Assembly: GCF_000744415.1 (NCBI RefSeq)
Contig: NZ_JQLW01000011.1
Coordinates: 1 to 64,000, forward strand
Direction of reading: 5' to 3'
Length of the DNA stretch: 64,000 bases
From: Ghiorsea bivora
GTDB taxonomy: Bacteria; Pseudomonadota; Zetaproteobacteria; Mariprofundales; Mariprofundaceae
This document shows, piece after piece, positions 1-64,000 of the stretch. Under the pieces are notes generated by a model, which made no database searches, was not told where the DNA came from, and saw nothing but the letters and a program-made list of their open reading frames with translations. Made by a program: the position numbers and the translations under genes. Numbering within the stretch: the first letter of the stretch is position 1; every line of letters starts with the position of its first letter.

Positions 1-207
1 ATAACCATTACGATGGTTATTTGTATCGCTACGCTCATGATGACCATAACCAAGATGTTCTTCCATCTCTGCACCAAGGGCTGTTTCAACCGTGAGTTTC
101 GTTAATAGCTGACTAAGGCTCGATATGTCAGACTCAGTCTTCATATGCTTCGCCAACTCACTGGCTAAGGCGACCAACTTTGGGTCATATTTGTCTTTCT
201 TCTTCAT
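1..207 (-). CDS. IS256-family transposase, N-terminal part (3' truncated by window edge)
   Basis: The 69 visible codons start at an ATG (205-207 on the complement) and give a charged N-terminus followed by the IS256 hallmark ALGAEMEEHLGY and then a region ending NNHRNGY. That order is characteristic of the Mutator/IS256 transposases, DDE enzymes that act as copy-out/paste-in recombinases. The DDE catalytic core would lie beyond the window start and is not visible, so activity cannot be judged. An ATG-proximal GGAG-like sequence (AGGAG at about 216-220, complement) supports the start. It belongs to the IS that splits the recombinase-like gene to its right. Confidence 0.85.
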   Translation of the reverse strand, partial: MKKKDKYDPKLVALASELAKHMKTESDISSLSQLLTKLTVETALGAEMEEHLGYGHHERSDTNNHRNGY

Positions 208-270
208 TATAAATACTCCTGTCAGCATTCTAGCTGTTTGAAATATTTACACAGTTGGATTTACAGTCTC
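1..270 (-). mobile_element. IS256-family insertion sequence, right end (continues beyond window start)
   Basis: The stretch holds the 5' end of an IS256/Mutator-type transposase on the minus strand plus the untranslated end of the element. Reading outward from the transposase start, the end contains AACTGTGTAAAT, a sequence I associate with termini of many proteobacterial IS256-family elements. The exact terminal base cannot be fixed because the other inverted repeat lies outside the window; about position 270 is an estimate. Immediately to the right, an open frame of a different gene resumes, which is why I read this as an insertion inside that gene. Confidence 0.75.
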
Positions 271-271
271 C

Positions 272-2470
272 AAACATCCGTTTGACGTTATTTATGAAGC
301 CCAAAACTTCCTCTGTTCAGCAGATACCTACTCAGACAGCTGGGCTCAACTACTAAATATTTACCAGCCACCTGCTACACAAGAGCATTTAGCCAAAATG
401 ATTGAATTTGAGGGATCAGAACTCTTCGATGTTCCAGTTTGTGCCGCAAACAAAAAACGAAACAGCAAAATTAAACTAGGTACTGATTATCCAGTATTTT
501 ATGCAATCAAGAAATTAAATGAACACTGTTGGTCAAACAATACAGTAAAGCAGCGAGCAATTGAAATATATAGGGAAACCTTCAATCTCAATTCTAGGCT
601 GGAAGACGATATTGACCCTTCTATATATTACGCAGATGCATACTCAACCCGTGATATTCTCTTGCGTTTAGAAAAAGACAACTTTCTAAATTTGGCATCC
701 CTATCCAACCCTTCACTTTTTCAAATCTCCCTTATCGAATATTATCAAACAGAATTATTTAAATTGTTTGATCAAGACACCCCATACACGCGGAAATTAG
801 TTAAGTTTGTTGAATTAATGTCTGGAGAGCGTGAGGCTGGAGTTCGGAAAAATAAGCGATTTGAAAAACAAGTCTCTAAGCCTGAGGTTCTTATGGTTCC
901 TTCATCTGTTAATTCTGAAGATGGTACAGGTATTCAAATTTCTTACCCTCAACCCGAATCAAGCCAACAAAAAACACTCTGCCGAGTCGCGCCGAAAGGC
1001 GGGTCTAAGCTAACCCCATCTGATGATAGACTGGCGTTAAGAGGGCGCTTAAATCAGCAATCTTCACGAAATATTATCAGTTTGATCGATATGAACCGTT
1101 TAACATCTCATAGTATTTCTGAGTACCTTAAATTTCTATGGTCAAAACACAGGACTGAATTTGTTTTCAACTTGATACTTTTCAGCACTGGACTTAACCC
1201 AGAACGACTTACGCACTTAAAAGCAGAGAACAGACCAAGATTAAAGTCTGCTTCAGAGTGTCACTTTGACAAGGCGAACAATACACTTAGTTATAACATC
1301 TTGCACCAGCCAAAATCCAAAGTTGTGATTGAACTAACACCAACTCAAGTGATGTCTCAAGTTCTAGCTCAGGACAAACTTCCATTCAAAAACAGCTTAG
1401 ATAAAAGCAGAAAGTTAGCTAAGAAGTTTCATTTACACTACCCAGGTCAGTCTCCCACAGCTTATCGGATTAGCGCATCGTCAGCTTTACACTTTTCTTG
1501 CGGAATGTTTAATGAAATGGAAGTGACATACTTGTCAGGTGATATTCCTGCCAACTTCCGTGCTCAATCGCACTATTACCCAGTGGACTCGATGGTCATA
1601 AATCAAAAGTTTCAACTCTGCTTGCAGCGATTTGCCAATAATTTTGGTTTTACCAACAACAAACTTCCACCAGCATATTCGGAATCAAATGAAACAAATG
1701 ACATTGGTTCAACATATGCCCCACCTCTTCTGCAACTTAAAAAAACACTCTCTGAAATCTACTCAGCAACACAGTTTCTGAGCCAAGATGTCCAATATAT
1801 AAATGAAATTTGTAGGCTAGAACATCTTGTTAACTTCATAAATTTACAACACTTACAATTGTTTATTATCGAACAATTATCCTTTTGTGCTCGGCGTTTT
1901 GGGGCGAAAACCTCATATGCAAACAGTACAAAGTTTGAGAAAGCATGGGGCTCTGAAAAAGCCAGCCCAATTTTTGCTATTGAGCGAAAATATATCCCAA
2001 CAATAAACCTTTTTAACTTGCAGTTAGAAGCGTGTCACAAAACAATTCAACGCCTAAATGAGTTGGCTTCCTATTATCGAATCACATGCCATATCAAATT
2101 CGATGCTCAAGAAAACCCTTTACCCATCAAACTGTCTTTCGACAGGAACTTACGTTTAATCAAAGCAACTCGACTTAACAACAAGAAGTTTTATGATTTG
2201 CTAAACGACTATAAATTCACCAAATTTTCTGACGGCATCCCTGAAAGAGTAAACCCTTTCAAACATACCGTTGCGGCAGCCTTACTTGGCAAAGTACCAC
2301 AAGTTCTTCTGGATGAATTGATGAATCATGATAGAGACGGCTTAGATTTTTGTGCGCCATGGTCAACTGGATCAGCTCTTAGTTTAGAATTATTAACCAC
2401 TGAAATTAATACACTATTTTCAAAGTTAGATATCAAAATTATTGAGTTCACTGGAGAAAGTCATGATTGA
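272..2470 (+). pseudogene. Large tyrosine-recombinase-like protein, 5' end removed by IS256 insertion
   Basis: The frame is open from position 242, inside the IS end, through the IS/host junction at about 271 and on to the TGA at 2468-2470, so coding begins before the first ATG (398). That ATG has no ribosome binding site. The natural N-terminus was probably cut off by the IS. Residues around 250-400 (counted from 398) resemble a degenerate tyrosine-recombinase core: a box-I-like segment STGLNPERLTHL, then TAYRISASSALHF where HxxR would be expected, then a C-terminal GDIPANFRAQSHYYP segment. The canonical His residues are not evident. Its end overlaps the next recombinase by 8 nt, so the two were one operon. 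It may be an accessory (non-catalytic) partner of the downstream enzyme. Family assignment is by motif reading only. Confidence 0.6.
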
Positions 2471-4829
2471 TGTCGATAAAATCATACAAGAATCGCCAAG
2501 ATTTTGGGGATACCAACGAAAAAGCATCTTACTAGCCACTGCTGACTTTATTAAACCAAAAGGAAAGATAACTGATATTGAATTAGAATATATCATCAAA
2601 CACCAACTAAAACGCAACCGAAATCATCGGCAGGTATTAAAACAAGTCGCGCTTGTGTTAACTAAACTCAAAGATGAATATGGTATTGATACAGTAATCC
2701 CACCTGTACCCATTACTGTGCCCCGACCTTCCATACTGCCGACAACAGCTAATGAATTTGCTTGGCTTGATGGTAGCCAATCATTAGAAGATACATTTTG
2801 GAACTTATGGTCCATAGAACAATTTGAACAAAAAAATTCACCTATGTTTGCGTTTGGATTTTGCTTAGCATCATATATAGGGCTTCAGTCAACACTGATT
2901 TCAAATATTCTTAGCCAACTCAAGTGGAGCGATATACTCGAAGATGGAGAGAGCATCAAATCCAAAGTGCATCCGCAAGATCGGGATGTTCGCTATTGTA
3001 GAATCCATTTGCCAACACCAGTGTCTCTCATTCTTAAAAGCATTTTGCATCATCAAGGTGCAAGCAGTCCCAATGACCATGTTTTCTTCAGTGAGTCAGA
3101 ACCCAAGTTCAAAAAACGAAAGCAGCGTATTCAAAAGGTTCTAGCTTCACATTATGCTTTGCTGTTAGATGTTCACAGCAAACAGACTGGCTGCAACCTA
3201 CCCTGCCCACCTACATGGAAAACATTTTCGAGAACTGCTTATATGAAAATTTTTAGTCAAGGCGTTGAGCCTTTTATCATTAATGCTCTACATAGTTATC
3301 CGTTACCCGTTAGTCACCCAATCGAAGCAAGCCTAAACTTATATGGCAAACCCCTTTCGCATCACCTGTCAATTTCACAAACTACACTTCCTCAAAACAA
3401 TACCCCCGAACCAAAAATAAAGCTAAAAAGTGAGCCTTTTGCAGCTAATCTTGAAGAGAATCCCATTAAAGATGACTGGTGCGGCGCAAGCAAGACTGTT
3501 TTGAGACAACTCGTGTGTCGGCTAAAGAAAATCACTACAAAAAAGGTTCAAACTGATATTCAGGTTTCAACCGCAAACGATGAAATTATTGTAGCTATTG
3601 AACAAGCTTTAAAAATTGACCCGACCCAAACAAGTGCTCTTTACTTAGCTTTGAAGTGGGTTCAATATTATATCCAAACGAATAGGTCTGTCAGCCCTCA
3701 AACAATCGACGAATACTTTAGCCGAGTATTTTATAATGGACTACTCACCTTTCCTGACAGTTATGATATAACAGACTGGGAAGCAGATGACCATGAGCAA
3801 GCTTTTGAAAAAGTAATTTCAAGAACCAAGCTAGGCTCAGCAAGAAGAAAAAGTATTGTGTCAACATATAAGAACGTTTACCAATTTGCCCAAACCAATG
3901 GGTATGTAGACCAAGTAAACCTTCAATTTGCTTCAGGCGACTGGGTAGGCAGTTCGACCCGATACGAACTGATTGGTTTATATCAATTTGAGTCATTTGT
4001 CTCACAATTAGAGCACTATAAAAGCCGAGAGGCTAAAACGATAGCTGCATTGGCAATCCTTGCATTTTATAGCGGGCTACGTGCTTCAGAGGCTTCAAAA
4101 TTAACGCTGAGTAACGTGTTAATACAAAACGATGAAATTTATATTGAAATTCTCAGGGGCAAGTCACCAGCCGCACGCAGGCGCATCCCCTTCCACCTTC
4201 TAGCACCCAGTTCTGCATGTAATATAATAAAAACGTGTTACCAAACACGATTAGAAGAGTTCAAAGAGAAAGATTCTTCAACCCGAAATATTATCCTAAA
4301 AAATATACCCTTGTTTGGCCCGCATAAAACACGCTCACTATATAATGGACGCTCCGTTATAAATGAAACAATTAAACTGATGAAACAGTTCATGGGGGTA
4401 AAATTTGTTTATCATTCTTTGCGTCACTCTTTCGCCTCTTGGCTTTTGCTTCGCTGGTATGCCAACCGTTACTTTGACTTTGCATCAGACCTAACTGAAG
4501 GGCATCATCCTCTGTTCCAAGGTGAGTGCCAAAGCCGTTTACGCCAGCTATTTACAACAAATGAAAATCAAATCCCCACACACAATGCATCTGATTTAAT
4601 CATATTCTCAAAGCTCATTGGGCATACAGGTCAGGAAGTCATGTTTTCAACATATATTCATTCTTACAGCGCTATTCATAAACATGCCATGCAACGCATT
4701 TCAAACAGTGAAGGACAAAGAATATTAAGTGGGAAATGTATTGCAGCAGTTGTGCCCAAAATGAAATCACGTACATCTCAAGCCAAGTTAAAAATCAAAT
4801 CTATTACAGAAATTGTGAAGAGTACCTAA
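2463..4829 (+). CDS. Large tyrosine recombinase / site-specific integrase (788 aa)
   Basis: A DNA strand-exchange enzyme with all recognisable catalytic boxes in its C-terminal third: Arg I in FYSGLRASEASKL, HxxR in YHSLRHSFASW, the later His in LIGHTGQEV and the nucleophile Tyr in MFSTYIHSY. It is about twice the length of ordinary XerC/D or phage integrases. The N-terminal 450 residues carry no motif I can name. I chose the ATG at 2463 because GGAG lies six bases upstream; a TTG at 2442 is the alternative. It overlaps the stop of the upstream recombinase-like frame by 8 nt, implying coupled translation. Tandem large recombinases recall Tn554-type or recombinase-in-trio modules, but the exact family cannot be fixed by eye. 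It is probably the mobility enzyme of the element at the left edge. Confidence 0.85.
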   Translation: MIDVDKIIQESPRFWGYQRKSILLATADFIKPKGKITDIELEYIIKHQLKRNRNHRQVLKQVALVLTKLKDEYGIDTVIPPVPITVPRPSILPTTANEFAWLDGSQSLEDTFWNLWSIEQFEQKNSPMFAFGFCLASYIGLQSTLISNILSQLKWSDILEDGESIKSKVHPQDRDVRYCRIHLPTPVSLILKSILHHQGASSPNDHVFFSESEPKFKKRKQRIQKVLASHYALLLDVHSKQTGCNLPCPPTWKTFSRTAYMKIFSQGVEPFIINALHSYPLPVSHPIEASLNLYGKPLSHHLSISQTTLPQNNTPEPKIKLKSEPFAANLEENPIKDDWCGASKTVLRQLVCRLKKITTKKVQTDIQVSTANDEIIVAIEQALKIDPTQTSALYLALKWVQYYIQTNRSVSPQTIDEYFSRVFYNGLLTFPDSYDITDWEADDHEQAFEKVISRTKLGSARRKSIVSTYKNVYQFAQTNGYVDQVNLQFASGDWVGSSTRYELIGLYQFESFVSQLEHYKSREAKTIAALAILAFYSGLRASEASKLTLSNVLIQNDEIYIEILRGKSPAARRRIPFHLLAPSSACNIIKTCYQTRLEEFKEKDSSTRNIILKNIPLFGPHKTRSLYNGRSVINETIKLMKQFMGVKFVYHSLRHSFASWLLLRWYANRYFDFASDLTEGHHPLFQGECQSRLRQLFTTNENQIPTHNASDLIIFSKLIGHTGQEVMFSTYIHSYSAIHKHAMQRISNSEGQRILSGKCIAAVVPKMKSRTSQAKLKIKSITEIVKST

Positions 4830-4831
4830 AC

Positions 4832-5032
4832 TTAATCAACGATCTCAAACAACTCTTCTATTCTGCAGTCTAGGTGCTTACATATTCTTTCAAGTGCATC
4901 CAAGTCAATGCGTTTTGCAGTGTCATTATATAAAAGATTAATGGTATTCCTATGTAAGCCTGTCTCCCTTGAGAGTTCAGCAATCTTTATCCTTTTTTCT
5001 CCCATGATTCTGGACAAATTACACTTAATCAT
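4832..5032 (-). CDS. XRE/Cro-CI family helix-turn-helix regulator (66 aa)
   Basis: A compact single-domain DNA-binding protein. Residues 1-15 (MIKCNLSRIMGEKRI) and the HTH IAELSRETGLHRNTINLLY are typical of the short Cro/CI-like regulators that begin with M-I-x-x-N-L-S. The start at 5030-5032 (complement) is set by GGGAGG 5-6 bases upstream; an upstream in-frame codon would add ten residues without a better site. It converges on the recombinase gene, with only 2 nt between the stops, and diverges from the small-ORF/serine-recombinase unit. The dyads in that divergent promoter (5105-5161) are its likely operators, making it a candidate repressor of the element. Confidence 0.85.
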   Translation of the reverse strand: MIKCNLSRIMGEKRIKIAELSRETGLHRNTINLLYNDTAKRIDLDALERICKHLDCRIEELFEIVD

Positions 5033-5104
5033 CAATACCTCCCATAAAAAACGCTCATACAAAAAACAAACTATCCATCACTTTTATCCTTCAAACAACA
5101 TTTT

Positions 5105-5161
5105 ATTCATTCTAAGTGAAGTTTTTTTATTGACAATTCACTTTGTGTGAATATTATTCAC
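5105..5161 (+). promoter_or_regulatory. Promoter overlapped by ATTCAC/GTGAAT operator dyads
   Basis: A near-consensus promoter is visible: TTGACA at 5130-5135, 16 bases, then TATTAT at 5152-5157. Between and over these boxes lie two perfect dyads sharing a half-site: ATTCAC-TTTGT-GTGAAT (5136-5152) and GTGAAT-ATT-ATTCAC (5147-5161). An imperfect copy, ATTCAT-TCTAA-GTGAAG, lies at 5105-5121. Occupancy would block RNA polymerase. The adjacent divergent XRE-type regulator is the obvious candidate ligand. The dyads are read directly; repressor identity is inference. Confidence 0.75.
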
Positions 5162-5195
5162 CCTGTATGTAGTTAAGTCGTTTAAGAGGAGCTTT

Positions 5196-5267
5196 ATGAA
5201 AACACAAAAACAGCCTAAAGCAACCATATGTTACCCACCAAACACCAGTAATAAGGAGCAAACATGA
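5196..5267 (+). CDS. Small ORF (23 aa) coupled to the next gene
   Basis: A 23-codon frame begins at ATG 5196 behind a good ribosome site (AGAGGAG, five bases upstream). It is the first possible translated ORF after the promoter at 5130-5157. Its TGA overlaps the ATG of the next gene as ATGA (5264-5267), the normal pattern of translational coupling. The peptide is basic and proline-containing, with no recognisable domain. It could be a leader peptide that sets translation of the downstream gene, or a genuine micro-protein of the element. Confidence 0.5.
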   Translation: MKTQKQPKATICYPPNTSNKEQT

Positions 5268-5512
5268 AGAAAAACGAAGTAAGGTATTATAAGAAAATTG
5301 CACAACACCTTTTGTTGAGTTTAAACATTTCAAACGACCAGAGTCTGATTATGACATTTGGTACTGGTGCTGAGCGGACAAATGAGGAAGCAATTACTAC
5401 GTGGGTTCAAAGCTTAAATATTAATCCTGAGTTATACACAAAAGAACATTTTTTAAACCTTCTTCAAGAAGCAGCTAAAGAACATATAGAGCACGCTATG
5501 GACTTATGTTAA
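5264..5512 (+). CDS. Hypothetical protein of the integrative element (82 aa)
   Basis: I do not recognise this protein. It starts at an ATG seven bases after GGAG. It begins MKKNEVRYYKKIAQHLL and is predicted to be largely helical, with an acidic C-terminal half ending HIEHAMDLC. No zinc-binding or HTH signature is evident, and there is no membrane segment or signal peptide. It lies between the XRE-type regulator and the serine recombinase, in the same direction as the recombinase and under the operator-controlled promoter. A role in control or accessory function of excision/integration is plausible, but rests on position alone. Confidence 0.6.
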   Translation: MKKNEVRYYKKIAQHLLLSLNISNDQSLIMTFGTGAERTNEEAITTWVQSLNINPELYTKEHFLNLLQEAAKEHIEHAMDLC

Positions 5513-5514
5513 AC

Positions 5515-5634
5515 ATGAGTAGGCAGCGAAACATCGTAACTGAAGTCGTTTCCCCACTAGCAATCAATTCCAGAGTGCTACAACTTATTACTGAGGATTA
5601 TATCACATGGCAAAACGCGCAGTCATCTACCTAA
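5515..5634 (+). CDS. Possible small ORF (39 aa) overlapping the serine recombinase start
   Basis: An ATG frame of 39 codons bridges the gap between the 82-aa gene and the serine recombinase, overlapping the latter's first 28 nt. No clear ribosome binding site precedes it. The peptide has a hydrophobic middle (NIVTEVVSPLAINSRVLQL) but no domain I know. It may simply be an open frame in the spacer; I list it because the genes around it are tightly coupled. Confidence 0.2.
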   Translation: MSRQRNIVTEVVSPLAINSRVLQLITEDYITWQNAQSST

Positions 5635-7130
5635 GATCAAGTAAAGACAAACATGATGTTAGCGTTGAGTCTCAACGACGCGAATTAGAACGATACATCA
5701 AAAATAACGGTAACGTACTTATAGATGAATTCGTTGATAAGGTAGAATCTGCAAAAACAGCAAACCGCCCAGCTTTTCAAGATATGATGGCAGAAGTAAA
5801 ATCTAAAGAATGCCGCTTTTCAGTCATTTACTGCTTTGATACAAGCAGGTTTTCTCGACGAATGTATGATGCTCAACTATACAAGCATCTATTAAAAAAG
5901 AACGGTATTGATTTAATTTTCATGAAGCTACCAAAGGGTGATCCACTAATGGATACTGTCCTTGAATCATTGATGGAAATATTTGATGAGTTTCATTCAC
6001 AAAAGTCCAAAATGGATGGTCTTCGAGGGATGCGCGAAAATGTTCTTAAAGGCTGGCGTTCAGGTGGAAGCGCCCCCATTGGCTATAAGTTAGAGAAGAC
6101 CGTTGTTGGCACCCGTGACGGTGAAATCATCACTAAAAGCACATTAAAACCAGACCCGAAAACTTTCCATAAAATGAAACAGTATTTTGAGGGGCGGCTT
6201 GCGGGTATATCAAGAAGTCAGTTAGTTAGAAACTTAGGGCTTAAAGTTGCAAAAACCTCTCTCACCTATATAGAAGAAGGCGCACTTACTTATGCTGGTC
6301 ATACTGTATGGAACAGACACAATGAAGTTATTGATGGCTCCTACAAAGGCGGAAAACGCTACAGAGATAGAGATGAGTGGGTCATTCAGCGTAATACTCA
6401 TGAAGCCATGATTACTGAGGATGAAGCAGAACAAATTCTAAAAGAACGTGAAGTTTCTCGAGCATCTAGAAAACGAAGGCGGATAAGCACTTACTTGCTC
6501 GCTGGTATTTTTAAATGTGGCTGTGGTGCGAATATGTCAGGTGATTCAGGCTACTACCGTTGCCAAAAAAGGTGCGGGAACAGAGGGATTAAAAAAGAAA
6601 CGATTGAAAAAGCAATTATTAGTACATTATTTGAACAGCTTTTAACCCAGAATACAATAATGGAACTTTTGGATCAAATCAAAAAAAGCAGTTCACAAAA
6701 AACTACTGAAACAAACAAGATTACGGCTCTTAACAAAGAAATAAAAGAGGTTGAAAAACAAATCAACGAAATTATCACCCTACTTCAAAAGGTGAAACAC
6801 CAAAGACCCTTATTATCGAAACTTGATGAGCTTGAAGAAGAACGAGTCGAACTAGAAGGTCTTATTAACCAGGAACAAAGTGCCAAACTAGGTGCCGCAC
6901 CTATAGTTTCCAAAAATGGAATCATAAAATTTCTTAAAGATTATAAAGAATCGTTTCAAACTGGTGACATAGAAAAGAAAAAGGCTTTACTTCAATCTAC
7001 CATAAAGAATGTTGAACTGAATGGGGATAGGGTAAAAATAAACCCCAGTTATGTTTCCATAACTGGGGTTAACTGGCATCCCCAAGGGGATTCGAACCCC
7101 TGTTGCCGCCGTGAAAGGGCGGTGTCCTAG
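5607..7130 (+). CDS. Large serine recombinase / integrase (507 aa)
   Basis: A phage-type serine integrase. The N-terminal resolvase domain (about residues 1-150) opens with YLRSSKDKHDVSVESQ, containing the expected catalytic Ser, and has the DTSRFSRR motif. A recombinase domain follows (about 155-285), then a zinc-binding segment with CGCGA and CQKRCGN, then a charged coiled coil (about 360-430). The start has GAGGA about nine bases upstream. The last two dozen residues are unusual: they are encoded by the antisense strand of the tRNA-Glu terminator and tRNA-Glu itself, and the stop lies inside the tRNA gene. This suggests that integration next to tRNA-Glu joined the integrase frame to chromosomal sequence. 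Function is well supported; target-site assignment is inference. Confidence 0.93.
   Translation: MAKRAVIYLRSSKDKHDVSVESQRRELERYIKNNGNVLIDEFVDKVESAKTANRPAFQDMMAEVKSKECRFSVIYCFDTSRFSRRMYDAQLYKHLLKKNGIDLIFMKLPKGDPLMDTVLESLMEIFDEFHSQKSKMDGLRGMRENVLKGWRSGGSAPIGYKLEKTVVGTRDGEIITKSTLKPDPKTFHKMKQYFEGRLAGISRSQLVRNLGLKVAKTSLTYIEEGALTYAGHTVWNRHNEVIDGSYKGGKRYRDRDEWVIQRNTHEAMITEDEAEQILKEREVSRASRKRRRISTYLLAGIFKCGCGANMSGDSGYYRCQKRCGNRGIKKETIEKAIISTLFEQLLTQNTIMELLDQIKKSSSQKTTETNKITALNKEIKEVEKQINEIITLLQKVKHQRPLLSKLDELEEERVELEGLINQEQSAKLGAAPIVSKNGIIKFLKDYKESFQTGDIEKKKALLQSTIKNVELNGDRVKINPSYVSITGVNWHPQGDSNPCCRRERAVS
7034..7070 (-). terminator. Intrinsic terminator of tRNA-Glu
   Basis: On the minus strand, a perfect 13-bp stem with a four-base GAAA loop (7041-7070) is followed by TATTTTTA (7034-7040). 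It sits directly after the tRNA 3' end. It also falls inside the coding sequence of the oppositely oriented serine recombinase. Confidence 0.85.
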
Positions 7131-7150
7131 GCCGACTAGACGATGGGGAC
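7074..7150 (-). tRNA. tRNA-Glu (UUC anticodon), CCA encoded
   Basis: The complement begins GTCCCCATCGTCTAG and pairs its 7-base acceptor GTCCCCA with TGGGGAT near the 3' end. The T-loop GGTTCGAATCC is present. The anticodon loop reads CTTTCAC, giving anticodon TTC, hence glutamate. Discriminator G and an encoded CCA follow (7074-7077). It is the 3' boundary of the integrative element: the serine recombinase stop codon (7128-7130) lies within it on the other strand. A self-folding tRNA remains intact, so integration has not destroyed the gene. Confidence 0.96.
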
Positions 7151-7244
7151 ATAGTCGTTTCAGACGCGGCGAACTTTATCGCCAAGGTTTCATGTGTCAA
7201 CCATCTATTTTCATGCTAAAAAGGACTCACCAAAAGAGATTATT

Positions 7245-7964
7245 TTATCGCTGCATTAAAGCCTTAAAATTAGCTGTTGCTTGCTTAATCCCAACAAAAA
7301 GTGCGTCTGCAACAATAGCGTGACCAATGTTTAACCCGATGATTGCAGGGATATTCACCATAGGTTTTGTATTGTCTAAAGTTAAACCATGACCAGCATG
7401 CACAATCAAACCCAAATCATCCGCATATTTAGCAGCTTCTTGAATGTTTTTAAGTTCAACCTGCTGTTGTTCACCTTCAAAATTGGCATAATGACCAGTG
7501 TGCAGCTCAATCACTGCAGCTTGAATGTGTTTGCTGGCATCAATTTGTTTAGTATCAGGGTCGATAAACATAGACACCGCACACCCTGCATCATTAAGAC
7601 GCGCTACAACATCTGTCATACGCGCTAAATGCCCTACAACATCTAAACCACCTTCCGTGGTGAGTTCTTCCCTACTTTCAGGCACCAAACATACAGCTTG
7701 CGGTTTAAGCTTACAGGCAATAGCTACCATTTCATCGGTGGCAGCCATTTCCATATTCAAATGCAATTCACCTGCTTTCGCCATGGCAGCAAGGTTTTCC
7801 ATATCTTTATCTTGAATATGGCGGCGGTCTTCTCGCAAATGTGCAGTGATGCCATCAGCACCTGCTTCTAAACAGTCTTTTGCTGCTTGAATGGGACAAG
7901 GGTATGTTGTAAGCCTTGCCTGCCTTAATGTGGCGATGTGGTCGATATTTACACCCAAATGCAT
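7245..7964 (-). CDS. pdxJ: Pyridoxine 5'-phosphate synthase PdxJ
   Basis: PdxJ condenses 1-deoxyxylulose 5-phosphate with 3-amino-1-hydroxyacetone phosphate, the ring-closing step of the DXP-dependent vitamin B6 pathway. The protein is a TIM barrel of 239 aa, the usual size. Signature segments are LGVNIDHIATLRQAR at the N-terminus, the HLREDRRHI phosphate/substrate loop, and VHAGHGL near the end. I place the start at ATG 7962-7964 (complement), with AAGGGG seven bases upstream; an in-frame TTG two codons earlier is less likely. It follows trmD after 15 nt and ends 94 nt before tRNA-Glu, so it is probably the last gene of the rpsP operon. Confidence 0.96.
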   Translation of the reverse strand: MHLGVNIDHIATLRQARLTTYPCPIQAAKDCLEAGADGITAHLREDRRHIQDKDMENLAAMAKAGELHLNMEMAATDEMVAIACKLKPQAVCLVPESREELTTEGGLDVVGHLARMTDVVARLNDAGCAVSMFIDPDTKQIDASKHIQAAVIELHTGHYANFEGEQQQVELKNIQEAAKYADDLGLIVHAGHGLTLDNTKPMVNIPAIIGLNIGHAIVADALFVGIKQATANFKALMQR

Positions 7965-7979
7965 ATTCAATCCCCTTAC

Positions 7980-8651
7980 TTATCTGCTAACCTTATGTTT
8001 CTTGCTTCTCAGCCTAGCTTGCTCTTTGCGCCATGCTTCAATCTTGGCATGGTCACCACTTAACAATACGGGCGGCACCACTTTACCATCAAACACTTCA
8101 GGCCGCGTATAATGCGGCCAATCCACCATGCCCTCTTCTGTAAATGAATCCAACACCGCCGATTCAGGGCTACCCAACACACCGGGCAAAAGGCGAATCA
8201 TCGCATCTAACACACACATTGCCGCAGGCTCGCCACCTGACAACACATAGTCACCCAAGGATAATTCTTCATCCACATAATCAACAACGCGCTCATCAAA
8301 ACCTTCATAACGACCACATAATAAAGTAATGCTTTCTTTATCTATATACTCTAAGGCTTTGGCTTGATTAAATTTATTACCCGTAGGGGTAAGCATCACC
8401 ACATGTGTATTGGGCTGGCGCTTTCTTGCTTCCGCAATCGCAGCCACCACAGGCTCTACTTTCATCAGCATGCCAGGCCCACCACCGTAGGGTGAATCAT
8501 CCACATTTTTATGTTTACCCGTTGCAAAATCACGAATCTGAATACAGTCCACAGCCACAGCACCATCAGCAATGGCGCGTTTGGGAATCGAGCAGTTTAA
8601 AGGTGAATCAAAGAACTCGGGGAATAAGGTTAAGACCTGGGCGAAAAACAT
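7980..8651 (-). CDS. trmD: tRNA (guanine-37-N1)-methyltransferase TrmD
   Basis: TrmD methylates G37 next to the anticodon, using SAM, and prevents +1 frameshifting. The 223-aa protein shows the N-terminal VLTLFPEFFDSPL, the DDSPYGGGPGMLMK loop and the SAM-binding trefoil-knot segment LSLGDYVLSGGEPAA, all classic for the SPOUT-class TrmD. It is somewhat short at the C-terminus compared with the roughly 250-aa E. coli enzyme. Its ATG lies 22 nt inside the end of rimM, the same coupled arrangement seen in many proteobacteria. The usual next gene, rplS, is absent; pdxJ follows instead. Confidence 0.96.
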   Translation of the reverse strand: MFFAQVLTLFPEFFDSPLNCSIPKRAIADGAVAVDCIQIRDFATGKHKNVDDSPYGGGPGMLMKVEPVVAAIAEARKRQPNTHVVMLTPTGNKFNQAKALEYIDKESITLLCGRYEGFDERVVDYVDEELSLGDYVLSGGEPAAMCVLDAMIRLLPGVLGSPESAVLDSFTEEGMVDWPHYTRPEVFDGKVVPPVLLSGDHAKIEAWRKEQARLRSKKHKVSR

Positions 8652-9160
8652 GCGTCCATTCCGTCTAACAATTCAACTTGAATTTTTCGTGCATCCAAAT
8701 CTACTTCCACAATCACATCTTCAATAAATGGCAGCAGCCATTCACCCGATTCATCCATATCTTCTGTGGTTTTAATTTCCAGATTATCTTGAGCGCCGTA
8801 TTCATGCAAAGCCGACACTTCACCCAGCTTGTTACCATGCTGGTCAACCACTGTGCAACCCATTAAATCCTGCCAAAGGTATTCATCTTCATCGACTTCC
8901 ACCTCATCTTCAGGCACAAAAATCTTCAAACCTTTCAGGTCTTCTGCCTGCTCAATACTTTCTATACCTTCAAGCTTAGCAAGAATACGTTTTTTGTGTT
9001 GATGACAGTCAGCCACTGTATATACTTCAACACTGGATTCATCTTTGCCTATGTACCAACGCAAATACCCGGCAACTGCATTGGCAGGCCGGGTATGCGA
9101 AAACACAATAAGCGAACCCTTCAACCCATGCGGGTTAAGAATGTCGCCAATGTATAACAA
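8630..9160 (-). CDS. rimM: Ribosome maturation factor RimM
   Basis: RimM binds ribosomal protein S19 and assists maturation of the 30S head. The 176-aa sequence shows the family N-terminus YIGDILNPHGLKG, an acidic linker, and the PRC-barrel half with the LMGCTVVD and GEWLLPFIEDVI segments. Translation appears to start at a TTG (9158-9160, complement) one base after the rpsP stop, so initiation is probably coupled to rpsP termination. No other start upstream of the conserved IGDI is available. It overlaps trmD by 22 nt. Confidence 0.93.
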   Translation of the reverse strand: MLYIGDILNPHGLKGSLIVFSHTRPANAVAGYLRWYIGKDESSVEVYTVADCHQHKKRILAKLEGIESIEQAEDLKGLKIFVPEDEVEVDEDEYLWQDLMGCTVVDQHGNKLGEVSALHEYGAQDNLEIKTTEDMDESGEWLLPFIEDVIVEVDLDARKIQVELLDGMDACFSPRS

Positions 9161-9161
9161 A

Positions 9162-9404
9162 CTAAGCTTTAGAAGATTGTTTGATTAGATATGCAACACG
9201 ATCAGATACTTGCGCACCTGTATCGGTCCACTTTTTGATAGCTTCCATATCCAATTCAATCACTTCTGGGTCTTTACAAGGGTCGAAGTAGCCCACTTTT
9301 TCAATGAACGCACCATCACGACGATTGCGTGAGTCCATCACGACTACTGCATAAAAAGGGCGCTTCTTGCGTCCACCACGTTGTAAGCGAATAACTGTTG
9401 CCAT
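9162..9404 (-). CDS. rpsP: 30S ribosomal protein S16
   Basis: Small-subunit ribosomal protein S16 (80 aa, normal size). It begins [21 protein letters not shown] and contains [19 protein letters not shown], both highly conserved. GGAGG lies eight bases before the ATG. It is the promoter-proximal gene of rpsP-rimM-trmD-pdxJ; the roughly 90-bp gap upstream must hold the operon promoter, though I see no consensus boxes I would defend. Confidence 0.97.
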
Positions 9405-9493
9405 TTAAATAAACCTCCAATAAGGATGGCGCACTTTAGCGTCAAGATTTATAATGTCATTAGCAAATTTACAATTCATATGCCTTGTTTGAC

Positions 9494-10246
9494 TCAAATG
9501 CCTTCCCCATCCAAAAACTTCTGAATTTTATCGTGTTCTTTTTTCATATCATCCGCTATATCTTTCTCTTGCTGCGGCTCTTTTACACTGCATTTTTCAG
9601 CATCTACTTGAATATTATCCACCCGCGCATTCACATCATCTACCATCTGTAACACGTGTTTAATCGCTTCTGCCACAGGGTTGGGCATCAAGTGATGATC
9701 AAGATTGATTTTACCATCTTCTAACATGGTATCCGTTTTACCCACCACAGAGCCTGGAATACCGACCACAGTGCTGTGTGCAGGCACATCTTTAAGCACC
9801 ACAGAGTTTGAACCCACCCTTGATTGCTCACCAATGGTAATAGGCCCTAAAATCTTAGCACCTGCACCAATCACCACACCTTTTTCTAAGGTAGGGTGTC
9901 GTTTTTCCGCAACCCATGTCGTACCACCCAAGGTCACACCATGATACAAGGTCACGTCTTCTTCAATTTCTGTAGTCTCACCAATCACAATACCCATACC
10001 GTGGTCAATAAAAAACCTACGCCCTATGGTAGCCCCTGGATGAATTTCAATACCTGTAAACCAGCGTGCAATATGCATAATAAACCGAGCCATCCAATGC
10101 AAACCCATGCGCCAAAAAGTGTTGGCTACGCGATAAAACCAAATAGCATGAAGCCCTGGGTAGCAAGTAAGCACTGTCCAAACAGAACATGCCGCTGGGT
10201 CACGCTCAAATGCTGTTTGAATGTCTTCCCTGATTCCTTTTATCAT
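9494..10246 (-). CDS. cysE: Serine O-acetyltransferase CysE
   Basis: CysE acetylates serine with acetyl-CoA to start cysteine synthesis. The N-terminal helical domain is followed by a left-handed beta-helix built from hexapeptide repeats, with the signature [22 protein letters not shown] and then GVTLGGT. The catalytic His/Asp pair is in this region. I chose the ATG at 10244-10246 (complement), with GAGG five bases upstream, giving 250 aa; the longer frame from 10360 adds 38 residues absent from the family and overlaps cmoA. The C-terminal tail (residues about 190-250) is long and acidic. cmoA lies 19 nt upstream. Confidence 0.95.
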
Positions 10247-10265
10247 ATCCTCACCATACTTTCTT

Positions 10266-10997
10266 TTATTTTTCGGTCTTATACGCCAACATTGAAACAA
10301 AATTAAAACACTGAAACCATGTTTGCGACTTGCTAAAACCAGCAGCCTGCAAACGCGCATGATGCGCTGAAATAGACTCAGGTATCAACACATTTTCTAA
10401 AGATTGACGTTTTCTGCTCACTTCAAGCTCAGAATAACCTTGCGCTTTTTTAAATGATTCATGCAATGCAATATGTTTATCTTGCACAAATTCATCCGCA
10501 AAGCTCACCTTTTCCGATAAAATTAACACCCCACCCTGCCGCATACCTGCATAAATGCGTTGCAGCAAAGCTAAACGTTCCTCTTTGGCAATAAATTGTA
10601 GCGTAAAATTTAAAACAACCACTGAGGCGTCCTCAAACCTTACATTCTGAATATCATCATGTTGAAGCTTCACTGGCACAGGACTTGATGTAATATGACC
10701 TGCACATTTGTCCAACATAGCTTGCGAATTATCTACCCCTATAATTTGTGAGCCGCCAACCTTAACACCATGCGCCAAAGCAAGCGTAGATGCGCCCAAT
10801 GAACAACCCAAGTCATACAGTTTACTATTTTCTTGGGTATAAAGCCCTGCAATCACAGAAATCATTTGCAGGGTTAAGCCATAACCGGGCACTGACCGCT
10901 GAATCATATCCTCAAATACGCGTGATACATCAGCATCAAAAGCAAACGGCGCAGCGTCTTTTTGCGTAAATAAAATATCTTTCACATTTTCAACCAT
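10266..10997 (-). CDS. cmoA: Carboxy-S-adenosyl-L-methionine synthase CmoA
   Basis: CmoA converts SAM and prephenate into carboxy-SAM, the donor used by CmoB to make 5-oxyacetyl-uridine at tRNA wobble position 34. The 243-aa protein has the class I methyltransferase fold, with motif I as [12 protein letters not shown], the acidic [11 protein letters not shown] loop, and VVLNFTLQF as motif IV. The conserved SRKR and the C-terminal WFQCFNF are diagnostic for CmoA. No cmoB gene is in this window. It precedes cysE by 19 nt on the same strand. Confidence 0.93.
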
Positions 10998-11055
10998 GCC
11001 CTACTCTAAAGTCTTGGTATAAAAAAAGGCAACCTATGTCGAATACTAGCCGTTC

Positions 11056-11222
11056 ACTAAAGGTGTTGATGTTTTGCGATAGACCTATATTTTATTCAAT
11101 AAAATCAACTGCTTAAAAGGAAAGCCACCCAACAAAATATTTTGTTAGGTGGCTTTTTAGTGTAACATATTGAAAACATTAGATATAGTGACTTATATTA
11201 ACTTGGTTTCAACACCTTTAGT
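11056..11222. repeat. 14-bp inverted repeats flanking a terminator hairpin
   Basis: ACTAAAGGTGTTGA at 11056-11069 is exactly inverted at 11209-11222 (TCAACACCTTTAGT). The roughly 140-bp interior contains only the terminator hairpin at 11121-11156. This fills the 274-bp gap between the outer-membrane-protein gene and cmoA. It may be a small non-autonomous repeat or a long stem. Confidence 0.55.
11121..11160 (-). terminator. Intrinsic terminator hairpin
   Basis: AAAGCCACC-C-AACAAAA / TTTTGTT-A-GGTGGCTTT forms a 16-bp stem with one mismatch at 11121-11156. It is flanked by T runs in both directions, so it can act either way. On the minus strand it lies downstream of the outer-membrane-protein gene. 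Confidence 0.75.
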
Positions 11223-11271
11223 TACCGCCTTGTGTCGAACAGATTGCGTTTTTTCTTTAGTTAACTGCTAC

Positions 11272-11796
11272 TTAAAAACGATAAGATAGACCTAATGAGC
11301 CAGAACCAACCAAATCTGTCGTTGCTGGGTAGTCTGTTTTTGAACGAATATTTAGTATATTCCAATCCAAGTTCACACTGTCCCAGTTATAACCAATACC
11401 AACACCAAGCGTTCCACCACTATAACTTTGAGAAACACCGCCCGTAGAACCATTCCAAGTATCACTAAAATACCCGAGTGAACCATAATAAGTAAAACCC
11501 AGCCCATTCGGGCCAAAACGTACATCAGCATCAAAACCTTTCATTTCACTATTTGAATCTACTGTCTCAACCAAAGTATAAATTGACCCACGTAACCCAA
11601 TAGAGTCCGTGATATCATAACCACCAATCAAAGCAATACCATCCCATTGGAAGGTATTGGTAGTAAACCCAGAAGTTGTTGCAATGCTTATCGACTTAGA
11701 TGCTAAACCAATAGTCCCTCGACCTTCCTCTGCCATCGCAGGTGTACTAAGCATACCCATAAGTAACACAAATGTAGCTAAAACAGATTTTTTCAT
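11272..11796 (-). CDS. Small outer-membrane beta-barrel protein (174 aa)
   Basis: The protein starts MKKSVLATFVLLMG and has a clear Sec signal peptide cleaved after TPAMA, about residue 22. The mature part alternates polar and hydrophobic residues, is rich in Gly/Ser/Tyr/aromatics, and ends in LGLSYRF; a C-terminal Phe is the recognition signal for BAM-dependent barrel insertion. The size suggests an 8-stranded barrel of the OmpA/OprF-like or YadA-like small type; the function is unknown. The ATG at 11794-11796 (complement) has GAGGGG upstream; a TTG two codons before is less likely. It stands alone, with its own terminator. Confidence 0.8.
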   Translation of the reverse strand: MKKSVLATFVLLMGMLSTPAMAEEGRGTIGLASKSISIATTSGFTTNTFQWDGIALIGGYDITDSIGLRGSIYTLVETVDSNSEMKGFDADVRFGPNGLGFTYYGSLGYFSDTWNGSTGGVSQSYSGGTLGVGIGYNWDSVNLDWNILNIRSKTDYPATTDLVGSGSLGLSYRF

Positions 11797-11926
11797 AAAC
11801 AAATCCCCTCTTCTTTATTTTGAACTTCGTATGATAAACAATAAGAAAAGTTGGTGCAAACCATTATCATCTTACTTTCCATTATTAAACTTGCTGGATA
11901 CACTATGTGTGTTAGAAATTCCCTAG

Positions 11927-12532
11927 ATGAAACCTATTCTTTATTCCTTTCGCCGTTGCCCTTATGCCATGCGGGCACGTTTCGCGCTGATATATGCAGG
12001 CATACAGCTTGAGCACCGAGAAATCGCACTCAAAAATAAACCCCAAGCCCTGTTAGATATTTCACCCAAAGCGACTGTACCTGTGTTACAACTGGGGTAT
12101 CATCAAATCATTGATGAAAGCTTGGATATTATGCTGTGGTCTTTGCAACAACATGACCCACAGGGCTGGCTAAAACATCAAGCAGAAGCATTAAGTTTGA
12201 TTAAAAACAATGACAATGTATTCAAACCATGGTTGGATAAATACAAATATGCAGACCGATTCCCAGAATTCCCACAAGACTTTTATCGTTCACAAGCCGA
12301 GTTATTCCTTCAGAAATTAGAAAAACAGTTGAGAGAGTTTACCTTTCTGTTTGCCGAGCACGCAACACTTGCAGATTTCGCTATTTTCCCCTTTGTTCGT
12401 CAATTTGCCTTTGTAGATAAAACATGGTTTGACATAGCACCCTACCCTAAACTTCAAATATGGTTAAACACTCACCTAGAAAGCCCTTTATTTGAGAAAG
12501 TGATGCAAAAACATCTTCTATGGCATCCGTAA
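11927..12532 (+). CDS. Glutathione S-transferase family protein
   Basis: A 201-aa soluble protein with an N-terminal thioredoxin-like domain, starting MKPILYSFRRCPYAMRARFAL. The CPYA motif is the glutaredoxin-2/omega-GST type of active site, where Cys rather than Ser or Tyr carries glutathione. KATVPVL supplies the conserved cis-Pro. The C-terminal half is the all-helical GST domain, including TLADFAIFPFVRQF. Likely a glutathione-dependent reductase or dehydroascorbate-like enzyme; the substrate cannot be read from sequence. It is a single gene, convergent with hisF (51-nt gap). Confidence 0.88.
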   Translation: MKPILYSFRRCPYAMRARFALIYAGIQLEHREIALKNKPQALLDISPKATVPVLQLGYHQIIDESLDIMLWSLQQHDPQGWLKHQAEALSLIKNNDNVFKPWLDKYKYADRFPEFPQDFYRSQAELFLQKLEKQLREFTFLFAEHATLADFAIFPFVRQFAFVDKTWFDIAPYPKLQIWLNTHLESPLFEKVMQKHLLWHP

Positions 12533-12583
12533 AACAAACATAACAACAATAGCTATAAATCTACCCAATAGCGTAGAGAAATA

Positions 12584-13354
12584 TTATAACTCCACTCTTT
12601 CTACACGTACGGGGATACCTTTATTGGCTAAATACGCTTTGGTTTCAGCAATGGTGAACTCACCAAAATGAAAAATAGATGCAGCGAGTACAGCATCGGC
12701 TTTACCATCAGTTAAACCTTCAGCCATATGTTCTAATGTACCTACACCACCTGATGCGACCACATTGGCAGACACAGCATCGGATACTGCGCGCGTAAGC
12801 GGAATATCATAACCTGCTTTGGTGCCATCAGCATCCATACTTGTAAGCAGAATCTCGCCAGCGCCATAGTCGGACATACGTTTTGCCCACTCTACGGCAT
12901 TGATGCCTGTGGGTTTACGCCCACCGTGGGTGAAACATTCCCAATGGTCATCGACTTTTTTGGCATCCACAGCCACCACAATCGTGGATGAACCAAACCT
13001 TTCTGCGGCTTCTTTGACCAGTTCAGGGTTAAAAATCGCAGCCGTGTTGATGGACACCTTATCCGCACCCGCATGCAGCAAGCCTTCAATATCTTTGAGC
13101 GCTTTCACACCTCCACCCACGGTAAGCGGCATAAATACATGTTCAGCCACTTCTGTCACCATATGATAAAGGGTATCACGGCTTTCATGGCTGGCGCGAA
13201 TATCCAAGAAGGTTAATTCATCTGCACCCTGTTCATCATATTTGATGGCAGCCTCCACAGGGTCACCCGCATCAATGATGTCCACAAATTGCACGCCTTT
13301 AACCACGCGACCGTGGGCAACGTCAAGACAAGGAATAATACGCTTGGATAACAT
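12584..13354 (-). CDS. hisF: Imidazole glycerol phosphate synthase, cyclase subunit HisF
   Basis: HisF uses ammonia supplied by HisH to turn PRFAR into imidazole-glycerol phosphate and AICAR, linking histidine and purine synthesis. The 256-aa TIM barrel starts [21 protein letters not shown], with the catalytic Asp in PCLD, and carries LTVGGGV and the [13 protein letters not shown] phosphate site. It starts immediately after the hisA stop with no gap, so the two are coupled. hisH is not next to it. Confidence 0.97.
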
Positions 13355-14098
13355 TTATAGAAGCTCCATCGCTTTTTTGAAATCAATGGTGTTTTCATAA
13401 ATCGCACGACCTGTAATCGCACCACAAATACCATCGTCCACATGTTTGGCGCAATTCAACACATCATCCATCTTAGCCACCCCGCCCGATACAATCACAG
13501 GAATTGAAATCGCTTTGGCAAGATTGGTTGTCTCTTCGATGTTTGGCCCTGTTAACATACCATCTCTGGCAATATCGGTATAAATAATAGCAGCCACACC
13601 ATCATCTTCAAATTGTTTGGCTAAATCCACAGCTTTCACATCGGTGACATCATCCCAACCATGCACAGCCACCATGCCCGATTTGGCATCAATACCCACA
13701 CACACTTGATTGGGAAATGCAGCGCATGCTTCTTTCACAATCTTAGGCTCTGCAATGGCAATCGAGCCAAGGATTACTCTATCAATACCAAGATTGAGCA
13801 TACCTTCAATCATACTTAAATCTCTTAGGCCACCACCCAACTGCACAGGGATATCCATCACATCACAAATCGCTTTAATGGCTTCACGATTGGCAGGCTT
13901 ACCTGCAAACGCACCATCCAAATCAACCACATGCAACCGCTTGGCACCCAAAGCTTGCCAGTGCGCCGCCATTTCACCTGCGTTGCTACCGTAAACCGTG
14001 GCATCTTCCATGCGCCCTTGTTTGAGGCGAACACACTGCCCTTCCTTTAAATCAATGGCTGGAATCAGCTCGAATGTAGTGTTTTGACTTGAAGACAT
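13355..14098 (-). CDS. hisA: HisA: ProFAR isomerase of histidine synthesis
   Basis: HisA catalyses the Amadori rearrangement of ProFAR to PRFAR, the substrate of HisF. The 247-aa barrel has FELIPAIDLKEGQCVRLKQG at the N-terminus with the catalytic Asp, the GGGLRDLSMIEGML half-barrel phosphate site, and TDIARDGMLTGPN with the second Asp. I take the ATG at 14096-14098 (complement), preceded by AAGGAAA; a longer open frame reaches 14191 but adds a tail absent from the family. It diverges from lipB across 79 bp. Confidence 0.97.
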   Translation of the reverse strand: MSSSQNTTFELIPAIDLKEGQCVRLKQGRMEDATVYGSNAGEMAAHWQALGAKRLHVVDLDGAFAGKPANREAIKAICDVMDIPVQLGGGLRDLSMIEGMLNLGIDRVILGSIAIAEPKIVKEACAAFPNQVCVGIDAKSGMVAVHGWDDVTDVKAVDLAKQFEDDGVAAIIYTDIARDGMLTGPNIEETTNLAKAISIPVIVSGGVAKMDDVLNCAKHVDDGICGAITGRAIYENTIDFKKAMELL

Positions 14099-14177
14099 GA
14101 TGGTTTCCTTATTCTGTTTCAATTGTATTTCTATTGTATTCCAATCGTAAAACTGTGAAAGTGCGCAGGATTCAGTC

Positions 14178-14819
14178 ATGCAAACTATCATTCGTCAATC
14201 AGAAAACCAAACGCTACCAACCTACCAATGGTTGGGCAGACGCGAATACTCGCAGTTCCTTCAAAAAATGCAGCAATATGTTGCAAACTTTGAGGTGGAT
14301 ACGGTGTGGTTTTGTGAACATGAGCATGTGTTCACCACGGGCAGACGTGGCATCAACAACAGCAAGGTTGATTTGGGTGCACCATTTGTAGCCACAGAAC
14401 GTGGCGGCGAAACAACTTACCACGGTTTGGGGCAATTGATGATGTATCCCATGATTGATTTAAAACAATATCATTTAAATGTGCGTGATTATGTTTATCT
14501 GCTTGAAGAGTCCGTGATTCAACTGCTACAAACTTATGACTTGGAAACCACACGGGACTGCGGCTTACCAGGTGTGTGGTTAAACAATGAGAAAATCGCC
14601 GCCTTAGGCATTCGCATCAGCAAAGGCATCGCATCGCATGGCATTGCCTTGAATGTACACCCTGATTTGGCTTGGTTTCGTAAAATTAATCCCTGCGGCA
14701 CATCACGCAAAGCAACATCTATGCAAACCCATGGTATCAAAGGTTTAAATTTAGAAACCATTAGTCATCAATGGTTTGATATTTTTATAGATTTACTTGC
14801 ACAAAAGAAAACTTCGTGA
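14178..14819 (+). CDS. lipB: Octanoyl-(acyl-carrier-protein) transferase LipB
   Basis: LipB moves an octanoyl group from ACP to lipoyl domains of 2-oxoacid dehydrogenases and GcvH. The 213-aa protein shows EHEHVFTTGRRG, the RGGETTYHGLGQL loop, and the C-terminal SHGIALNVHPDL with GTSRKATSM, including the catalytic Lys/Cys neighbourhood. AGGA lies seven bases before the ATG. The final codons (KKTS, stop) fall in an intergenic repeat of the CTTCGTG type that begins at 14811, so the natural C-terminus has been trimmed or extended by the repeat. No lipA is adjacent. Confidence 0.95.
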   Translation: MQTIIRQSENQTLPTYQWLGRREYSQFLQKMQQYVANFEVDTVWFCEHEHVFTTGRRGINNSKVDLGAPFVATERGGETTYHGLGQLMMYPMIDLKQYHLNVRDYVYLLEESVIQLLQTYDLETTRDCGLPGVWLNNEKIAALGIRISKGIASHGIALNVHPDLAWFRKINPCGTSRKATSMQTHGIKGLNLETISHQWFDIFIDLLAQKKTS

Positions 14820-14832
14820 GCTTCGTGGTGAA
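14811..14832. repeat. CTTCGTG(A/G) interspersed repeat, short copy
   Basis: ACTTCGTGAGCTTCGTGGTG spans the lipB stop codon and the lipB/hldE gap. The same theme (CTTCGCG-TACTTCGCGGTT when reversed) is found at 30151-30186. This is a family of short intergenic repeats seen widely in bacterial genomes. Confidence 0.5.
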
Positions 14833-15306
14833 TTATAAAGCTTTGATTCGCTCAATTAGTTTGGATGATGAATAACCATCTAAGAAAGGCACAACAATCA
14901 CTTCCCCTCCCGCATCACGCACTTCTTTCGCCCCCACAATATCATCCGCAGTATAATCGCCACCTTTTACCAACACATCGGGTAGCAATAAGGCAATTAG
15001 GTTTTGTGGGGTATCTTCTTCAAAGGCAACAACCGCATCAATAGACTTTAAACCCATCAACATGCTAGCTCTGTCTTTAAGCGGATTGATGGGGCGAGAG
15101 TTGCCTTTTAAGCGTGAAATTGAAGCATCGGCATTCAAACCCATAATCAGTTTATCACCCAAAGCTTTGGCATCATTTAAATATTGGATATGCCCAGGAT
15201 GCAGCAAGTCAAAACAACCATTGGTAAACACAACCTTCTGCCCCTGCTCTGCCCACTCAGCACGAAGCGCCTTGGCTTCTTCCCAACTGAGTAAGTTTTG
15301 ATTCAA
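14833..15306 (-). CDS. D-glycero-beta-D-manno-heptose 1-phosphate adenylyltransferase (stand-alone HldE C-domain)
   Basis: Activates heptose 1-phosphate with ATP to ADP-heptose, the donor for LPS inner core. It is a single-domain nucleotidyltransferase with [19 protein letters not shown] (HxGH motif) and the C-terminal [12 protein letters not shown] (SSSxLI motif). The kinase half of bifunctional HldE is absent, so the kinase must be encoded elsewhere. I propose the TTG at 15304-15306 (complement) as start because it overlaps the stop of the small upstream gene as TTGA, giving 157 aa, a normal size; an upstream TTG at 15363 lies inside that gene. Co-transcribed with gmhA. Confidence 0.9.
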
Positions 15307-15431
15307 CTCATCACCCAAGCAATCGCAAAACAAATCGTGGCAATCAATATGTAAAACAACCAAGGTTTTTTCTTTTCTTGCTTATTCCAGTGATATATTT
15401 TTGTGTAATCTATTTCCTTATCATCGTTCAT
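15303..15431 (-). CDS. Small single-span membrane protein (42 aa) between gmhA and hldE
   Basis: The frame starts at ATG 15429-15431 (complement), whose bases overlap the gmhA stop as ATGA, and ends at a TGA that overlaps the TTG start of the adenylyltransferase. That double coupling is strong evidence for real translation. The peptide has a charged, lysine-rich front ([20 protein letters not shown]) and then one hydrophobic helix ([18 protein letters not shown]). Such a layout suggests an inner-membrane anchor with the N-terminus in the cytoplasm. No homologue comes to mind. It may couple expression of the two heptose enzymes or tether them at the membrane. Confidence 0.65.
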
Positions 15432-16021
15432 AAGCTTCTCTTATTTTTTCCAAACATAGTTTCATCAATTAAAGTACATAAAATATGCAAACAAGTGATA
15501 TGCATTTCTTGCACTCTTGCAGTCGAGGGGTGATTAATATTTAAGTGTACGGTTGTACCTGAATGTTGACCTAACTTGCCACCATCTCGCCCTGTCAGAG
15601 CAATCACATGCATGCCCATACTGTTTGCTTGCGCTACAGCATTCAACACATTGGTCGAATCACCACTGGTTGAAATACCCAACAATACATCCCCTTCTCT
15701 GCCCAAAGCTTCCGTTTGCCTTGCATAAATAGCATCAAAAGCAAAATCATTGGAAATACTGGTAATCACCGATGCATCATTTACCATAGCAATCGCTGCC
15801 AATGCTGGTCTATTCATCTCAAAGCGGTTGACCAATTCAGCCACAAAATGTTGTGCGTCAGAGGCTGAACCACCATTACCACAAACCAATATTTTACCAC
15901 CCTTACGTAAGCAGTGCACCATGATCTCAGCTGCTTTTAATAAGTCATCATCCAGAAGACCGATATATTTCTTACGCAACTCAACACCTGCCACCAACGC
16001 TTCATGGATTAAATCTTTCAC
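15428..16021 (-). CDS. gmhA: Sedoheptulose 7-phosphate isomerase GmhA
   Basis: GmhA converts sedoheptulose 7-phosphate to D-glycero-D-manno-heptose 7-phosphate, the first step of LPS heptose supply. The 197-aa SIS-domain protein has ILVCGNGGSASDAQHF, VNDASVITSISNDF, LLGISTSGDSTNV and the C-terminal HITCLHILCTLID, all family hallmarks. The start is a GTG (16019-16021, complement) with only a weak ribosome site. It is the first gene of a coupled unit: gmhA, the 42-aa membrane protein, then the adenylyltransferase. Confidence 0.95.
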   Translation of the reverse strand: MKDLIHEALVAGVELRKKYIGLLDDDLLKAAEIMVHCLRKGGKILVCGNGGSASDAQHFVAELVNRFEMNRPALAAIAMVNDASVITSISNDFAFDAIYARQTEALGREGDVLLGISTSGDSTNVLNAVAQANSMGMHVIALTGRDGGKLGQHSGTTVHLNINHPSTARVQEMHITCLHILCTLIDETMFGKNKRSL

Positions 16022-16048
16022 TTAAATCACACTACCTTTTTTCAATTT

Positions 16049-16876
16049 TCAAGACACTTTAACCGCTAAACCAAGCGATTCAATTTTTTGCGCAAACACA
16101 GCCAATTCATTCTTATCAGCAGAGACTAATTTATCCCCACCATCTTGCATAGACGGTCTAGCCAAACCATACAATAATACACCCTTAATATTTGCACCTT
16201 GCGCTAAAACTTCATTGAGCCAGCTCACATAATTTGTCATATACATATCATCATCTAATTGCAGTTGCATCACACAAGTTTGAATCCATGTTGGACAAAC
16301 CTGTGCTGCTTGTTGCAATTGTTTGGTTTGCCACGCCGCAGACAAGCATACACCATTGATTGCCTTGGTCATCGCTTCACCCAACACATCAACCTTAAAC
16401 CAAACTTCGCCCTGCTGCTTAGCCATCAACATTAAACCCTTCTGTATATGTGTTTTATGCACACACGAACCATTACTTATAAGCCGCAATGGTATATCCA
16501 GTTTATGTTTTTGCATCAAACGCACAATCAATGCGACCACATCAGAAAAATTTAGGCACGTCGTTGGCTCACCATTACCCGAAATAGCCAAGTCTTGAAG
16601 CTGTCTGCATTGCTCAGGCACATGCTCTTGCATATATGTGCCATACAGTATTTCCACCAGAAATGAATCCAATTCCTTTTCTAATACCGTTAAATCAACC
16701 TCATCTGCAACACCACGTTGCAAGTTAGGGACCTGGCAGTAAACACAATGCCAATTACACTTATTATTGGGATTTAAGTTAATACCTAAAGATACGCCTC
16801 CAGCACGGCGAGAAACAACAGGATATACATACGTCAGTTGAACAATATCCCTATCATGATTGTATATACTAAGCAC
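16049..16876 (-). CDS. Radical SAM protein of unknown specificity
   Basis: The cluster-binding motif CNWHCVYC (CX3CX2C) at about residues 40-47 identifies a radical SAM enzyme, supported by the AISGNGEPT segment (the GGE-like SAM contact) and RLISNGS. The family context, with LGINLNPNNKCNWHC at the front, is close to the bacterial wyosine-type/NifB-like radical SAM proteins found in many proteobacteria, but I cannot name the reaction. At 275 aa it has no extra iron-sulfur domain. It starts at a GTG 2 nt after the hybrid kinase stop, so the two are probably co-transcribed. Confidence 0.8.
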   Translation of the reverse strand: MLSIYNHDRDIVQLTYVYPVVSRRAGGVSLGINLNPNNKCNWHCVYCQVPNLQRGVADEVDLTVLEKELDSFLVEILYGTYMQEHVPEQCRQLQDLAISGNGEPTTCLNFSDVVALIVRLMQKHKLDIPLRLISNGSCVHKTHIQKGLMLMAKQQGEVWFKVDVLGEAMTKAINGVCLSAAWQTKQLQQAAQVCPTWIQTCVMQLQLDDDMYMTNYVSWLNEVLAQGANIKGVLLYGLARPSMQDGGDKLVSADKNELAVFAQKIESLGLAVKVS

Positions 16877-16878
16877 CT

Positions 16879-19554
16879 TTAGTTGCGCAAACCTTTCTTA
16901 AGAAAATCATTTTCACAGTGTTCTTCTAACTTTGCCATCAGGATAGTCATATCCACAGGTTTTGAAACAAATGCATCCATACCACAATCCAAAGCATCAT
17001 TTTTCACTTCTTCCAAAGCATACGCAGACAAACCAATAATCAACATCGCTTTTTTGCCTTGAGCTGCCTCATATGCACGAACTTTCTTCGTTAATGCCAT
17101 ACCATCTAAGCCTGGCATACGAACATCAGTTAGTAATAAATCGTACTTTTGCATCTGAATTTTATCCCAAGCGGTTAATCCATCACTCACTTCTTCAACA
17201 TCAAACCCCGAACCTTGCAAACGTTTTAATGCAATCCTTCTTCCCACAGGATCATCTTCTGCAAGCAACACCGACCATGTTTCTGGTTCAACAGGATAGG
17301 CACTGCTTCCTGCCAGAATAGCCTCACCCTGCTTAGAAGAGTCACCCATATCTAAGTTCTCTGTAATCCTTTGCTCACCAATTTGTTGCAAGGGCAAACG
17401 AATACTCATGGTGCTGCCAATATTGGGCTCACTTTGCAAAGTAAGCGTCCCCCCCATCATTTCAACAAAGTGCTGCGAAATCGTTGTACCCAAACCCGTG
17501 CCTTTCTCTTGCAGGTTATCACCCAAGATATGCACATCATGAACCTGCGTGAATGGTTGAAACACAATATCTTGCTTTAACTTATCAATCCCAATACCCG
17601 AGTCTTCAATATTAATTTGTAATATACCTTCATCTTGTGTAACAACAATGCGCACATACCCCTGCATAGTAAATTTTATCGCATTACCAACCAAGTTTAA
17701 CAGCACCTGACGTAGACGTACCACATCACCCTCTACCACAGCTGCAACATCTTTCATTTCCAAAGTTAAACTCAAACCTTTTTCCCGCGCTTTCATCACA
17801 AACGGCACCAAAGCATCGTGTAAAGCATCACGCAAATAAAACGACTGCTTCTGTATTTCTACTTTACCTGATTCAATTTTCGCCAAATCAAGCACATCAT
17901 CAATCAAAGAACTTAAAACTTGGGAAGATGTTTGCGCCAACATCAGGTTTCGCTGCTGCTCTGGTGATAAGTGAGGCATCTCTTCTGCAAGCAGGTCTAA
18001 CAATCCAATCACACCATGTAGCGGTGTGCGCAACTCATGACTCATGGTCGCTAAAAACTCACTTTTTGCATGGGAGGCTATTTCAACGCGCTCTACTGTT
18101 GCCTGCAAGTCTTTTTGCAGAATAAGCTGACTTAATGCACCACGAACACGATGTGAAATATCTACAAACAATCGTTTCTGCTGCTCTGTATAATCCATAT
18201 CTTCTTGTTGTTGAATTGCCAATACCCACAACACATCCGACTTCACTCTAAGCAACATGACCATCCCTGGTAACAAATGATATTTACGAATCAAGCCTAG
18301 CGAAAAAACAGCCTGTACATCTATCATAAATGGTGTTTTTAACTGCTGCTCTGGTACCGATGATGCATATGTAATCATTTCACTTTCACACATCAAAGCT
18401 TTTAAATTAAACGTAAGGTCCTGTTCTGGAGCACCTGTAATAAACATGGTTTTATAGCTGTTATCTTGTTCATCATTAGGGTTAAAACATAAGGGGCTCA
18501 AAAACACACGCCCTGCTGTAAATATCATTTTGATTTCTTCCACAACACGCTGTAAACCCACTTCAAAATCATACTCAGATAATGTAGATTCAATAACGCT
18601 TAAGTTTCCTAAATGTTGCAGGTTTTCAGTTCTTTCTTTTTGAATTTCACGCTCTTGTGTCATATCACGAATCAGACCTTCAATGTATATGGGTTTTCCC
18701 GTATCATCAAAAAACATACGTGAACTCATAGATATAGCCACGCGCTGTCCATATTTACCCAATATTTCAATCGGATAGTTCTTCACATTCCCATGCTCTT
18801 TTAACGCTTTGATATAAGCATCACGTGTTGAAGGGTCTGCCCAAAAAGTATCTATCAGTCGGTTTTCTACATCTTTAGGAGAAAAACCTGTCAAAGCATA
18901 AATTGCTTCACCAATTTCTTGGATAATACCATCCATACCTACGCGATAATACACTTCATCCAAAGCTTCCATCAATGTTTCATGGCGCACACCCGACTGA
19001 TAAGAGCTGGAAAACGCCTTTTCTCTTGTGCGCTCAAAAAACCAAGCCGAAATCACTGTAAATGACATTAATATCGCCACAACCATCATCTCAATAGCAT
19101 CATAACTGATTTCAAGAAGTGACAACTGACTTGCAGCCCACAGCAGCAACAATGTAGCCAACATGACCAACCCATAAGTCATACCAATACGAGTCCCTGA
19201 CATATAAAACGCAAAAAATGGAATTGTGCAATAAAAAAACAGCATACCGTGTAATGAGCCATCATGAATAATAATCATAATGTAAAAGAACAGTATAATC
19301 GTAAGAATAAAAACAGAAGCTACGTAAGGTGGCACAACACTTCGTTTGACAAGAACCGCAAGCACAGAAAACAATACCACTGCAATAGCATCAGATATGA
19401 TAAATATAGGCTTACCTGTGCCGAAAATATTGACTGCAAAAAATACTGCAAAAATAATCGCGCAAGCCATTGCAAGTGGGTAAACACGTTTTTTAAAGTC
19501 TTGAATGACAAGTGCTTGATACTCTCTAGATTTAGCTAACTGCTTATCGGTCAT
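16879..19554 (-). CDS. Hybrid sensor histidine kinase with receiver domain
   Basis: A membrane-bound phosphorelay sensor of 891 aa. Six or so hydrophobic helices occupy about residues 24-190. A PAS domain follows (about 195-310, ending FFDDTGKPIYIEGLIRDMTQ), then a GAF-like region. The HisKA domain carries the phosphorylated His in ATMSHELRTPLHGVIG (about residue 505). The HATPase domain has GNAIKF, EDSGIGI and GTGLGTTIS boxes. A C-terminal receiver domain has the phospho-Asp in LLLTDVRMPGLDG (about residue 810) and the later Lys in FVSKPVD. No response regulator with an output domain is adjacent, so the partner must be encoded elsewhere. The stimulus is unknown. Confidence 0.93.
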   Translation of the reverse strand: MTDKQLAKSREYQALVIQDFKKRVYPLAMACAIIFAVFFAVNIFGTGKPIFIISDAIAVVLFSVLAVLVKRSVVPPYVASVFILTIILFFYIMIIIHDGSLHGMLFFYCTIPFFAFYMSGTRIGMTYGLVMLATLLLLWAASQLSLLEISYDAIEMMVVAILMSFTVISAWFFERTREKAFSSSYQSGVRHETLMEALDEVYYRVGMDGIIQEIGEAIYALTGFSPKDVENRLIDTFWADPSTRDAYIKALKEHGNVKNYPIEILGKYGQRVAISMSSRMFFDDTGKPIYIEGLIRDMTQEREIQKERTENLQHLGNLSVIESTLSEYDFEVGLQRVVEEIKMIFTAGRVFLSPLCFNPNDEQDNSYKTMFITGAPEQDLTFNLKALMCESEMITYASSVPEQQLKTPFMIDVQAVFSLGLIRKYHLLPGMVMLLRVKSDVLWVLAIQQQEDMDYTEQQKRLFVDISHRVRGALSQLILQKDLQATVERVEIASHAKSEFLATMSHELRTPLHGVIGLLDLLAEEMPHLSPEQQRNLMLAQTSSQVLSSLIDDVLDLAKIESGKVEIQKQSFYLRDALHDALVPFVMKAREKGLSLTLEMKDVAAVVEGDVVRLRQVLLNLVGNAIKFTMQGYVRIVVTQDEGILQINIEDSGIGIDKLKQDIVFQPFTQVHDVHILGDNLQEKGTGLGTTISQHFVEMMGGTLTLQSEPNIGSTMSIRLPLQQIGEQRITENLDMGDSSKQGEAILAGSSAYPVEPETWSVLLAEDDPVGRRIALKRLQGSGFDVEEVSDGLTAWDKIQMQKYDLLLTDVRMPGLDGMALTKKVRAYEAAQGKKAMLIIGLSAYALEEVKNDALDCGMDAFVSKPVDMTILMAKLEEHCENDFLKKGLRN

Positions 19555-19586
19555 ACACCCACCCCACCATGCACGCTACTGACAAC

Positions 19587-20291
19587 TTAAATACAATCAT
19601 ACTGACCATCAAACACATAAGTTACAAAGCCTGTTAACAACAACTCTGTGCCCAACTGGTGTACTTTAACATTGCCACCCGGCATTTGAATCTCTAAAGG
19701 TGAAACATGATCCAGCCTCTGCCAAACAGCTGCTGCCGTAGCACAAGCACCTGAACCACATGCCAGTGTTTCACCTGCTCCACGTTCAATAATACGAATG
19801 TTTACATGACTTTCATCATAATCACTGATGATTTCCACATTACGCTCAGGGCAAGCTTGCACATGACTAAAATAAACACGATGAGGGTTACCAACCAACA
19901 CATCCGTATAGTCTTTTGTAACCTGTTCAACCACGAATTCACCCATCACCACCTGCACACCATCAGTGGTATATTCTGCACTAACAATGCGGTCAGCCAA
20001 AGCGATGGAAACTTGTGGTTCACCTGTCTGACGCATCAGTAAATCACCCACACAACGCAAACCATTACCACAGTTGGCAGCTATTGAACCATCTGCATTA
20101 TAAATCAGCATCAAGGCATCTGCAGTATGGTGGGGTTGCAAAACCAATAATTGGTCGCAACCAATACCCATGTGTCTATCACATACCTTAGTCACAAAAG
20201 CTTGTGTCAATGCAGGCAAGGTATCAATCATACCATTCAAGATAACAAAATCGTTACCTTGTGCCTGCATTTTCACAAAGGGTAATGTCAT
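19587..20291 (-). CDS. dapF: Diaminopimelate epimerase DapF
   Basis: DapF interconverts LL- and meso-diaminopimelate for peptidoglycan and lysine. Both catalytic cysteines are visible in their usual frames: NADGSIAANCGNGLRC and GETLACGSGACATAA. MQAQGNDFVIL is the standard N-terminus. At 234 aa it is about 40 residues shorter than E. coli DapF, with the loss spread over the central and C-terminal regions; both active-site halves remain. It sits 7 nt after queF and close to dapE, forming dapE-queF-dapF. Confidence 0.93.
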   Translation of the reverse strand: MTLPFVKMQAQGNDFVILNGMIDTLPALTQAFVTKVCDRHMGIGCDQLLVLQPHHTADALMLIYNADGSIAANCGNGLRCVGDLLMRQTGEPQVSIALADRIVSAEYTTDGVQVVMGEFVVEQVTKDYTDVLVGNPHRVYFSHVQACPERNVEIISDYDESHVNIRIIERGAGETLACGSGACATAAAVWQRLDHVSPLEIQMPGGNVKVHQLGTELLLTGFVTYVFDGQYDCI

Positions 20292-20298
20292 ACAAACA

Positions 20299-20694
20299 TC
20301 AAGCTTTGCTATGCTCTACTTCAACCGTGGTATACACACCACCACGCACATTAAAAATAGCCGTCACCTTCAACCAGCGTGGATCCATAGCGGCAATCAA
20401 GTCCGAAGCAATCATATTGGTTACTTTTTCGTGAAAATGCCCTTCATCTCTAAAACTCCAATAATAAAGCTTGAGTGATTTCAACTCCACGCACAATTCA
20501 TCGGGCACATAATCCAATTTGATTTCAGCAAAATCAGGTTGCCCTGTTTTCGGACAAAGACAGGTGAATTCAGCCGAATCAATTTTGATATGATAATCAC
20601 GTTCAGGGTTAGGGTTTTCAAAAACTTCCAGTGTTTTGCTTGCTTCAGCGGTGGGTTTATCGCCCAATTGGGTCAATGTGCTTGTTGTTGTCAT
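20299..20694 (-). CDS. queF: NADPH-dependent preQ0 reductase QueF
   Basis: QueF reduces 7-cyano-7-deazaguanine to preQ1 in queuosine tRNA modification. This 131-aa form is the short, single-domain (YkvM-type) enzyme. The nucleophilic Cys lies in [15 protein letters not shown], and the family motif appears as [20 protein letters not shown], with the conserved Glu-His. It lies between dapE (6-nt gap) and dapF (7-nt gap). Confidence 0.95.
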
Positions 20695-20700
20695 CTTAGG

Positions 20701-21843
20701 TTATGCCTCAAAGGTTGTGATAATTTTTGTGTAAATCTCAGTCAATGTGTCCAGTTCATGAATAGCCACTTGTTCATTCACTTGATGGATGCTGCTATTG
20801 GTCAGACCAAGCTCTGCAACAGGTACGCCTGCTGCGGCTAAGAAACGACCATCCGAAGTACCACCACCCGTATCACGGTTGGTGATGATACCCGTAGTCG
20901 ATTCAATCGCAGCACATACCATGTCCAAAAACTTACCATCAGGTGTAGAAAACGCATTGGCTTCATGCCTAAAATCAAATGACACATCCGCGCCCTCACA
21001 AGCTTGCATGATACATGCTTTAATTTCATCAAAACGATTACTTGGATTGTAGCGAATATCCAAAAATGCTTCTGCACTACCTGGAATCACATTGCTTGCC
21101 CCAGTGCCCGCATTCAAATTGGTAATTTGGCATGTGGTTGCGGGAAAACCATCCACAGCTTCACCCCAATCAATGGCTGCAATCTTTGCTAACGGCGTAA
21201 CCGCTTTATGAATCGCATTGTCTGCATCATCAGGGTATGCCGAATGCCCTTGTTTGCCATTAAATGTCATCGCAACTTGCACCACACCACGGCGACCGCG
21301 GCGAATCGTATCACCCACTTGTTTGTTGCTCGATGGCTCGCCCACAATCACCGCATCGGGTAATTTACCATGCTTTTGCAAGTGTTCGACGATACGAACA
21401 GTACCATCAATAGAATCGCCCTCTTCATCGGATGTAATCAATAGTTGCAGGGTTGGCAATGGTTCAAATGTGGCACACAGCTGCATCACAGCCGCCATCC
21501 AACAAGCAATACCACCCTTCATATCCTGCGCACCACGACCATGCAATACGCCATCTTTAACCACAGCATCAAATGGTGGATAATCCCATGCCTCTACAGG
21601 CCCTGTGGGCACAACATCGGTATGCCCTGCAAAAGCCAATACACCCGAAAGCTCACCTTGCCGCGTATAAATCGAATTGGTAATGCCGTTGCTGTTTACT
21701 TCTGTGCGCACAAAACCCAATGGTGCCAAGCTTTTTCCAATATAGTCTTGGCAACCTGAATCTTCAGGTGTGGGTGATTCCCGCTTCATCAATTTGATTG
21801 CCAAATTCAAAGCACACGATATTTTATCTTGTTCTACACTCAT
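20701..21843 (-). CDS. dapE: Succinyl-diaminopimelate desuccinylase DapE
   Basis: DapE hydrolyses N-succinyl-LL-diaminopimelate, giving the substrate of DapF. The 380-aa M20 metallopeptidase has AFAGHTDVVPTGP (metal-binding His/Asp), GRGAQDMKGG, ITSDEEGDSIDGT (catalytic and bridging Glu) and the VGEPSS and TGGGTSDGRF segments of the dimerisation and second metal sites. It is the first gene of dapE-queF-dapF and starts at ATG 21841-21843 (complement). Confidence 0.96.
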   Translation of the reverse strand: MSVEQDKISCALNLAIKLMKRESPTPEDSGCQDYIGKSLAPLGFVRTEVNSNGITNSIYTRQGELSGVLAFAGHTDVVPTGPVEAWDYPPFDAVVKDGVLHGRGAQDMKGGIACWMAAVMQLCATFEPLPTLQLLITSDEEGDSIDGTVRIVEHLQKHGKLPDAVIVGEPSSNKQVGDTIRRGRRGVVQVAMTFNGKQGHSAYPDDADNAIHKAVTPLAKIAAIDWGEAVDGFPATTCQITNLNAGTGASNVIPGSAEAFLDIRYNPSNRFDEIKACIMQACEGADVSFDFRHEANAFSTPDGKFLDMVCAAIESTTGIITNRDTGGGTSDGRFLAAAGVPVAELGLTNSSIHQVNEQVAIHELDTLTEIYTKIITTFEA

Positions 21844-21888
21844 TCGTTTATAGCCTTATCATGCACTTGCCTGAACATGCACTGGATA

Positions 21889-22755
21889 TTAATAACCTTT
21901 CTTAAATTCTGTTTTATGACATTTCGGACATGGTGGAATACGCCCTGTTTTTTTAAAATGCATTTCATAACCACAAGCTTTGCATTCCAAACGCCCAGCA
22001 CTGGTAATTTCACCTGATTTACACGTCAACGCATTATCCGCTTTATCGGCAAACTTGGACAATGCAACGCCAGTCACATGCATCAATTTCGACATGGATG
22101 CCAACGCGCCTGCACCCAAACGTGAAGGGTTGAGTTTTTCTTTAGCAACCCTTGAAAAGTCATTGCCAACAAAGGTTTTAATCTTTTCACCCTGCTCACG
22201 CGCTTTTTCCATGGCAACATGCGCAAATTCAGATGTTTTTTCGGCACTAGCATCAAAAACATCATGTAAGGTGTCGGTAAATTCATCATGAGACTCAGCC
22301 TTATTTTCATTCGCCAAACCATTGATCACAGCCGCATAATATTCGATTGAAGATACCTGACCATCCATCCCACACACTACAATATCTTCAGGTGGCTGTT
22401 CTTTTAACAACGAAAACATGGCTTCATTTAATGTTTGTGCAGCATCATCCCAGCCCAAATGTTGAAATAAAACCATGCCTGAACACATCACAGAACCTGT
22501 ATGCCCCTGTGCCTGCTCAACGTCAAAACCTAATATATCTGAGTCCACAGTGGTGTCGGGTGTACAAATCAACCAATCGATATGACGTTTATCGGCATAC
22601 GTATAACGCACCACAGCATCAAACATTTCTCGCACAGCTTCACCAGCGTGACTGTCTTCATGTTGAAAAAAATAAACTTCGGGGTAATCCGTATTTTGCA
22701 AAACATCGTGTGCATTCACGTCAGTATCTTCCCCAGCCTGTGTATGTTCATCCAT
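21889..22755 (-). CDS. Protein with C-terminal zinc ribbon (DUF1451-like)
   Basis: The last 35 residues contain LECKACGYEMHFKKTGRIPPCPKCHK, a CX2C-X18-CX2C zinc ribbon of the kind found at the end of DUF1451/YgiT-like small proteins. The first 145 residues (FFQHEDSHAGEAVREMFDAVVRY and DWLICTPDTTVDSDILG) form a separate globular domain I do not recognise. A helical linker joins them (about 150-220). No membrane segments or signal peptide. The function is unknown; nucleic-acid or protein binding through the ribbon is a reasonable guess. It shares direction and a 45-nt gap with dapE. Confidence 0.6.
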   Translation of the reverse strand: MDEHTQAGEDTDVNAHDVLQNTDYPEVYFFQHEDSHAGEAVREMFDAVVRYTYADKRHIDWLICTPDTTVDSDILGFDVEQAQGHTGSVMCSGMVLFQHLGWDDAAQTLNEAMFSLLKEQPPEDIVVCGMDGQVSSIEYYAAVINGLANENKAESHDEFTDTLHDVFDASAEKTSEFAHVAMEKAREQGEKIKTFVGNDFSRVAKEKLNPSRLGAGALASMSKLMHVTGVALSKFADKADNALTCKSGEITSAGRLECKACGYEMHFKKTGRIPPCPKCHKTEFKKGY

Positions 22756-22794
22756 TTTGTTTTGCCCCTTTACAACACAGCATCAAAGCAAGCT

Positions 22795-23079
22795 TCACTT
22801 AAGTTTTGCGGCTAACCGTGCTTGTCGTTTGGCTTCCCTTGCCTTTCTTTTGGCAAGTTCATAACGTTTTTCATCCAAAGCTTGTGTTGCCTCAAGCAAA
22901 GACTGCTCTGCACTTTGGTAGTGCTGGTAAGACTTTTGTTGTTGCGCTTCTTCACCCACATACAACACACGAACCGACTGCACAGCCGCCCGTGCTTCTG
23001 CCATGGCTTGCACGGGTGGTTTACTGGCACAAGATGCCATCACCAACACTAAACAAGAAATCATCAACGCACGTATCAT
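22795..23079 (-). CDS. Small lipoprotein, DUF4398-like (94 aa)
   Basis: The signal peptide MIRALMISCLVLVMASC ends in a lipobox (VMASC), so the mature protein is lipid-anchored by its Cys. The remainder is a highly charged, Ala/Glu/Lys-rich helix (ATQALDEKRYELAKRKAREAKRQARLAAK), typical of DUF4398-like proteins that are often encoded near OmpA/Pal. I prefer the ATG at 23077-23079 (complement); a TTG at 23115 would put 12 hydrophilic residues before the signal peptide. It follows aspS by 47 nt. Confidence 0.75.
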   Translation of the reverse strand: MIRALMISCLVLVMASCASKPPVQAMAEARAAVQSVRVLYVGEEAQQQKSYQHYQSAEQSLLEATQALDEKRYELAKRKAREAKRQARLAAKLK

Positions 23080-23126
23080 AAGCCCTAGAGTTCTATGTTT
23101 ATGCTGCGCTGTCAATACGTTATCCT

Positions 23127-24920
23127 CTACGATTCCGTATCAATTTGGGTGCGGCGTTTGCGTAAACCCAATTCCTTCCACTGCATATCACCCACTTCAG
23201 ATGGTGATTCCGCCATAGGGTCGGCTGCTTTTTGGGTTTTCGGGAAGGCAATCACATCACGAATCGATTCTGCACCCACCATCAATGACAACACACGGTC
23301 TAAACCAAATGCCAAACCACCATGCGGAGGTGCGCCATATTCCAAAGCTTTAAGCAAGAAACCAAACTTATCGTTGGCTTCTTCATCGGAAATACCCAAT
23401 GCTTTAAGTACACGCGCTTGCACATCCGATTTATGAATACGAATCGAACCACCGCCGATTTCTGTGCCATTCCAAACCAAGTCATACGCTTGTGAACGCA
23501 TTTCAAGCGGTGCGCTTTCCAATTTGTCCAAGTCTTCATCATAAGGCGCTGTAAATGGATGATGCAAAGCTTGCAAACGTTTGTTTTCACTGTCCCATTC
23601 AAACATGGGGAAATCGACCACCCAAACGAAGTTATTGGTTTTTTCATCAAACAAACCAAGGTCTTTACCCAATTCCACACGCAAATAACCCAAGGCATTG
23701 TTCACCACATCTTTAGTATCTGCGCCAAAGAACAACAAATCACCATTTTCAGCTTCAGTGCGCGCCAACAATGCTTTGAGCACATCTTCAGATAGATTTT
23801 TCACGATTGGTGACTGTAAACCATTCGAAATATCATCTTTATCGTTTACTTTAATGTATGCCAAACCGCGCGCACCATAAATAGACACAAACTTGGTGTA
23901 GTTATCAATTTTCTTGCGGCTTAACTTATCATTGCCACCCGGCACACGAATCACTTTCACCAAACCACCATTGTTGGCAGGGCCTGAGAACACTTTAAAA
24001 TCAACCGATTTCATCAAATCCGTTACATCAATATGTTCTAAACCAAACCTAACATCTGGGCGGTCTAGGCCGTATTTATCCATGGCATCGGCATACGTCA
24101 TGCGTGGGAATGGCGCTTGCAGCTTCTCACCCATACCCGCTTCAAACATGGCAACAATCAAACCTTCCGCTTTTTCCATCACATCATCTTGATTCACAAA
24201 AGACATTTCCAAATCAATTTGCGTAAACTCTGGCTGACGGTCTGCCCTTAAATCTTCGTCACGGAAACAACGCGCTACTTGATAATATCTATCCATACCC
24301 GCCACCATCAACAGTTGTTTAAACAACTGTGGGCTTTGCGGCAAAGCATAGAATGAGCCTGGATACACACGCGATGGCACAAGATAATCACGCGCACCTT
24401 CAGGTGTAGATTTATTCAAAATCGGTGTTTCAACATCCAAGAAATCTTGCGAATCCAAATAATTGCGTGCGGCATGGGTCACTTTATGACGCAAAATAAG
24501 ATTGCGTTGCATTTTTGGGCGACGCAAATCTAGGTAACGGTATTCCAAGCGATGTTGCTCGCCTGCATTGCAATCATCATCAATGGCAAACGGTGGTGTT
24601 TCGGCGCGATTGAGTACAATTAACTCTGAAATTTTAATCTCAATTTCACCTGTTGGTAGTTTTGGGTTGATGGCATCATCATCTCGTGCAATCACTTCAC
24701 CATACACTTCAATCACATCTTGTTGACGCATAGAATGCCCAAGCTTATGCATCTCAGGCGTATCAGGATGGGCAACCACTTGCACCAAACCTGAGCGGTC
24801 ACGCACGTCTAAGAAAATCACACCACCGTGGTCGCGGTTGGTTTCAACCCAACCTGAAAGTTTAACTTGTTGTCCCAAATGAGACTTGCGAAAATCGCCA
24901 CAATATGTGCGAACAGTCAT
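23127..24920 (-). CDS. aspS: Aspartyl-tRNA synthetase (possibly non-discriminating)
   Basis: A class II synthetase of 597 aa that charges tRNA-Asp. Residues 1-100 form the anticodon-binding OB fold (VKLSGWVETNRDHGGVIFLDVRDRSG). Motif 2 is RCFRDEDLRADRQPEFTQID; motif 3 is GLAFGLDRVLSLM near the C-terminus. A GAD insert lies between. The ATG at 24918-24920 (complement) has GGAG nine to twelve bases upstream; seven extra codons upstream are not family-like. Whether it also charges tRNA-Asn, as many bacterial AspS do, would depend on gatCAB elsewhere. Confidence 0.96.
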   Translation of the reverse strand: MTVRTYCGDFRKSHLGQQVKLSGWVETNRDHGGVIFLDVRDRSGLVQVVAHPDTPEMHKLGHSMRQQDVIEVYGEVIARDDDAINPKLPTGEIEIKISELIVLNRAETPPFAIDDDCNAGEQHRLEYRYLDLRRPKMQRNLILRHKVTHAARNYLDSQDFLDVETPILNKSTPEGARDYLVPSRVYPGSFYALPQSPQLFKQLLMVAGMDRYYQVARCFRDEDLRADRQPEFTQIDLEMSFVNQDDVMEKAEGLIVAMFEAGMGEKLQAPFPRMTYADAMDKYGLDRPDVRFGLEHIDVTDLMKSVDFKVFSGPANNGGLVKVIRVPGGNDKLSRKKIDNYTKFVSIYGARGLAYIKVNDKDDISNGLQSPIVKNLSEDVLKALLARTEAENGDLLFFGADTKDVVNNALGYLRVELGKDLGLFDEKTNNFVWVVDFPMFEWDSENKRLQALHHPFTAPYDEDLDKLESAPLEMRSQAYDLVWNGTEIGGGSIRIHKSDVQARVLKALGISDEEANDKFGFLLKALEYGAPPHGGLAFGLDRVLSLMVGAESIRDVIAFPKTQKAADPMAESPSEVGDMQWKELGLRKRRTQIDTES

Positions 24921-25196
24921 AACCAATACTCCAATAATCAAACGCGCTTCAAAATCTAAGGCAGTGCTAATTCATTCTGAATTGGTCAATATGCGATGCA
25001 AAATGGGCAATGCCAAGGCGGAAGATACGAGTAATAGCATGGCTATTGCTAAATATTCCAACGATGGGATTGTACATTTTGGGCGCATAGTTGCTATTCA
25101 TGAATTGATTAGCGCTTGCCTAATTGCACCGCAACCTAACAATGCCTTGCCTGACTGCAAGCTGACTTTTAACTATTCTCTGACTAGGCTGTGCCC
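24921..25196. other. Intergenic region between divergent aspS and rnd (no gene)
   Basis: This 276-bp gap separates divergent genes. It contains a perfect 6+6 dyad AATTCA-TTC-TGAATT (24969-24983) and a second dyad AATAGC-ATG-GCTATT near 25036-25050. Either could be an operator. I see no other gene, RNA fold or strong promoter. An open frame across it lacks a ribosome site and I do not support it. Confidence 0.4.
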
Positions 25197-26402
25197 ATGA
25201 CTGATTCTTCAACTTACCAATTCATTGATACACCCCAAGCGCTGATTCCTGCTTGTGAGGTGTTAAAACAAGCCAAAGTCTTATGTGTGGACACCGAATT
25301 TCACCGTGAAAAGACCTATTATCCCCAGTTTGCCCTGCTGCAAGTTGGTTGCAACGATGGCGTTTATATTATCGACCCTGTTGCCATCAAAGACTTAAAA
25401 CCCCTTTGGGACATCATTACTGATCCCAACATTCTCAAAGTTTTTCACGCTGGTCGCCAAGACCTCGAAATTATTTTGGAACATGCAGGTGCATTACCGT
25501 TGCCCATGTTTGATACCCAAGTTGCCGCTGCATTACTGGGTTATGGTCAGCAGGTTGGTTTTGGCAACTTGGTGCAACGCATCACCCGAAAAGCTTTAGC
25601 CAAAGGTGAATCATTCAGCGATTGGTTGCGCCGCCCGCTAACCAAACAGCAAATGAAATATGCCGCTGATGATGTTATTTATTTGATGCCCATTTACCAA
25701 GCTCTCAAAGAAGAATTACAAGCCAAGAAACGCAGCACATGGCTGGATGAAGAACAGGCTATACTGACCAATCCTGATACTTATCACATTGATAAAAATG
25801 AAGTTTTTTGGCGGGTAAAAGGTGTCAACAAACTTAAACCCAAACATCTGGCAGTCTTGCGCGAGCTTGCCATTTGGCGCGAAGAACAAGCGCAAAAACG
25901 CGACATGCCGCGCCGCCGCTTGATTGCTGATGAACCTTTAATTGAAATAGCCAAACGCGACACTTTAAACATTGATGTGATGAAACGTATGCGCGGGCTC
26001 AATGAAGGTGTGATTCGCCGGTTTGGTGAAACATGGCTCAAGCTTTGGCAACAAGGCATGGATTGCCCCGAAGAAGACAGACCCAAGCTTTCATCACGCA
26101 AAAGCAACACTTCAGGCACAGATTTGCGCCTAGAATTGCTCGACACCTTACTTCGCCTCAAAGCCGATGAGGCCAGCATTTCTTCAACCATTCTTGCCAA
26201 CAAATCTGAGCTTTCCACCCTAGCCTCTTGGGGCAACAACCCCCATGGTGAACCACCTGAGCTACCCTGTTTACAAGGTTGGCGTGCAGAGCTTGTGGGC
26301 AATGCTTTGTTGCAACTATTACGCGGTGAAATTTGCTTGCGCCTAAACCCCAACACAGGTTTACCCGTGATTGATGATTATAAAGGTGATGCAACATCAT
26401 AA
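25197..26402 (+). CDS. rnd: Ribonuclease D
   Basis: A 3'-5' exoribonuclease that trims tRNA and other small RNA precursors. The DEDD motifs are visible: Exo I CVDTEFHREKTYYP, Exo II VFHAGRQDLEI with MFDTQVAAALLGY, and Exo III MKYAADDVIYL with the catalytic Tyr. The HRDC domain follows (about residues 205-290, with LAIWREEQAQKRDMPRRRLI). 401 aa is close to E. coli RNase D. I use ATG 25197; a GTG two codons before it is the alternative. Confidence 0.94.
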   Translation: MTDSSTYQFIDTPQALIPACEVLKQAKVLCVDTEFHREKTYYPQFALLQVGCNDGVYIIDPVAIKDLKPLWDIITDPNILKVFHAGRQDLEIILEHAGALPLPMFDTQVAAALLGYGQQVGFGNLVQRITRKALAKGESFSDWLRRPLTKQQMKYAADDVIYLMPIYQALKEELQAKKRSTWLDEEQAILTNPDTYHIDKNEVFWRVKGVNKLKPKHLAVLRELAIWREEQAQKRDMPRRRLIADEPLIEIAKRDTLNIDVMKRMRGLNEGVIRRFGETWLKLWQQGMDCPEEDRPKLSSRKSNTSGTDLRLELLDTLLRLKADEASISSTILANKSELSTLASWGNNPHGEPPELPCLQGWRAELVGNALLQLLRGEICLRLNPNTGLPVIDDYKGDATS

Positions 26403-26431
26403 TGGGCAATCCATGCCTTCCCAATCATGTC

Positions 26432-26452
26432 ATACCCAACGCAATTGGGTAT
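26432..26452 (+). terminator. Hairpin after rnd
   Basis: ATACCCAA-CGCAA-TTGGGTAT is a perfect 8-bp stem 30 nt downstream of the rnd stop. There is no following U tract, so it may be a weak terminator or an mRNA 3'-end stabiliser. Confidence 0.45.
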
Positions 26453-26536
26453 CCATTCACAACAAACTGGATTAATCTCCCGTGCAGCCTTGCTTTGCTG
26501 CTAGCTTTACGGAAATAACGCAATAGAGGTCATAAA

Positions 26537-27175
26537 ATGAAAATATTCTTTTCAGTAGGCGCAATGCCTCAAGTTGGTAAAAAAGCATGGCGATTGCAAA
26601 ATGATGGCACTTGGCGCAGATGCACCTTTGGTGAAAGCTTAAAAGAACATGATGCCAAGCTGACAGATAAAAAAGAAGTCAGCAACTGGATTAATGTACG
26701 CTTAGTTGAAGACAAGAAAACAGGTTTAAAAGTCAAAGGAAAAGTCAGGCTGCTTGATTTTTTTGTCAGCGGTATTGTCTCCTATGTGACCGTACACCGC
26801 TTCTCCCCAGCCCCTATCCCTGATAAAAACCAAATGATAAACGCCATCGCCCAAGCCGAAGTTGGCACACCTTGGTTATTGTATATCGACCTTGCAGGCA
26901 ACTTCCGTATGCTAAACAGCGAAGAAACACCCATTATTGCCAACCCAGACATCGCAGTGCGTGGTGAAATCGCTTCATCTGAAGCCTTTATGGGCAAGCA
27001 AGCTGCCCAAAACACCGAAAAGATGGACGAGCTTTACCTTCAATTCGTTGCAGGCTGGTTAACCCACTTAGAAACCCGTCGTTTATCAGTATTTATCCCT
27101 GAAACCAAAGATATTCATTCACTTGAAGATTGTATTGAGAAAATCCAAGCCTGGCAGCATGAGACCTTAGATTAA
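26537..27175 (+). CDS. Conserved-looking hypothetical protein (212 aa)
   Basis: I cannot assign this protein. It starts at an ATG with AGAGG nine bases upstream. It is soluble, with no signal peptide or transmembrane helix. Recognisable elements are a basic N-terminus (MPQVGKKAWRLQNDGTWRRC), a strand-rich middle, and an acidic helical C-terminus (DIHSLEDCIEKIQAWQHE). Base composition resembles the flanking housekeeping genes, unlike the AT-rich pocket after it. It lies between rnd and the frameshifted HEPN-like locus. Confidence 0.65.
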   Translation: MKIFFSVGAMPQVGKKAWRLQNDGTWRRCTFGESLKEHDAKLTDKKEVSNWINVRLVEDKKTGLKVKGKVRLLDFFVSGIVSYVTVHRFSPAPIPDKNQMINAIAQAEVGTPWLLYIDLAGNFRMLNSEETPIIANPDIAVRGEIASSEAFMGKQAAQNTEKMDELYLQFVAGWLTHLETRRLSVFIPETKDIHSLEDCIEKIQAWQHETLD

Positions 27176-27181
27176 GCCATC

Positions 27182-27738
27182 ATGAAAAAAAGAAATTAAA
27201 AGGTTATCCAGGGTGGACTTATCGGGAAATCTTAAACCCTACAACAGGAGAAAGAAAAAACAGGTATTTCTTCAAGCAAAAACCTGCGAAAAGGATTGTT
27301 TTAACAAGCAGACTAAGTCAACAGCTTGCTGGCTACGTATTAATTGAGAAAGATTTAAGAAACATCCTTGAGTGGCTTTCAAAAATAAATGACCTTATAC
27401 CTAAAGACCAAGCACCCACAAAAGGTAAACAATTTACTATTGCTACAGACAAAGAACTATATAGCGTTATAAAAGCCTTGTTTGTTGCTTTGGTATCCTT
27501 CTATGGAAAATGCTTTACTTCATGTGAAGGGAGAAGGGTAAAGCTTGAAAAAATCTGGGTAGATGAAAAGTTTCAAGAAGAGCATGAAACTCTAATCGGT
27601 TATCGCCATAATTTTACAGCCCATAGTGGAGCAGATAAATTTGAAGAAGTTAAAATTGCTGCTGTTTTAGACCCCAAAGAAAGAAGAGGAATGCTTCCAA
27701 TTCTAGTTAAAGAGCTAAAAACTTATGTCATATCCTGA
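27182..27738 (+). pseudogene. HEPN-like hypothetical protein, frame broken in an A-run near the start
   Basis: A long frame ends at 27738 but has no good start: the first start codon in it is a TTG at 27478. The ATG at 27182 leads into seven As (27185-27191) and then into the wrong frame. Adding one base in this run joins ATG to the full frame and gives a coherent 185-aa protein beginning with four lysines and KLKGYPGWTYREIL. The C-terminal half has YRHNFTAHSG, matching the R-X4-6-H pattern of HEPN ribonuclease domains. Options are a real inactivating indel, transcriptional slippage at the A7, or a sequencing error. The DNA here is visibly AT-richer than neighbours, suggesting acquisition. 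The HEPN call is tentative. Confidence 0.5.
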
Positions 27739-27865
27739 TGAAGAAGATAGCTTTAAAAAGCTAGTTATGAGCCTTCAGTCAAAAGTTCGAACAAAAATAC
27801 TGACGTTAGAAAAGAAAATTATAACTGATGATATAATAGCAAAAGGTAAAGAGTACTGGTACTAA
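27725..27865 (+). CDS. Small ORF (46 aa) overlapping the HEPN-like gene
   Basis: A 46-codon frame starts at ATG 27725, 14 nt before the end of the HEPN-like frame, and ends at TAA 27863-27865. The peptide is acidic at the start (MSYPDEEDSFKKLVM) and basic afterwards, ending KGKEYWY. Coupled translation from the upstream gene is likely. The two-gene layout with overlap is that of many toxin-antitoxin or small defence pairs, but order and sequence give no direct support for an antitoxin. No known domain. Confidence 0.45.
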   Translation: MSYPDEEDSFKKLVMSLQSKVRTKILTLEKKIITDDIIAKGKEYWY

Positions 27866-27907
27866 GTATGCACCTCCCTTTACACAAAATAAAAAAGGAC
27901 TATTTCA

Positions 27908-28708
27908 ATGTCTTCAATACCTAAGAAAATAATGACCATCAATATGAACGGTATTCGTGCTGCAACACGCAAAGGCTTTTGGGATTGGTTTGCCCCGCAA
28001 GATATTGATGTGCTTTGCATTCAAGAGCTGAAAGCCAAAGAAGAACAAATCCCCGAAGAAGCCAAGCCTGATGGATACTTTCGCTATTATCATATCGCTG
28101 AAAAAGCGGGATACTCAGGTGTGGCGCTGTATTCCAAGGTTGAACCTGATGCGGTGCATGTGGGGCTTGGCTCGATTGACTCTGATGTGGATTGGAGCGA
28201 CATGGATGCTGAAGGTAGGTTTGTCATGGCTGATTTTGGTAAACTTAGCATAATGAGCGTATATTTTCCTTCGGGTTCAAGCTCGGATGAGCGCCAAGCC
28301 ATTAAAATGAGTTTTTTGGAGCGTTTTCTGCCCTTGTTTAACCGCCTTAAAGATGAAGGGCGTGAACTGATACTGTGTGCGGATGTGAATATTTGCCATA
28401 AGGAAATCGACTTGAAAAACTGGCGTGGCAATCGCAAAAACTCAGGCTTTTTACCCGAGGAACGCGCTTGGATGGATGCGCTGATTGAAAAAAGCGGATT
28501 TGTGGACACATTCAGAACACTTTACCCTGAAAAAGAGCAGTATTCATGGTGGTCAAATCGCGGACAAGCCAGAGCCAACAATGTGGGCTGGCGCATTGAT
28601 TATCATATCGCCACACCTCAAATCGCCAGCAAATTTGAGAAGATTGAAGTCTATACTGATGCATGGTTTTCCGACCATGCGCCAGTATTGGCAACGCTTA
28701 AAGATTAG
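27908..28708 (+). CDS. xthA: Exodeoxyribonuclease III / AP endonuclease
   Basis: A base-excision repair nuclease that cuts 5' to abasic sites. The 266-aa EEP-fold enzyme has the metal-binding TINMNGIRAATRKGF (Asn) and QELKAKEEQ (Glu), the CADVNICHKEIDL catalytic Asp-Asn, and the WRIDYHIAT and WFSDHAPV pairs (Asp-His). The start follows GGA in a weakly purine-rich leader. The gene product acts with MutM, encoded about 600 bp downstream, in 8-oxoguanine repair. Confidence 0.95.
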   Translation: MSSIPKKIMTINMNGIRAATRKGFWDWFAPQDIDVLCIQELKAKEEQIPEEAKPDGYFRYYHIAEKAGYSGVALYSKVEPDAVHVGLGSIDSDVDWSDMDAEGRFVMADFGKLSIMSVYFPSGSSSDERQAIKMSFLERFLPLFNRLKDEGRELILCADVNICHKEIDLKNWRGNRKNSGFLPEERAWMDALIEKSGFVDTFRTLYPEKEQYSWWSNRGQARANNVGWRIDYHIATPQIASKFEKIEVYTDAWFSDHAPVLATLKD

Positions 28709-28717
28709 CACAGCAAA

Positions 28718-28754
28718 TTGACACGCAAGGTCTATGCGCATACTTTATGCGTAT
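28718..28754 (+). promoter_or_regulatory. ccdAB promoter with overlapping operator
   Basis: TTGACA (28718-28723), 17 bases, then TACTTT (28741-28746) makes a good sigma-70-type promoter. A near-perfect dyad ATGCGCATA-CTT-TATGCGTAT (28734-28754) covers the -10 box. Toxin-antitoxin operons of the CcdAB type are usually repressed by the CcdA-CcdB complex at such a site; this assignment is inference from position. Confidence 0.65.
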
Positions 28755-28767
28755 CGTGAGGTGTATG

Positions 28768-29010
28768 ATGAAAGTTTATGATATGAAAGCGCCCAAAAAA
28801 GCAGCTAATTTAAGCTTAAATAGTGATTTACTGGCACAAGCCAAAGCTTTAAACATCAATATTTCATCCACTGTGGAAAAGTCATTGGCTGAAGAAGTGC
28901 GCAAACACAAAGAAGCTGCATGGCTTAAAGAAAACAAGGAAGCTATTGAAGAACAGAATAGATTTATCAAAAAACATGGCTTATTTTCAGATAAGTACCG
29001 CGTATTTTAA
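28768..29010 (+). CDS. ccdA: CcdA-type antitoxin
   Basis: Antitoxin of a type II pair that neutralises the gyrase poison CcdB. The 80-aa form beginning MKVYDMKAPKKAANLSLNSDLL has a ribbon-helix-helix-like N-terminus (KAANLSLNSDLLAQAKALNINIS) and a C-terminal acidic/basic helix ending NRFIKKHGLFSDKYRVF, which resembles the CcdB-binding tail of F-plasmid CcdA. ATG 28768 has GAGG six bases upstream; ATG 28765 and an earlier codon are alternatives. The stop overlaps the toxin start by one base (TAATG-like), the tight coupling expected for a TA pair. The neighbouring operator supports autoregulation. Confidence 0.88.
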   Translation: MKVYDMKAPKKAANLSLNSDLLAQAKALNINISSTVEKSLAEEVRKHKEAAWLKENKEAIEEQNRFIKKHGLFSDKYRVF

Positions 29011-29321
29011 TGGCACAGTTTGATGTATATCCAAGCAAAGATAACAGCACGCCTTACCCACTATTTGTGGATATACAAAGTGAGCTATTAACATCATTGC
29101 ATACACGGGTTGTGATACCCTTAACCCCAATTTCTCTTCTCGAAACAAAAGTGCCTGATACGCTATGCCCTATCTTTCATTTAGAGCAAGGTGAATTTGT
29201 GCTCATGACACAGTTCATGTCCAGCATAGCCTCTTCTGCATTGGGGGCTCCCGTTGCCTCACTATCCAATTTTCGTGAAGATATTATTCGGGCTGCTGAC
29301 CTACTCATCACAGGTGTTTAA
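29010..29321 (+). CDS. ccdB: CcdB-type gyrase toxin
   Basis: Toxin of the pair, a 103-aa inhibitor of DNA gyrase. The order is that of CcdB: AQFDVYPSKDNSTPYPLFVDIQS at the N-terminus, RVVIPLTP, LCPIFHLEQGEFVLMT in the middle, and a helical C-terminus where F-plasmid CcdB ends with the gyrase-poisoning Trp-Gly-Ile. Here the final residues are LLITGV, so the Trp is absent; many chromosomal CcdB homologues vary there, and poisoning strength may be altered. It ends 2 nt before mutM, an insertion between repair genes that keeps mutM in line. Confidence 0.9.
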   Translation: MAQFDVYPSKDNSTPYPLFVDIQSELLTSLHTRVVIPLTPISLLETKVPDTLCPIFHLEQGEFVLMTQFMSSIASSALGAPVASLSNFREDIIRAADLLITGV

Positions 29322-29323
29322 CC

Positions 29324-30145
29324 ATGCCTGAACTTCCCGAAGTTGAAACGGTTGTAAAGGGTTTAAAGCCGCAAATTGGAGGCAAAGTTTTGCTGTCTGA
29401 TATGAATAGCGGTAAAAACCTGCGTTATCCCCTACCCAACTTTGCGGCTTGTCATGGCGCAACTTTAAAAAACATCGAACGCCGTGCTAAATATTTGCTT
29501 TTCCATTTTGACAACGGACAAACCCTAATATGGCACTTGGGTATGACGGGGCAGTTTCATGTTTTGAGTGGAGCAGAACCCGCAGCCAAACATGAGCATG
29601 TCTGCCTAGGCTTCAGTGATGGTTGCACCTTAAGATACCGCGACACCCGCCGCTTTGGTTATGCAGGATTATGCCAAACATCTGACTTGGAAACACACAA
29701 ATGGTTCAAAGACTTAGGCATAGAACCTTTAACCACAGACTTTGACGGGCAATACTTAAAAGGCAAACTTAGCTCACGCAAAACAAGCATCAAGCAAGGC
29801 ATCATGGATAATCATGTGGTGGTTGGTGTGGGTAATATTTATGTATCAGAAAGTTTATTTCGGGCAAAAATCAACCCTCAACAAACTGCGAACAGCATCA
29901 ACACAAGAAAACTGAACACTTTGGCAAAACATATCCAAGATGTGTTAAATGAAGCGATTATCGCGGGCGGAAGTACCATTTCTGATTTTGTGAAAGCCGA
30001 TGGAAAGCCGGGTTATTTTGCGCATAGCTTTAAGGTGTATGGCAGAGTTGGTGAACCTTGTCTTACATGCGACAAACCCATTCAAAAAATAGTGCTTGGT
30101 GGTAGGGCATCTTTCTTTTGTCCAAAGTGTCAGATTATAAAATGA
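29324..30145 (+). CDS. mutM: Formamidopyrimidine-DNA glycosylase MutM
   Basis: Bifunctional glycosylase/AP lyase for 8-oxoguanine and Fapy lesions. MPELPEVETVVKGL contains the catalytic Pro2 and Glu3. The helix-two-turn-helix follows (VVVGVGNIYVSESLFRAKINP), and the zinc finger YGRVGEPCLTCDKPIQ...FFCPKCQ closes the protein at residues about 240-270. The usual 270-aa size. The start is 2 nt after ccdB; without a ccdB-independent ribosome site visible, translation may be coupled to the toxin. Confidence 0.97.
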   Translation: MPELPEVETVVKGLKPQIGGKVLLSDMNSGKNLRYPLPNFAACHGATLKNIERRAKYLLFHFDNGQTLIWHLGMTGQFHVLSGAEPAAKHEHVCLGFSDGCTLRYRDTRRFGYAGLCQTSDLETHKWFKDLGIEPLTTDFDGQYLKGKLSSRKTSIKQGIMDNHVVVGVGNIYVSESLFRAKINPQQTANSINTRKLNTLAKHIQDVLNEAIIAGGSTISDFVKADGKPGYFAHSFKVYGRVGEPCLTCDKPIQKIVLGGRASFFCPKCQIIK

Positions 30146-30150
30146 TTCTT

Positions 30151-30253
30151 TTCAACCGCGAAGTACGCGAAGTTACGCAAAGTTTTTCTAAAGATAACAA
30201 AAACCACCTTAGTTCCTCTCTGCACACCTCTGCGTCCTCTGCGGTTCAAAAAT
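30151..30253. repeat. Paired CGAAG / CCTCTGCG interspersed repeat
   Basis: The gap between mutM and uvrC is filled by two arms, one with repeated CGCGAAG/TACGCGAAG units (30151-30186) and one with CCTCTGCGTCCTCTGCGGTT (30225-30246). Read on opposite strands they are imperfect inversions (AACCGCGAAGTACGCGAAG versus AACCGCAGAGGACGCAGAGG). Similar repeats are common in intergenic DNA of many bacteria. The uvrC start lies 4 nt beyond it. Confidence 0.6.
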
Positions 30254-30256
30254 AAC

Positions 30257-32092
30257 ATGTGGATAAAACCGCCCCGCCCATTAAATGAACTACCGACTGA
30301 ACCCGGTATTTATCAAATGTTGGATGAAAAGCGCAAGGTGTTGTATGTGGGTAAAGCGCGCAACTTGCGTAAGCGAGTATCCTCTTATTTTCAACGCAAA
30401 CCAGATGCTTTGCGCACCCAAGCTATGGTGGTGCTGGTGCGAGATATTGAGTTTAACACCACAGCATCCGAAGCCGATGCCTTGGTGCTTGAACACAATT
30501 TAATTAAACAAATCAAACCTCGATACAATGTATTACTCAAAGATTCCAAAACTTATCCGTATATTTTATTGCGTGATGAAATATTTCCACGCTTACAAAT
30601 GTATCGTGGTGACAGAAGCATTGCAGGTGAATATTTTGGCCCATTCCCGCACGCAGGCGCTGTACACACCACTATTCATTTGATGCAAAAGGCTTTTCAG
30701 CTTCGAGATTGTGAAGATAGCACTTTCCTCAATCGCTCACGCCCATGTATGCAATATCAAATTGGACGCTGCTCTGCGCCTTGTGTGGACATGGTCAGCC
30801 AAGATGAATATACCAAACAAGCCAGTGATGCACGTAGCTTCCTTAAAGGGCAAGACCAAGTTTTATTACAAGACTGGCAACAGCAAATGCTTGAAGCCGC
30901 AGCAAAGAAACACTTTGAACAAGCCGCCATGTTACGCGATAGAATCGCCGCATTACGCACCATTTTCGCCAATGCCGAACAAAGTGATTTACCCGAACAT
31001 GCCGATGTACTTGCCATTATCAGGCAAAGTCAGGGGGTAATGGCAGCGGTTGGGGTGCGCCGTGGCGGGCGCGATTTGGGTGTGCATACCATCAAAGTCA
31101 ATCAAGCATTGGAAGCCGATGATATTGAAATATTACAATCCCTTATCATTGAGCGATACAGACAAGAGCTCCCACCCAAACATATTCTATTGGCATGTGA
31201 TGAAACCCAACGCACCCCATTACAACACATCTTTAAGCTGCTTTACCCCAAATTAAAAATTCAGCTCTACTTCCCCAAACGAGGGACCCGCTTTGAGTGG
31301 CTAAAGCAAGTGGTCAACAGTGCTACTGAGACCTTAGCTGCCCGCAGCGGTCACAATCAAGAAGCTGCATTTAAAGCATTACAAACCATGTTAGGGCTTG
31401 AAAAAACGCCTGAATTGATTGCTGCCGTTGACAATGCACATTTGGGCGGCAAACAAATGTTATCCGCAATTGTTTACGCTGATAGCAACGGTGCGCGCAA
31501 GGATTTGTATCGCAAATATAAGTTAGATGATGCAAGCAAGAGCAACCCAGTGCTGCATGGCGATGATTATGCAGGTATGACCCAAGTATTAACCCGATTT
31601 TTTACCGCAATTCAAAGCAAGGACATGCCCAAACCTGATATTCTACTTATTGATGGTGGTAAAGGACAACTAAAAGCCGCCTTTGAAGCTTACCAAAACT
31701 TTAACCTAGATATCAAACTACTCGCTGTAGCAAAAGGCGATAAACGTAAAACAGGTGAGGAGACTTTATGGGCAGGCTGGGCTGATGCGCCTTCTCAACT
31801 CAAACAGGGTTTAAAACCAGGGCAACATGATGCTTCCTTGCTTCTGATTGCTCGAATCCGCGATGAAGCACATCGTTTTGCCAGTAAATATTTACAAAAA
31901 CGCCGCAAAAAAGCTGTGTTCAGCTCAAGTTTGGATGGTATTGAAGGTATAGGCACAAAAAAACGCACAGCCCTACTTCAACATTTTGGTGGTATCTCAG
32001 GTGTAAAAAAAGCATCACGAGAGCAATTAAAAGAAGTATCAGGCATGTCCGATATATTGGCTGACCGCGTATTCCAAACACTGCACAAATAA
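30257..32092 (+). CDS. uvrC: Excinuclease ABC subunit C
   Basis: UvrC makes both incisions in nucleotide-excision repair, acting after UvrA and UvrB. The GIY-YIG 3'-nuclease comes first (EPGIYQMLDEKRKVLYVGKARNLRKRV). Next are the UVR coiled-coil near residues 205-240, the RNase H-like 5'-nuclease with DNAHLGGKQML and LLIDGGKGQLKAA, and the tandem HhH domain at the C-terminus (GIEGIGTKKRTALLQHFGG). 611 aa is the normal length. It starts at ATG 30257, downstream of the repeat; no clean ribosome site is seen. Confidence 0.96.
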   Translation: MWIKPPRPLNELPTEPGIYQMLDEKRKVLYVGKARNLRKRVSSYFQRKPDALRTQAMVVLVRDIEFNTTASEADALVLEHNLIKQIKPRYNVLLKDSKTYPYILLRDEIFPRLQMYRGDRSIAGEYFGPFPHAGAVHTTIHLMQKAFQLRDCEDSTFLNRSRPCMQYQIGRCSAPCVDMVSQDEYTKQASDARSFLKGQDQVLLQDWQQQMLEAAAKKHFEQAAMLRDRIAALRTIFANAEQSDLPEHADVLAIIRQSQGVMAAVGVRRGGRDLGVHTIKVNQALEADDIEILQSLIIERYRQELPPKHILLACDETQRTPLQHIFKLLYPKLKIQLYFPKRGTRFEWLKQVVNSATETLAARSGHNQEAAFKALQTMLGLEKTPELIAAVDNAHLGGKQMLSAIVYADSNGARKDLYRKYKLDDASKSNPVLHGDDYAGMTQVLTRFFTAIQSKDMPKPDILLIDGGKGQLKAAFEAYQNFNLDIKLLAVAKGDKRKTGEETLWAGWADAPSQLKQGLKPGQHDASLLLIARIRDEAHRFASKYLQKRRKKAVFSSSLDGIEGIGTKKRTALLQHFGGISGVKKASREQLKEVSGMSDILADRVFQTLHK

Positions 32093-32153
32093 GTCTCTAC
32101 ATTGACTTTTACCACAGTCACACCTTAAACTTTTACATCATGAGGCATCAATC

Positions 32154-32817
32154 ATGAGCACCGACCATATAAAAATGAATATCGCAACAGCAGCAGACCA
32201 AGCTGAACTTGTGCGTATGCTTGCCATGCTTCGTCTGCGAAGTGACCTTGCTGCAAGCTCTAGGGGAATTACAGAACACTCTGTACTGGGATTTTCTGAG
32301 GGAGAATTGGTTGCTACCTGAAACATTGGTCATCCATATTGTCAGCGACTATTTTATTATGCGCAAAAATGGCGTGAAAGATAATGATATTTTTAAACAT
32401 TTGGATGTACAACGCCATTTGGAAGGTCATAAAAAAACCAATGCAGATAGCCCAAGCCTAAGCACCTATATTAAACAGCGTTTACGCATTGAGTTTCCGC
32501 AGCTTGCATCCTTAGAAGAAAAAGTCATTGATATGGAAACCTTATATGCCGTTTATTGGTTTACCAAAGCTTCTCGAAGTACAAAAGACTGGGAAAAAGC
32601 CGATACCTTTGCCAATAAAGTGATTTCTGATATTCACCAGCGTTATCAAGAAAGCAAAAAAGAACCTGAAGAAAGTATTGAAACACCCGTACAAGAAGAA
32701 AACAGCCCTGCAAAACAAACGCATACTGTAGCTATCAGTATTCTTGTTATAGCAATACTATGTGCAACAGCTTACTGGTTTCTATACTTGAACGGTTTAA
32801 AGTTTTTTAACCCTTAA
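32154..32817 (+). pseudogene. Tail-anchored membrane protein, probable single frameshift near codon 35
   Basis: ATG 32154 has GAGG eight bases upstream and opens a natural-looking frame (MSTDHIKMNIATAADQAEL...) that reaches a stop at 32321. A different frame, open from 32179 to 32817, takes over. It lacks a credible start and its first codons look un-biological (four consecutive Gln, then Cys-rich). The two read best as one gene with a +1 shift near 32240-32275, giving about 220 aa. The C-terminus has one hydrophobic helix (ISILVIAILCATAYWFLYL) followed by a short tail, typical of a tail-anchored or single-span inner-membrane protein. Function is unknown. A sequencing error is a real alternative. 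Its stop overlaps that of waaF on the other strand. Confidence 0.55.
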
Positions 32818-33800
32818 CCACTTTTTCCTAAAAAATCTAAACAAGCGCGGGTCACCATTTCAGGTAATATATTACCCATACATGGGTGGCCAAGCACATC
32901 ACATTCCCGCTGCAAACAAGGGCTACATTTGGCAGGTTTGTACAACACATTCACACGTTTACCCGATGGAGAAGTACGCGCTGGGTTGGTTGCACCAAAC
33001 ATGGTGACCGTGGGTACATTCAAACCTGCTGCCACATGCATCAAACCAGAATCATTGCATAACATAAGCCTAGCAACCGATACCAATTGTAAAGCCTCAG
33101 TCAACGAGGTTTCCCCTGCAGCATTCCAATGTAAACCTGACACATGCTGCAGACACTGCGAAGCAATATCACGCTCAGCATCTGTACCCAGTACTACGAT
33201 ATGCCAGCCTTGCTCTGATAACTGTTTCATAACAACCGCATAAGACTCCGCAGGGTATCTTTTTGCCCCACCAAACTGAGCACCTGGCGCTACACAAACC
33301 ACTTTATTGATATCCAAACCTTTGCTGCTTAACAATAAAGATTCGGCCTTGGTTTGAGCATCATCTGGCGCTACTAATTCAACACTTTCAAAAGGCGTTT
33401 CAAGACCAAATTGCTGTAACAAGTCTAAATAATAAAATAAATGATGCTGTGTGATTAAATCAATACGCGGTTTATAGCCGTGTGTCAGCAACAAGCTACG
33501 GCCATCTTTGCGAAAACCTATGCGTTGTGTCGCACCTGAGCGCCAAGCCTGCCAAGCAGAACGAAAACTATTGGGAAATAAAAATAGCATATCTGTATTT
33601 TGCGGCAAAGTTTCAGTATAACGTACTTGTGTATGTTCTAAATGGAGAAAAGGTAATAATTCTGTTAACCAACCCCGACCAAAAACAAGTATTTCCGCAT
33701 CTGAATACTGCGTTGTAATGGCACGCAATGCAGGCTGCGCCAAAATAACATCACCCAACCAATTGGGTGGCATCAACACAATTTTTTTTCTTTCAGGCAT
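32814..33800 (-). CDS. waaF: ADP-heptose:LPS heptosyltransferase II
   Basis: WaaF adds the second L-glycero-D-manno-heptose to LPS inner core, using ADP-heptose made by the gmhA/hldE products. The 328-aa GT9-family protein begins RKKIVLMPPNWLGDVILAQPALRAI, has the VCVAPGAQFGGAKRYP sugar-nucleotide loop, and ends with LCNDSGLMHVAAGLNVPTVTMFGATNPART. ATG 33798-33800 (complement). Its stop overlaps the facing gene by 4 nt (TTAA). The methyltransferase gene lies 6 nt upstream, so the two probably share a transcript. Confidence 0.95.
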   Translation of the reverse strand: MPERKKIVLMPPNWLGDVILAQPALRAITTQYSDAEILVFGRGWLTELLPFLHLEHTQVRYTETLPQNTDMLFLFPNSFRSAWQAWRSGATQRIGFRKDGRSLLLTHGYKPRIDLITQHHLFYYLDLLQQFGLETPFESVELVAPDDAQTKAESLLLSSKGLDINKVVCVAPGAQFGGAKRYPAESYAVVMKQLSEQGWHIVVLGTDAERDIASQCLQHVSGLHWNAAGETSLTEALQLVSVARLMLCNDSGLMHVAAGLNVPTVTMFGATNPARTSPSGKRVNVLYKPAKCSPCLQRECDVLGHPCMGNILPEMVTRACLDFLGKSG

Positions 33801-33806
33801 GGGACA

Positions 33807-34523
33807 TCATGATTTATGTTTGCAAACAAAAAGCATTTCTTTTTTTAGCGATAACCATGAGAAATTAGGACGCACAAAGGATTCATCAACAACATCAAAA
33901 TGACGTAATAGTGTGTTGTGAAAACCATGGTATGTATAACTGTATAAACGATTAAACTGGGGTAGCGCGGGAAAGAACCGAGCCAATAAATAGTGTAATC
34001 TAGCTAGCCATGATGGCCAAGTATCCATGCTAACAATGAAATAACCTTCTCGTTTCATCACCGCATTTACTTTATGAAGCACCAACTCTGGGTTATGTAC
34101 ATCACTCAAAGTATCCAAGCATAAAATCAAATCAAAAGTCTGTTGAAAACCCTCGAAATTCTCAGCCATCACTGGAAAATACGTTGCTTTCTCAGGCATC
34201 ACACCAGGAAAGAGTTTTCTGTAATCATTAATGAGAGGATCAATATATGTTTGCTTACCTTTTCCCAAATATTGCGCTGCACAAACTGGTCCTGACCCAA
34301 TTTCTAAAATTTGCATCGGTTCTTCTAGTTTATCAGCCCATGGCTTAATCAAGGGTAAATAGTATCGCCGCGTAAATACCTGTCGGATTTTCAATGCTTT
34401 TTCATTGTTCCAAATATGGAATACCCGCTTTTGATAAAGCATCCAAAGCTGTTTACTCACAGCAGTATACACAGCACGGTGCTTACGTATTGGTTTTGAA
34501 TCAATCAAACTAGAGTTTTCCAT
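33807..34523 (-). CDS. SAM-dependent class I methyltransferase
   Basis: A 238-aa protein with the Rossmann methyltransferase core: motif I MQILEIGSGPVCAAQYL, an acidic LINDYRKL loop, motif IV DLILCLDTLSDVHNPELV and post-motif REGYFIVSMDTW. A helical N-terminal extension (residues 1-65) precedes the core. C-terminal Tyr-rich segments (YSYTYHGFHNTLLRHF) probably bind substrate. The position directly upstream of waaF suggests a sugar, lipid or cell-envelope target, but this is inference. It diverges from the ferredoxin-like gene across about 97 bp. Confidence 0.8.
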   Translation of the reverse strand: MENSSLIDSKPIRKHRAVYTAVSKQLWMLYQKRVFHIWNNEKALKIRQVFTRRYYLPLIKPWADKLEEPMQILEIGSGPVCAAQYLGKGKQTYIDPLINDYRKLFPGVMPEKATYFPVMAENFEGFQQTFDLILCLDTLSDVHNPELVLHKVNAVMKREGYFIVSMDTWPSWLARLHYLLARFFPALPQFNRLYSYTYHGFHNTLLRHFDVVDESFVRPNFSWLSLKKEMLFVCKHKS

Positions 34524-34620
34524 ACAAACAGAACCCTAATCAACCATGTGGCAATAATCACCTGATTTCTTCAATAAAACTTCATGACAAAACTATGCTC
34601 TCCATGCAAGCTTTCGGATT

Positions 34621-35469
34621 ATGAATCAACCTTTGCATACATCATCAGACCGAAACATAGATGAAACGCTTCACCTGTTAACATTGGCACATGAACACGC
34701 TGCTAAAGGTGACACCAGTTTACAAATTTCGTGCGCTAAACTTGATAAAAACTTCGAGCAAACAAGTTTTGCATGTTTAGCTATGCTTCAGCCCATGCTT
34801 TTGGCATGTATAGCCGCAGAAGGTATAAAAGAAGTCTATGTTGAAACTTGTAAAGACTGTTCTACCCAACACATTTCATCCATTATTGATGACTACAAAA
34901 CGTTAAGCCAAGCTATGGCAATAAGGTTAGATGTTCATTTGGGCAAAAAAGCACAAACAAATGTTGAAACCGCAACAGAAAACAAAAATGAACCTTCTCG
35001 AAGAACCTTCTTCCGCACATTGATACCCACGCTTGCCAAACATGCAGCGGATAATATTCAACAAATGACACAAAAAAAACCAATAGACCATTATATTCAA
35101 GACATTATTAATGCCGATTCACGTTTATTGCCCGCACTACACAAGCTCTTTTTGCATGCGCTTCCTAAGCTACATGTAAATCATATCCCTGTGCCCGTGA
35201 TGGAGGGATTAGGTCTTGGAAATATCCAAGTTAGTGAAGCTTGTAGTGCATGTGGCAAATGTGTGGATATTTGTGCCAGCAAAACCTTATCTTTACGTAA
35301 GTTTGGCAACCGCTTTATCTTAGATTTCCAAGCTGACTGTTGCACAGGATGTAACCAATGTATTTCAATATGCCCTGAACAAGCCATAGAAGCTTTACCC
35401 AGTGTCAGTTTGCCATCTTTAATACAAAAAAAACCTAGACCTTTGGTTATGGTTAGCGGCAAACCATAA
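34621..35469 (+). CDS. 4Fe-4S ferredoxin-domain protein with large N-terminal domain (282 aa)
   Basis: The C-terminal part has two ferredoxin motifs: CSACGKCVDIC and then CCTGCNQCISICPE, enough for two [4Fe-4S] clusters. The N-terminal 100 residues have a Cys-containing, amphipathic fold (QISCAKLDKN...VETCKDCS) reminiscent of CCG-like electron-transfer domains. The linker carries SRRTFFRTL, which looks like a twin-Arg context but is internal at about residue 125, so I do not call a Tat signal. No membrane helix. The partner enzyme is unknown. The following zinc-ribbon membrane protein, 12 nt downstream, is probably co-expressed. Confidence 0.7.
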   Translation: MNQPLHTSSDRNIDETLHLLTLAHEHAAKGDTSLQISCAKLDKNFEQTSFACLAMLQPMLLACIAAEGIKEVYVETCKDCSTQHISSIIDDYKTLSQAMAIRLDVHLGKKAQTNVETATENKNEPSRRTFFRTLIPTLAKHAADNIQQMTQKKPIDHYIQDIINADSRLLPALHKLFLHALPKLHVNHIPVPVMEGLGLGNIQVSEACSACGKCVDICASKTLSLRKFGNRFILDFQADCCTGCNQCISICPEQAIEALPSVSLPSLIQKKPRPLVMVSGKP

Positions 35470-35481
35470 ACAGGAGACTTT

Positions 35482-35859
35482 ATGCCACAAGAAATCATTA
35501 AGGATATTCATTTTAAAGGGCAAAAATCAAAAGTGATGAACCCTGCAAAAATGTGGATTAACACCTACAATGAAAAAGAACAAAAAGTTCGTGCGATTAA
35601 AACATTATTAAATTTTTGGGGGATTGCAGCCCTTTGTATTCTTATCCCGATTGCGCATTTCTTACTTGTGCCTTTATTTTTCATCATGGGTATCATGAAA
35701 TCAATGAAACTACTTCACAAAGCCGAAGATGGCTTGTATGCAGAGGGGAATTGCCCTGCATGTGAAAAACAAATCAAGTTAAATCTAGACAACAATGCTG
35801 ATCTACCGCAATGGATAGACTGCCCGAATTGCAAGCAAGCCATTGAACTTAACCAATAA
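35482..35859 (+). CDS. Membrane protein with C-terminal zinc ribbon (125 aa)
   Basis: The ATG has CAGGAG six bases upstream. A soluble front of 40 residues leads to a hydrophobic pair of helices (LLNFWGIAALCILIPIAHFLLVPLFFIMGIM), then a cytoplasmic or periplasmic zinc ribbon built from GNCPACEKQI and WIDCPNCKQAI. Such CPxC pairs usually bind Zn. Function is unknown; the gap to the ferredoxin-like gene suggests a joint role, possibly in redox or metal handling. Confidence 0.65.
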   Translation: MPQEIIKDIHFKGQKSKVMNPAKMWINTYNEKEQKVRAIKTLLNFWGIAALCILIPIAHFLLVPLFFIMGIMKSMKLLHKAEDGLYAEGNCPACEKQIKLNLDNNADLPQWIDCPNCKQAIELNQ

Positions 35860-36102
35860 GAAATCTTAAATACACCCATTGAGTACACTGCATTCTTTCA
35901 TAAAGAAAAGAAGTTAAATGACAGATGCCTCTACAAATCAGGCAATCTCTGTCCAACGTAAACAATACATACGTTATTGGCTTTTATGAAGCTTATAACT
36001 AAGCTAACAAATGAGCATAAGCACTGTAAGATCTGCAACTCACCCATAACAGCTTAGTCTAATAATAGCTATGAACATAAATCACACCCACTGTTTTATC
36101 AC

Positions 36103-36137
36103 ATAAAAAAGGCTAGCAACATGACGTTACTAGCCTT
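36103..36137 (-). terminator. Intrinsic terminator of the act operon
   Basis: On the minus strand, AAGGCTAGTAAC-GTCAT-GTTGCTAGCCTT is followed by TTTT, a 12-bp stem with one wobble. It lies 20 nt after the actF stop. The remaining roughly 240 bp between this and the zinc-ribbon gene (35860-36102) holds only a short ATG frame of 23 codons (35918-35989) without a good ribosome site, perhaps a remnant. Confidence 0.88.
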
Positions 36138-36156
36138 CAATCAGAATATTATGCGA

Positions 36157-37215
36157 TTATGATTTAGCGTCTTCTTCTTCACCCTCATAATACAAACCAT
36201 CTTTTTTCATTTGGTTATCCCATAACCATGTGCCAATACCAAGGATTACTACAGTAATCGCGACATCAATCCACGAGGATAAGAATGGTGTATGATCAAT
36301 ATTGTCAGCCTGAGGACTGATAATCCACATATAACGCTCAATAAATGTACCAACAAGAATACTTACCGATGGGAACAACAATAGCGCTGGTGAATTCCGT
36401 ACTGATTTAAATATGAGCATTAAGAATGGGAAGAATGAATTCATAAAAAAGAACACCCAATACAAATATGCATTTGGACCTTGTAACATTTTGTCCCAAC
36501 GTGCGATATCTTCAGGCAAGTCACCATACCACATCACTAGATATTGCATAAATGCAAGGTAAGTCCAGATAATGGTTAATGCCAACATGATTTGTCCAAT
36601 ATAGTTAAACACATAATCATTGATCCGACGTTTTAGGTTATCTCTCCAACGCAATACGAACAATGATATGATAAAGAATGCCAAGAATGCACGCATCATA
36701 CTTTCTGTGTGGTACAAGCCATAAACAGCACTGAACCAACGTGGCATTTGCGTCATTTCAAAGTCCCAAGATACAACTGAACCATAAATCATATATACAA
36801 ACGGTGCCAACAATGCCCAGTGTTTAAAGCGTTCTCTATCTTTAGGGTCAGAATGCGGGAAATCTTTGCGTTGTAGTTTAATGAAGTGAGCACAATACGC
36901 CCAAACAGCCAAATACAAAATAATTTCACGCATATTGAAAAACGTAATGTTATGCCAAGCATTCAAAGGCATACCAAAGGTTTCACCACCCATCCATGGA
37001 AAACTATTTTCTCCACTCGCAAGGATAATAAGCAACAACACAAAACCCAGTGGGAATAAAGCACGTGAAGAAGCCATCAAAAAGCGAACTTCATAACGCC
37101 ATTTACCACCTGACAAGTGAATCACTGAAGACCAAAATACTGCAGTTAGTGGGATGTAGAGCGTGAACAAGAAGTTGTCCATCAACACTGCCCAGTTTGG
37201 TAATGTCATTTCCAT
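36157..37215 (-). CDS. actF: Alternative complex III membrane subunit ActF
   Basis: ActF is a paralogue of ActC (NrfD-like, about ten helices) and part of the membrane arm of ACIII, the quinol:cytochrome c oxidoreductase. This 352-aa copy shows repeated hydrophobic helices with WYGDLPEDIARW and IERYMWIISPQ segments, and lacks cofactor motifs. It is the last gene before a strong terminator. It starts 3 nt after actE. The assignment rests on its place and shape in an otherwise unmistakable act cluster. Confidence 0.9.
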   Translation of the reverse strand: MEMTLPNWAVLMDNFLFTLYIPLTAVFWSSVIHLSGGKWRYEVRFLMASSRALFPLGFVLLLIILASGENSFPWMGGETFGMPLNAWHNITFFNMREIILYLAVWAYCAHFIKLQRKDFPHSDPKDRERFKHWALLAPFVYMIYGSVVSWDFEMTQMPRWFSAVYGLYHTESMMRAFLAFFIISLFVLRWRDNLKRRINDYVFNYIGQIMLALTIIWTYLAFMQYLVMWYGDLPEDIARWDKMLQGPNAYLYWVFFFMNSFFPFLMLIFKSVRNSPALLLFPSVSILVGTFIERYMWIISPQADNIDHTPFLSSWIDVAITVVILGIGTWLWDNQMKKDGLYYEGEEEDAKS

Positions 37216-37218
37216 GGC

Positions 37219-37779
37219 TTAGTGCCCCCCTGCTTTGCCAGTCTCAGACATCACCTGAGACTTACGCTCTTCTTTTGTAGTTGCCGTCATTGGCTTTTGA
37301 ATTACTTCTCGAATGTAGTTAACAAGATCCCATCGCTCTTTAGGATTCATATCATATCCATACTTTGGCATAATATAACTGCCAAAAGTAATCGTACCCC
37401 AAATCCAACCATCAGTGAGTTCCTTTTTAACGTAATCGGATGTTAAATCAGCAGGTTCAGCTTCAAATACTTTGCCCACTGGCCCCTTACCTGTACCCGT
37501 AGTACCATGACAAGTTGCACAGAAAATATTAAACAAGGCTTGACCCTTTAAAATCGATGCTTTGGTTGCCTTAATTGGGTTCTTCAACTCTTCAGTTGCA
37601 TCCCTATCCGCCATTTTTGTCCACAGACCTTCAACAGGCACAGTATGCTCAGGCGGGTTCAACAACACGCCTTCTTGGGGTTTAATTGAAGGTTGATTCA
37701 TCATGTCTCTAGACCAAGGCCATGCCAGAGCCGCTGATGGCACCGACAATGCACACAGTATTACTAAAATCTTTTTCAT
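37219..37779 (-). CDS. actE: Alternative complex III monoheme cytochrome c subunit ActE
   Basis: A periplasmic cytochrome c anchored after a signal peptide (MKKILVILCALSVPSAALAW). One CXXCH motif, CATCHG, at about residues 88-93, binds a single c-type heme; the Met ligand lies in IMPKYGYDM. In ACIII, ActE shuttles electrons from ActA's five hemes to the next carrier. 186 aa is the usual size. The start overlaps the end of actD by 4 nt (ATGA). Confidence 0.93.
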   Translation of the reverse strand: MKKILVILCALSVPSAALAWPWSRDMMNQPSIKPQEGVLLNPPEHTVPVEGLWTKMADRDATEELKNPIKATKASILKGQALFNIFCATCHGTTGTGKGPVGKVFEAEPADLTSDYVKKELTDGWIWGTITFGSYIMPKYGYDMNPKERWDLVNYIREVIQKPMTATTKEERKSQVMSETGKAGGH

Positions 37780-38315
37780 GACGTTAGCTCCCTCACTTCA
37801 ATAGCGCCACAGCCTTCTAAGGTTGCACGAATTTTTTCATTATTCTTAGGGTCTGTTTCAACTTCAATACCAATTTGGTCTACACCCACCGAATGGTCGT
37901 AATAAGACTTAACACGTCTTGGAAGACCAGCATAAATCAAGAAACCAGCGATCGTACTTAACACACCAAGCAAAATAGTCATTTCATATGCAATCACAAT
38001 ATCAGGTGGAATCGTAATCACGGACTTACCACCTTGTGGTTGTACGGTAAACATCGATTGCCCAACACCTGCCGCAAAAATAAAACCTAACACTGTTCCT
38101 GTGATACCACCAAAAAATGAGAAACGTTGAATTGGTTGATGAAATTCACCTAACATTTCATTTACTTCAGGGTGCTCAATCGGCGAATATAATTCAATAT
38201 TATCAATAATATCTTCTTTATCGTCTAACGTGTTTAATTCACCAACAACTTCTTTCGCTTTATCAAAATCATCATAGGTCGCAAAGAGGTAGTGTTTTTT
38301 TCTTATCCTTCTCAT
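37776..38315 (-). CDS. actD: Alternative complex III subunit ActD (DUF3341)
   Basis: A small membrane subunit (179 aa) with two transmembrane helices around FSFFGGITGTVLGFIFAAGV and VIAYEMTILLGVLSTIAGFL, then a soluble C-terminal half with IGIEVETDPKNNEKIRATLEG. It is DUF3341, always found between actC and actE. No cofactor motif is present; a structural role in the membrane arm is established for the family. It overlaps both neighbours by 4 nt. Confidence 0.92.
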   Translation of the reverse strand: MRRIRKKHYLFATYDDFDKAKEVVGELNTLDDKEDIIDNIELYSPIEHPEVNEMLGEFHQPIQRFSFFGGITGTVLGFIFAAGVGQSMFTVQPQGGKSVITIPPDIVIAYEMTILLGVLSTIAGFLIYAGLPRRVKSYYDHSVGVDQIGIEVETDPKNNEKIRATLEGCGAIEVRELTS

Positions 38316-39706
38316 GACAAACCCTCCTCTGTTTTAATCATATCATCTTTAATTTTATCTAGGTCTTGAAGTTTTTGTTTACCGTGTTTGTTACGGTGAT
38401 AAACCATCTCTTTCACCTCATACATAGATACAGATGGGAACACTTTACAGAAGATAAGGAATAACATGGTAAACCAACCGAAACTCGCTGCTGTGATTGT
38501 CATTTGTACTAAACCAGGCCAAACCACGACTTGTGTCCAAGGCTCATGATTGGATGCCAATGGAGGGCTTACGATTTGGAAACGTTCCAGCCACATGCCC
38601 AATTGAATAAGTAATGAAATAACAAACATTGCCCACATATTTACTCGAACCTTTTTCCAAGCCATAGCAAATGGTACAACCGTTGCACAGAATAACATGG
38701 TCCAAACCACACCAGCATAAGGCCCTGTAAACTTATCAATTAACATTTCATGTTCAAACATATCATGTGAATACCAAATTGAAGCATACTCTGAAAGGTT
38801 TAAGAAGTTCCAAGCCATAGCGATTGCAAACGTTAGACGTGCTGTTTTGTCCATGATTTCAGGTGTCATATAAGCTTCGAATTTGAATAAATACCTAAGC
38901 AATACGAACAAAGTGATAATCGCAGCACAACCTGAGTACAATGCACCAGCCACAAAATATGGTGGGAATGAAGTTACATGCCAGCCCGGCATAATCGACA
39001 TCGCGAAGTCAGATGCCACAATAGAATGCACGGACACAGCCAATGGAACAAGGAAACAAGCCATCAATACATAAGTTTTTTGAAATGCGATCCATTCTGT
39101 TGCTCTGCCCATCCAACCCAATGACATAGCTGTATAAAGCTTCTTACGCCAGCCCTTCGCTTTATCACGACAGATTGCCAAATCAGGAATCATACCAATG
39201 TACAAGAACAATGCTGATGAAGTTGCATAGGTTGTAATCGCGAATGCATCCCAAAGCAATGGTGAACGGAAGTTTGGCCAAATAGCATGTTGGTTAGGAT
39301 AAGGGAGAACCCAATACATATCCCAAACACGACCAATATGAATCACTGGGAAAATAGCTGCTGTGGCAATGGAGAAGAAGGTCATAGCTTCAGCAAAACG
39401 GTAAATAGGTTTACGCCAATCGGCATGTGTTAGCAATAGAATTGCCGATAATAACGTACCTGAGTGACTCATACCAATCCAAAACACGAAGTTTGAAATA
39501 TATGTTTGCCAATAATGTGGGTTATTCATTAACGCCACACCAAGACCCATATTATATTGGTATATTTCAGCCGCCACGCCACATAAAACCAACGCAAAAC
39601 AAACAGCTAAAACAATCCAAAATGCCTTTCTTGGCGATTCCAGACTGGCTAAGACATCTTCATTGATCTTAGCCCATTCTATATCCTTCATTTTAAAATC
39701 ACTCAT
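38312..39706 (-). CDS. actC: Alternative complex III quinol-binding membrane subunit ActC
   Basis: An NrfD/polysulfide-reductase-type integral protein of 464 aa with about ten helices and the quinol site close to the Fe-S subunit. Visible features include a helix-rich N-terminus (KAFWIVLAVCFALVLCGVAAEIY), the conserved WIGMSHSGTLLSA and ISPLWDAFAIT-like loops, and HDMFEHEMLIDKF. A short soluble N-terminus precedes the first helix. 59 nt separate it from actB2, and its stop overlaps actD. Confidence 0.95.
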   Translation of the reverse strand: MSDFKMKDIEWAKINEDVLASLESPRKAFWIVLAVCFALVLCGVAAEIYQYNMGLGVALMNNPHYWQTYISNFVFWIGMSHSGTLLSAILLLTHADWRKPIYRFAEAMTFFSIATAAIFPVIHIGRVWDMYWVLPYPNQHAIWPNFRSPLLWDAFAITTYATSSALFLYIGMIPDLAICRDKAKGWRKKLYTAMSLGWMGRATEWIAFQKTYVLMACFLVPLAVSVHSIVASDFAMSIMPGWHVTSFPPYFVAGALYSGCAAIITLFVLLRYLFKFEAYMTPEIMDKTARLTFAIAMAWNFLNLSEYASIWYSHDMFEHEMLIDKFTGPYAGVVWTMLFCATVVPFAMAWKKVRVNMWAMFVISLLIQLGMWLERFQIVSPPLASNHEPWTQVVVWPGLVQMTITAASFGWFTMLFLIFCKVFPSVSMYEVKEMVYHRNKHGKQKLQDLDKIKDDMIKTEEGLS

Positions 39707-39765
39707 TTGGTGCTTCCCCTCTTAAAAACTTTTGCGATGCTGCATGCATCATAACAACAGGTTAA

Positions 39766-40620
39766 TTATGCGTTTGTATCGCGAACACGATCCAAATACA
39801 TTACACTAGGCTCAACATTAAGCTCTTCAAACACACGATATCCACGCTCACCCTCAGCATTGAATTGCTCATGTCGGTTTAATTCGACACCGTGTGATTC
39901 CCAAGCATGACTTACCTTACTTGTTTCATCTTTTAAGTTACCAAACACGATTGCGTCTGTTGGGCATGATTGCTGACATGCAGTTTGAACCGCACCATCT
40001 TCAACATGTCCGCGAATGCCTTTATCCGCTTGATCACCTTTTGCATTACGCAAACGCTGGACACAGAATGTACACTTCTCCATTACACCTTTACTACGTA
40101 CAGTAATATCAGGGTTTAAAAGCATTTCCATTGGATGAGGAATATCTTCTTGATAATCAAAGAAGTTAAAATAACGCACTTTAAATGGACAGTTGGTACC
40201 GCAATAACGAGAACCAATACAGCGGTTATATACTTGCGCATTTAAACCATCAGGAGTGTGATATGTTGCCGCGACAGGACAAACAGGTTCACAAGGTGCA
40301 TGATTACATTGCTGACACATCATAGGTGCAAAGTGTGCACCACGTTCAGGGTATTCGCTATCTTCAACTGCCAAGTCAGCTTCGCCTTCAGGCAAGTCCC
40401 AATAACGTTCAATGCGCATCCAAGACATGGTATGACCACTACCACACTTTTCCTTACCGACTGCAGGAATATTATTTTCCGCATTACATGCCGTAACACA
40501 AGAAGCACACCCTGTACATTTATTAAGGTCAATAGACATTCCCCACATAATGGGTTCATCTTTATAATAATCTCTTTGGTTAAGGCGTGACCAGTTTTCC
40601 AACATACGTGATAAACTCAT
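39766..40620 (-). CDS. actB2: ActB2: iron-sulfur subunit of alternative complex III (separate from ActB1)
   Basis: Carries the Fe-S clusters that pass electrons within the ActB arm. Four Cys groups are visible: CTGCASCVTAC, CQQCNHAPCEPVCP, CIGSRYCGTNCP and CTFC...CQQSCP, typical of the ferredoxin domain of ActB. In most ACIII this domain is fused to the molybdopterin-like domain; here it is a separate 284-aa protein, 3 nt after the larger gene. It has no signal peptide of its own, so it probably hitchhikes with ActB1 through Tat. Confidence 0.93.
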   Translation of the reverse strand: MSLSRMLENWSRLNQRDYYKDEPIMWGMSIDLNKCTGCASCVTACNAENNIPAVGKEKCGSGHTMSWMRIERYWDLPEGEADLAVEDSEYPERGAHFAPMMCQQCNHAPCEPVCPVAATYHTPDGLNAQVYNRCIGSRYCGTNCPFKVRYFNFFDYQEDIPHPMEMLLNPDITVRSKGVMEKCTFCVQRLRNAKGDQADKGIRGHVEDGAVQTACQQSCPTDAIVFGNLKDETSKVSHAWESHGVELNRHEQFNAEGERGYRVFEELNVEPSVMYLDRVRDTNA

Positions 40621-40623
40621 GAC

Positions 40624-42894
40624 TTATCCCTCCCCTTCATTATGATCGAAGTCTTCAGCCGATACTGATTTCACAATTTCACGACCTTTTTGTGACAATG
40701 CTTGGCTGGCTAATACCAAATCGCCGTGTGCTCGTGTTACAACTTCACCACGGTTTGCAATTTTAGTAATAGAAACTTTGGTGGCATGTGTTGCTAACTC
40801 ACCAGTTACTTTGTCAAATTGCGGTGTTAAAATCTTAAATGGATTCACACCCACACCTTTGGCATAACGACCATATTCTGTATGACCATTACCCAATGGA
40901 ATAGCAATTGAATCTTCTTGAATACCTGGGAAAACAACAACATCAACTTCCAAGGAACCTGCTGCAGACGACACTTTCACTTTGTCACCTGTGATCAACC
41001 CTAGTTTTTTAGCTGTATTCGGGTGAATTTCAACCCAAGAATCCCACACTACAGCAGTCAATTGATCTGGAAGCTCTTGCAACCAAGGGCTATTCGCATG
41101 GCGACCATCATACAAACCCATACGCGCTGATGGAATAAGATGATAAGCATATTTTTCGTCACCTGCTGCTAACTCTGGCAAGCTAACCGCGGGAGCTTTA
41201 AGCTTTATTGGTGAAACAGCAGCTTCTTTAATTGTTACAAAACCCTTCACGAGGATTCCTTGTTGGAAACCTTCCTCATCGGTTTGACCTGTTGTGGTTG
41301 ACTTTGGAGGATTAACTAAAGCAGGTTTCATGGTTGCAAGAGAATCCCGAATGTAAGCACCATAGTTATCCCAGTTTTTAAAGGTTTCATCCAACTCACT
41401 CACAAGACCGAGCATGATATCACCATAGGCGTAGGTAGAACCTTCGCCAAACACAGGGTTCATAACTGGTTGATGAATGTTTAAATGACCATCTTCAGCT
41501 GCATATGCAGGCATAGATGTATTCCATTCTTCCAAATATGTATGTACTGGAAGCACTAAATCACAAGCCATGGTTGTTTCATCTGGATATATAGAGAATG
41601 CAATACGCATCTTCGCTTTTGCAAAAGCCTCTTCAGCTTTCATAAAGCTTGGTGCTTGGTACAACGGGTTAGAACCATAAACCACAGCCGTATCAAAACT
41701 ACCATCTGCTAAACCTGCAATAAACGCCTTCAAATCAGCCCAACCACCAAGTTGCGGCTGCAATTCTGGGAATGTTGGCTTAGCACGTGGCAGAATCGTT
41801 TCACCAATATTACCAAGCATCATATTTAATAAGTGAATCGCATTTGCTGTTTCTGTACCATGTGCAAAACCTTCTGCACTGTTACCAGACAACACCAAAC
41901 TAGGACTCTGTGAAATCAACATGTCACGCAATTTATGCATACGTTCAATTGATACACCAGTAACAGCAGAAGCTTCTTTTACATCAACATCCAACTTAAC
42001 TGGCAATCTACCTTTAAAGCTTGAATCCTCAGCAATCAAAGTAGCCAACGCCAAAGCCAAGTAACCTTCTGTACCAGGTTTGATTGCAATCCAACGGTCA
42101 GCATTTGAACCTGTTAAGGTCATTTTCGATTCAATTTGAACCAATGTACCACGTGGTGCATTTCTGAATTGACCATATTGTGTACCAAATTGAACAGGTG
42201 ATATCCAAGTACCCAAGAAATCAGCACCAAACGAAACAATCAATTTCGCTTTATCAAAATCATACTTGGGCATAGCATGACCCAATACTTTTTCATTGGC
42301 CGCAAGACCAACTGCTGGCGGCAAAGTATCAAAGACAAAACTATTCTTAGAGCCAGCTGCATCCATATAAGCCTTGGTAATCACAGCTTGGTGACCACTT
42401 GTTGCACCACTTAACCATGCAAGCTTAGCATTTTTCTTGCCCAAATGTTTCTTCAACAAGGTTTCAGCTTCAGCCCATGTTGTTTCGACCAACTTACCGC
42501 CTTTGCGAACCATTGGCTTTCTAATGCGGTCTGGATTGTAATGGCTTTGCAGACCAGCCTGACCCATCGCACACAGTTTACCTAAGTTGGTCGATGAAGT
42601 TGGATTACCTTCAATCTTAATAACACGACCTTCTCGGGTTTTTGCATGAATGTTACAGTTTGCAGGACACTGACGACATGTTGATGCATAATGCACTTCG
42701 CGCCCTGGGCGCACAAAATCTTCAGGATCAACAGACGGCAAAACAAGTTCTTTGCGAACCTCAATTGAAACCTGATTAACAATATCAGTATCACCACACC
42801 CTGTTAAAAGCAAGGCACTACCAGCACTGGTAAGCCCCATTGCCTTTAAAAACGTCCGGCGACTTAACTCATCGTTTGAATTCTTTTGACTCAT
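40624..42894 (-). CDS. actB1: ActB1: molybdopterin-oxidoreductase-like subunit of alternative complex III
   Basis: A 756-aa protein of the molybdopterin oxidoreductase fold that in ACIII is thought to have lost the cofactor. It begins with a Tat signal RRTFLKAMGLTSAGSALLLTGC, whose Cys is also a lipobox, so export and lipidation are likely. A CX2CX3C pattern (CRQCPANC) with a later Cys remains near residues 70-110. The C-terminus has the MopB-like VDVVVFPGIQEDSIAIPLGNGH. It lacks the ferredoxin domain, which is encoded by the next gene. Confidence 0.92.
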   Translation of the reverse strand: MSQKNSNDELSRRTFLKAMGLTSAGSALLLTGCGDTDIVNQVSIEVRKELVLPSVDPEDFVRPGREVHYASTCRQCPANCNIHAKTREGRVIKIEGNPTSSTNLGKLCAMGQAGLQSHYNPDRIRKPMVRKGGKLVETTWAEAETLLKKHLGKKNAKLAWLSGATSGHQAVITKAYMDAAGSKNSFVFDTLPPAVGLAANEKVLGHAMPKYDFDKAKLIVSFGADFLGTWISPVQFGTQYGQFRNAPRGTLVQIESKMTLTGSNADRWIAIKPGTEGYLALALATLIAEDSSFKGRLPVKLDVDVKEASAVTGVSIERMHKLRDMLISQSPSLVLSGNSAEGFAHGTETANAIHLLNMMLGNIGETILPRAKPTFPELQPQLGGWADLKAFIAGLADGSFDTAVVYGSNPLYQAPSFMKAEEAFAKAKMRIAFSIYPDETTMACDLVLPVHTYLEEWNTSMPAYAAEDGHLNIHQPVMNPVFGEGSTYAYGDIMLGLVSELDETFKNWDNYGAYIRDSLATMKPALVNPPKSTTTGQTDEEGFQQGILVKGFVTIKEAAVSPIKLKAPAVSLPELAAGDEKYAYHLIPSARMGLYDGRHANSPWLQELPDQLTAVVWDSWVEIHPNTAKKLGLITGDKVKVSSAAGSLEVDVVVFPGIQEDSIAIPLGNGHTEYGRYAKGVGVNPFKILTPQFDKVTGELATHATKVSITKIANRGEVVTRAHGDLVLASQALSQKGREIVKSVSAEDFDHNEGEG

Positions 42895-42921
42895 TTCAAA
42901 TCTCCTTAGATACCAGACAGC

Positions 42922-43671
42922 TTACTTGTGACATTGCCAGCAATCATGCGGCGCACGGGCAAACTTCTCTTTCAAAGATTTTGGCAATTTTTCAGTCATA
43001 ATCTTAATATCCGATGCCTTCATCGTTACAGGGTGCTCAGGGTCAAGCACTGCTGGCTGTGGATGTTTAACATCCAAAATAGGTTTATCTGTTGCTGCAG
43101 CTGGAATCATCCAGCGTTTCGCAGGCAAAGGAAGACCAACATCAGACTCACCTTGGAATTGCTCATGACAACTTAAACACCAACCCATAGTTAGCGGCTT
43201 AATCTTACGACCCACAGAGAATGTTTTTACATCACCATGGCACATACCACATGTTTGTTGTGTAGAACGACCATCCTTAAAGATGAAACGCTGCACATGA
43301 CGCTTGTGATTAAACTCAACGAAATCAGGCAAATCATGAACCTTCAACCAAGGAATCGGCTCTTTCTTTTCCCAATATGAAAATAATTTCTTAATACGAG
43401 GGGTTTCACGCACCGAAGGAAGATTAGAGTGACAACCAATACACTTGGCCACAGGAGGAATACCTGCCACCTTACTGCGGCGAGCACCACTATGACAATA
43501 CATACAGTTAATTTTAAATTTCCCAGCATGTCTTGCATGCGGGAACTCAAATGGTTGCGGCGCATTACTCACATCATCGGCATACGCTTCCGCAGCAAAC
43601 AACATCATCAAAGGCAACGCCAGCAGCGCAATAGCAAAACAACCTATACTTTTTTTCTTCAAGTGAAACAT
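42922..43671 (-). CDS. actA: Alternative complex III pentaheme cytochrome c subunit ActA
   Basis: The electron exit of ACIII: a periplasmic cytochrome with exactly five CXXCH motifs, CMYCH, CIGCH, CGMCH, CLSCH and CWQCH, the diagnostic number for ActA. The signal peptide is GCFAIALLALPLMMLFAAEAYA. 249 aa is typical. First gene of the operon, starting at ATG 43669-43671 (complement) with GGGGAG about 12 bases upstream. The promoter must be in 43672-43850, where I see no convincing boxes. Confidence 0.95.
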   Translation of the reverse strand: MFHLKKKSIGCFAIALLALPLMMLFAAEAYADDVSNAPQPFEFPHARHAGKFKINCMYCHSGARRSKVAGIPPVAKCIGCHSNLPSVRETPRIKKLFSYWEKKEPIPWLKVHDLPDFVEFNHKRHVQRFIFKDGRSTQQTCGMCHGDVKTFSVGRKIKPLTMGWCLSCHEQFQGESDVGLPLPAKRWMIPAAATDKPILDVKHPQPAVLDPEHPVTMKASDIKIMTEKLPKSLKEKFARAPHDCWQCHK

Positions 43672-43849
43672 ATAATGAATTCTCCCCTATTCAAAAAACA
43701 CCAAAAATAAACTTGACCAGCCAACCAATACTACCGTGTAACATAGTCACCAAAAAATCGCGTGTGCGCAAGTTACAAAACCAAACAGATTAGGCAAGAA
43801 AAAAATAACCTTAATTTTATTCCGCATTCATATATTACCGTAAAAAAAT

Positions 43850-43878
43850 AAAAAAGGCTTACAAAACAAGCCTTTTTT
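43850..43878 (-). terminator. Intrinsic terminator after rpe
   Basis: AAAAAAGGCTT-ACAAAAC-AAGCCTTTTTT is a perfect 11-bp stem with T runs both ways. On the minus strand it follows the rpe stop by about 28 nt, and it shields the act operon from read-through. The rest of the gap up to actA is AT-rich and carries no other gene. Confidence 0.9.
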
Positions 43879-43906
43879 ACATGACAAAATATTAATATAT
43901 GTTAAA

Positions 43907-44572
43907 TTAAACCTGAGAGGCCAAACTTCTAAGCTCAGCAATTGCAGCAGCATAATCTGGTGTATTATACACTGCAGAACCTGCTACAAAACAATCCGCA
44001 CCAGCACCTGAAACCTCTTCAATGGTTTTAGGGCTTACGCCACCATCAACATGCAAAAACGCATCAGAATCAGCAGCATCCAACATGGCACGTGCTTCTT
44101 TAATTTTATCTGTCACCGCGTGGATATAAGATTGACCGCCATAACCAGGGTTTACACTCATCAATAAAATCAAATCTGTGCAGTGCAATACATTTTTCAA
44201 TGTTGAAACTGGTGTTGATGGACAAAGCGCAACACCTGCTTTGCAACCTAAAGAGCGAATCAACTGTAATGTACGCTCCAAGTGTACGCATGCTTCTTGG
44301 TGTACGGTAATCATATCCGCACCAGCTTTAGCAAACGCTTCAACTTGTGTTTCAGGGTGTTCAACCATCAGGTGAACATCCATCACTTTTTTAGTATGTG
44401 GGCGAATGGCTTTCACGATATTATCACCAATCGTGATTGGAGGTACAAATGTACCATCCATAACATCAACGTGAACCCAGTCACAACCGCCATCATCGAT
44501 GGCTTTAATTTCTTTTTCTAAGTTGGCAAAATCTGCCGATAAAATTGAGGGTGCTATAATTACTTTTTTCAT
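43907..44572 (-). CDS. rpe: Ribulose-phosphate 3-epimerase
   Basis: Interconverts ribulose 5-phosphate and xylulose 5-phosphate in the pentose-phosphate or Calvin pathway. The 221-aa barrel has IAPSILSADFANLEKEI, WVHVDVMDGTFVPPITIG (metal and catalytic Asp), LMVEHPE, and MSVNPGYGGQSYI with HVDGGVSPKTIEEV. These are complete family signatures. It stands alone, with its own terminator, and is divergent from rpsT. Confidence 0.96.
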   Translation of the reverse strand: MKKVIIAPSILSADFANLEKEIKAIDDGGCDWVHVDVMDGTFVPPITIGDNIVKAIRPHTKKVMDVHLMVEHPETQVEAFAKAGADMITVHQEACVHLERTLQLIRSLGCKAGVALCPSTPVSTLKNVLHCTDLILLMSVNPGYGGQSYIHAVTDKIKEARAMLDAADSDAFLHVDGGVSPKTIEEVSGAGADCFVAGSAVYNTPDYAAAIAELRSLASQV

Positions 44573-44742
44573 AGGGCGAATTTATAACGGCAACAAACAA
44601 GCTCGTCCAGCAATTATTAAAATTACATGAAACATCACACCCCACTATTGACACTTAAACATTGCAACGTATATTTCGCGGAAATTTAGACTTATACTAT
44701 ATTAAATTAAGTGTTGCTATTGGCAATCAGGAGAATTTCAAA

Positions 44743-45009
44743 TTGGCTAATCATGTTTCAGCTTTAAAACGCGCCCGTCAAGACATCAGAAAACGCGACC
44801 AAAACCGCGCACAAAAATCTACTATGCGTACAGCAATCAAACGCGTACACCAAGCAGTTGAAGCTGGCGATCAAAAACTAGCTAATGAAGCTATGGTTAA
44901 AGCAACATCATTGTTAGCACGCGCTGGTCGCAAAGGTATTATGCATGCTAAAACAGCATCGCGTAGTGTATCTCGCTTAAACGCTAGCATCAAAGCAATT
45001 AAAGCTTAA
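44743..45009 (+). CDS. rpsT: 30S ribosomal protein S20 (TTG start)
   Basis: S20 (88 aa) binds the 5' and 3' minor domains of 16S rRNA. It starts LANHVSALKRARQDIRKRD with the initiator a TTG at 44743-44745, and GGAG 9 bases upstream. The open frame runs further 5' but only the TTG gives the family N-terminus (A-N-H-x-S-A). In E. coli rpsT also starts with UUG, and that weak initiator is used for autogenous control, so the same regulation may operate here. An intrinsic terminator follows at 45034. Confidence 0.95.
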   Translation: MANHVSALKRARQDIRKRDQNRAQKSTMRTAIKRVHQAVEAGDQKLANEAMVKATSLLARAGRKGIMHAKTASRSVSRLNASIKAIKA

Positions 45010-45033
45010 ACAAACCAATCATACAATTATATT

Positions 45034-45058
45034 AAAGGCTTCTTCGGAGGCCTTTTTT
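45034..45058 (+). terminator. Intrinsic terminator of rpsT (UUCG tetraloop)
   Basis: AAAGGCTTC-TTCG-GAGGCCTTTTTT: nine-base stem with one G-U pair, a stable UUCG loop and a run of six Ts. It is also positioned to stop ligA transcripts from the other strand. Confidence 0.92.
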
Positions 45059-45077
45059 ATTGCCTAACTTTTAGCTG

Positions 45078-47602
<2,525 letters not shown>

Positions 47603-47717
47603 AATTTCCCTCTTTTACCTTTCTTCATGTTATAATCCACTGTGGGTACGCATACGCAATACCATCAATGAAAAGTACAGACACATCACGCCCGTACTTT
47701 CCTCGAAATGTTTCATA

Positions 47718-47819
47718 TTAATCCATATCTATCGTTTCAAAACGACATAAACCTTTACCCTGTGCCATATCACCATCGATATACACATCATTACAAAGTG
47801 AACAACCTTTACGGGTCAT
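47718..47819 (-). CDS. Possible small CXXC protein (33 aa)
   Basis: A 33-codon frame in the 242-bp gap between degQ and tlpA starts at ATG 47817-47819 (complement), 26 nt after the degQ stop. The peptide MTRKGCSLCNDVYIDGDMAQ... has one CXXC and a later Cys, as in a mini zinc site. The ribosome site is weak. Another 28-codon frame follows it. Real but tiny, or spurious; the CXXC is the only reason to list it. Confidence 0.25.
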   Translation of the reverse strand: MTRKGCSLCNDVYIDGDMAQGKGLCRFETIDMD

Positions 47820-47844
47820 TGTTTGTTAATAAAGGTAACATGAA

Positions 47845-49245
47845 TTATTTCGACTTAGGTGACACAACAATCACAAACACTTGATCACCGCGTCTATCAA
47901 GAAGCACGCGCAAAGCATGTCCTTTGCTTAGATTTTTAGCATACTTCTCAAAAGTGCGAACACTATCAATGACATGCCCATCAATACGTAGAATCACATC
48001 GTTGCGTTGTATACCAGCTCGGGCTGCAGGCGAGCGTTGTAAAACTTGTTTTACAACTACCCCTTTGTCACTACGCGTGCGTAGTTGTTCAGCCAAAGTT
48101 TTGGTTAAGGGCTCCACCAACAAGCCATGTTTCGCAAGCGATGTTTTCTGATGTTCTTTTTGGGCTGTCATATCATCAGGCATTTCTTCCACAATCACAG
48201 GAATCACTTTACGTTTACCATTACGAATGACTTCAACCAAGACTTTATCACCTGGTTGATGACGCGCAATTTTAATCGGTAAATCATGTGCCTTATGAAT
48301 AAGCTGACCGTCTACCGCCACAATCACATCTCCAGCTTGAATGCCTGCTTTATCAGCCGCAGAACCTGCTTCTACTTGAGGGACAAGCGCACCTTGACGG
48401 TTTTTCAAACCCAAAGCTTGCATGGTTGCTTTATCCACGTCTTGAATACGCACACCCAATCTTGCCCGCTGCACATGACCATTCTCACGCAAATCTTTAA
48501 AGACCGACTTGGCTAAATTAATTGGGATGGCAAAACCAATACCGTTATTCCCACCACTTTGTGAATATATAGCCGTATTAATGCCTACAAGTTCACCATC
48601 AACATTAAATAATGGACCACCTGAGTTGCCAGGGTTAATTGCAGCATCGGTTTGAATAAAGTCATCATAAGGCCCTGAGCCAATCACACGACCTTTTGCC
48701 GATACAATACCTGCTGTCACGGTTTGCTCTAAACCAAAAGGGTTACCAATCGCAACCACCCAGTCACCCACACGCAACTTATCAGAGTTACCAAGTGTAA
48801 CGGCGCGCAAACCTTTGCTATCAATTTTTAATAAAGCTAAGTCTAATTTTGGGTCGGTGCCAATCAACTTGGCTTGTTGTTCTTGACCATCACTTAAAGT
48901 CACAACAATTTCATCCGCATCTTTAACCACATGGTTATTGGTAACAATATAACCCTTTTCAGAAAGGATAAAACCTGTACCTAAAGCATGACGCTCTTGT
49001 TTGGGCATTTGATCCAAGAAACCACGAAAAAAATCATCAAATGGAGAACCCGGCATATTACCAAATGGCATTTGCAACTGTGGTGCTTTAGCATATTGTG
49101 TGGTACTAATATTTACCACCGAGGGTTTTTGTTCTGCTGCCAAATCGGCGAAGCTGTCTGGCATTGCCCATGCCCATTGAATAGACAACTGAGGCAGTAT
49201 CAGTAAAGTGGAAACAACACATACTTTTTTCAATATACTTTTCAA
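47845..49245 (-). CDS. Periplasmic serine protease of the DegP/DegQ (HtrA) family
   Basis: A heat-shock-type quality-control protease. It starts at TTG 49243-49245 (complement), with GGAG eight bases upstream. A signal peptide ends near SIQWAWA. The trypsin-like domain has all three catalytic residues: His in VTNNHVV (about 103), Asp in KLDLALL (about 133) and Ser in NPGNSGGPLF (about 208). Two PDZ domains follow (LGVRIQDV...AGIQAGDVIVAVDG and GVVVKQVLQRSPAARAGI). It comes after rseC with a 80-nt gap, a common envelope-stress grouping. Confidence 0.94.
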   Translation of the reverse strand: MKSILKKVCVVSTLLILPQLSIQWAWAMPDSFADLAAEQKPSVVNISTTQYAKAPQLQMPFGNMPGSPFDDFFRGFLDQMPKQERHALGTGFILSEKGYIVTNNHVVKDADEIVVTLSDGQEQQAKLIGTDPKLDLALLKIDSKGLRAVTLGNSDKLRVGDWVVAIGNPFGLEQTVTAGIVSAKGRVIGSGPYDDFIQTDAAINPGNSGGPLFNVDGELVGINTAIYSQSGGNNGIGFAIPINLAKSVFKDLRENGHVQRARLGVRIQDVDKATMQALGLKNRQGALVPQVEAGSAADKAGIQAGDVIVAVDGQLIHKAHDLPIKIARHQPGDKVLVEVIRNGKRKVIPVIVEEMPDDMTAQKEHQKTSLAKHGLLVEPLTKTLAEQLRTRSDKGVVVKQVLQRSPAARAGIQRNDVILRIDGHVIDSVRTFEKYAKNLSKGHALRVLLDRRGDQVFVIVVSPKSK

Positions 49246-49325
49246 AGTTCTATCTCCTTGTTTTCATTCTTCGCCAAACATTGCGCATCAAACATGAACA
49301 ATTTATGAATACTTATTTCAACTCT

Positions 49326-49769
49326 TTAAGCATCAAACCGGCCTATTTCAACCATCTTGGGCATTTGCAACATATTGGGGCGACGCATCAACCAAAACCA
49401 TGTCAGTCCTGAGGCCGCCAAACCACCCACAGCAGAAAATAAATCTCCCGATAAACCCAAGCTTTGCGCCACTTGAAAAGCAATAGCGCCTACCACAAGG
49501 AATGCCAACACGGGGTAACCATAAAACATCATACTTGCAGTTAAAATCAACTGATCGGGTACTTCTATCGTAACAATATCCCCTTGTTTGGCATGCAAAG
49601 TATTGGGCAACCTAATTTCATAATCATTTTTATCTTTCTTTTTGATATCCCAAGAGCCAAGCGTACCACAAGCGGATTTTCCAGCACACGAACCACAAGA
49701 TGATTCTCGCTGTGCACGCACCACGACTTCATCATGCTCAATAGCAACCACTATCCCTGTTTTTTTCAA
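49326..49769 (-). CDS. rseC: RseC / SoxR-reducing system family membrane protein
   Basis: A 147-aa two-helix protein whose family affects sigma-E signalling (RseC) or SoxR reduction. The four-Cys motif CGSCAGKSACG near residues 25-35 is the family hallmark and may hold an Fe-S cluster. Two helices follow (ASMMFYGYPVLAFLVVGAIAF and VGGLAASGLTWFWLM). The start is a TTG (49767-49769, complement) that overlaps the fmt stop as TTGA. The DegQ protease gene follows. Confidence 0.9.
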   Translation of the reverse strand: MKKTGIVVAIEHDEVVVRAQRESSCGSCAGKSACGTLGSWDIKKKDKNDYEIRLPNTLHAKQGDIVTIEVPDQLILTASMMFYGYPVLAFLVVGAIAFQVAQSLGLSGDLFSAVGGLAASGLTWFWLMRRPNMLQMPKMVEIGRFDA

Positions 49770-50701
49770 CCGAGTTTATCTCCTATATTGATTTGCGCAC
49801 CACGCAGGTAATCTGCTGCAAGCATGGCTTTTTTACCCTCGGGTTGGATTTGTGTCACCCGATAAATACCATCACCACAAGCCACATCCAAACCATGTTT
49901 GGTCGCCACCACAACACCTGCATCTTGTTGGCTCGTTGTTGCCAATACTTCACCTGCAATCAACTTTAATGCCTTACCTTGATACATGGTTCGCACGCCT
50001 GGTTTTGGCGCAAAACACCGAACCAGTCTTCCAATATAACTCGCATCCAGAGTCCAATCAACAATACGTTCCTCATTGGTGATTTTTTTTGCATAGGTCA
50101 CACCATTTTCATCTTGCGGCACGGGCTGAAGTTCGCCTGAAACAATTTTAGGTAAACTTTCTAGCAAGGCCTCTGCACCCAAAGCTTCCAACGCAGCCCA
50201 TAATGCATATCCAGTGCTTTCAGCCGTGATGGGAATACGTTTCTCAAGGTATATTCCACCCGTATCCAAGCCTTCTTCCATCTGCATAATACAAACACCC
50301 GTCTCTTTATCACCGGACAATAAAGCTCTTTCGATAGGTGCAGCCCCACGCCAGCGGGGCAACAAAGAAGCATGCACATTAATTGGCGCAACTTTAGGTG
50401 TTTCAAGCCAAGACAAAGGTAAAATCATACCAAACGCAACCACCACCAACACATCACATTCTTTGGCTTTAAGCCACGCCAATGCCTCATCATTATCACG
50501 CAGTTTTTCAGGCGTAATCACATCAATGCCTGAGGCAAGGGCCGCTTTTTTAACAGGTGAAGGGGTAAGCTTCATGCCACGCCCTGATTTGCGGTCAGGT
50601 TGAGACACCACCCCCACCACGTCCACATCATCAGCTTGCAACAAGGCATGCAAACAACCCACAGAAAAAGCAGGTGTACCTGCAAATATGACTTTAATCA
50701 T
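49766..50701 (-). CDS. fmt: Methionyl-tRNA formyltransferase
   Basis: Formylates initiator Met-tRNA with 10-formyl-THF. Visible: KVIFAGTPAFSVGCLHAL, the SQPDRKSGRGMKLTPSPVK loop for tRNA recognition, NVHASLLPRWRGAAPIERALL (catalytic Asn/His) and MQMEEGLDTG. 311 aa, standard. Coupled to def on one side (4-nt ATGA overlap) and rseC on the other. Confidence 0.97.
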   Translation of the reverse strand: MIKVIFAGTPAFSVGCLHALLQADDVDVVGVVSQPDRKSGRGMKLTPSPVKKAALASGIDVITPEKLRDNDEALAWLKAKECDVLVVVAFGMILPLSWLETPKVAPINVHASLLPRWRGAAPIERALLSGDKETGVCIMQMEEGLDTGGIYLEKRIPITAESTGYALWAALEALGAEALLESLPKIVSGELQPVPQDENGVTYAKKITNEERIVDWTLDASYIGRLVRCFAPKPGVRTMYQGKALKLIAGEVLATTSQQDAGVVVATKHGLDVACGDGIYRVTQIQPEGKKAMLAADYLRGAQINIGDKLG

Positions 50702-51219
50702 GACAGATACTTTTTCTTCAATTTCTTAATAATCATACGGCGCTTGAGCGGTGTGAAATAATCAATAAATACTTTGCCATCCAAGTGGTCAAACTCATGT
50801 TGCAGTGCCACAGCTTGAAAACCGGTAAAATCTCCTTCGTGTTTCTTACCGTACAAGTCATACCAACGCAGGCGCACAGCATTAGGCCGCTCCACATCAC
50901 CGTAAATATCGGGTAAGGATAAACAGCCTTCTTCATTGATATCTGTTTCTTCACTTTTCCAAAGAAACTCAGGATTTATCCATACTTTATGCTGTCGCAT
51001 ACCTTCGGTTTCTTCACTGCGCCAGCCTACATCGGTAACAGCTACACGCAACGATACACCAACTTGTGGCGCAGCAAGACCCACACCCGGTGCATCATAC
51101 ATGGTATCCAACATATCCTGTACTAGCTGGTGCAAAGCAGGGTCATCAAAAACTTTCACAGGTTTTGCCACCTGTTTCAAACAATCTTCAGGATAAATCA
51201 GTATTCGCCTAATCGTCAT
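50698..51219 (-). CDS. def: Peptide deformylase
   Basis: Removes the N-formyl group from new proteins, the partner reaction to Fmt. The three metal/active-site motifs are present: GVGLAAPQVG, EEGCLSLPD (Cys ligand) and QHEFDHLDGKVF (HEXXH-type). 173 aa, normal. It overlaps serB and fmt by 4 nt each, so it is a middle gene of serB-def-fmt-rseC. Confidence 0.97.
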   Translation of the reverse strand: MTIRRILIYPEDCLKQVAKPVKVFDDPALHQLVQDMLDTMYDAPGVGLAAPQVGVSLRVAVTDVGWRSEETEGMRQHKVWINPEFLWKSEETDINEEGCLSLPDIYGDVERPNAVRLRWYDLYGKKHEGDFTGFQAVALQHEFDHLDGKVFIDYFTPLKRRMIIKKLKKKYLS

Positions 51220-52148
51220 ATCTTTTCACTCTCTACAGGGGTAAGTAAATGTAAAGCTTGGTCTAAACCACCATCGCTTAAGGCATACGGCGCAAGTTCA
51301 CGTACTTTGGGTTTGGCATGAAACGCAATACCTACACCTGCAGTCTCTAACATAGGTAAATCATTCGCCCCATCACCCAAAGCCACTGATGCTTGCAAAT
51401 CAATATCCCAAACTTCACTTTGTTGCTTTAAAAGTTCTTTTTTCATTTGGGCATCCACAATAGAACCAAGCACACGCCCTGTAAGTTTACCATTCACAAT
51501 TTCCAAAGTATTGGCTGCAACAAAATCCAAATTTAAACGCGCTTGCAATAAACCTGTGAAATATGTGAACCCACCCGATACCAAACCCACTTTCCAACCT
51601 GCTAGGTGTACGCTTTCAATCAAATTTTCAGCACCCTTGGTTAAACGAATACGCTCGTCATATACACGTTTCAACACCGATTCATCCAAACCTGCCAACA
51701 ACTTAACCCGCGCAATCAATGATTCTGAAAAATCCAACTTGCCTTCCATGGCTTGTTGCGTAATTGCGGCAATATCTTTTTTAATACCCAAGAAATCTGC
51801 GATTTCATCAATACATTCGCACTGAATCAATGTGCTATCCATATCCATAAATAAAATACCAGGTGCTTCCAAGCTTGGTATGGGGTTAGCTTCTACAAAA
51901 GCAATATCAATACCAATCTCTTCAGATAATTGACGAAACTGTTTGCTTAAAAACTTACCACTTGAACCTTGACCATATATCGCAAGCTTCCAACCGCCCA
52001 CCACTTCATCAGCAGCAATCACTTCAAGCCCAGCATCAGCCAATGCTGCTGCCACTTTGGCATAACTCTCATTATTTAATGTTTGTGAAAGATAAAGCTG
52101 CAAATTTGCAGCGTGTTCACAACATTCAGACACATAGGATTTCAACAT
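51216..52148 (-). CDS. serB: Phosphoserine phosphatase SerB
   Basis: Last step of serine synthesis. The HAD motifs appear in order: ILFMDMDSTLIQCECIDEIA (nucleophilic Asp), LVSGGFTYFTG (Thr/Ser), then ALGDGANDLPML. A 95-residue N-terminal ACT-like region precedes, as in E. coli SerB (322 aa). I prefer the ATG at 52146-52148 (complement), giving 310 aa; upstream TTG codons could add up to 18 residues and neither has a strong ribosome site. It is the first gene of the serB-def-fmt-rseC chain. Confidence 0.93.
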   Translation of the reverse strand: MLKSYVSECCEHAANLQLYLSQTLNNESYAKVAAALADAGLEVIAADEVVGGWKLAIYGQGSSGKFLSKQFRQLSEEIGIDIAFVEANPIPSLEAPGILFMDMDSTLIQCECIDEIADFLGIKKDIAAITQQAMEGKLDFSESLIARVKLLAGLDESVLKRVYDERIRLTKGAENLIESVHLAGWKVGLVSGGFTYFTGLLQARLNLDFVAANTLEIVNGKLTGRVLGSIVDAQMKKELLKQQSEVWDIDLQASVALGDGANDLPMLETAGVGIAFHAKPKVRELAPYALSDGGLDQALHLLTPVESEKI

Positions 52149-52254
52149 AAGCCGTAGCTTATAAAAATTCACCAAGATTGCATCTTTTGCTTTTACCCCC
52201 AATCAACGCATGAACCATTGAAGCTATAGACCCAACAATACACAACAATAAAAG

Positions 52255-52289
52255 TTGTCCACGTATCCTGTGGATAACTTTGTGGATAA
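52255..52289 (+). promoter_or_regulatory. DnaA-box cluster
   Basis: Two exact TGTGGATAA sequences (52269-52277 and 52281-52289), the reverse complement of the consensus DnaA box TTATCCACA, stand 12 bp apart in the same orientation. A looser match, TTGTCCACG, lies at 52255-52263. The 412-bp gap 52203-52614 has no gene. It could be part of a replication origin, a DnaA-titration site or a DnaA-controlled promoter. Confidence 0.6.
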
Positions 52290-52441
52290 CGCTGTGTGTA
52301 ACTAGCATCCGCTTAAATATACAATGTACTTAGCCTTTTGCATATTTTTTAGGCATCCGAACTATTCCCTTATTTAACAATCCCTTACACGTTTACACCG
52401 CATCTTTAAAGCTAAAACCCAAGCCCATCATGACAAAACTG

Positions 52442-52479
52442 TGACACAGTCTAAAAAAGTGCATAAGTTTACTGTGTCA
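52442..52479. promoter_or_regulatory. 9-bp inverted repeat with CTGTG-A-CACAG core
   Basis: TGACACAGT (52442-52450) is inverted as ACTGTGTCA (52471-52479) after 20 bases, and the left arm itself is within the palindrome CTGTGACACAG. It lies 135 bp upstream of the permease gene. It may be an operator or a hairpin. Confidence 0.45.
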
Positions 52480-52614
52480 AGCATTATTTTCACTTCTTTC
52501 CCCTTATACTGTAAAGGTTTGGGTTGGTATTTTAAGCCCACTTTGATCAAATGTTCAACCCATCTCATTCACAGCAAAATACACCTAAACCCTGCCTATT
52601 TTAAACCAACTTAA

Positions 52615-53631
52615 ATGCGTACATTGCATAAGCTGACATCGCCCCTTACGCTTGCAGCCATGAAAGCTTACGCACTCAAGCGCCTTATCGCCATGATTCC
52701 CCTACTCTTGGGGATTACCATCATATCCTTTGGCATGATGCACCTTGCCCCAGGTGAACCATCCGTGGTTGGTCAAGCTTTCGACCCTAAAGTGTCCGCC
52801 CAAGACATTGAGCGTCTTCGTTCATTCTATGGCTTGGATAAACCCTTGTATGTGCAATATTTTGATTGGTTAGGCAGGCTTGCCACCCTTGATTTTGGCA
52901 ACTCATTTTCTGCCGATGGTCGCCCCGTATTGGATAAGATTGCCGAGCGCCTTCCTGTCACCCTTTGGATAAATATACTCGCCATGGCATTTATTCTCAT
53001 CATTGCCATTCCTATAGGCGTGGTGTCTGCGGTGCGCAAAGATTCGTGGTTAGACCGCAGTTTAACCGTGTTTGTCTTCCTAGCCTTTGCCATCCCCTCC
53101 TTTTGGTTGGGTTTATTGCTGATGATGGCATTGGGTGTGAACATGCAGCTGCTACCCATCTCAGGTATCCATGACTACGACTGGCAACAAATGGGCTGGC
53201 TAGAGCAACAACTCGACCTACTCAAACATTTAATTCTTCCCGTGTTTGTCTCTGCCATTGGCGGGCTTGCGGGTATGTCTCGCTTTATGCGCACAGGCAT
53301 GCTGGATGTAATTCGCAGCGAATACATTACCACCGCCCGTGCCATGGGTGTCTCCGAAACAGCCATTCACTACCGCTTAGCCCTAAAAAACGCACTACTT
53401 CCCATGATTACGCTTTTAGGTTTATCCATACCAGGTCTTATCGGCGGCTCAGTCATCGTAGAGCAACTATTCTCTATCCCCGGCATGGGTTTATTATTCT
53501 TTGAAGCCGTACTTTCAAGGGATTACCCCCTTGTTATGGGCATCACCGTCATCGGCGCAGTCCTAACCCTTGTCGGCAACCTTATCGCGGATTTAGCTTA
53601 CGCTTGGGCTGACCCACGGATTAGGCAATAA
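52615..53631 (+). CDS. ABC transporter permease of the DppB/OppB family
   Basis: Inner-membrane permease of a peptide/nickel importer. Six helices can be traced, the family N-terminus AYALKRLIAMIPLLLGITIISF is present, and the EAA loop is near TTARAMGVSETAIHYRLALKNALLPM. The standard partner DppC-type permease would be expected next; instead an unrelated HNH-HIT gene begins 4 nt after the stop. Start uncertain: the ATG at 52660 (MKAYALK) begins the family sequence, while 52615 adds 15 residues. No binding protein or ATPase is in the window. Confidence 0.9.
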   Translation: MRTLHKLTSPLTLAAMKAYALKRLIAMIPLLLGITIISFGMMHLAPGEPSVVGQAFDPKVSAQDIERLRSFYGLDKPLYVQYFDWLGRLATLDFGNSFSADGRPVLDKIAERLPVTLWINILAMAFILIIAIPIGVVSAVRKDSWLDRSLTVFVFLAFAIPSFWLGLLLMMALGVNMQLLPISGIHDYDWQQMGWLEQQLDLLKHLILPVFVSAIGGLAGMSRFMRTGMLDVIRSEYITTARAMGVSETAIHYRLALKNALLPMITLLGLSIPGLIGGSVIVEQLFSIPGMGLLFFEAVLSRDYPLVMGITVIGAVLTLVGNLIADLAYAWADPRIRQ

Positions 53632-53635
53632 AAAA

Positions 53636-54622
53636 ATGAAACACGCAGAGTTAGCACTATTCATCGAAAAGAAGATGAGGATGTCGCATATTTATCAGCC
53701 TGTTCTATTAATGACGCTCCTAGAAAACAATGGAACATGTCACGAAAGCATAATTGCAAAAGAGCTGTTATCATACGATAAAAGCCAAGTTGAATATTAC
53801 ACAACCATTACAAACAGTATGGTTGGCAAGGTATTACGGAATCACAATATTGTAACGCGAGATAAGTCTACTAGAGAATACACATTATTGGACATAGATA
53901 GTTACTCTAATGATGAGCGCCAGCAACTAATTAAATTATGTAAAGATCGCCTGCAAGAGTTTATCGAAAAACGTGGTGAATCAATATATAAACACCGTCG
54001 TAAATCTCTTGGCTATATTAGTGGTACAATTAGATATGAAGTTTTAAAAAGAGCCAAGTTTCGCTGTGAACTTTGTGGCATCTCTGCTGATAAAAAAGCA
54101 TTAGAGGTTGACCATATACTCCCAAGGAATCACGGTGGTTCTGACGATATAAGTAACTTTCAATCATTATGCTATAGCTGCAACGCTATGAAGCGTGACA
54201 GAGATGATACAGATTTTAGAGGACTAAAGGAATCATATAACCACAGAGATAAAAGCTGCCTCTTTTGTAACATTGAGCCAAGTAGGGTTATCTCAAGCAA
54301 TGAATTAGCGTATTCAATACGTGATGGTTTCCCTGTTACAAAACACCACACTTTAATTATACCTAAACGGCATGTCGCTTCATACTTTGAGCTAGGGCAA
54401 GCAGAAATCAATGCTATTAACCAATTACTATTCGCTGAAAAAGAATCTATAGAAAAGCAAGATACATCTGTTACAGGATTTAACATTGGTATAAATTCAG
54501 GTGAAAGTGCAGGGCAAACAGTGTTTCACTGTCATGTTCACTTAATCCCAAGAAGGAATGGTGATGTAAAAGAACCAAGAGGTGGAGTTAGACATGTTAT
54601 TCTTGGTAAAGGTTCATACTAG
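53636..54622 (+). CDS. HNH endonuclease-HIT domain fusion protein
   Basis: A 328-aa protein with three parts. Residues 1-110 form a helical, winged-helix-like region (MRMSHIYQPVLLMTLLENNGTCH). Residues about 135-190 hold an HNH nuclease: FRCELCG, then LEVDHILPRNHGGSDD, then NFQSLCYSCNAMKR, with the zinc Cys pairs and active-site His all present. Residues about 205-325 are a HIT domain opening CLFCNI and closing with the nucleotide-binding HCHVHLIPRR triad. The family is known in bacteria, but its role is not. Combining a nuclease with a nucleotide hydrolase/transferase suggests nucleic-acid processing or defence. It interrupts the expected permease pair and is AT-rich, consistent with acquisition. 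Confidence 0.92.
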   Translation: MKHAELALFIEKKMRMSHIYQPVLLMTLLENNGTCHESIIAKELLSYDKSQVEYYTTITNSMVGKVLRNHNIVTRDKSTREYTLLDIDSYSNDERQQLIKLCKDRLQEFIEKRGESIYKHRRKSLGYISGTIRYEVLKRAKFRCELCGISADKKALEVDHILPRNHGGSDDISNFQSLCYSCNAMKRDRDDTDFRGLKESYNHRDKSCLFCNIEPSRVISSNELAYSIRDGFPVTKHHTLIIPKRHVASYFELGQAEINAINQLLFAEKESIEKQDTSVTGFNIGINSGESAGQTVFHCHVHLIPRRNGDVKEPRGGVRHVILGKGSY

Positions 54623-54635
54623 GAAACCTAATTTT

Positions 54636-55208
54636 ATGCCCAAACCTGATACAACTAAAACAAGAACCTTTAAGTCAGTAAATGAGCTAAGCAAATGGCT
54701 AGAAAGCAACCACGATACTGAAAACGAACTTTGGATTAAAATATTCAAAAAAGGCTCTGGTATTGTTAGCGTAAACTGGAATGAAGTCGTGGTTGAGTGT
54801 CTATGCTGGGGTTGGATTGACGGTATTAAGAAGTCACTCGACGACCAAGCCTATCTTCAACGGATTACGCCGCGAAAAGCACGAAGCAATTGGTCAAAAC
54901 GAAATACAAAACATGTTGAACGCCTGATTATTGAAGGGCGAATGAAAGAGCAAGGGCTTGTGCATGTGCGTACCGCAAAAGAAGATGGGCGTTGGGAGAG
55001 CGCCTATGATGTCAGTGCGATGAAAGTACCCGCAGACTTCCTTGCAGCACTAGAGAACGAGCCTAGTGCAAAACAGTTCTATGAAACACTCACCAAGTCC
55101 AACCGTTATACCATTGCTTACGGCTTAGAATCGGCAAAGAAACCAGAAACCAGACAGCGTAGGTTTAACAATTTCATGGATAAGTTAAGCTGCAACGAGA
55201 AGCCTTAG
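54636..55208 (+). CDS. YdeI/OmpD-associated family protein
   Basis: A 190-aa cytoplasmic protein of the YdeI-type. The pattern TRTFKSVNELSKWLESNHDTENELWIKIFKKGSG followed by WNEVVVECLCWGWIDGIKKSLDDQAYLQRITPRKARSNWSKRN is typical of this family, whose members have been linked to stress and bacteriocin resistance; the biochemical role is not established. ATG 54636 sits 13 nt after the HNH-HIT stop with AGGA about 12 bases upstream; an overlapping upstream start is not credible. It probably shares its transcript with the HNH-HIT gene. Confidence 0.85.
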   Translation: MPKPDTTKTRTFKSVNELSKWLESNHDTENELWIKIFKKGSGIVSVNWNEVVVECLCWGWIDGIKKSLDDQAYLQRITPRKARSNWSKRNTKHVERLIIEGRMKEQGLVHVRTAKEDGRWESAYDVSAMKVPADFLAALENEPSAKQFYETLTKSNRYTIAYGLESAKKPETRQRRFNNFMDKLSCNEKP

Positions 55209-55236
55209 CCGCAACCAAATGCGTACAGGTAAAAAG

Positions 55237-55827
55237 CTAGATTTCTTTCAATTGCTTATCATGCCAGCGGCTTAATAGTATCAAACCCATGATTGCGCCA
55301 AGCAATGCAAAAGCCATATCTGATTGGGTGTCCCAGATGTAACCTTGGGTGCCTAAAAAGGCTTCTGCGCCTTCACCTGATACCAACGCGACCCACCACT
55401 CAATCAACTCATAAAATGCACTGAATGCCAGACAAAAACAAACAATAAAAAAGTTTCGCCATGCAGGACGTGGGATAATATTTTTACGAATCACAATCTC
55501 TCTTGCCACCATCACAGGCACAAAACCTTGAGCGAAGTGCCCTACTTTATCGTAGTTATTGCGCTGCCAGTCCATCATCTCGGCAAGCCAATCAAACAAT
55601 GGCACTTCGGCATAAGTGTAGTGCCCACCCACCATGAGAATGATGCTGTGGGTAAGGATTAAAATATAAAGCATGGGTGTAAGCGGGAATGATTTATAGG
55701 TAAACATCATCACTACAAAAGCAATCAATGCAGGTATTACTTCCAATACCCATGTGAAATAGTCTTTAGGATTGATAACCGACCAAATCAGCACGGCAAA
55801 AAATATAAATAACCACAAGTTTCTCAT
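55237..55827 (-). CDS. YjdF/DUF2238 inner-membrane protein
   Basis: A 196-aa protein with about six helices, among them NLWLFIFFAVLIWSV and VIPALIAFVVMMFTY. DUF2238 members have the conserved WQRNNYDKVGHFAQGF and AFSAFYELIEWWVALV segments with an Asp-His pair and Glu residues, all present here. Its function is unknown. ATG 55825-55827 (complement) has GGGGAG five bases upstream; an apparent upstream extension (MDSHLRGNDD) is a translated hairpin repeat, not protein. Confidence 0.88.
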   Translation of the reverse strand: MRNLWLFIFFAVLIWSVINPKDYFTWVLEVIPALIAFVVMMFTYKSFPLTPMLYILILTHSIILMVGGHYTYAEVPLFDWLAEMMDWQRNNYDKVGHFAQGFVPVMVAREIVIRKNIIPRPAWRNFFIVCFCLAFSAFYELIEWWVALVSGEGAEAFLGTQGYIWDTQSDMAFALLGAIMGLILLSRWHDKQLKEI

Positions 55828-55845
55828 TATATCTCCCCTATCGTC

Positions 55846-56000
55846 ATTCCCACGTAGGTGGGAATCCATACTTCAATTTAGGTTACCAGTGAATGTAAAC
55901 ATACACTAACCATATCACAATAAAAACATGGTGGATTCCCGTCTGAAGGTAAATATATACCATAGGTATAAGAGAGACCACCCTGGAGTGACGCGGGAAT
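55846..56000. repeat. Hairpin-type interspersed repeat cluster (ATTCCCAC/GTGGGAAT)
   Basis: ATTCCCAC-GTAG-GTGGGAAT (55846-55865) is a perfect 8-bp hairpin. A second, longer unit in the opposite sense pairs ATTCCCG (55935-55941) with CGGGAAT (55994-56000). Both carry the GGATTCCC...TGACG(A/C) theme of widespread intergenic hairpin repeats. They fill the roughly 220-bp gap between the YjdF-like gene and nadB, which holds no other feature I can support. Confidence 0.6.
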
Positions 56001-56051
56001 AACAAATAAAGAACAGGTGAAATCACAGTCTTCTACGTTTATGCTCTGCCC

Positions 56052-57668
56052 ATGCCTTCGGATTCTAACACACCAACAAACTCAGCCCAACATTGCGACT
56101 ACCTAATTATCGGCAGCGGTGCTGCAGGGTTGATGGCAGCGCACCGCTTAGCGAACCATGGCAAAGTCATCCTAGTAAACAAATCAGACTTCCCTGATTC
56201 CAATACCTTCCAAGCCCAAGGTGGCATTGCGGGTTTTATCACCAAAGACGACAGCATTGAAAGCCATATTGAAGATACCATCAAGGCAGGTGCAGGGCTT
56301 TGTCATGCTGACGTGGTTAGTGAAGTGGTAAACCATGGGCATGATATGGTGGAAGAACTCTTACAATTGGGCACACCTTTTGACACTGAAAATGGTGAGC
56401 TTCATCTCACCCGCGAAGGTGGGCATTCCCACCGCCGCATTGCCCATGTGCAAGACTCCACAGGCAAAGCCATTGGTGAAACCTTACTATCGTATGTACA
56501 GAAAAACCCTAACATTACCTGCCTTCAGCGGCATATGGTCGTTGATTTGATTACCACCTATAAACTGGGTATTTTTAATCAGAAAAACCAGTGTTTGGGT
56601 GCATATATTCTGCCTGAGCTGGGCGAAGTGTTTAGCATTGCAGCCAAACATGTGGTTTTGGCAACGGGCGGTGCAGGCAAAGTGTATATGTACACCTCCA
56701 ACCCCCATGCTGCAACGGGCGATGGCATTGCGATGGCATGGCGCGCAGGTTGCCCTGTGATGAACTTGGAATTTATGCAATTTCATCCAACTTGCCTCTA
56801 TAATCCCAGCGGCTCGACCATGCTGCTCACTGAAGCATTACGCGGTGAAGGCGCACATTTGATTGATAAAAATGGGCGCAGATTTGCTTTCGATGATGAT
56901 GAACGCGGTGAACTTGCCCCGCGCGATATTGTGGCACGCGCCATTGACCGCGAAATCAAGAAAACAGGTGAAGACTGCATGTATTTGGATGTCACCCACT
57001 TGGGCGCAGACAAAATCAACAGCCAATTCCCCAATATCCAACGTCGGTTGTTAGCCATGGGGTTAGATATGAGCAAACAGCCTATTCCTATTGTTCCCGC
57101 GGCACATTATATGTGTGGCGGCGTGCAAACCGATGTCAGCGGTGCTACCGCAGTTACTGGTCTATCTGTGATTGGGGAAGCTGCATGTACGGGGTTACAT
57201 GGGGCAAATCGCCTTGCCAGCAACTCATTGTTGGAATGTTTGGTGATGGCTGACCAATGCGCAGCCCGTATTGTGCAAGAACCCAGTACACACAAATCCG
57301 TGGTAATTCCAGCTTGGGACAGCAGCGGCGTTGTACCCGAGCAAGAACGCGTGCAAATCAAACAAAACTGGGATGAAATTCGTGCTATTATGTCCAATTA
57401 TGTTGGCATCGTGCGCACATCAGAACGTTTGCGTCGCGCAAGAAGACGTTTATTCCTCATCCATGAAGAAATTGCAGAATATTACTGGCAACATCCATTA
57501 AGTCGCAGCCTGCTTGAGTTAAGAAACCTTGCTTTGCTTGCCGATTTAATGATTCGCAGCGCCCAACAACGGCATGAATCGCGCGGTCTGCACTACACAA
57601 CCGACTACCCCAACCAAGCCAAAGAGGCCAAAGATACAATTTTGCTTCCGCAAGGTGACAATATATGA
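56052..57668 (+). CDS. nadB: L-aspartate oxidase NadB
   Basis: First enzyme of de novo NAD synthesis, making iminoaspartate. FAD-binding Rossmann start CDYLIIGSGAAGLMAAHRLA, then FQAQGGIAGF, the active-site segments HSHRRIAHVQDSTGKAIGETL and the succinate-dehydrogenase-type HYMCGGVQTDVSGAT and EAACTGLHGANRLASNSLLE. 538 aa is the normal length. Start at ATG 56052. The end overlaps glnD by 4 nt (ATGA); nadA and nadC are not in this window. Confidence 0.96.
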   Translation: MPSDSNTPTNSAQHCDYLIIGSGAAGLMAAHRLANHGKVILVNKSDFPDSNTFQAQGGIAGFITKDDSIESHIEDTIKAGAGLCHADVVSEVVNHGHDMVEELLQLGTPFDTENGELHLTREGGHSHRRIAHVQDSTGKAIGETLLSYVQKNPNITCLQRHMVVDLITTYKLGIFNQKNQCLGAYILPELGEVFSIAAKHVVLATGGAGKVYMYTSNPHAATGDGIAMAWRAGCPVMNLEFMQFHPTCLYNPSGSTMLLTEALRGEGAHLIDKNGRRFAFDDDERGELAPRDIVARAIDREIKKTGEDCMYLDVTHLGADKINSQFPNIQRRLLAMGLDMSKQPIPIVPAAHYMCGGVQTDVSGATAVTGLSVIGEAACTGLHGANRLASNSLLECLVMADQCAARIVQEPSTHKSVVIPAWDSSGVVPEQERVQIKQNWDEIRAIMSNYVGIVRTSERLRRARRRLFLIHEEIAEYYWQHPLSRSLLELRNLALLADLMIRSAQQRHESRGLHYTTDYPNQAKEAKDTILLPQGDNI

Positions 57669-60283
57669 GTTCAAATCAGCAAACCCAAAACAATCAGGCA
57701 CTTATCGACTACGGAAAAACACATTTAAAACAACTATACCAAGATGTTGAAGCTGCATTTAAGGCTAAGGCAAGTGGTGTGGATTTGATGCATTTGATGT
57801 GTGATGGTGTGGATGAAATACTTGTACATATCTGGCAAGAAATTGCGCCAGAAACTAGCCAACACATTGCCTTTGTTGCTGTTGGTGGTTATGGGCGCGG
57901 TGAACTTGCACCACAATCGGATTGGGACTTTTGGTTTATTATGCCTGAAGAAAGAAACCAACAAATGAATGATGATATTCAAGATTTTTTGTATGTGATG
58001 TGGGATATGAGCGCCAAAATTGGTCATGCTGTGCGCTCCGTTAAAGAAACCATCAGCCACATCAAAGAAGACTGGAACTCTGCAACCACAGCCCAAGAAA
58101 TTCGCCTTTTATGCGGAAAACTATCACTTTTTGATGAATTATCAGACCAAACAGCACTTTTCTTTAAAAAACAACGCAAAAAGTTTGTGGAAGCCAAACT
58201 TCAAGAACACCGATTAAGGCATAACCGCACCGGTGATTCCGCATTTTTAATGGAGCCTGATATCAAGGAATGCAAAGGTGGCTTGCGCGATGTGCAGTCG
58301 GTGTTTTGGATTGCCAAAGCTTGGTTTGAAAAGAACAGTCTTGATGCACTGGTCGCTGATGGTCATATCTCACAACGTGAAATGCATGATTTATTGATGG
58401 CGCAAGACTTCCTATGGCGTTGCCGCGTTGGTTTACACTTACAAACCAAACGTCCTAACGACAGATTATCTTTTGAGCAACAAGCTGTGCTTGCTGAAAG
58501 CATGGGTTATCAGCCCATAGAACATCTGCCCGCAGTGGATGGTTTAATGAAAGACTACTTCAGCCAAGCGGGCAGAATTGCGCGGGTTTCCACACTTATA
58601 CTACAAGATATTGACGAACATATACATGAGTCCTTCTTTGCTTTCACCCGCAATATTGATGACGATTTCACGCTTACAGGTAATAAAGTTGGCATTCGTC
58701 ACGAGCGAGTATTTAAAGATAACCCTCTTAATCTCTTACGCATTTTTAATGTTGGTCAAGAAGACCATCGCCACCTTAGCAATGCTGCATTACGTCAAAT
58801 CCGTGAAGATGAACGGCATTTGATGAATGATGATTTTCGTGCCAACCCCGAAGCACATCGTTTATTTATGCGTATTTTAAAACATCCACGTAATGTGGCT
58901 TGGGCGCTTAAAGAAATGAAAGATACAGGTGTTTTGGGTGGTTTTGTGCCTGCTTTTTATAAAGTGGTCGGCTTAGGGCAATTCAACCAATACCACGCCT
59001 ATACTGTGGATGAGCATACCCTGCATGCCATTGGTGAAGCCCGAAATATGATACATGGCGACCGTGAACTTCGCCTTCCGCTTGCCCAAGAGGTGTTTCA
59101 CCGCTTAAAGCGCCCTGAATTGCTCTATCTTGCCCTGCTTTTCCATGATATTGCCAAGGGTATGGCTGGTGACCACTCAGAAAACGGTGAAATATTAGCC
59201 CGCGAGTTCTGTTCATCCATTGGTTTAACAGAAGATGCAACCAATCTTGTTGCATGGTTGGTAAGCAAACATTTAACCATGGCCGTCACCTCACAACGCT
59301 TTGATTTATCTGACCCTGAAGTGATTCAAACCTTTGCCGATAAAGTGGGCAATATGGAGCGTTTAAATTGCCTGCTCTGCTTAACCGTTGCTGATATTGC
59401 AGCTGTAGGTCCTAATGTGTGGAATGATTGGAAAGGTTCATTGTTGAGCCAACTATATCACGCCACTCGCCATGCCTTGATGGGCGAAATGATTAACCCA
59501 GAAGTATTAGAAGAACAACAACAAGCACGCATCCGCAGCACCCTTCAAATATCCAAACAACCCAATTTGATTGAATCCGTGCTCAAACAATTACCCAACC
59601 GCTTTATTGCCCACTTTCCGCCTTATCAACTGGTACCGATTTCAGAATTATTAGCCGACTCAGGTTTTATGGACAACAGCGTAGATTTTGCAGTTGGTCA
59701 CTTTATTGACCACGACCGCTGCGACACCATGGTGATGATTGCAGCCAATGAACGTCCTGCTTTGTTTGTCAAATTAGCCTCTGTGATTGCAGCTGGTCAA
59801 ATTAATGTGGTTGCCGCCCATGCATTTGCATTGGGCAACCATAAAATCTTGGATGTTTTTCATATTCAAAACAAAGACAAGCAACCTCTGGTTGAACCCC
59901 AAGACTTAGAACGTTTACAATCACGTATTACTGCCATGTTACAAAATGATGCGCCGCTTGAAGCACCCAAACAAACCAATATTCGCAGCAATGTATTGAT
60001 GGAACGTGTACCTGTGCGAGTGCGTACCCTACCCCTTGCTTCTTTTAGTCAAACAGCCATTGAAGTGACCGCTGCGGATAGAGCAGGGTTGCTCGCTGCA
60101 CTGAGCTATGAAATTACCCGTGCGGGTTTCATCATTAATGGTGCATCTATTTCAAGTTTTGGTGAGCGTATTGTGGATGTGTTTTTCATCCAAGATCATG
60201 GTAAGCAATTATCTGCTGAACAAATAACAAGTTTAAGCAAAACACTCAAAGAAGTCGCAAGTTTAGAAGCTAAAGACGAATAA
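57665..60283 (+). CDS. glnD: [Protein-PII] uridylyltransferase / uridylyl-removing enzyme GlnD
   Basis: Nitrogen sensor that modifies PII proteins. Order: nucleotidyltransferase with VAVGGYGRGELAPQSDWDFW (the DxD pair reads S-D-W-D), an HD domain for UMP removal (LLFHDIAKGMAGDHSENG, about residue 494), and two ACT domains at the C-terminus (FVKLASVIAAGQINVVAA... and EVTAADRAGLLAALSYEI). 872 aa, as usual. Overlaps nadB by 4 nt at the start and the convergent yraN by 14 nt at the end. Confidence 0.95.
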   Translation: MSSNQQTQNNQALIDYGKTHLKQLYQDVEAAFKAKASGVDLMHLMCDGVDEILVHIWQEIAPETSQHIAFVAVGGYGRGELAPQSDWDFWFIMPEERNQQMNDDIQDFLYVMWDMSAKIGHAVRSVKETISHIKEDWNSATTAQEIRLLCGKLSLFDELSDQTALFFKKQRKKFVEAKLQEHRLRHNRTGDSAFLMEPDIKECKGGLRDVQSVFWIAKAWFEKNSLDALVADGHISQREMHDLLMAQDFLWRCRVGLHLQTKRPNDRLSFEQQAVLAESMGYQPIEHLPAVDGLMKDYFSQAGRIARVSTLILQDIDEHIHESFFAFTRNIDDDFTLTGNKVGIRHERVFKDNPLNLLRIFNVGQEDHRHLSNAALRQIREDERHLMNDDFRANPEAHRLFMRILKHPRNVAWALKEMKDTGVLGGFVPAFYKVVGLGQFNQYHAYTVDEHTLHAIGEARNMIHGDRELRLPLAQEVFHRLKRPELLYLALLFHDIAKGMAGDHSENGEILAREFCSSIGLTEDATNLVAWLVSKHLTMAVTSQRFDLSDPEVIQTFADKVGNMERLNCLLCLTVADIAAVGPNVWNDWKGSLLSQLYHATRHALMGEMINPEVLEEQQQARIRSTLQISKQPNLIESVLKQLPNRFIAHFPPYQLVPISELLADSGFMDNSVDFAVGHFIDHDRCDTMVMIAANERPALFVKLASVIAAGQINVVAAHAFALGNHKILDVFHIQNKDKQPLVEPQDLERLQSRITAMLQNDAPLEAPKQTNIRSNVLMERVPVRVRTLPLASFSQTAIEVTAADRAGLLAALSYEITRAGFIINGASISSFGERIVDVFFIQDHGKQLSAEQITSLSKTLKEVASLEAKDE

Positions 60284-60629
60284 TATCTTTAATATGCTCA
60301 ATCTTGGGTGGTAAAAGTTTGATATTTGAAGGTAGAACAACAATCAAATCAAAGCGACACTGATAATTGCCAAATTTAGGATGTTGCCCCAACCATGTTT
60401 GTGCAGCAGACACCATACGCTGCTGTTTATCCTGATGCATAGCTTCAATACTTGATGTGCGTTGTTGATGCCCTTTAACCTCAACAAAAGCCAGTATATC
60501 CGCCGATGAAGCCACAATATCCAATTCACCACGCCCCAGCCTGCGGTTTCTATCCAAAATCACATAACCTTTCTTGATTAAAAACTTGGCTGCCGCATCT
60601 TCAGCAACTTTTCCTTTAACCGTGCTCAC
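60270..60629 (-). CDS. YraN/UPF0102 endonuclease-like protein
   Basis: A short (119 aa) protein with the UPF0102 nuclease-like fold: GKVAEDAAAKFLIKKGYVILDRNRRLGRGELDIVASSADILAFVEVKGH, in which Glu-Asp-Glu-Lys form a restriction-nuclease-like site. Biochemical role unproven. It starts at a GTG (60627-60629, complement) overlapping the rsmI stop as GTGA. Its last codons overlap the end of glnD by 14 nt. Confidence 0.92.
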   Translation of the reverse strand: MSTVKGKVAEDAAAKFLIKKGYVILDRNRRLGRGELDIVASSADILAFVEVKGHQQRTSSIEAMHQDKQQRMVSAAQTWLGQHPKFGNYQCRFDLIVVLPSNIKLLPPKIEHIKDIIRL

Positions 60630-61489
60630 TTTTCTTCAGCTTTGGGGTGAATCAAAGCATAAACTCGCGAGCGTGATATATGCAAATCTTTGGCAACTTG
60701 TTTGGCTGATGCCGATGCCGATAAACCACGCGCCAAAACAACATCCAAAGCTTGCTGAATCATGGCATCATCAGCTTCGACCTGTGCTCCCGCGCCAATC
60801 ATCACCACCATTTCACCACGCCCATCATGTGCTTCAAAATGCGTTACCACTTCTTGCAAAGTGCCATGAATAAATTCTTCATACATTTTGGTGAGTTCAC
60901 GCCCAACCACGCATGGTCTATCATCCATACCCGCCAAGCACTGTAAGGCTTGCAATGTTTTAAGGATACGCTTGGGCGACTCTAAAAAGACTTGTGTATC
61001 CTTGGCTTGTTGTATGCGTTCTAATAAAACAGACCTTGCCTTGCCTTTGCGAGGCAAAAAACCCAAATAGGTAAAAATATCAGTCGGCAACCCCGAAGCT
61101 GCCAGTGCCGCAATCGGACTGGATGCACCTGGAATCGTTACCACATCAAAAGCATGCTTACGCAACAAGTGCACCACATGGTAACCAGGGTCATTAATCA
61201 ACGGTGTGCCTGCATCGGAAATAAGTGCCACATCTTTTCCTTCAAGCAACAACCCCATAATCTGTCGGGAAGCTTTATTTTCATTGTGGTCATGGCAGGG
61301 TATCAATTGGGTGCCAATACCATAAAAATCCAACAGTTTACGGCTGGTTCGTGTATCTTCACAAGCAATAACATCCACATGCTTCAACGTATCTACAGCG
61401 CGAAAAGTCATGTCTTGCAAATTGCCGATGGGCGTAGCAACAATGAAAAGTTTACCACGCTGCTCTTTATGTTTAGTTTGCGTATCCAT
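60626..61489 (-). CDS. rsmI: 16S rRNA 2'-O-ribose C1402 methyltransferase RsmI
   Basis: Methylates C1402 in the decoding centre. The tetrapyrrole-methylase-like fold shows GKLFIVATPIGNLQDMTFRAVDTLK, CEDTRTSRKLLDFYGI, ALISDAGTPLINDPG and ESPKRILKTLQAL. A helical C-terminal extension carries an SVSASAK-like repeat. The ATG (61487-61489, complement) shares CATG with the opposite-strand start of the LpoA-like gene, so both starts overlap. Confidence 0.95.
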   Translation of the reverse strand: MDTQTKHKEQRGKLFIVATPIGNLQDMTFRAVDTLKHVDVIACEDTRTSRKLLDFYGIGTQLIPCHDHNENKASRQIMGLLLEGKDVALISDAGTPLINDPGYHVVHLLRKHAFDVVTIPGASSPIAALAASGLPTDIFTYLGFLPRKGKARSVLLERIQQAKDTQVFLESPKRILKTLQALQCLAGMDDRPCVVGRELTKMYEEFIHGTLQEVVTHFEAHDGRGEMVVMIGAGAQVEADDAMIQQALDVVLARGLSASASAKQVAKDLHISRSRVYALIHPKAEEK

Positions 61490-63455
61490 GTTGAAATTAA
61501 CTTACCCGTTTACCTTAATGACAGCAATCTTAATAAGCGCAACCATGCTGACAAGCTGTGGTGGTGGCAAGAGAGCAACATTGCACCTTGACCAACAAGC
61601 CACCCAAACACAAGCTGAAAAACAAGATATACAAGATGCACAGCAAGCAAAAATTGAGGAAATGCAAACGATTATTGAACAATTGGTCGAACAAGCACGC
61701 CTAGAAAACCCTGAAACCACTTCTTTGGATGCCTTGTATTTACTTAGCCAAGACCCAAATATACCCAAATTTAGTCAAGGGCAAGCTGCCATAGCCTATG
61801 CAACACTGTTATTTGAATTTGAACAACCCGACGCATTTGCCATCAGTGAGTCTATCCTACAACAATGGGCTCACCATCCCGACGCAGTAAAACTTCACCT
61901 ATTACTGGCACAACATTGGGATATATTGGATAACCATGAAGCCACTATGGATGAGCTCACTGCAGCTTTAAGACAAAGCAATATCGACCCTGATACCTTA
62001 AATGATATCATTGAACTTGGGCAACCCCTATTAAGCAGCGTATCCGAAGAATCCAGTATTCAATGGTTGCTTGCGCTATCCCTACATGACACTGAACACA
62101 AGGAACTTTGGCTGCAACAGGCTGCAAAATACGCATCATTATCACGCGTCTTACAAATTCGCCGCTCAGATAACCCCATTCAAGCAGAACAAGCTGATTT
62201 TTATCGTTATGTTGCCCGTGAACGATTAATGGTTGGTGATTATCATGCCGTACGCGTGATTGCTAAAATTCTTGAAGTAGACCTGCCTGACAGTGAGGCT
62301 GCTTCTATTGTTAAACATTGGGCTGAAAGTGAAGGTGAAGTGAGTGTTGTGGGTGTGATGCTGCCATTAACTGGCAAGTATGCGGTATATGGGCAACAAG
62401 CACTGCAGGGTATTCGCCTTGCCATGAGTAAACCTGAATTTGAAAACAATATTATTTTACGCATCCAAGATACAGCAGGTGAATCCGATAAAGTGATTAG
62501 TGCATACTACCACCTCTTAGCCCAAGGTGCGCAATGGATTATAGGCCCACTACTCAGCCAAAATACCAGCACCATCGCCCCCTACTTGGTCAACAATATT
62601 CCCGTAATTTCTTTATCTAACCAAGTTGAATTGGCCAGTGAATCTGGTGCACTGTTTATACATAGCTTGGCAAAAACAGTACAAGCTGACTTTATGGCGC
62701 ATTATGCATTGCAACAAGGCAAGCAGCGTATGGTCGTGATTTATGATGATAACAACAGTAGCACGGAAGAAGCCGCAGCATTTGCACAAACATTCATGGA
62801 TCATGGTGGTGAAGTCATCGACATGTTTGCCTTAAAAGAAGGTGTGCGTGATTACAGACCTGCTTTTGTTGCTATGCGTGAACGCACTGATGATGAAGAA
62901 CTCTTAGCAAGTTTAGAAGAAGACCTTTATTTATTTAGCCCAACCCTTGAAGTCGATATCAAAATGCCGCTGAATATGGATGCTATTTATATCGCTGCTT
63001 CAGGCAAAAAAATAGCCGTGCTTGCAGGACAAATGGCATACTCTGATATTACGCGTATTCAACTCTATGGTAGCCACCGTTGGGATGATGGGCATTTATT
63101 GGATGACAAAGGTCGTTATTTGAGTGGTGCGGAATTTTCAACACCGTTTATCAGCTTACCACAACCCAACCAAGCTATCCTAGATGTACAAAACCAATAC
63201 CGAAGCATTTGGGCAGATAACCAACACATCTCACCCCTTTTTGCTTTGGCTTATGACACTGCGATGAGCATTGCTGTTTTGGGTACGCGTTTGGGTGTTA
63301 AAGGTGAAGCAGCTATTCATGAATTAAACAACACCAACGAATTCCCTGCAATCAGTGGTAACTACCATTATGATGCCAGTGGGGTAAGCCAAAAATCATT
63401 TGCGATTCAGCGAGTATACAAAGGAAAACTGAAAACCATTCAAATCACAAAGTAG
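61488..63455 (+). CDS. LpoA-like lipoprotein (penicillin-binding protein activator type)
   Basis: An outer-membrane lipoprotein candidate: signal peptide LMTAILISATMLTSC with lipobox LTSC, so the mature protein begins at Cys. A TPR-like helical domain follows (about residues 55-290), then a periplasmic-binding-protein fold of LivJ type (VVGVMLPLTGKYAVYGQQALQGIRLA... and ARMGLYGSHRWDDG-like segments). This two-part order is that of LpoA, which stimulates PBP1A. I take ATG 61488; ATG 61518 is the alternative. Divergent overlapping start codons with rsmI repeat the E. coli order of rsmI, lpoA and yraN, which supports the call. Confidence 0.88.
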   Translation: MLKLTYPFTLMTAILISATMLTSCGGGKRATLHLDQQATQTQAEKQDIQDAQQAKIEEMQTIIEQLVEQARLENPETTSLDALYLLSQDPNIPKFSQGQAAIAYATLLFEFEQPDAFAISESILQQWAHHPDAVKLHLLLAQHWDILDNHEATMDELTAALRQSNIDPDTLNDIIELGQPLLSSVSEESSIQWLLALSLHDTEHKELWLQQAAKYASLSRVLQIRRSDNPIQAEQADFYRYVARERLMVGDYHAVRVIAKILEVDLPDSEAASIVKHWAESEGEVSVVGVMLPLTGKYAVYGQQALQGIRLAMSKPEFENNIILRIQDTAGESDKVISAYYHLLAQGAQWIIGPLLSQNTSTIAPYLVNNIPVISLSNQVELASESGALFIHSLAKTVQADFMAHYALQQGKQRMVVIYDDNNSSTEEAAAFAQTFMDHGGEVIDMFALKEGVRDYRPAFVAMRERTDDEELLASLEEDLYLFSPTLEVDIKMPLNMDAIYIAASGKKIAVLAGQMAYSDITRIQLYGSHRWDDGHLLDDKGRYLSGAEFSTPFISLPQPNQAILDVQNQYRSIWADNQHISPLFALAYDTAMSIAVLGTRLGVKGEAAIHELNNTNEFPAISGNYHYDASGVSQKSFAIQRVYKGKLKTIQITK

Positions 63456-63471
63456 ACAAATGTTCCTCTAA

Positions 63472-63597
63472 GGAAGCGCTGATTTATTCAGTGCTTCCGT
63501 GCAGCCCATGGACGGGCTGGCAAATCAATAGTGTAAGCGTTTGATTTGTAAGAGAAAGGAAAACCTCGCTTTTCCTTTCTTGCCCAAATTTTTGGCA
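63472..63597. repeat. Row of five hairpins
   Basis: Five consecutive inverted repeats fill this gap: GGAAGCGCTGA/TCAGTGCTTCC (63472-63498), CAGCCC/GGGCTG (63502-63519), CAAATCAA/TTGATTTG (63521-63548), AGAAAGGAAAA/TTTTCCTTTCT (63553-63580) and TGCC...GGCA (63581-63597). An outer pair CTGATTTATT (63479-63488) and AATAAATCAG (63605-63614) reaches the end of miaA. The structure is that of a composite intergenic repeat. Confidence 0.75.
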
Positions 63598-63610
63598 GGA
63601 TGCCAATAAA

Positions 63611-64000
63611 TCAGTATCTCCCTAAAGCACTCTTCATTGCCTGCTCAACTTCGCTTGTTTGCCCTCTAAATGCAGTTTTGGTTTGGTTCCGAAACCAAGT
63701 ACCTTGCCGCTTTGCATAACGCCTTGTGGCTGTAATACCCTTTTCAATCGCCGCATCTAAACTATCGTCACCTTGCAAGTGATCCAACAGCTGCCGATAA
63801 CCCACAGCACGCATCACAGGGTGTGTATCAGGCAAACCAAGAGACTGTAACCACTTGGTTTCTTCCAACCAACCCACATCCATCATTTGCATAAACCGCT
63901 TGGCAATACGCGCCCTTAATTCCTCGCGTGGACGCTCCAGAACAAACACAGGGCAATGTATATTATCCTTCGCCTGCTGTTCTGATTTGGCTTGTTTGTC
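63611..64000 (-). CDS. miaA: tRNA dimethylallyltransferase MiaA, C-terminal part (5' end beyond window)
   Basis: MiaA adds an isopentenyl group to A37 of tRNAs reading U-start codons. The visible 129 residues include VFVLERPREELRARI, MMDVGWLEETKWL, HPVMRAVGYRQLLDHL and the closing TRRYAKRQGTWFRNQ, all MiaA C-terminal hallmarks. The frame runs into the window end, so the first GTG seen (63949) is not a start; the P-loop and N-terminal half lie beyond. The stop overlaps the right outer arm of the hairpin row. Confidence 0.93.
   Translation of the reverse strand, partial: DKQAKSEQQAKDNIHCPVFVLERPREELRARIAKRFMQMMDVGWLEETKWLQSLGLPDTHPVMRAVGYRQLLDHLQGDDSLDAAIEKGITATRRYAKRQGTWFRNQTKTAFRGQTSEVEQAMKSALGRY

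Follow-up and report, generated by a model that had tools for sequence, protein, structure and literature searches.

A probably decayed copy of the phage gene family phrog_8440, with a putative HEPN-like motif, in a chromosomal cargo slot of Ghiorsea bivora

Results

Genes and features of the locus

The window analysed here is a stretch of 64,000 nucleotides from Ghiorsea bivora (contig NZ_JQLW01000011.1, positions 1 to 64,000). The region from 27182 to 27865 has a G+C content of 34% versus 42% elsewhere in the window, and it lies in a slot between two conserved genes. The features of the locus are as follows.

26537-27175, + strand: conserved gene encoding 212 aa, of unknown function, bounding the slot on the left; present in 14 of 16 genus genomes, mostly next to xth
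27182-27191, + strand: ancestral start ATG (27182-27184) and the A7 run (27185-27191), with the first frameshift inside the A-run
27184-27738, + strand: main piece of the broken gene, 184 codons, without an in-frame start codon; family profile E=5e-69
27604-27624, + strand: RHNFTAH, candidate active site of the R-x5-H type; all 18 aligned sequences agree at R, H, F, A and H
27717-27725, + strand: second frameshift, at the A5 run in CTAAAAACTTATG (27717-27721); homologues stay in one frame here
27725-27865, + strand: C-terminal piece of the same gene (the former '46-aa gene'), 46 codons; profile positions 155-228, E=5.5e-8
27908-28708, + strand: xth-like gene for exonuclease III, bounding the slot on the right; Pfam Exo_endo_phos E=7e-25, conserved in the genus
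28747-29010 and 29010-29321, + strand: ccdA/ccdB toxin-antitoxin pair 3' of xth; Pfam CcdA E=5e-31, CcdB E=2e-31

The zero frame that starts at ATG 27182 closes after five codons (ATG AAA AAA AGA AAT TAA). Shifted back by one base, the -1 frame stays open between 27163 and the TGA at 27736-27738, and its first possible ATG, GTG or TTG does not occur before 27478. This main open frame encodes ...LIGYRHNFTAHSGADKFEEV..., which includes GYRHNFTAHSG, and comprises an N-terminal beta region, helices 1-3 and the R-H motif. At the second frameshift the open frame switches from frame 1 to frame 2, after which the main frame runs to its TGA. The elements listed in the original prediction, namely the ATG, the A7 run, the shifted open frame, the R-H motif, the 46-codon ORF and the AT-richness, were all present as it gave them.

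One gene with two frameshifts

A family profile of 18 sequences matched the window twice, at 27184-27720 and at 27647-27865, with the E-values listed above. Since both pieces match one and the same profile, the locus holds a single gene of ~230 aa with two frameshifts. In complete relatives one ORF encodes the whole protein (225-258 aa), and the counterpart of the 46-codon ORF is the C-terminus of one protein in L002, the nearest genomic relative, in L008, the closest intact relative, and in other full-length homologues (...KIITDDIIAKGKEYWY). Alignment of the C-terminal ends (window ...DDIIAKGKEYWY, L008 ...EDEVRPKGKDYWY, L002 ...EEILPKGAQYWH) and comparison with phage proteins revealed that the short piece holds the conserved last helix and the YW end. 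The two supposed genes are thus the halves of one gene, with frameshifts in A7 and at A5 near 27717-27721, and the earlier view of the 46-codon ORF as a separate second gene was refuted. A toxin-antitoxin pair formed by the two ORFs was also considered and ruled out, the small ORF being aligned to the family C-terminus.

At the other end, the shifted frame reads KKKKL, which aligns with the starts MARKKKL of L008 and MKRKKLEG of L004/L012. Because the window matches these Lys-rich starts in the shifted frame only, the gene start was placed at ATG 27182. The main piece is 49-51% identical to L008 and L002, contains zero internal stops and retains all 14 family-invariant residues, which implies either that the damage is young or that it is a sequencing artefact.

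A prophage gene family of unassigned function

The window piece matched phrog_8440, a family of unknown function, over 166 residues (E=1.5e-34), and the E. coli homologues matched nearly all of its 239 positions (E=3e-117 and 2e-144). Intact members of phrog_8440 are single ORFs of ~239 codons, whereas two frameshifts divide the window copy; lying in two frames, with one frameshift at its start, it would be a degraded, non-working member. It also differs in being chromosomal, between housekeeping genes and with no visible prophage.

The genome scan returned a single relative, L002 (50% identity). Homologues encoded by one unbroken ORF came from tblastn against phage and plasmid collections, in an E. 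coli plasmid-prophage, a filamentous phage of Vibrio and the E. coli phage 2H10. A scan of IMG/VR with the window protein alone gave zero matches; with a five-sequence alignment it gave 28 contigs, among them ones with the gene intact as one ORF. The family occurs in about 90 of 5426 complete E. coli genomes, where it is annotated only as 'hypothetical protein'. Literature searches found no paper on phrog_8440 or on the accessions of the E. coli homologues, and neither the PADLOC models nor NCBIfam matched the family.

The G+C content of the gene was 4-20 points below that of its context in 16 of 16 non-redundant loci. Family genes are orphans with varying neighbours, and a constant neighbour is absent in intact relatives. 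In lambdoid prophages the gene lies between the lysis genes and terminase, in several loci it adjoins an integrase, in others umuC, and one member is found in a filamentous Vibrio phage. L008 is located near a lysozyme gene and a Mor-type activator, which suggests a Mu-like phage. Low G+C together with an orphan, changing context is typical of prophage accessory ('moron') genes. phrog_8440 can be described as an accessory gene, AT-rich and orphan, that is carried by prophages, a plasmid-prophage and phages of both the tailed and the filamentous kind.

Several single loci were recorded in addition. In the phage contigs L022, L023, L028 and L017 the family member has a umuC-type polymerase gene as its direct or close neighbour, and in L088 and L118 (E. 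coli, 2H10 type) the copy lies by a prophage integrase, next to yjjG/rimI. In L002 (5427-6789) it directly follows a BrnT/BrnA pair, and its ORF does not stop where others do but extends into a convergent gene.

The candidate HEPN motif

HEPN proteins are defined by R-x4-6-H with a polar residue after the R (PMC3710099). The family motif RH(N/Q)F(A/T)AH is of this kind, being an RHNFAAH-type R-x5-H with a polar residue following the R, and its R, both H, F and A were invariant across the 18 aligned sequences. In shuffles of the window protein, R-x4-6-H occurred in 42%, and with N, D or H after the R in 4%. An R-x4-6-H in a lone sequence was accordingly dismissed as evidence: the motif by itself means little, and its weight lies in its invariance in 18 sequences.

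The AF2 model of the main window piece reached a pLDDT of 86.6. The model of L008 (pLDDT ~86) contains helices at 43-71, 86-105, 124-141 and 187-217 besides N-terminal beta strands, and in the models the R-H motif closes the third helix. A HEPN-like site gains plausibility from the R...H pair, which is invariant in the family and closes a predicted helix. Foldseek returned no significant match for the models in PDB or BFVD, and a sequence search of PDB gave no match for the family. Pfam AbiU2 matched two members only, on the motif region and under the cut-off (E=0.04-0.05). The hhalign comparison with AbiU2 and HepT alignments was negative, as was its positive control, AbiU2 versus HepT, which makes the comparison uninformative.

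Among known systems, the AbiU2 branch of the HEPN superfamily (PF18734) resembles the family in its R-x4-6-H with a polar residue, its helical core, the position of the motif at a helix end and its phage-related context; the sub-threshold family match (E~0.05), the extra N-terminal beta strands and the lack of a fold match set the two apart. HepT/MntA, a HEPN-MNT toxin-antitoxin system, carries the same kind of motif (GFRNxxxH), whereas the MNT partner is absent beside phrog_8440 genes in the loci read. Nor does an adjacent cognate antitoxin accompany the gene, the small ORF being part of it and intact relatives having no constant neighbour. In a Staphylococcus aureus prophage, the HEPN-motif gene Tha defends against other phages; its product has 301 aa with a C-terminal HEPN domain and R-x4-H, and is tail-activated (PMC11087260). 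Tha would be the best working analogue of phrog_8440, by mode of action and not as an established relative.

A chromosomal slot with changing cargo

The slot (27176-27907) carries different cargo in sister genomes (L070-L085) and is rich in toxin-antitoxin pairs. The cargo includes Phd/PIN, ParE/ParD-like and MNT/HepT genes, a glycine-transporter-family protein, membrane proteins, and proteins without a Pfam match; the HepT/MNT pair fills the same slot in a sister genome. Close relatives were absent from the 15 other genus genomes, 60 relatives and 398 further phylum genomes, the last set yielding no other family member, and among the genomes searched the phage gene is found in the slot of this genome alone.

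Discussion

Decay, sequencing error or a working gene

The best reading of the locus is a recently inactivated, phage-derived and putatively anti-phage gene. That the copy is a horizontally acquired phrog_8440 gene, recently broken by two small A-run indels and now a pseudogene, is in our judgement probable. Other copies are broken as well: L002 carries its own in-frame stop, an E. coli prophage copy (L033, 1510-2067) is truncated by the gain of one A in an A7 run around codon ~168 whereas near-identical copies are intact, and another E. coli copy is interrupted by an IS3 element. As these breaks lie at other sites, loss of the gene is recurrent, with A-runs as one route.

Sequencing or assembly error, by which both frameshifts would be homopolymer miscalls in a gene intact in the living organism, would explain why both lesions fall at A-runs in a main piece that has kept its invariant residues and an unbroken frame. 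We consider it unlikely, since 80 homopolymers of 6-8 bases sit inside 51 kb of intact ORFs (>=200 aa) of the same window, an imperfect control in that the runs were counted within intact ORFs, a choice that passes over any broken one. The A7 run is nothing out of the ordinary for this window, the remainder of which is tiled by long ORFs, and two errors hitting one dispensable gene would be a coincidence. A working split protein, its overlapping ORFs made as two chains and A7 slippage possibly serving the first, is the least probable of the readings, and we give it hardly any weight. ATG 27725 does lie within the end of the first ORF in a stop/start overlap, and the second ORF retains a start codon and the conserved C-terminal helix. 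The split is nevertheless absent from all intact relatives and confined to one genome, and the first chain has no in-frame start codon.

The original prediction proposed instead a phase-variable gene in which A7 slippage toggles the protein on and off. The run stands immediately 3' of the ATG, and A-runs of 6-9 bases occur within the first 30 bases of L012 (A7), L020 (A9), L028 (A7), L026 (A6) and L021 (A6). Runs of at least 6 bases in this stretch were thus found in 5 of 16 intact genes, a mild excess that could come from Lys-rich starts. The A-run indel in L033 demonstrates that runs in the gene do slip; it hit another run, however. One base added at A7 would leave the second frameshift (near 27717-27725) in place and yield 185 residues without the last long helix (187-217 in the L008 model). 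Moreover, L008 has no A-run at its start, the position of the run is not conserved, and gene length did not vary within either E. coli type (23 of 23 copies of one, all 60 listed of the other), including copies with A7 or A6 near the start. A contingency gene, with a tract of varying length and one length that restores the full frame, is not what the second frameshift and these 83 unchanged copies present, and the proposed switch is unsupported and very improbable.

What the intact protein may do

A HEPN-type RNase is the likeliest biochemistry of the intact protein, an assignment that remains putative and that we hold with somewhat more than even confidence; an anti-phage role is favoured by a narrower measure. 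The HEPN-like active site of the original prediction gained in plausibility: the R-H pair was kept in all 18 aligned sequences and ends a predicted helix, while AbiU2 and Foldseek lent it no significant match. The suggested link with phage defence likewise gained support of a contextual kind, intact relatives being orphan cargo genes of prophages.

The intact family may instead be a prophage gene with another function, such as a regulator or a lysis or DNA-repair accessory, in which the R-H motif is structural; we regard this as a serious, though less probable, alternative. Neither a fold nor a curated profile matches HEPN, the N-terminal beta strands are atypical of HEPN, umuC and integrase recur as neighbours, and other residues are just as invariant (D57, W64, Y103, G104, F107, R113 and H130 in L008 numbering). 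Against it, the R-x5-H with its polar residue agrees with the published HEPN definition (PMC3710099), and the weak AbiU2 matches coincide with the motif region.

With the HEPN-type reading preferred, the following history is proposed. A phrog_8440 gene would have been acquired horizontally by a slot in which toxin-antitoxin and other cargo turn over. The intact protein, probably a dimeric, metal-independent HEPN-type RNase, would be expressed from a prophage and protect on its own against other phages; once triggered, it might cleave RNA of the cell or the phage and so make the infection abortive. On a chromosome without its phage, or when harmful, the gene would be lost through slippage mutations. 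A wider generalization is doubtful, namely that unrelated phages (lambdoid, Mu-like and filamentous) share in phrog_8440 a hitherto undescribed, stand-alone abortive-infection family of the HEPN type, whose AT-rich gene is repeatedly silenced by A-run slippage when harmful or useless, its A-tracts acting as a loose off switch at the population level.

The window copy itself is most likely dead, and its value lies in the family to which it points, whose AT-rich orphan genes reside in prophages and share an invariant R-x5-H site. The xth slot, for its part, illustrates the turnover of small toxin-antitoxin and other cargo at a single chromosomal site within the genus. Beyond this slot, the ccdA/ccdB pair (28747-29321) is a complete chromosomal pair, flanked by xth and a mutM-like gene.
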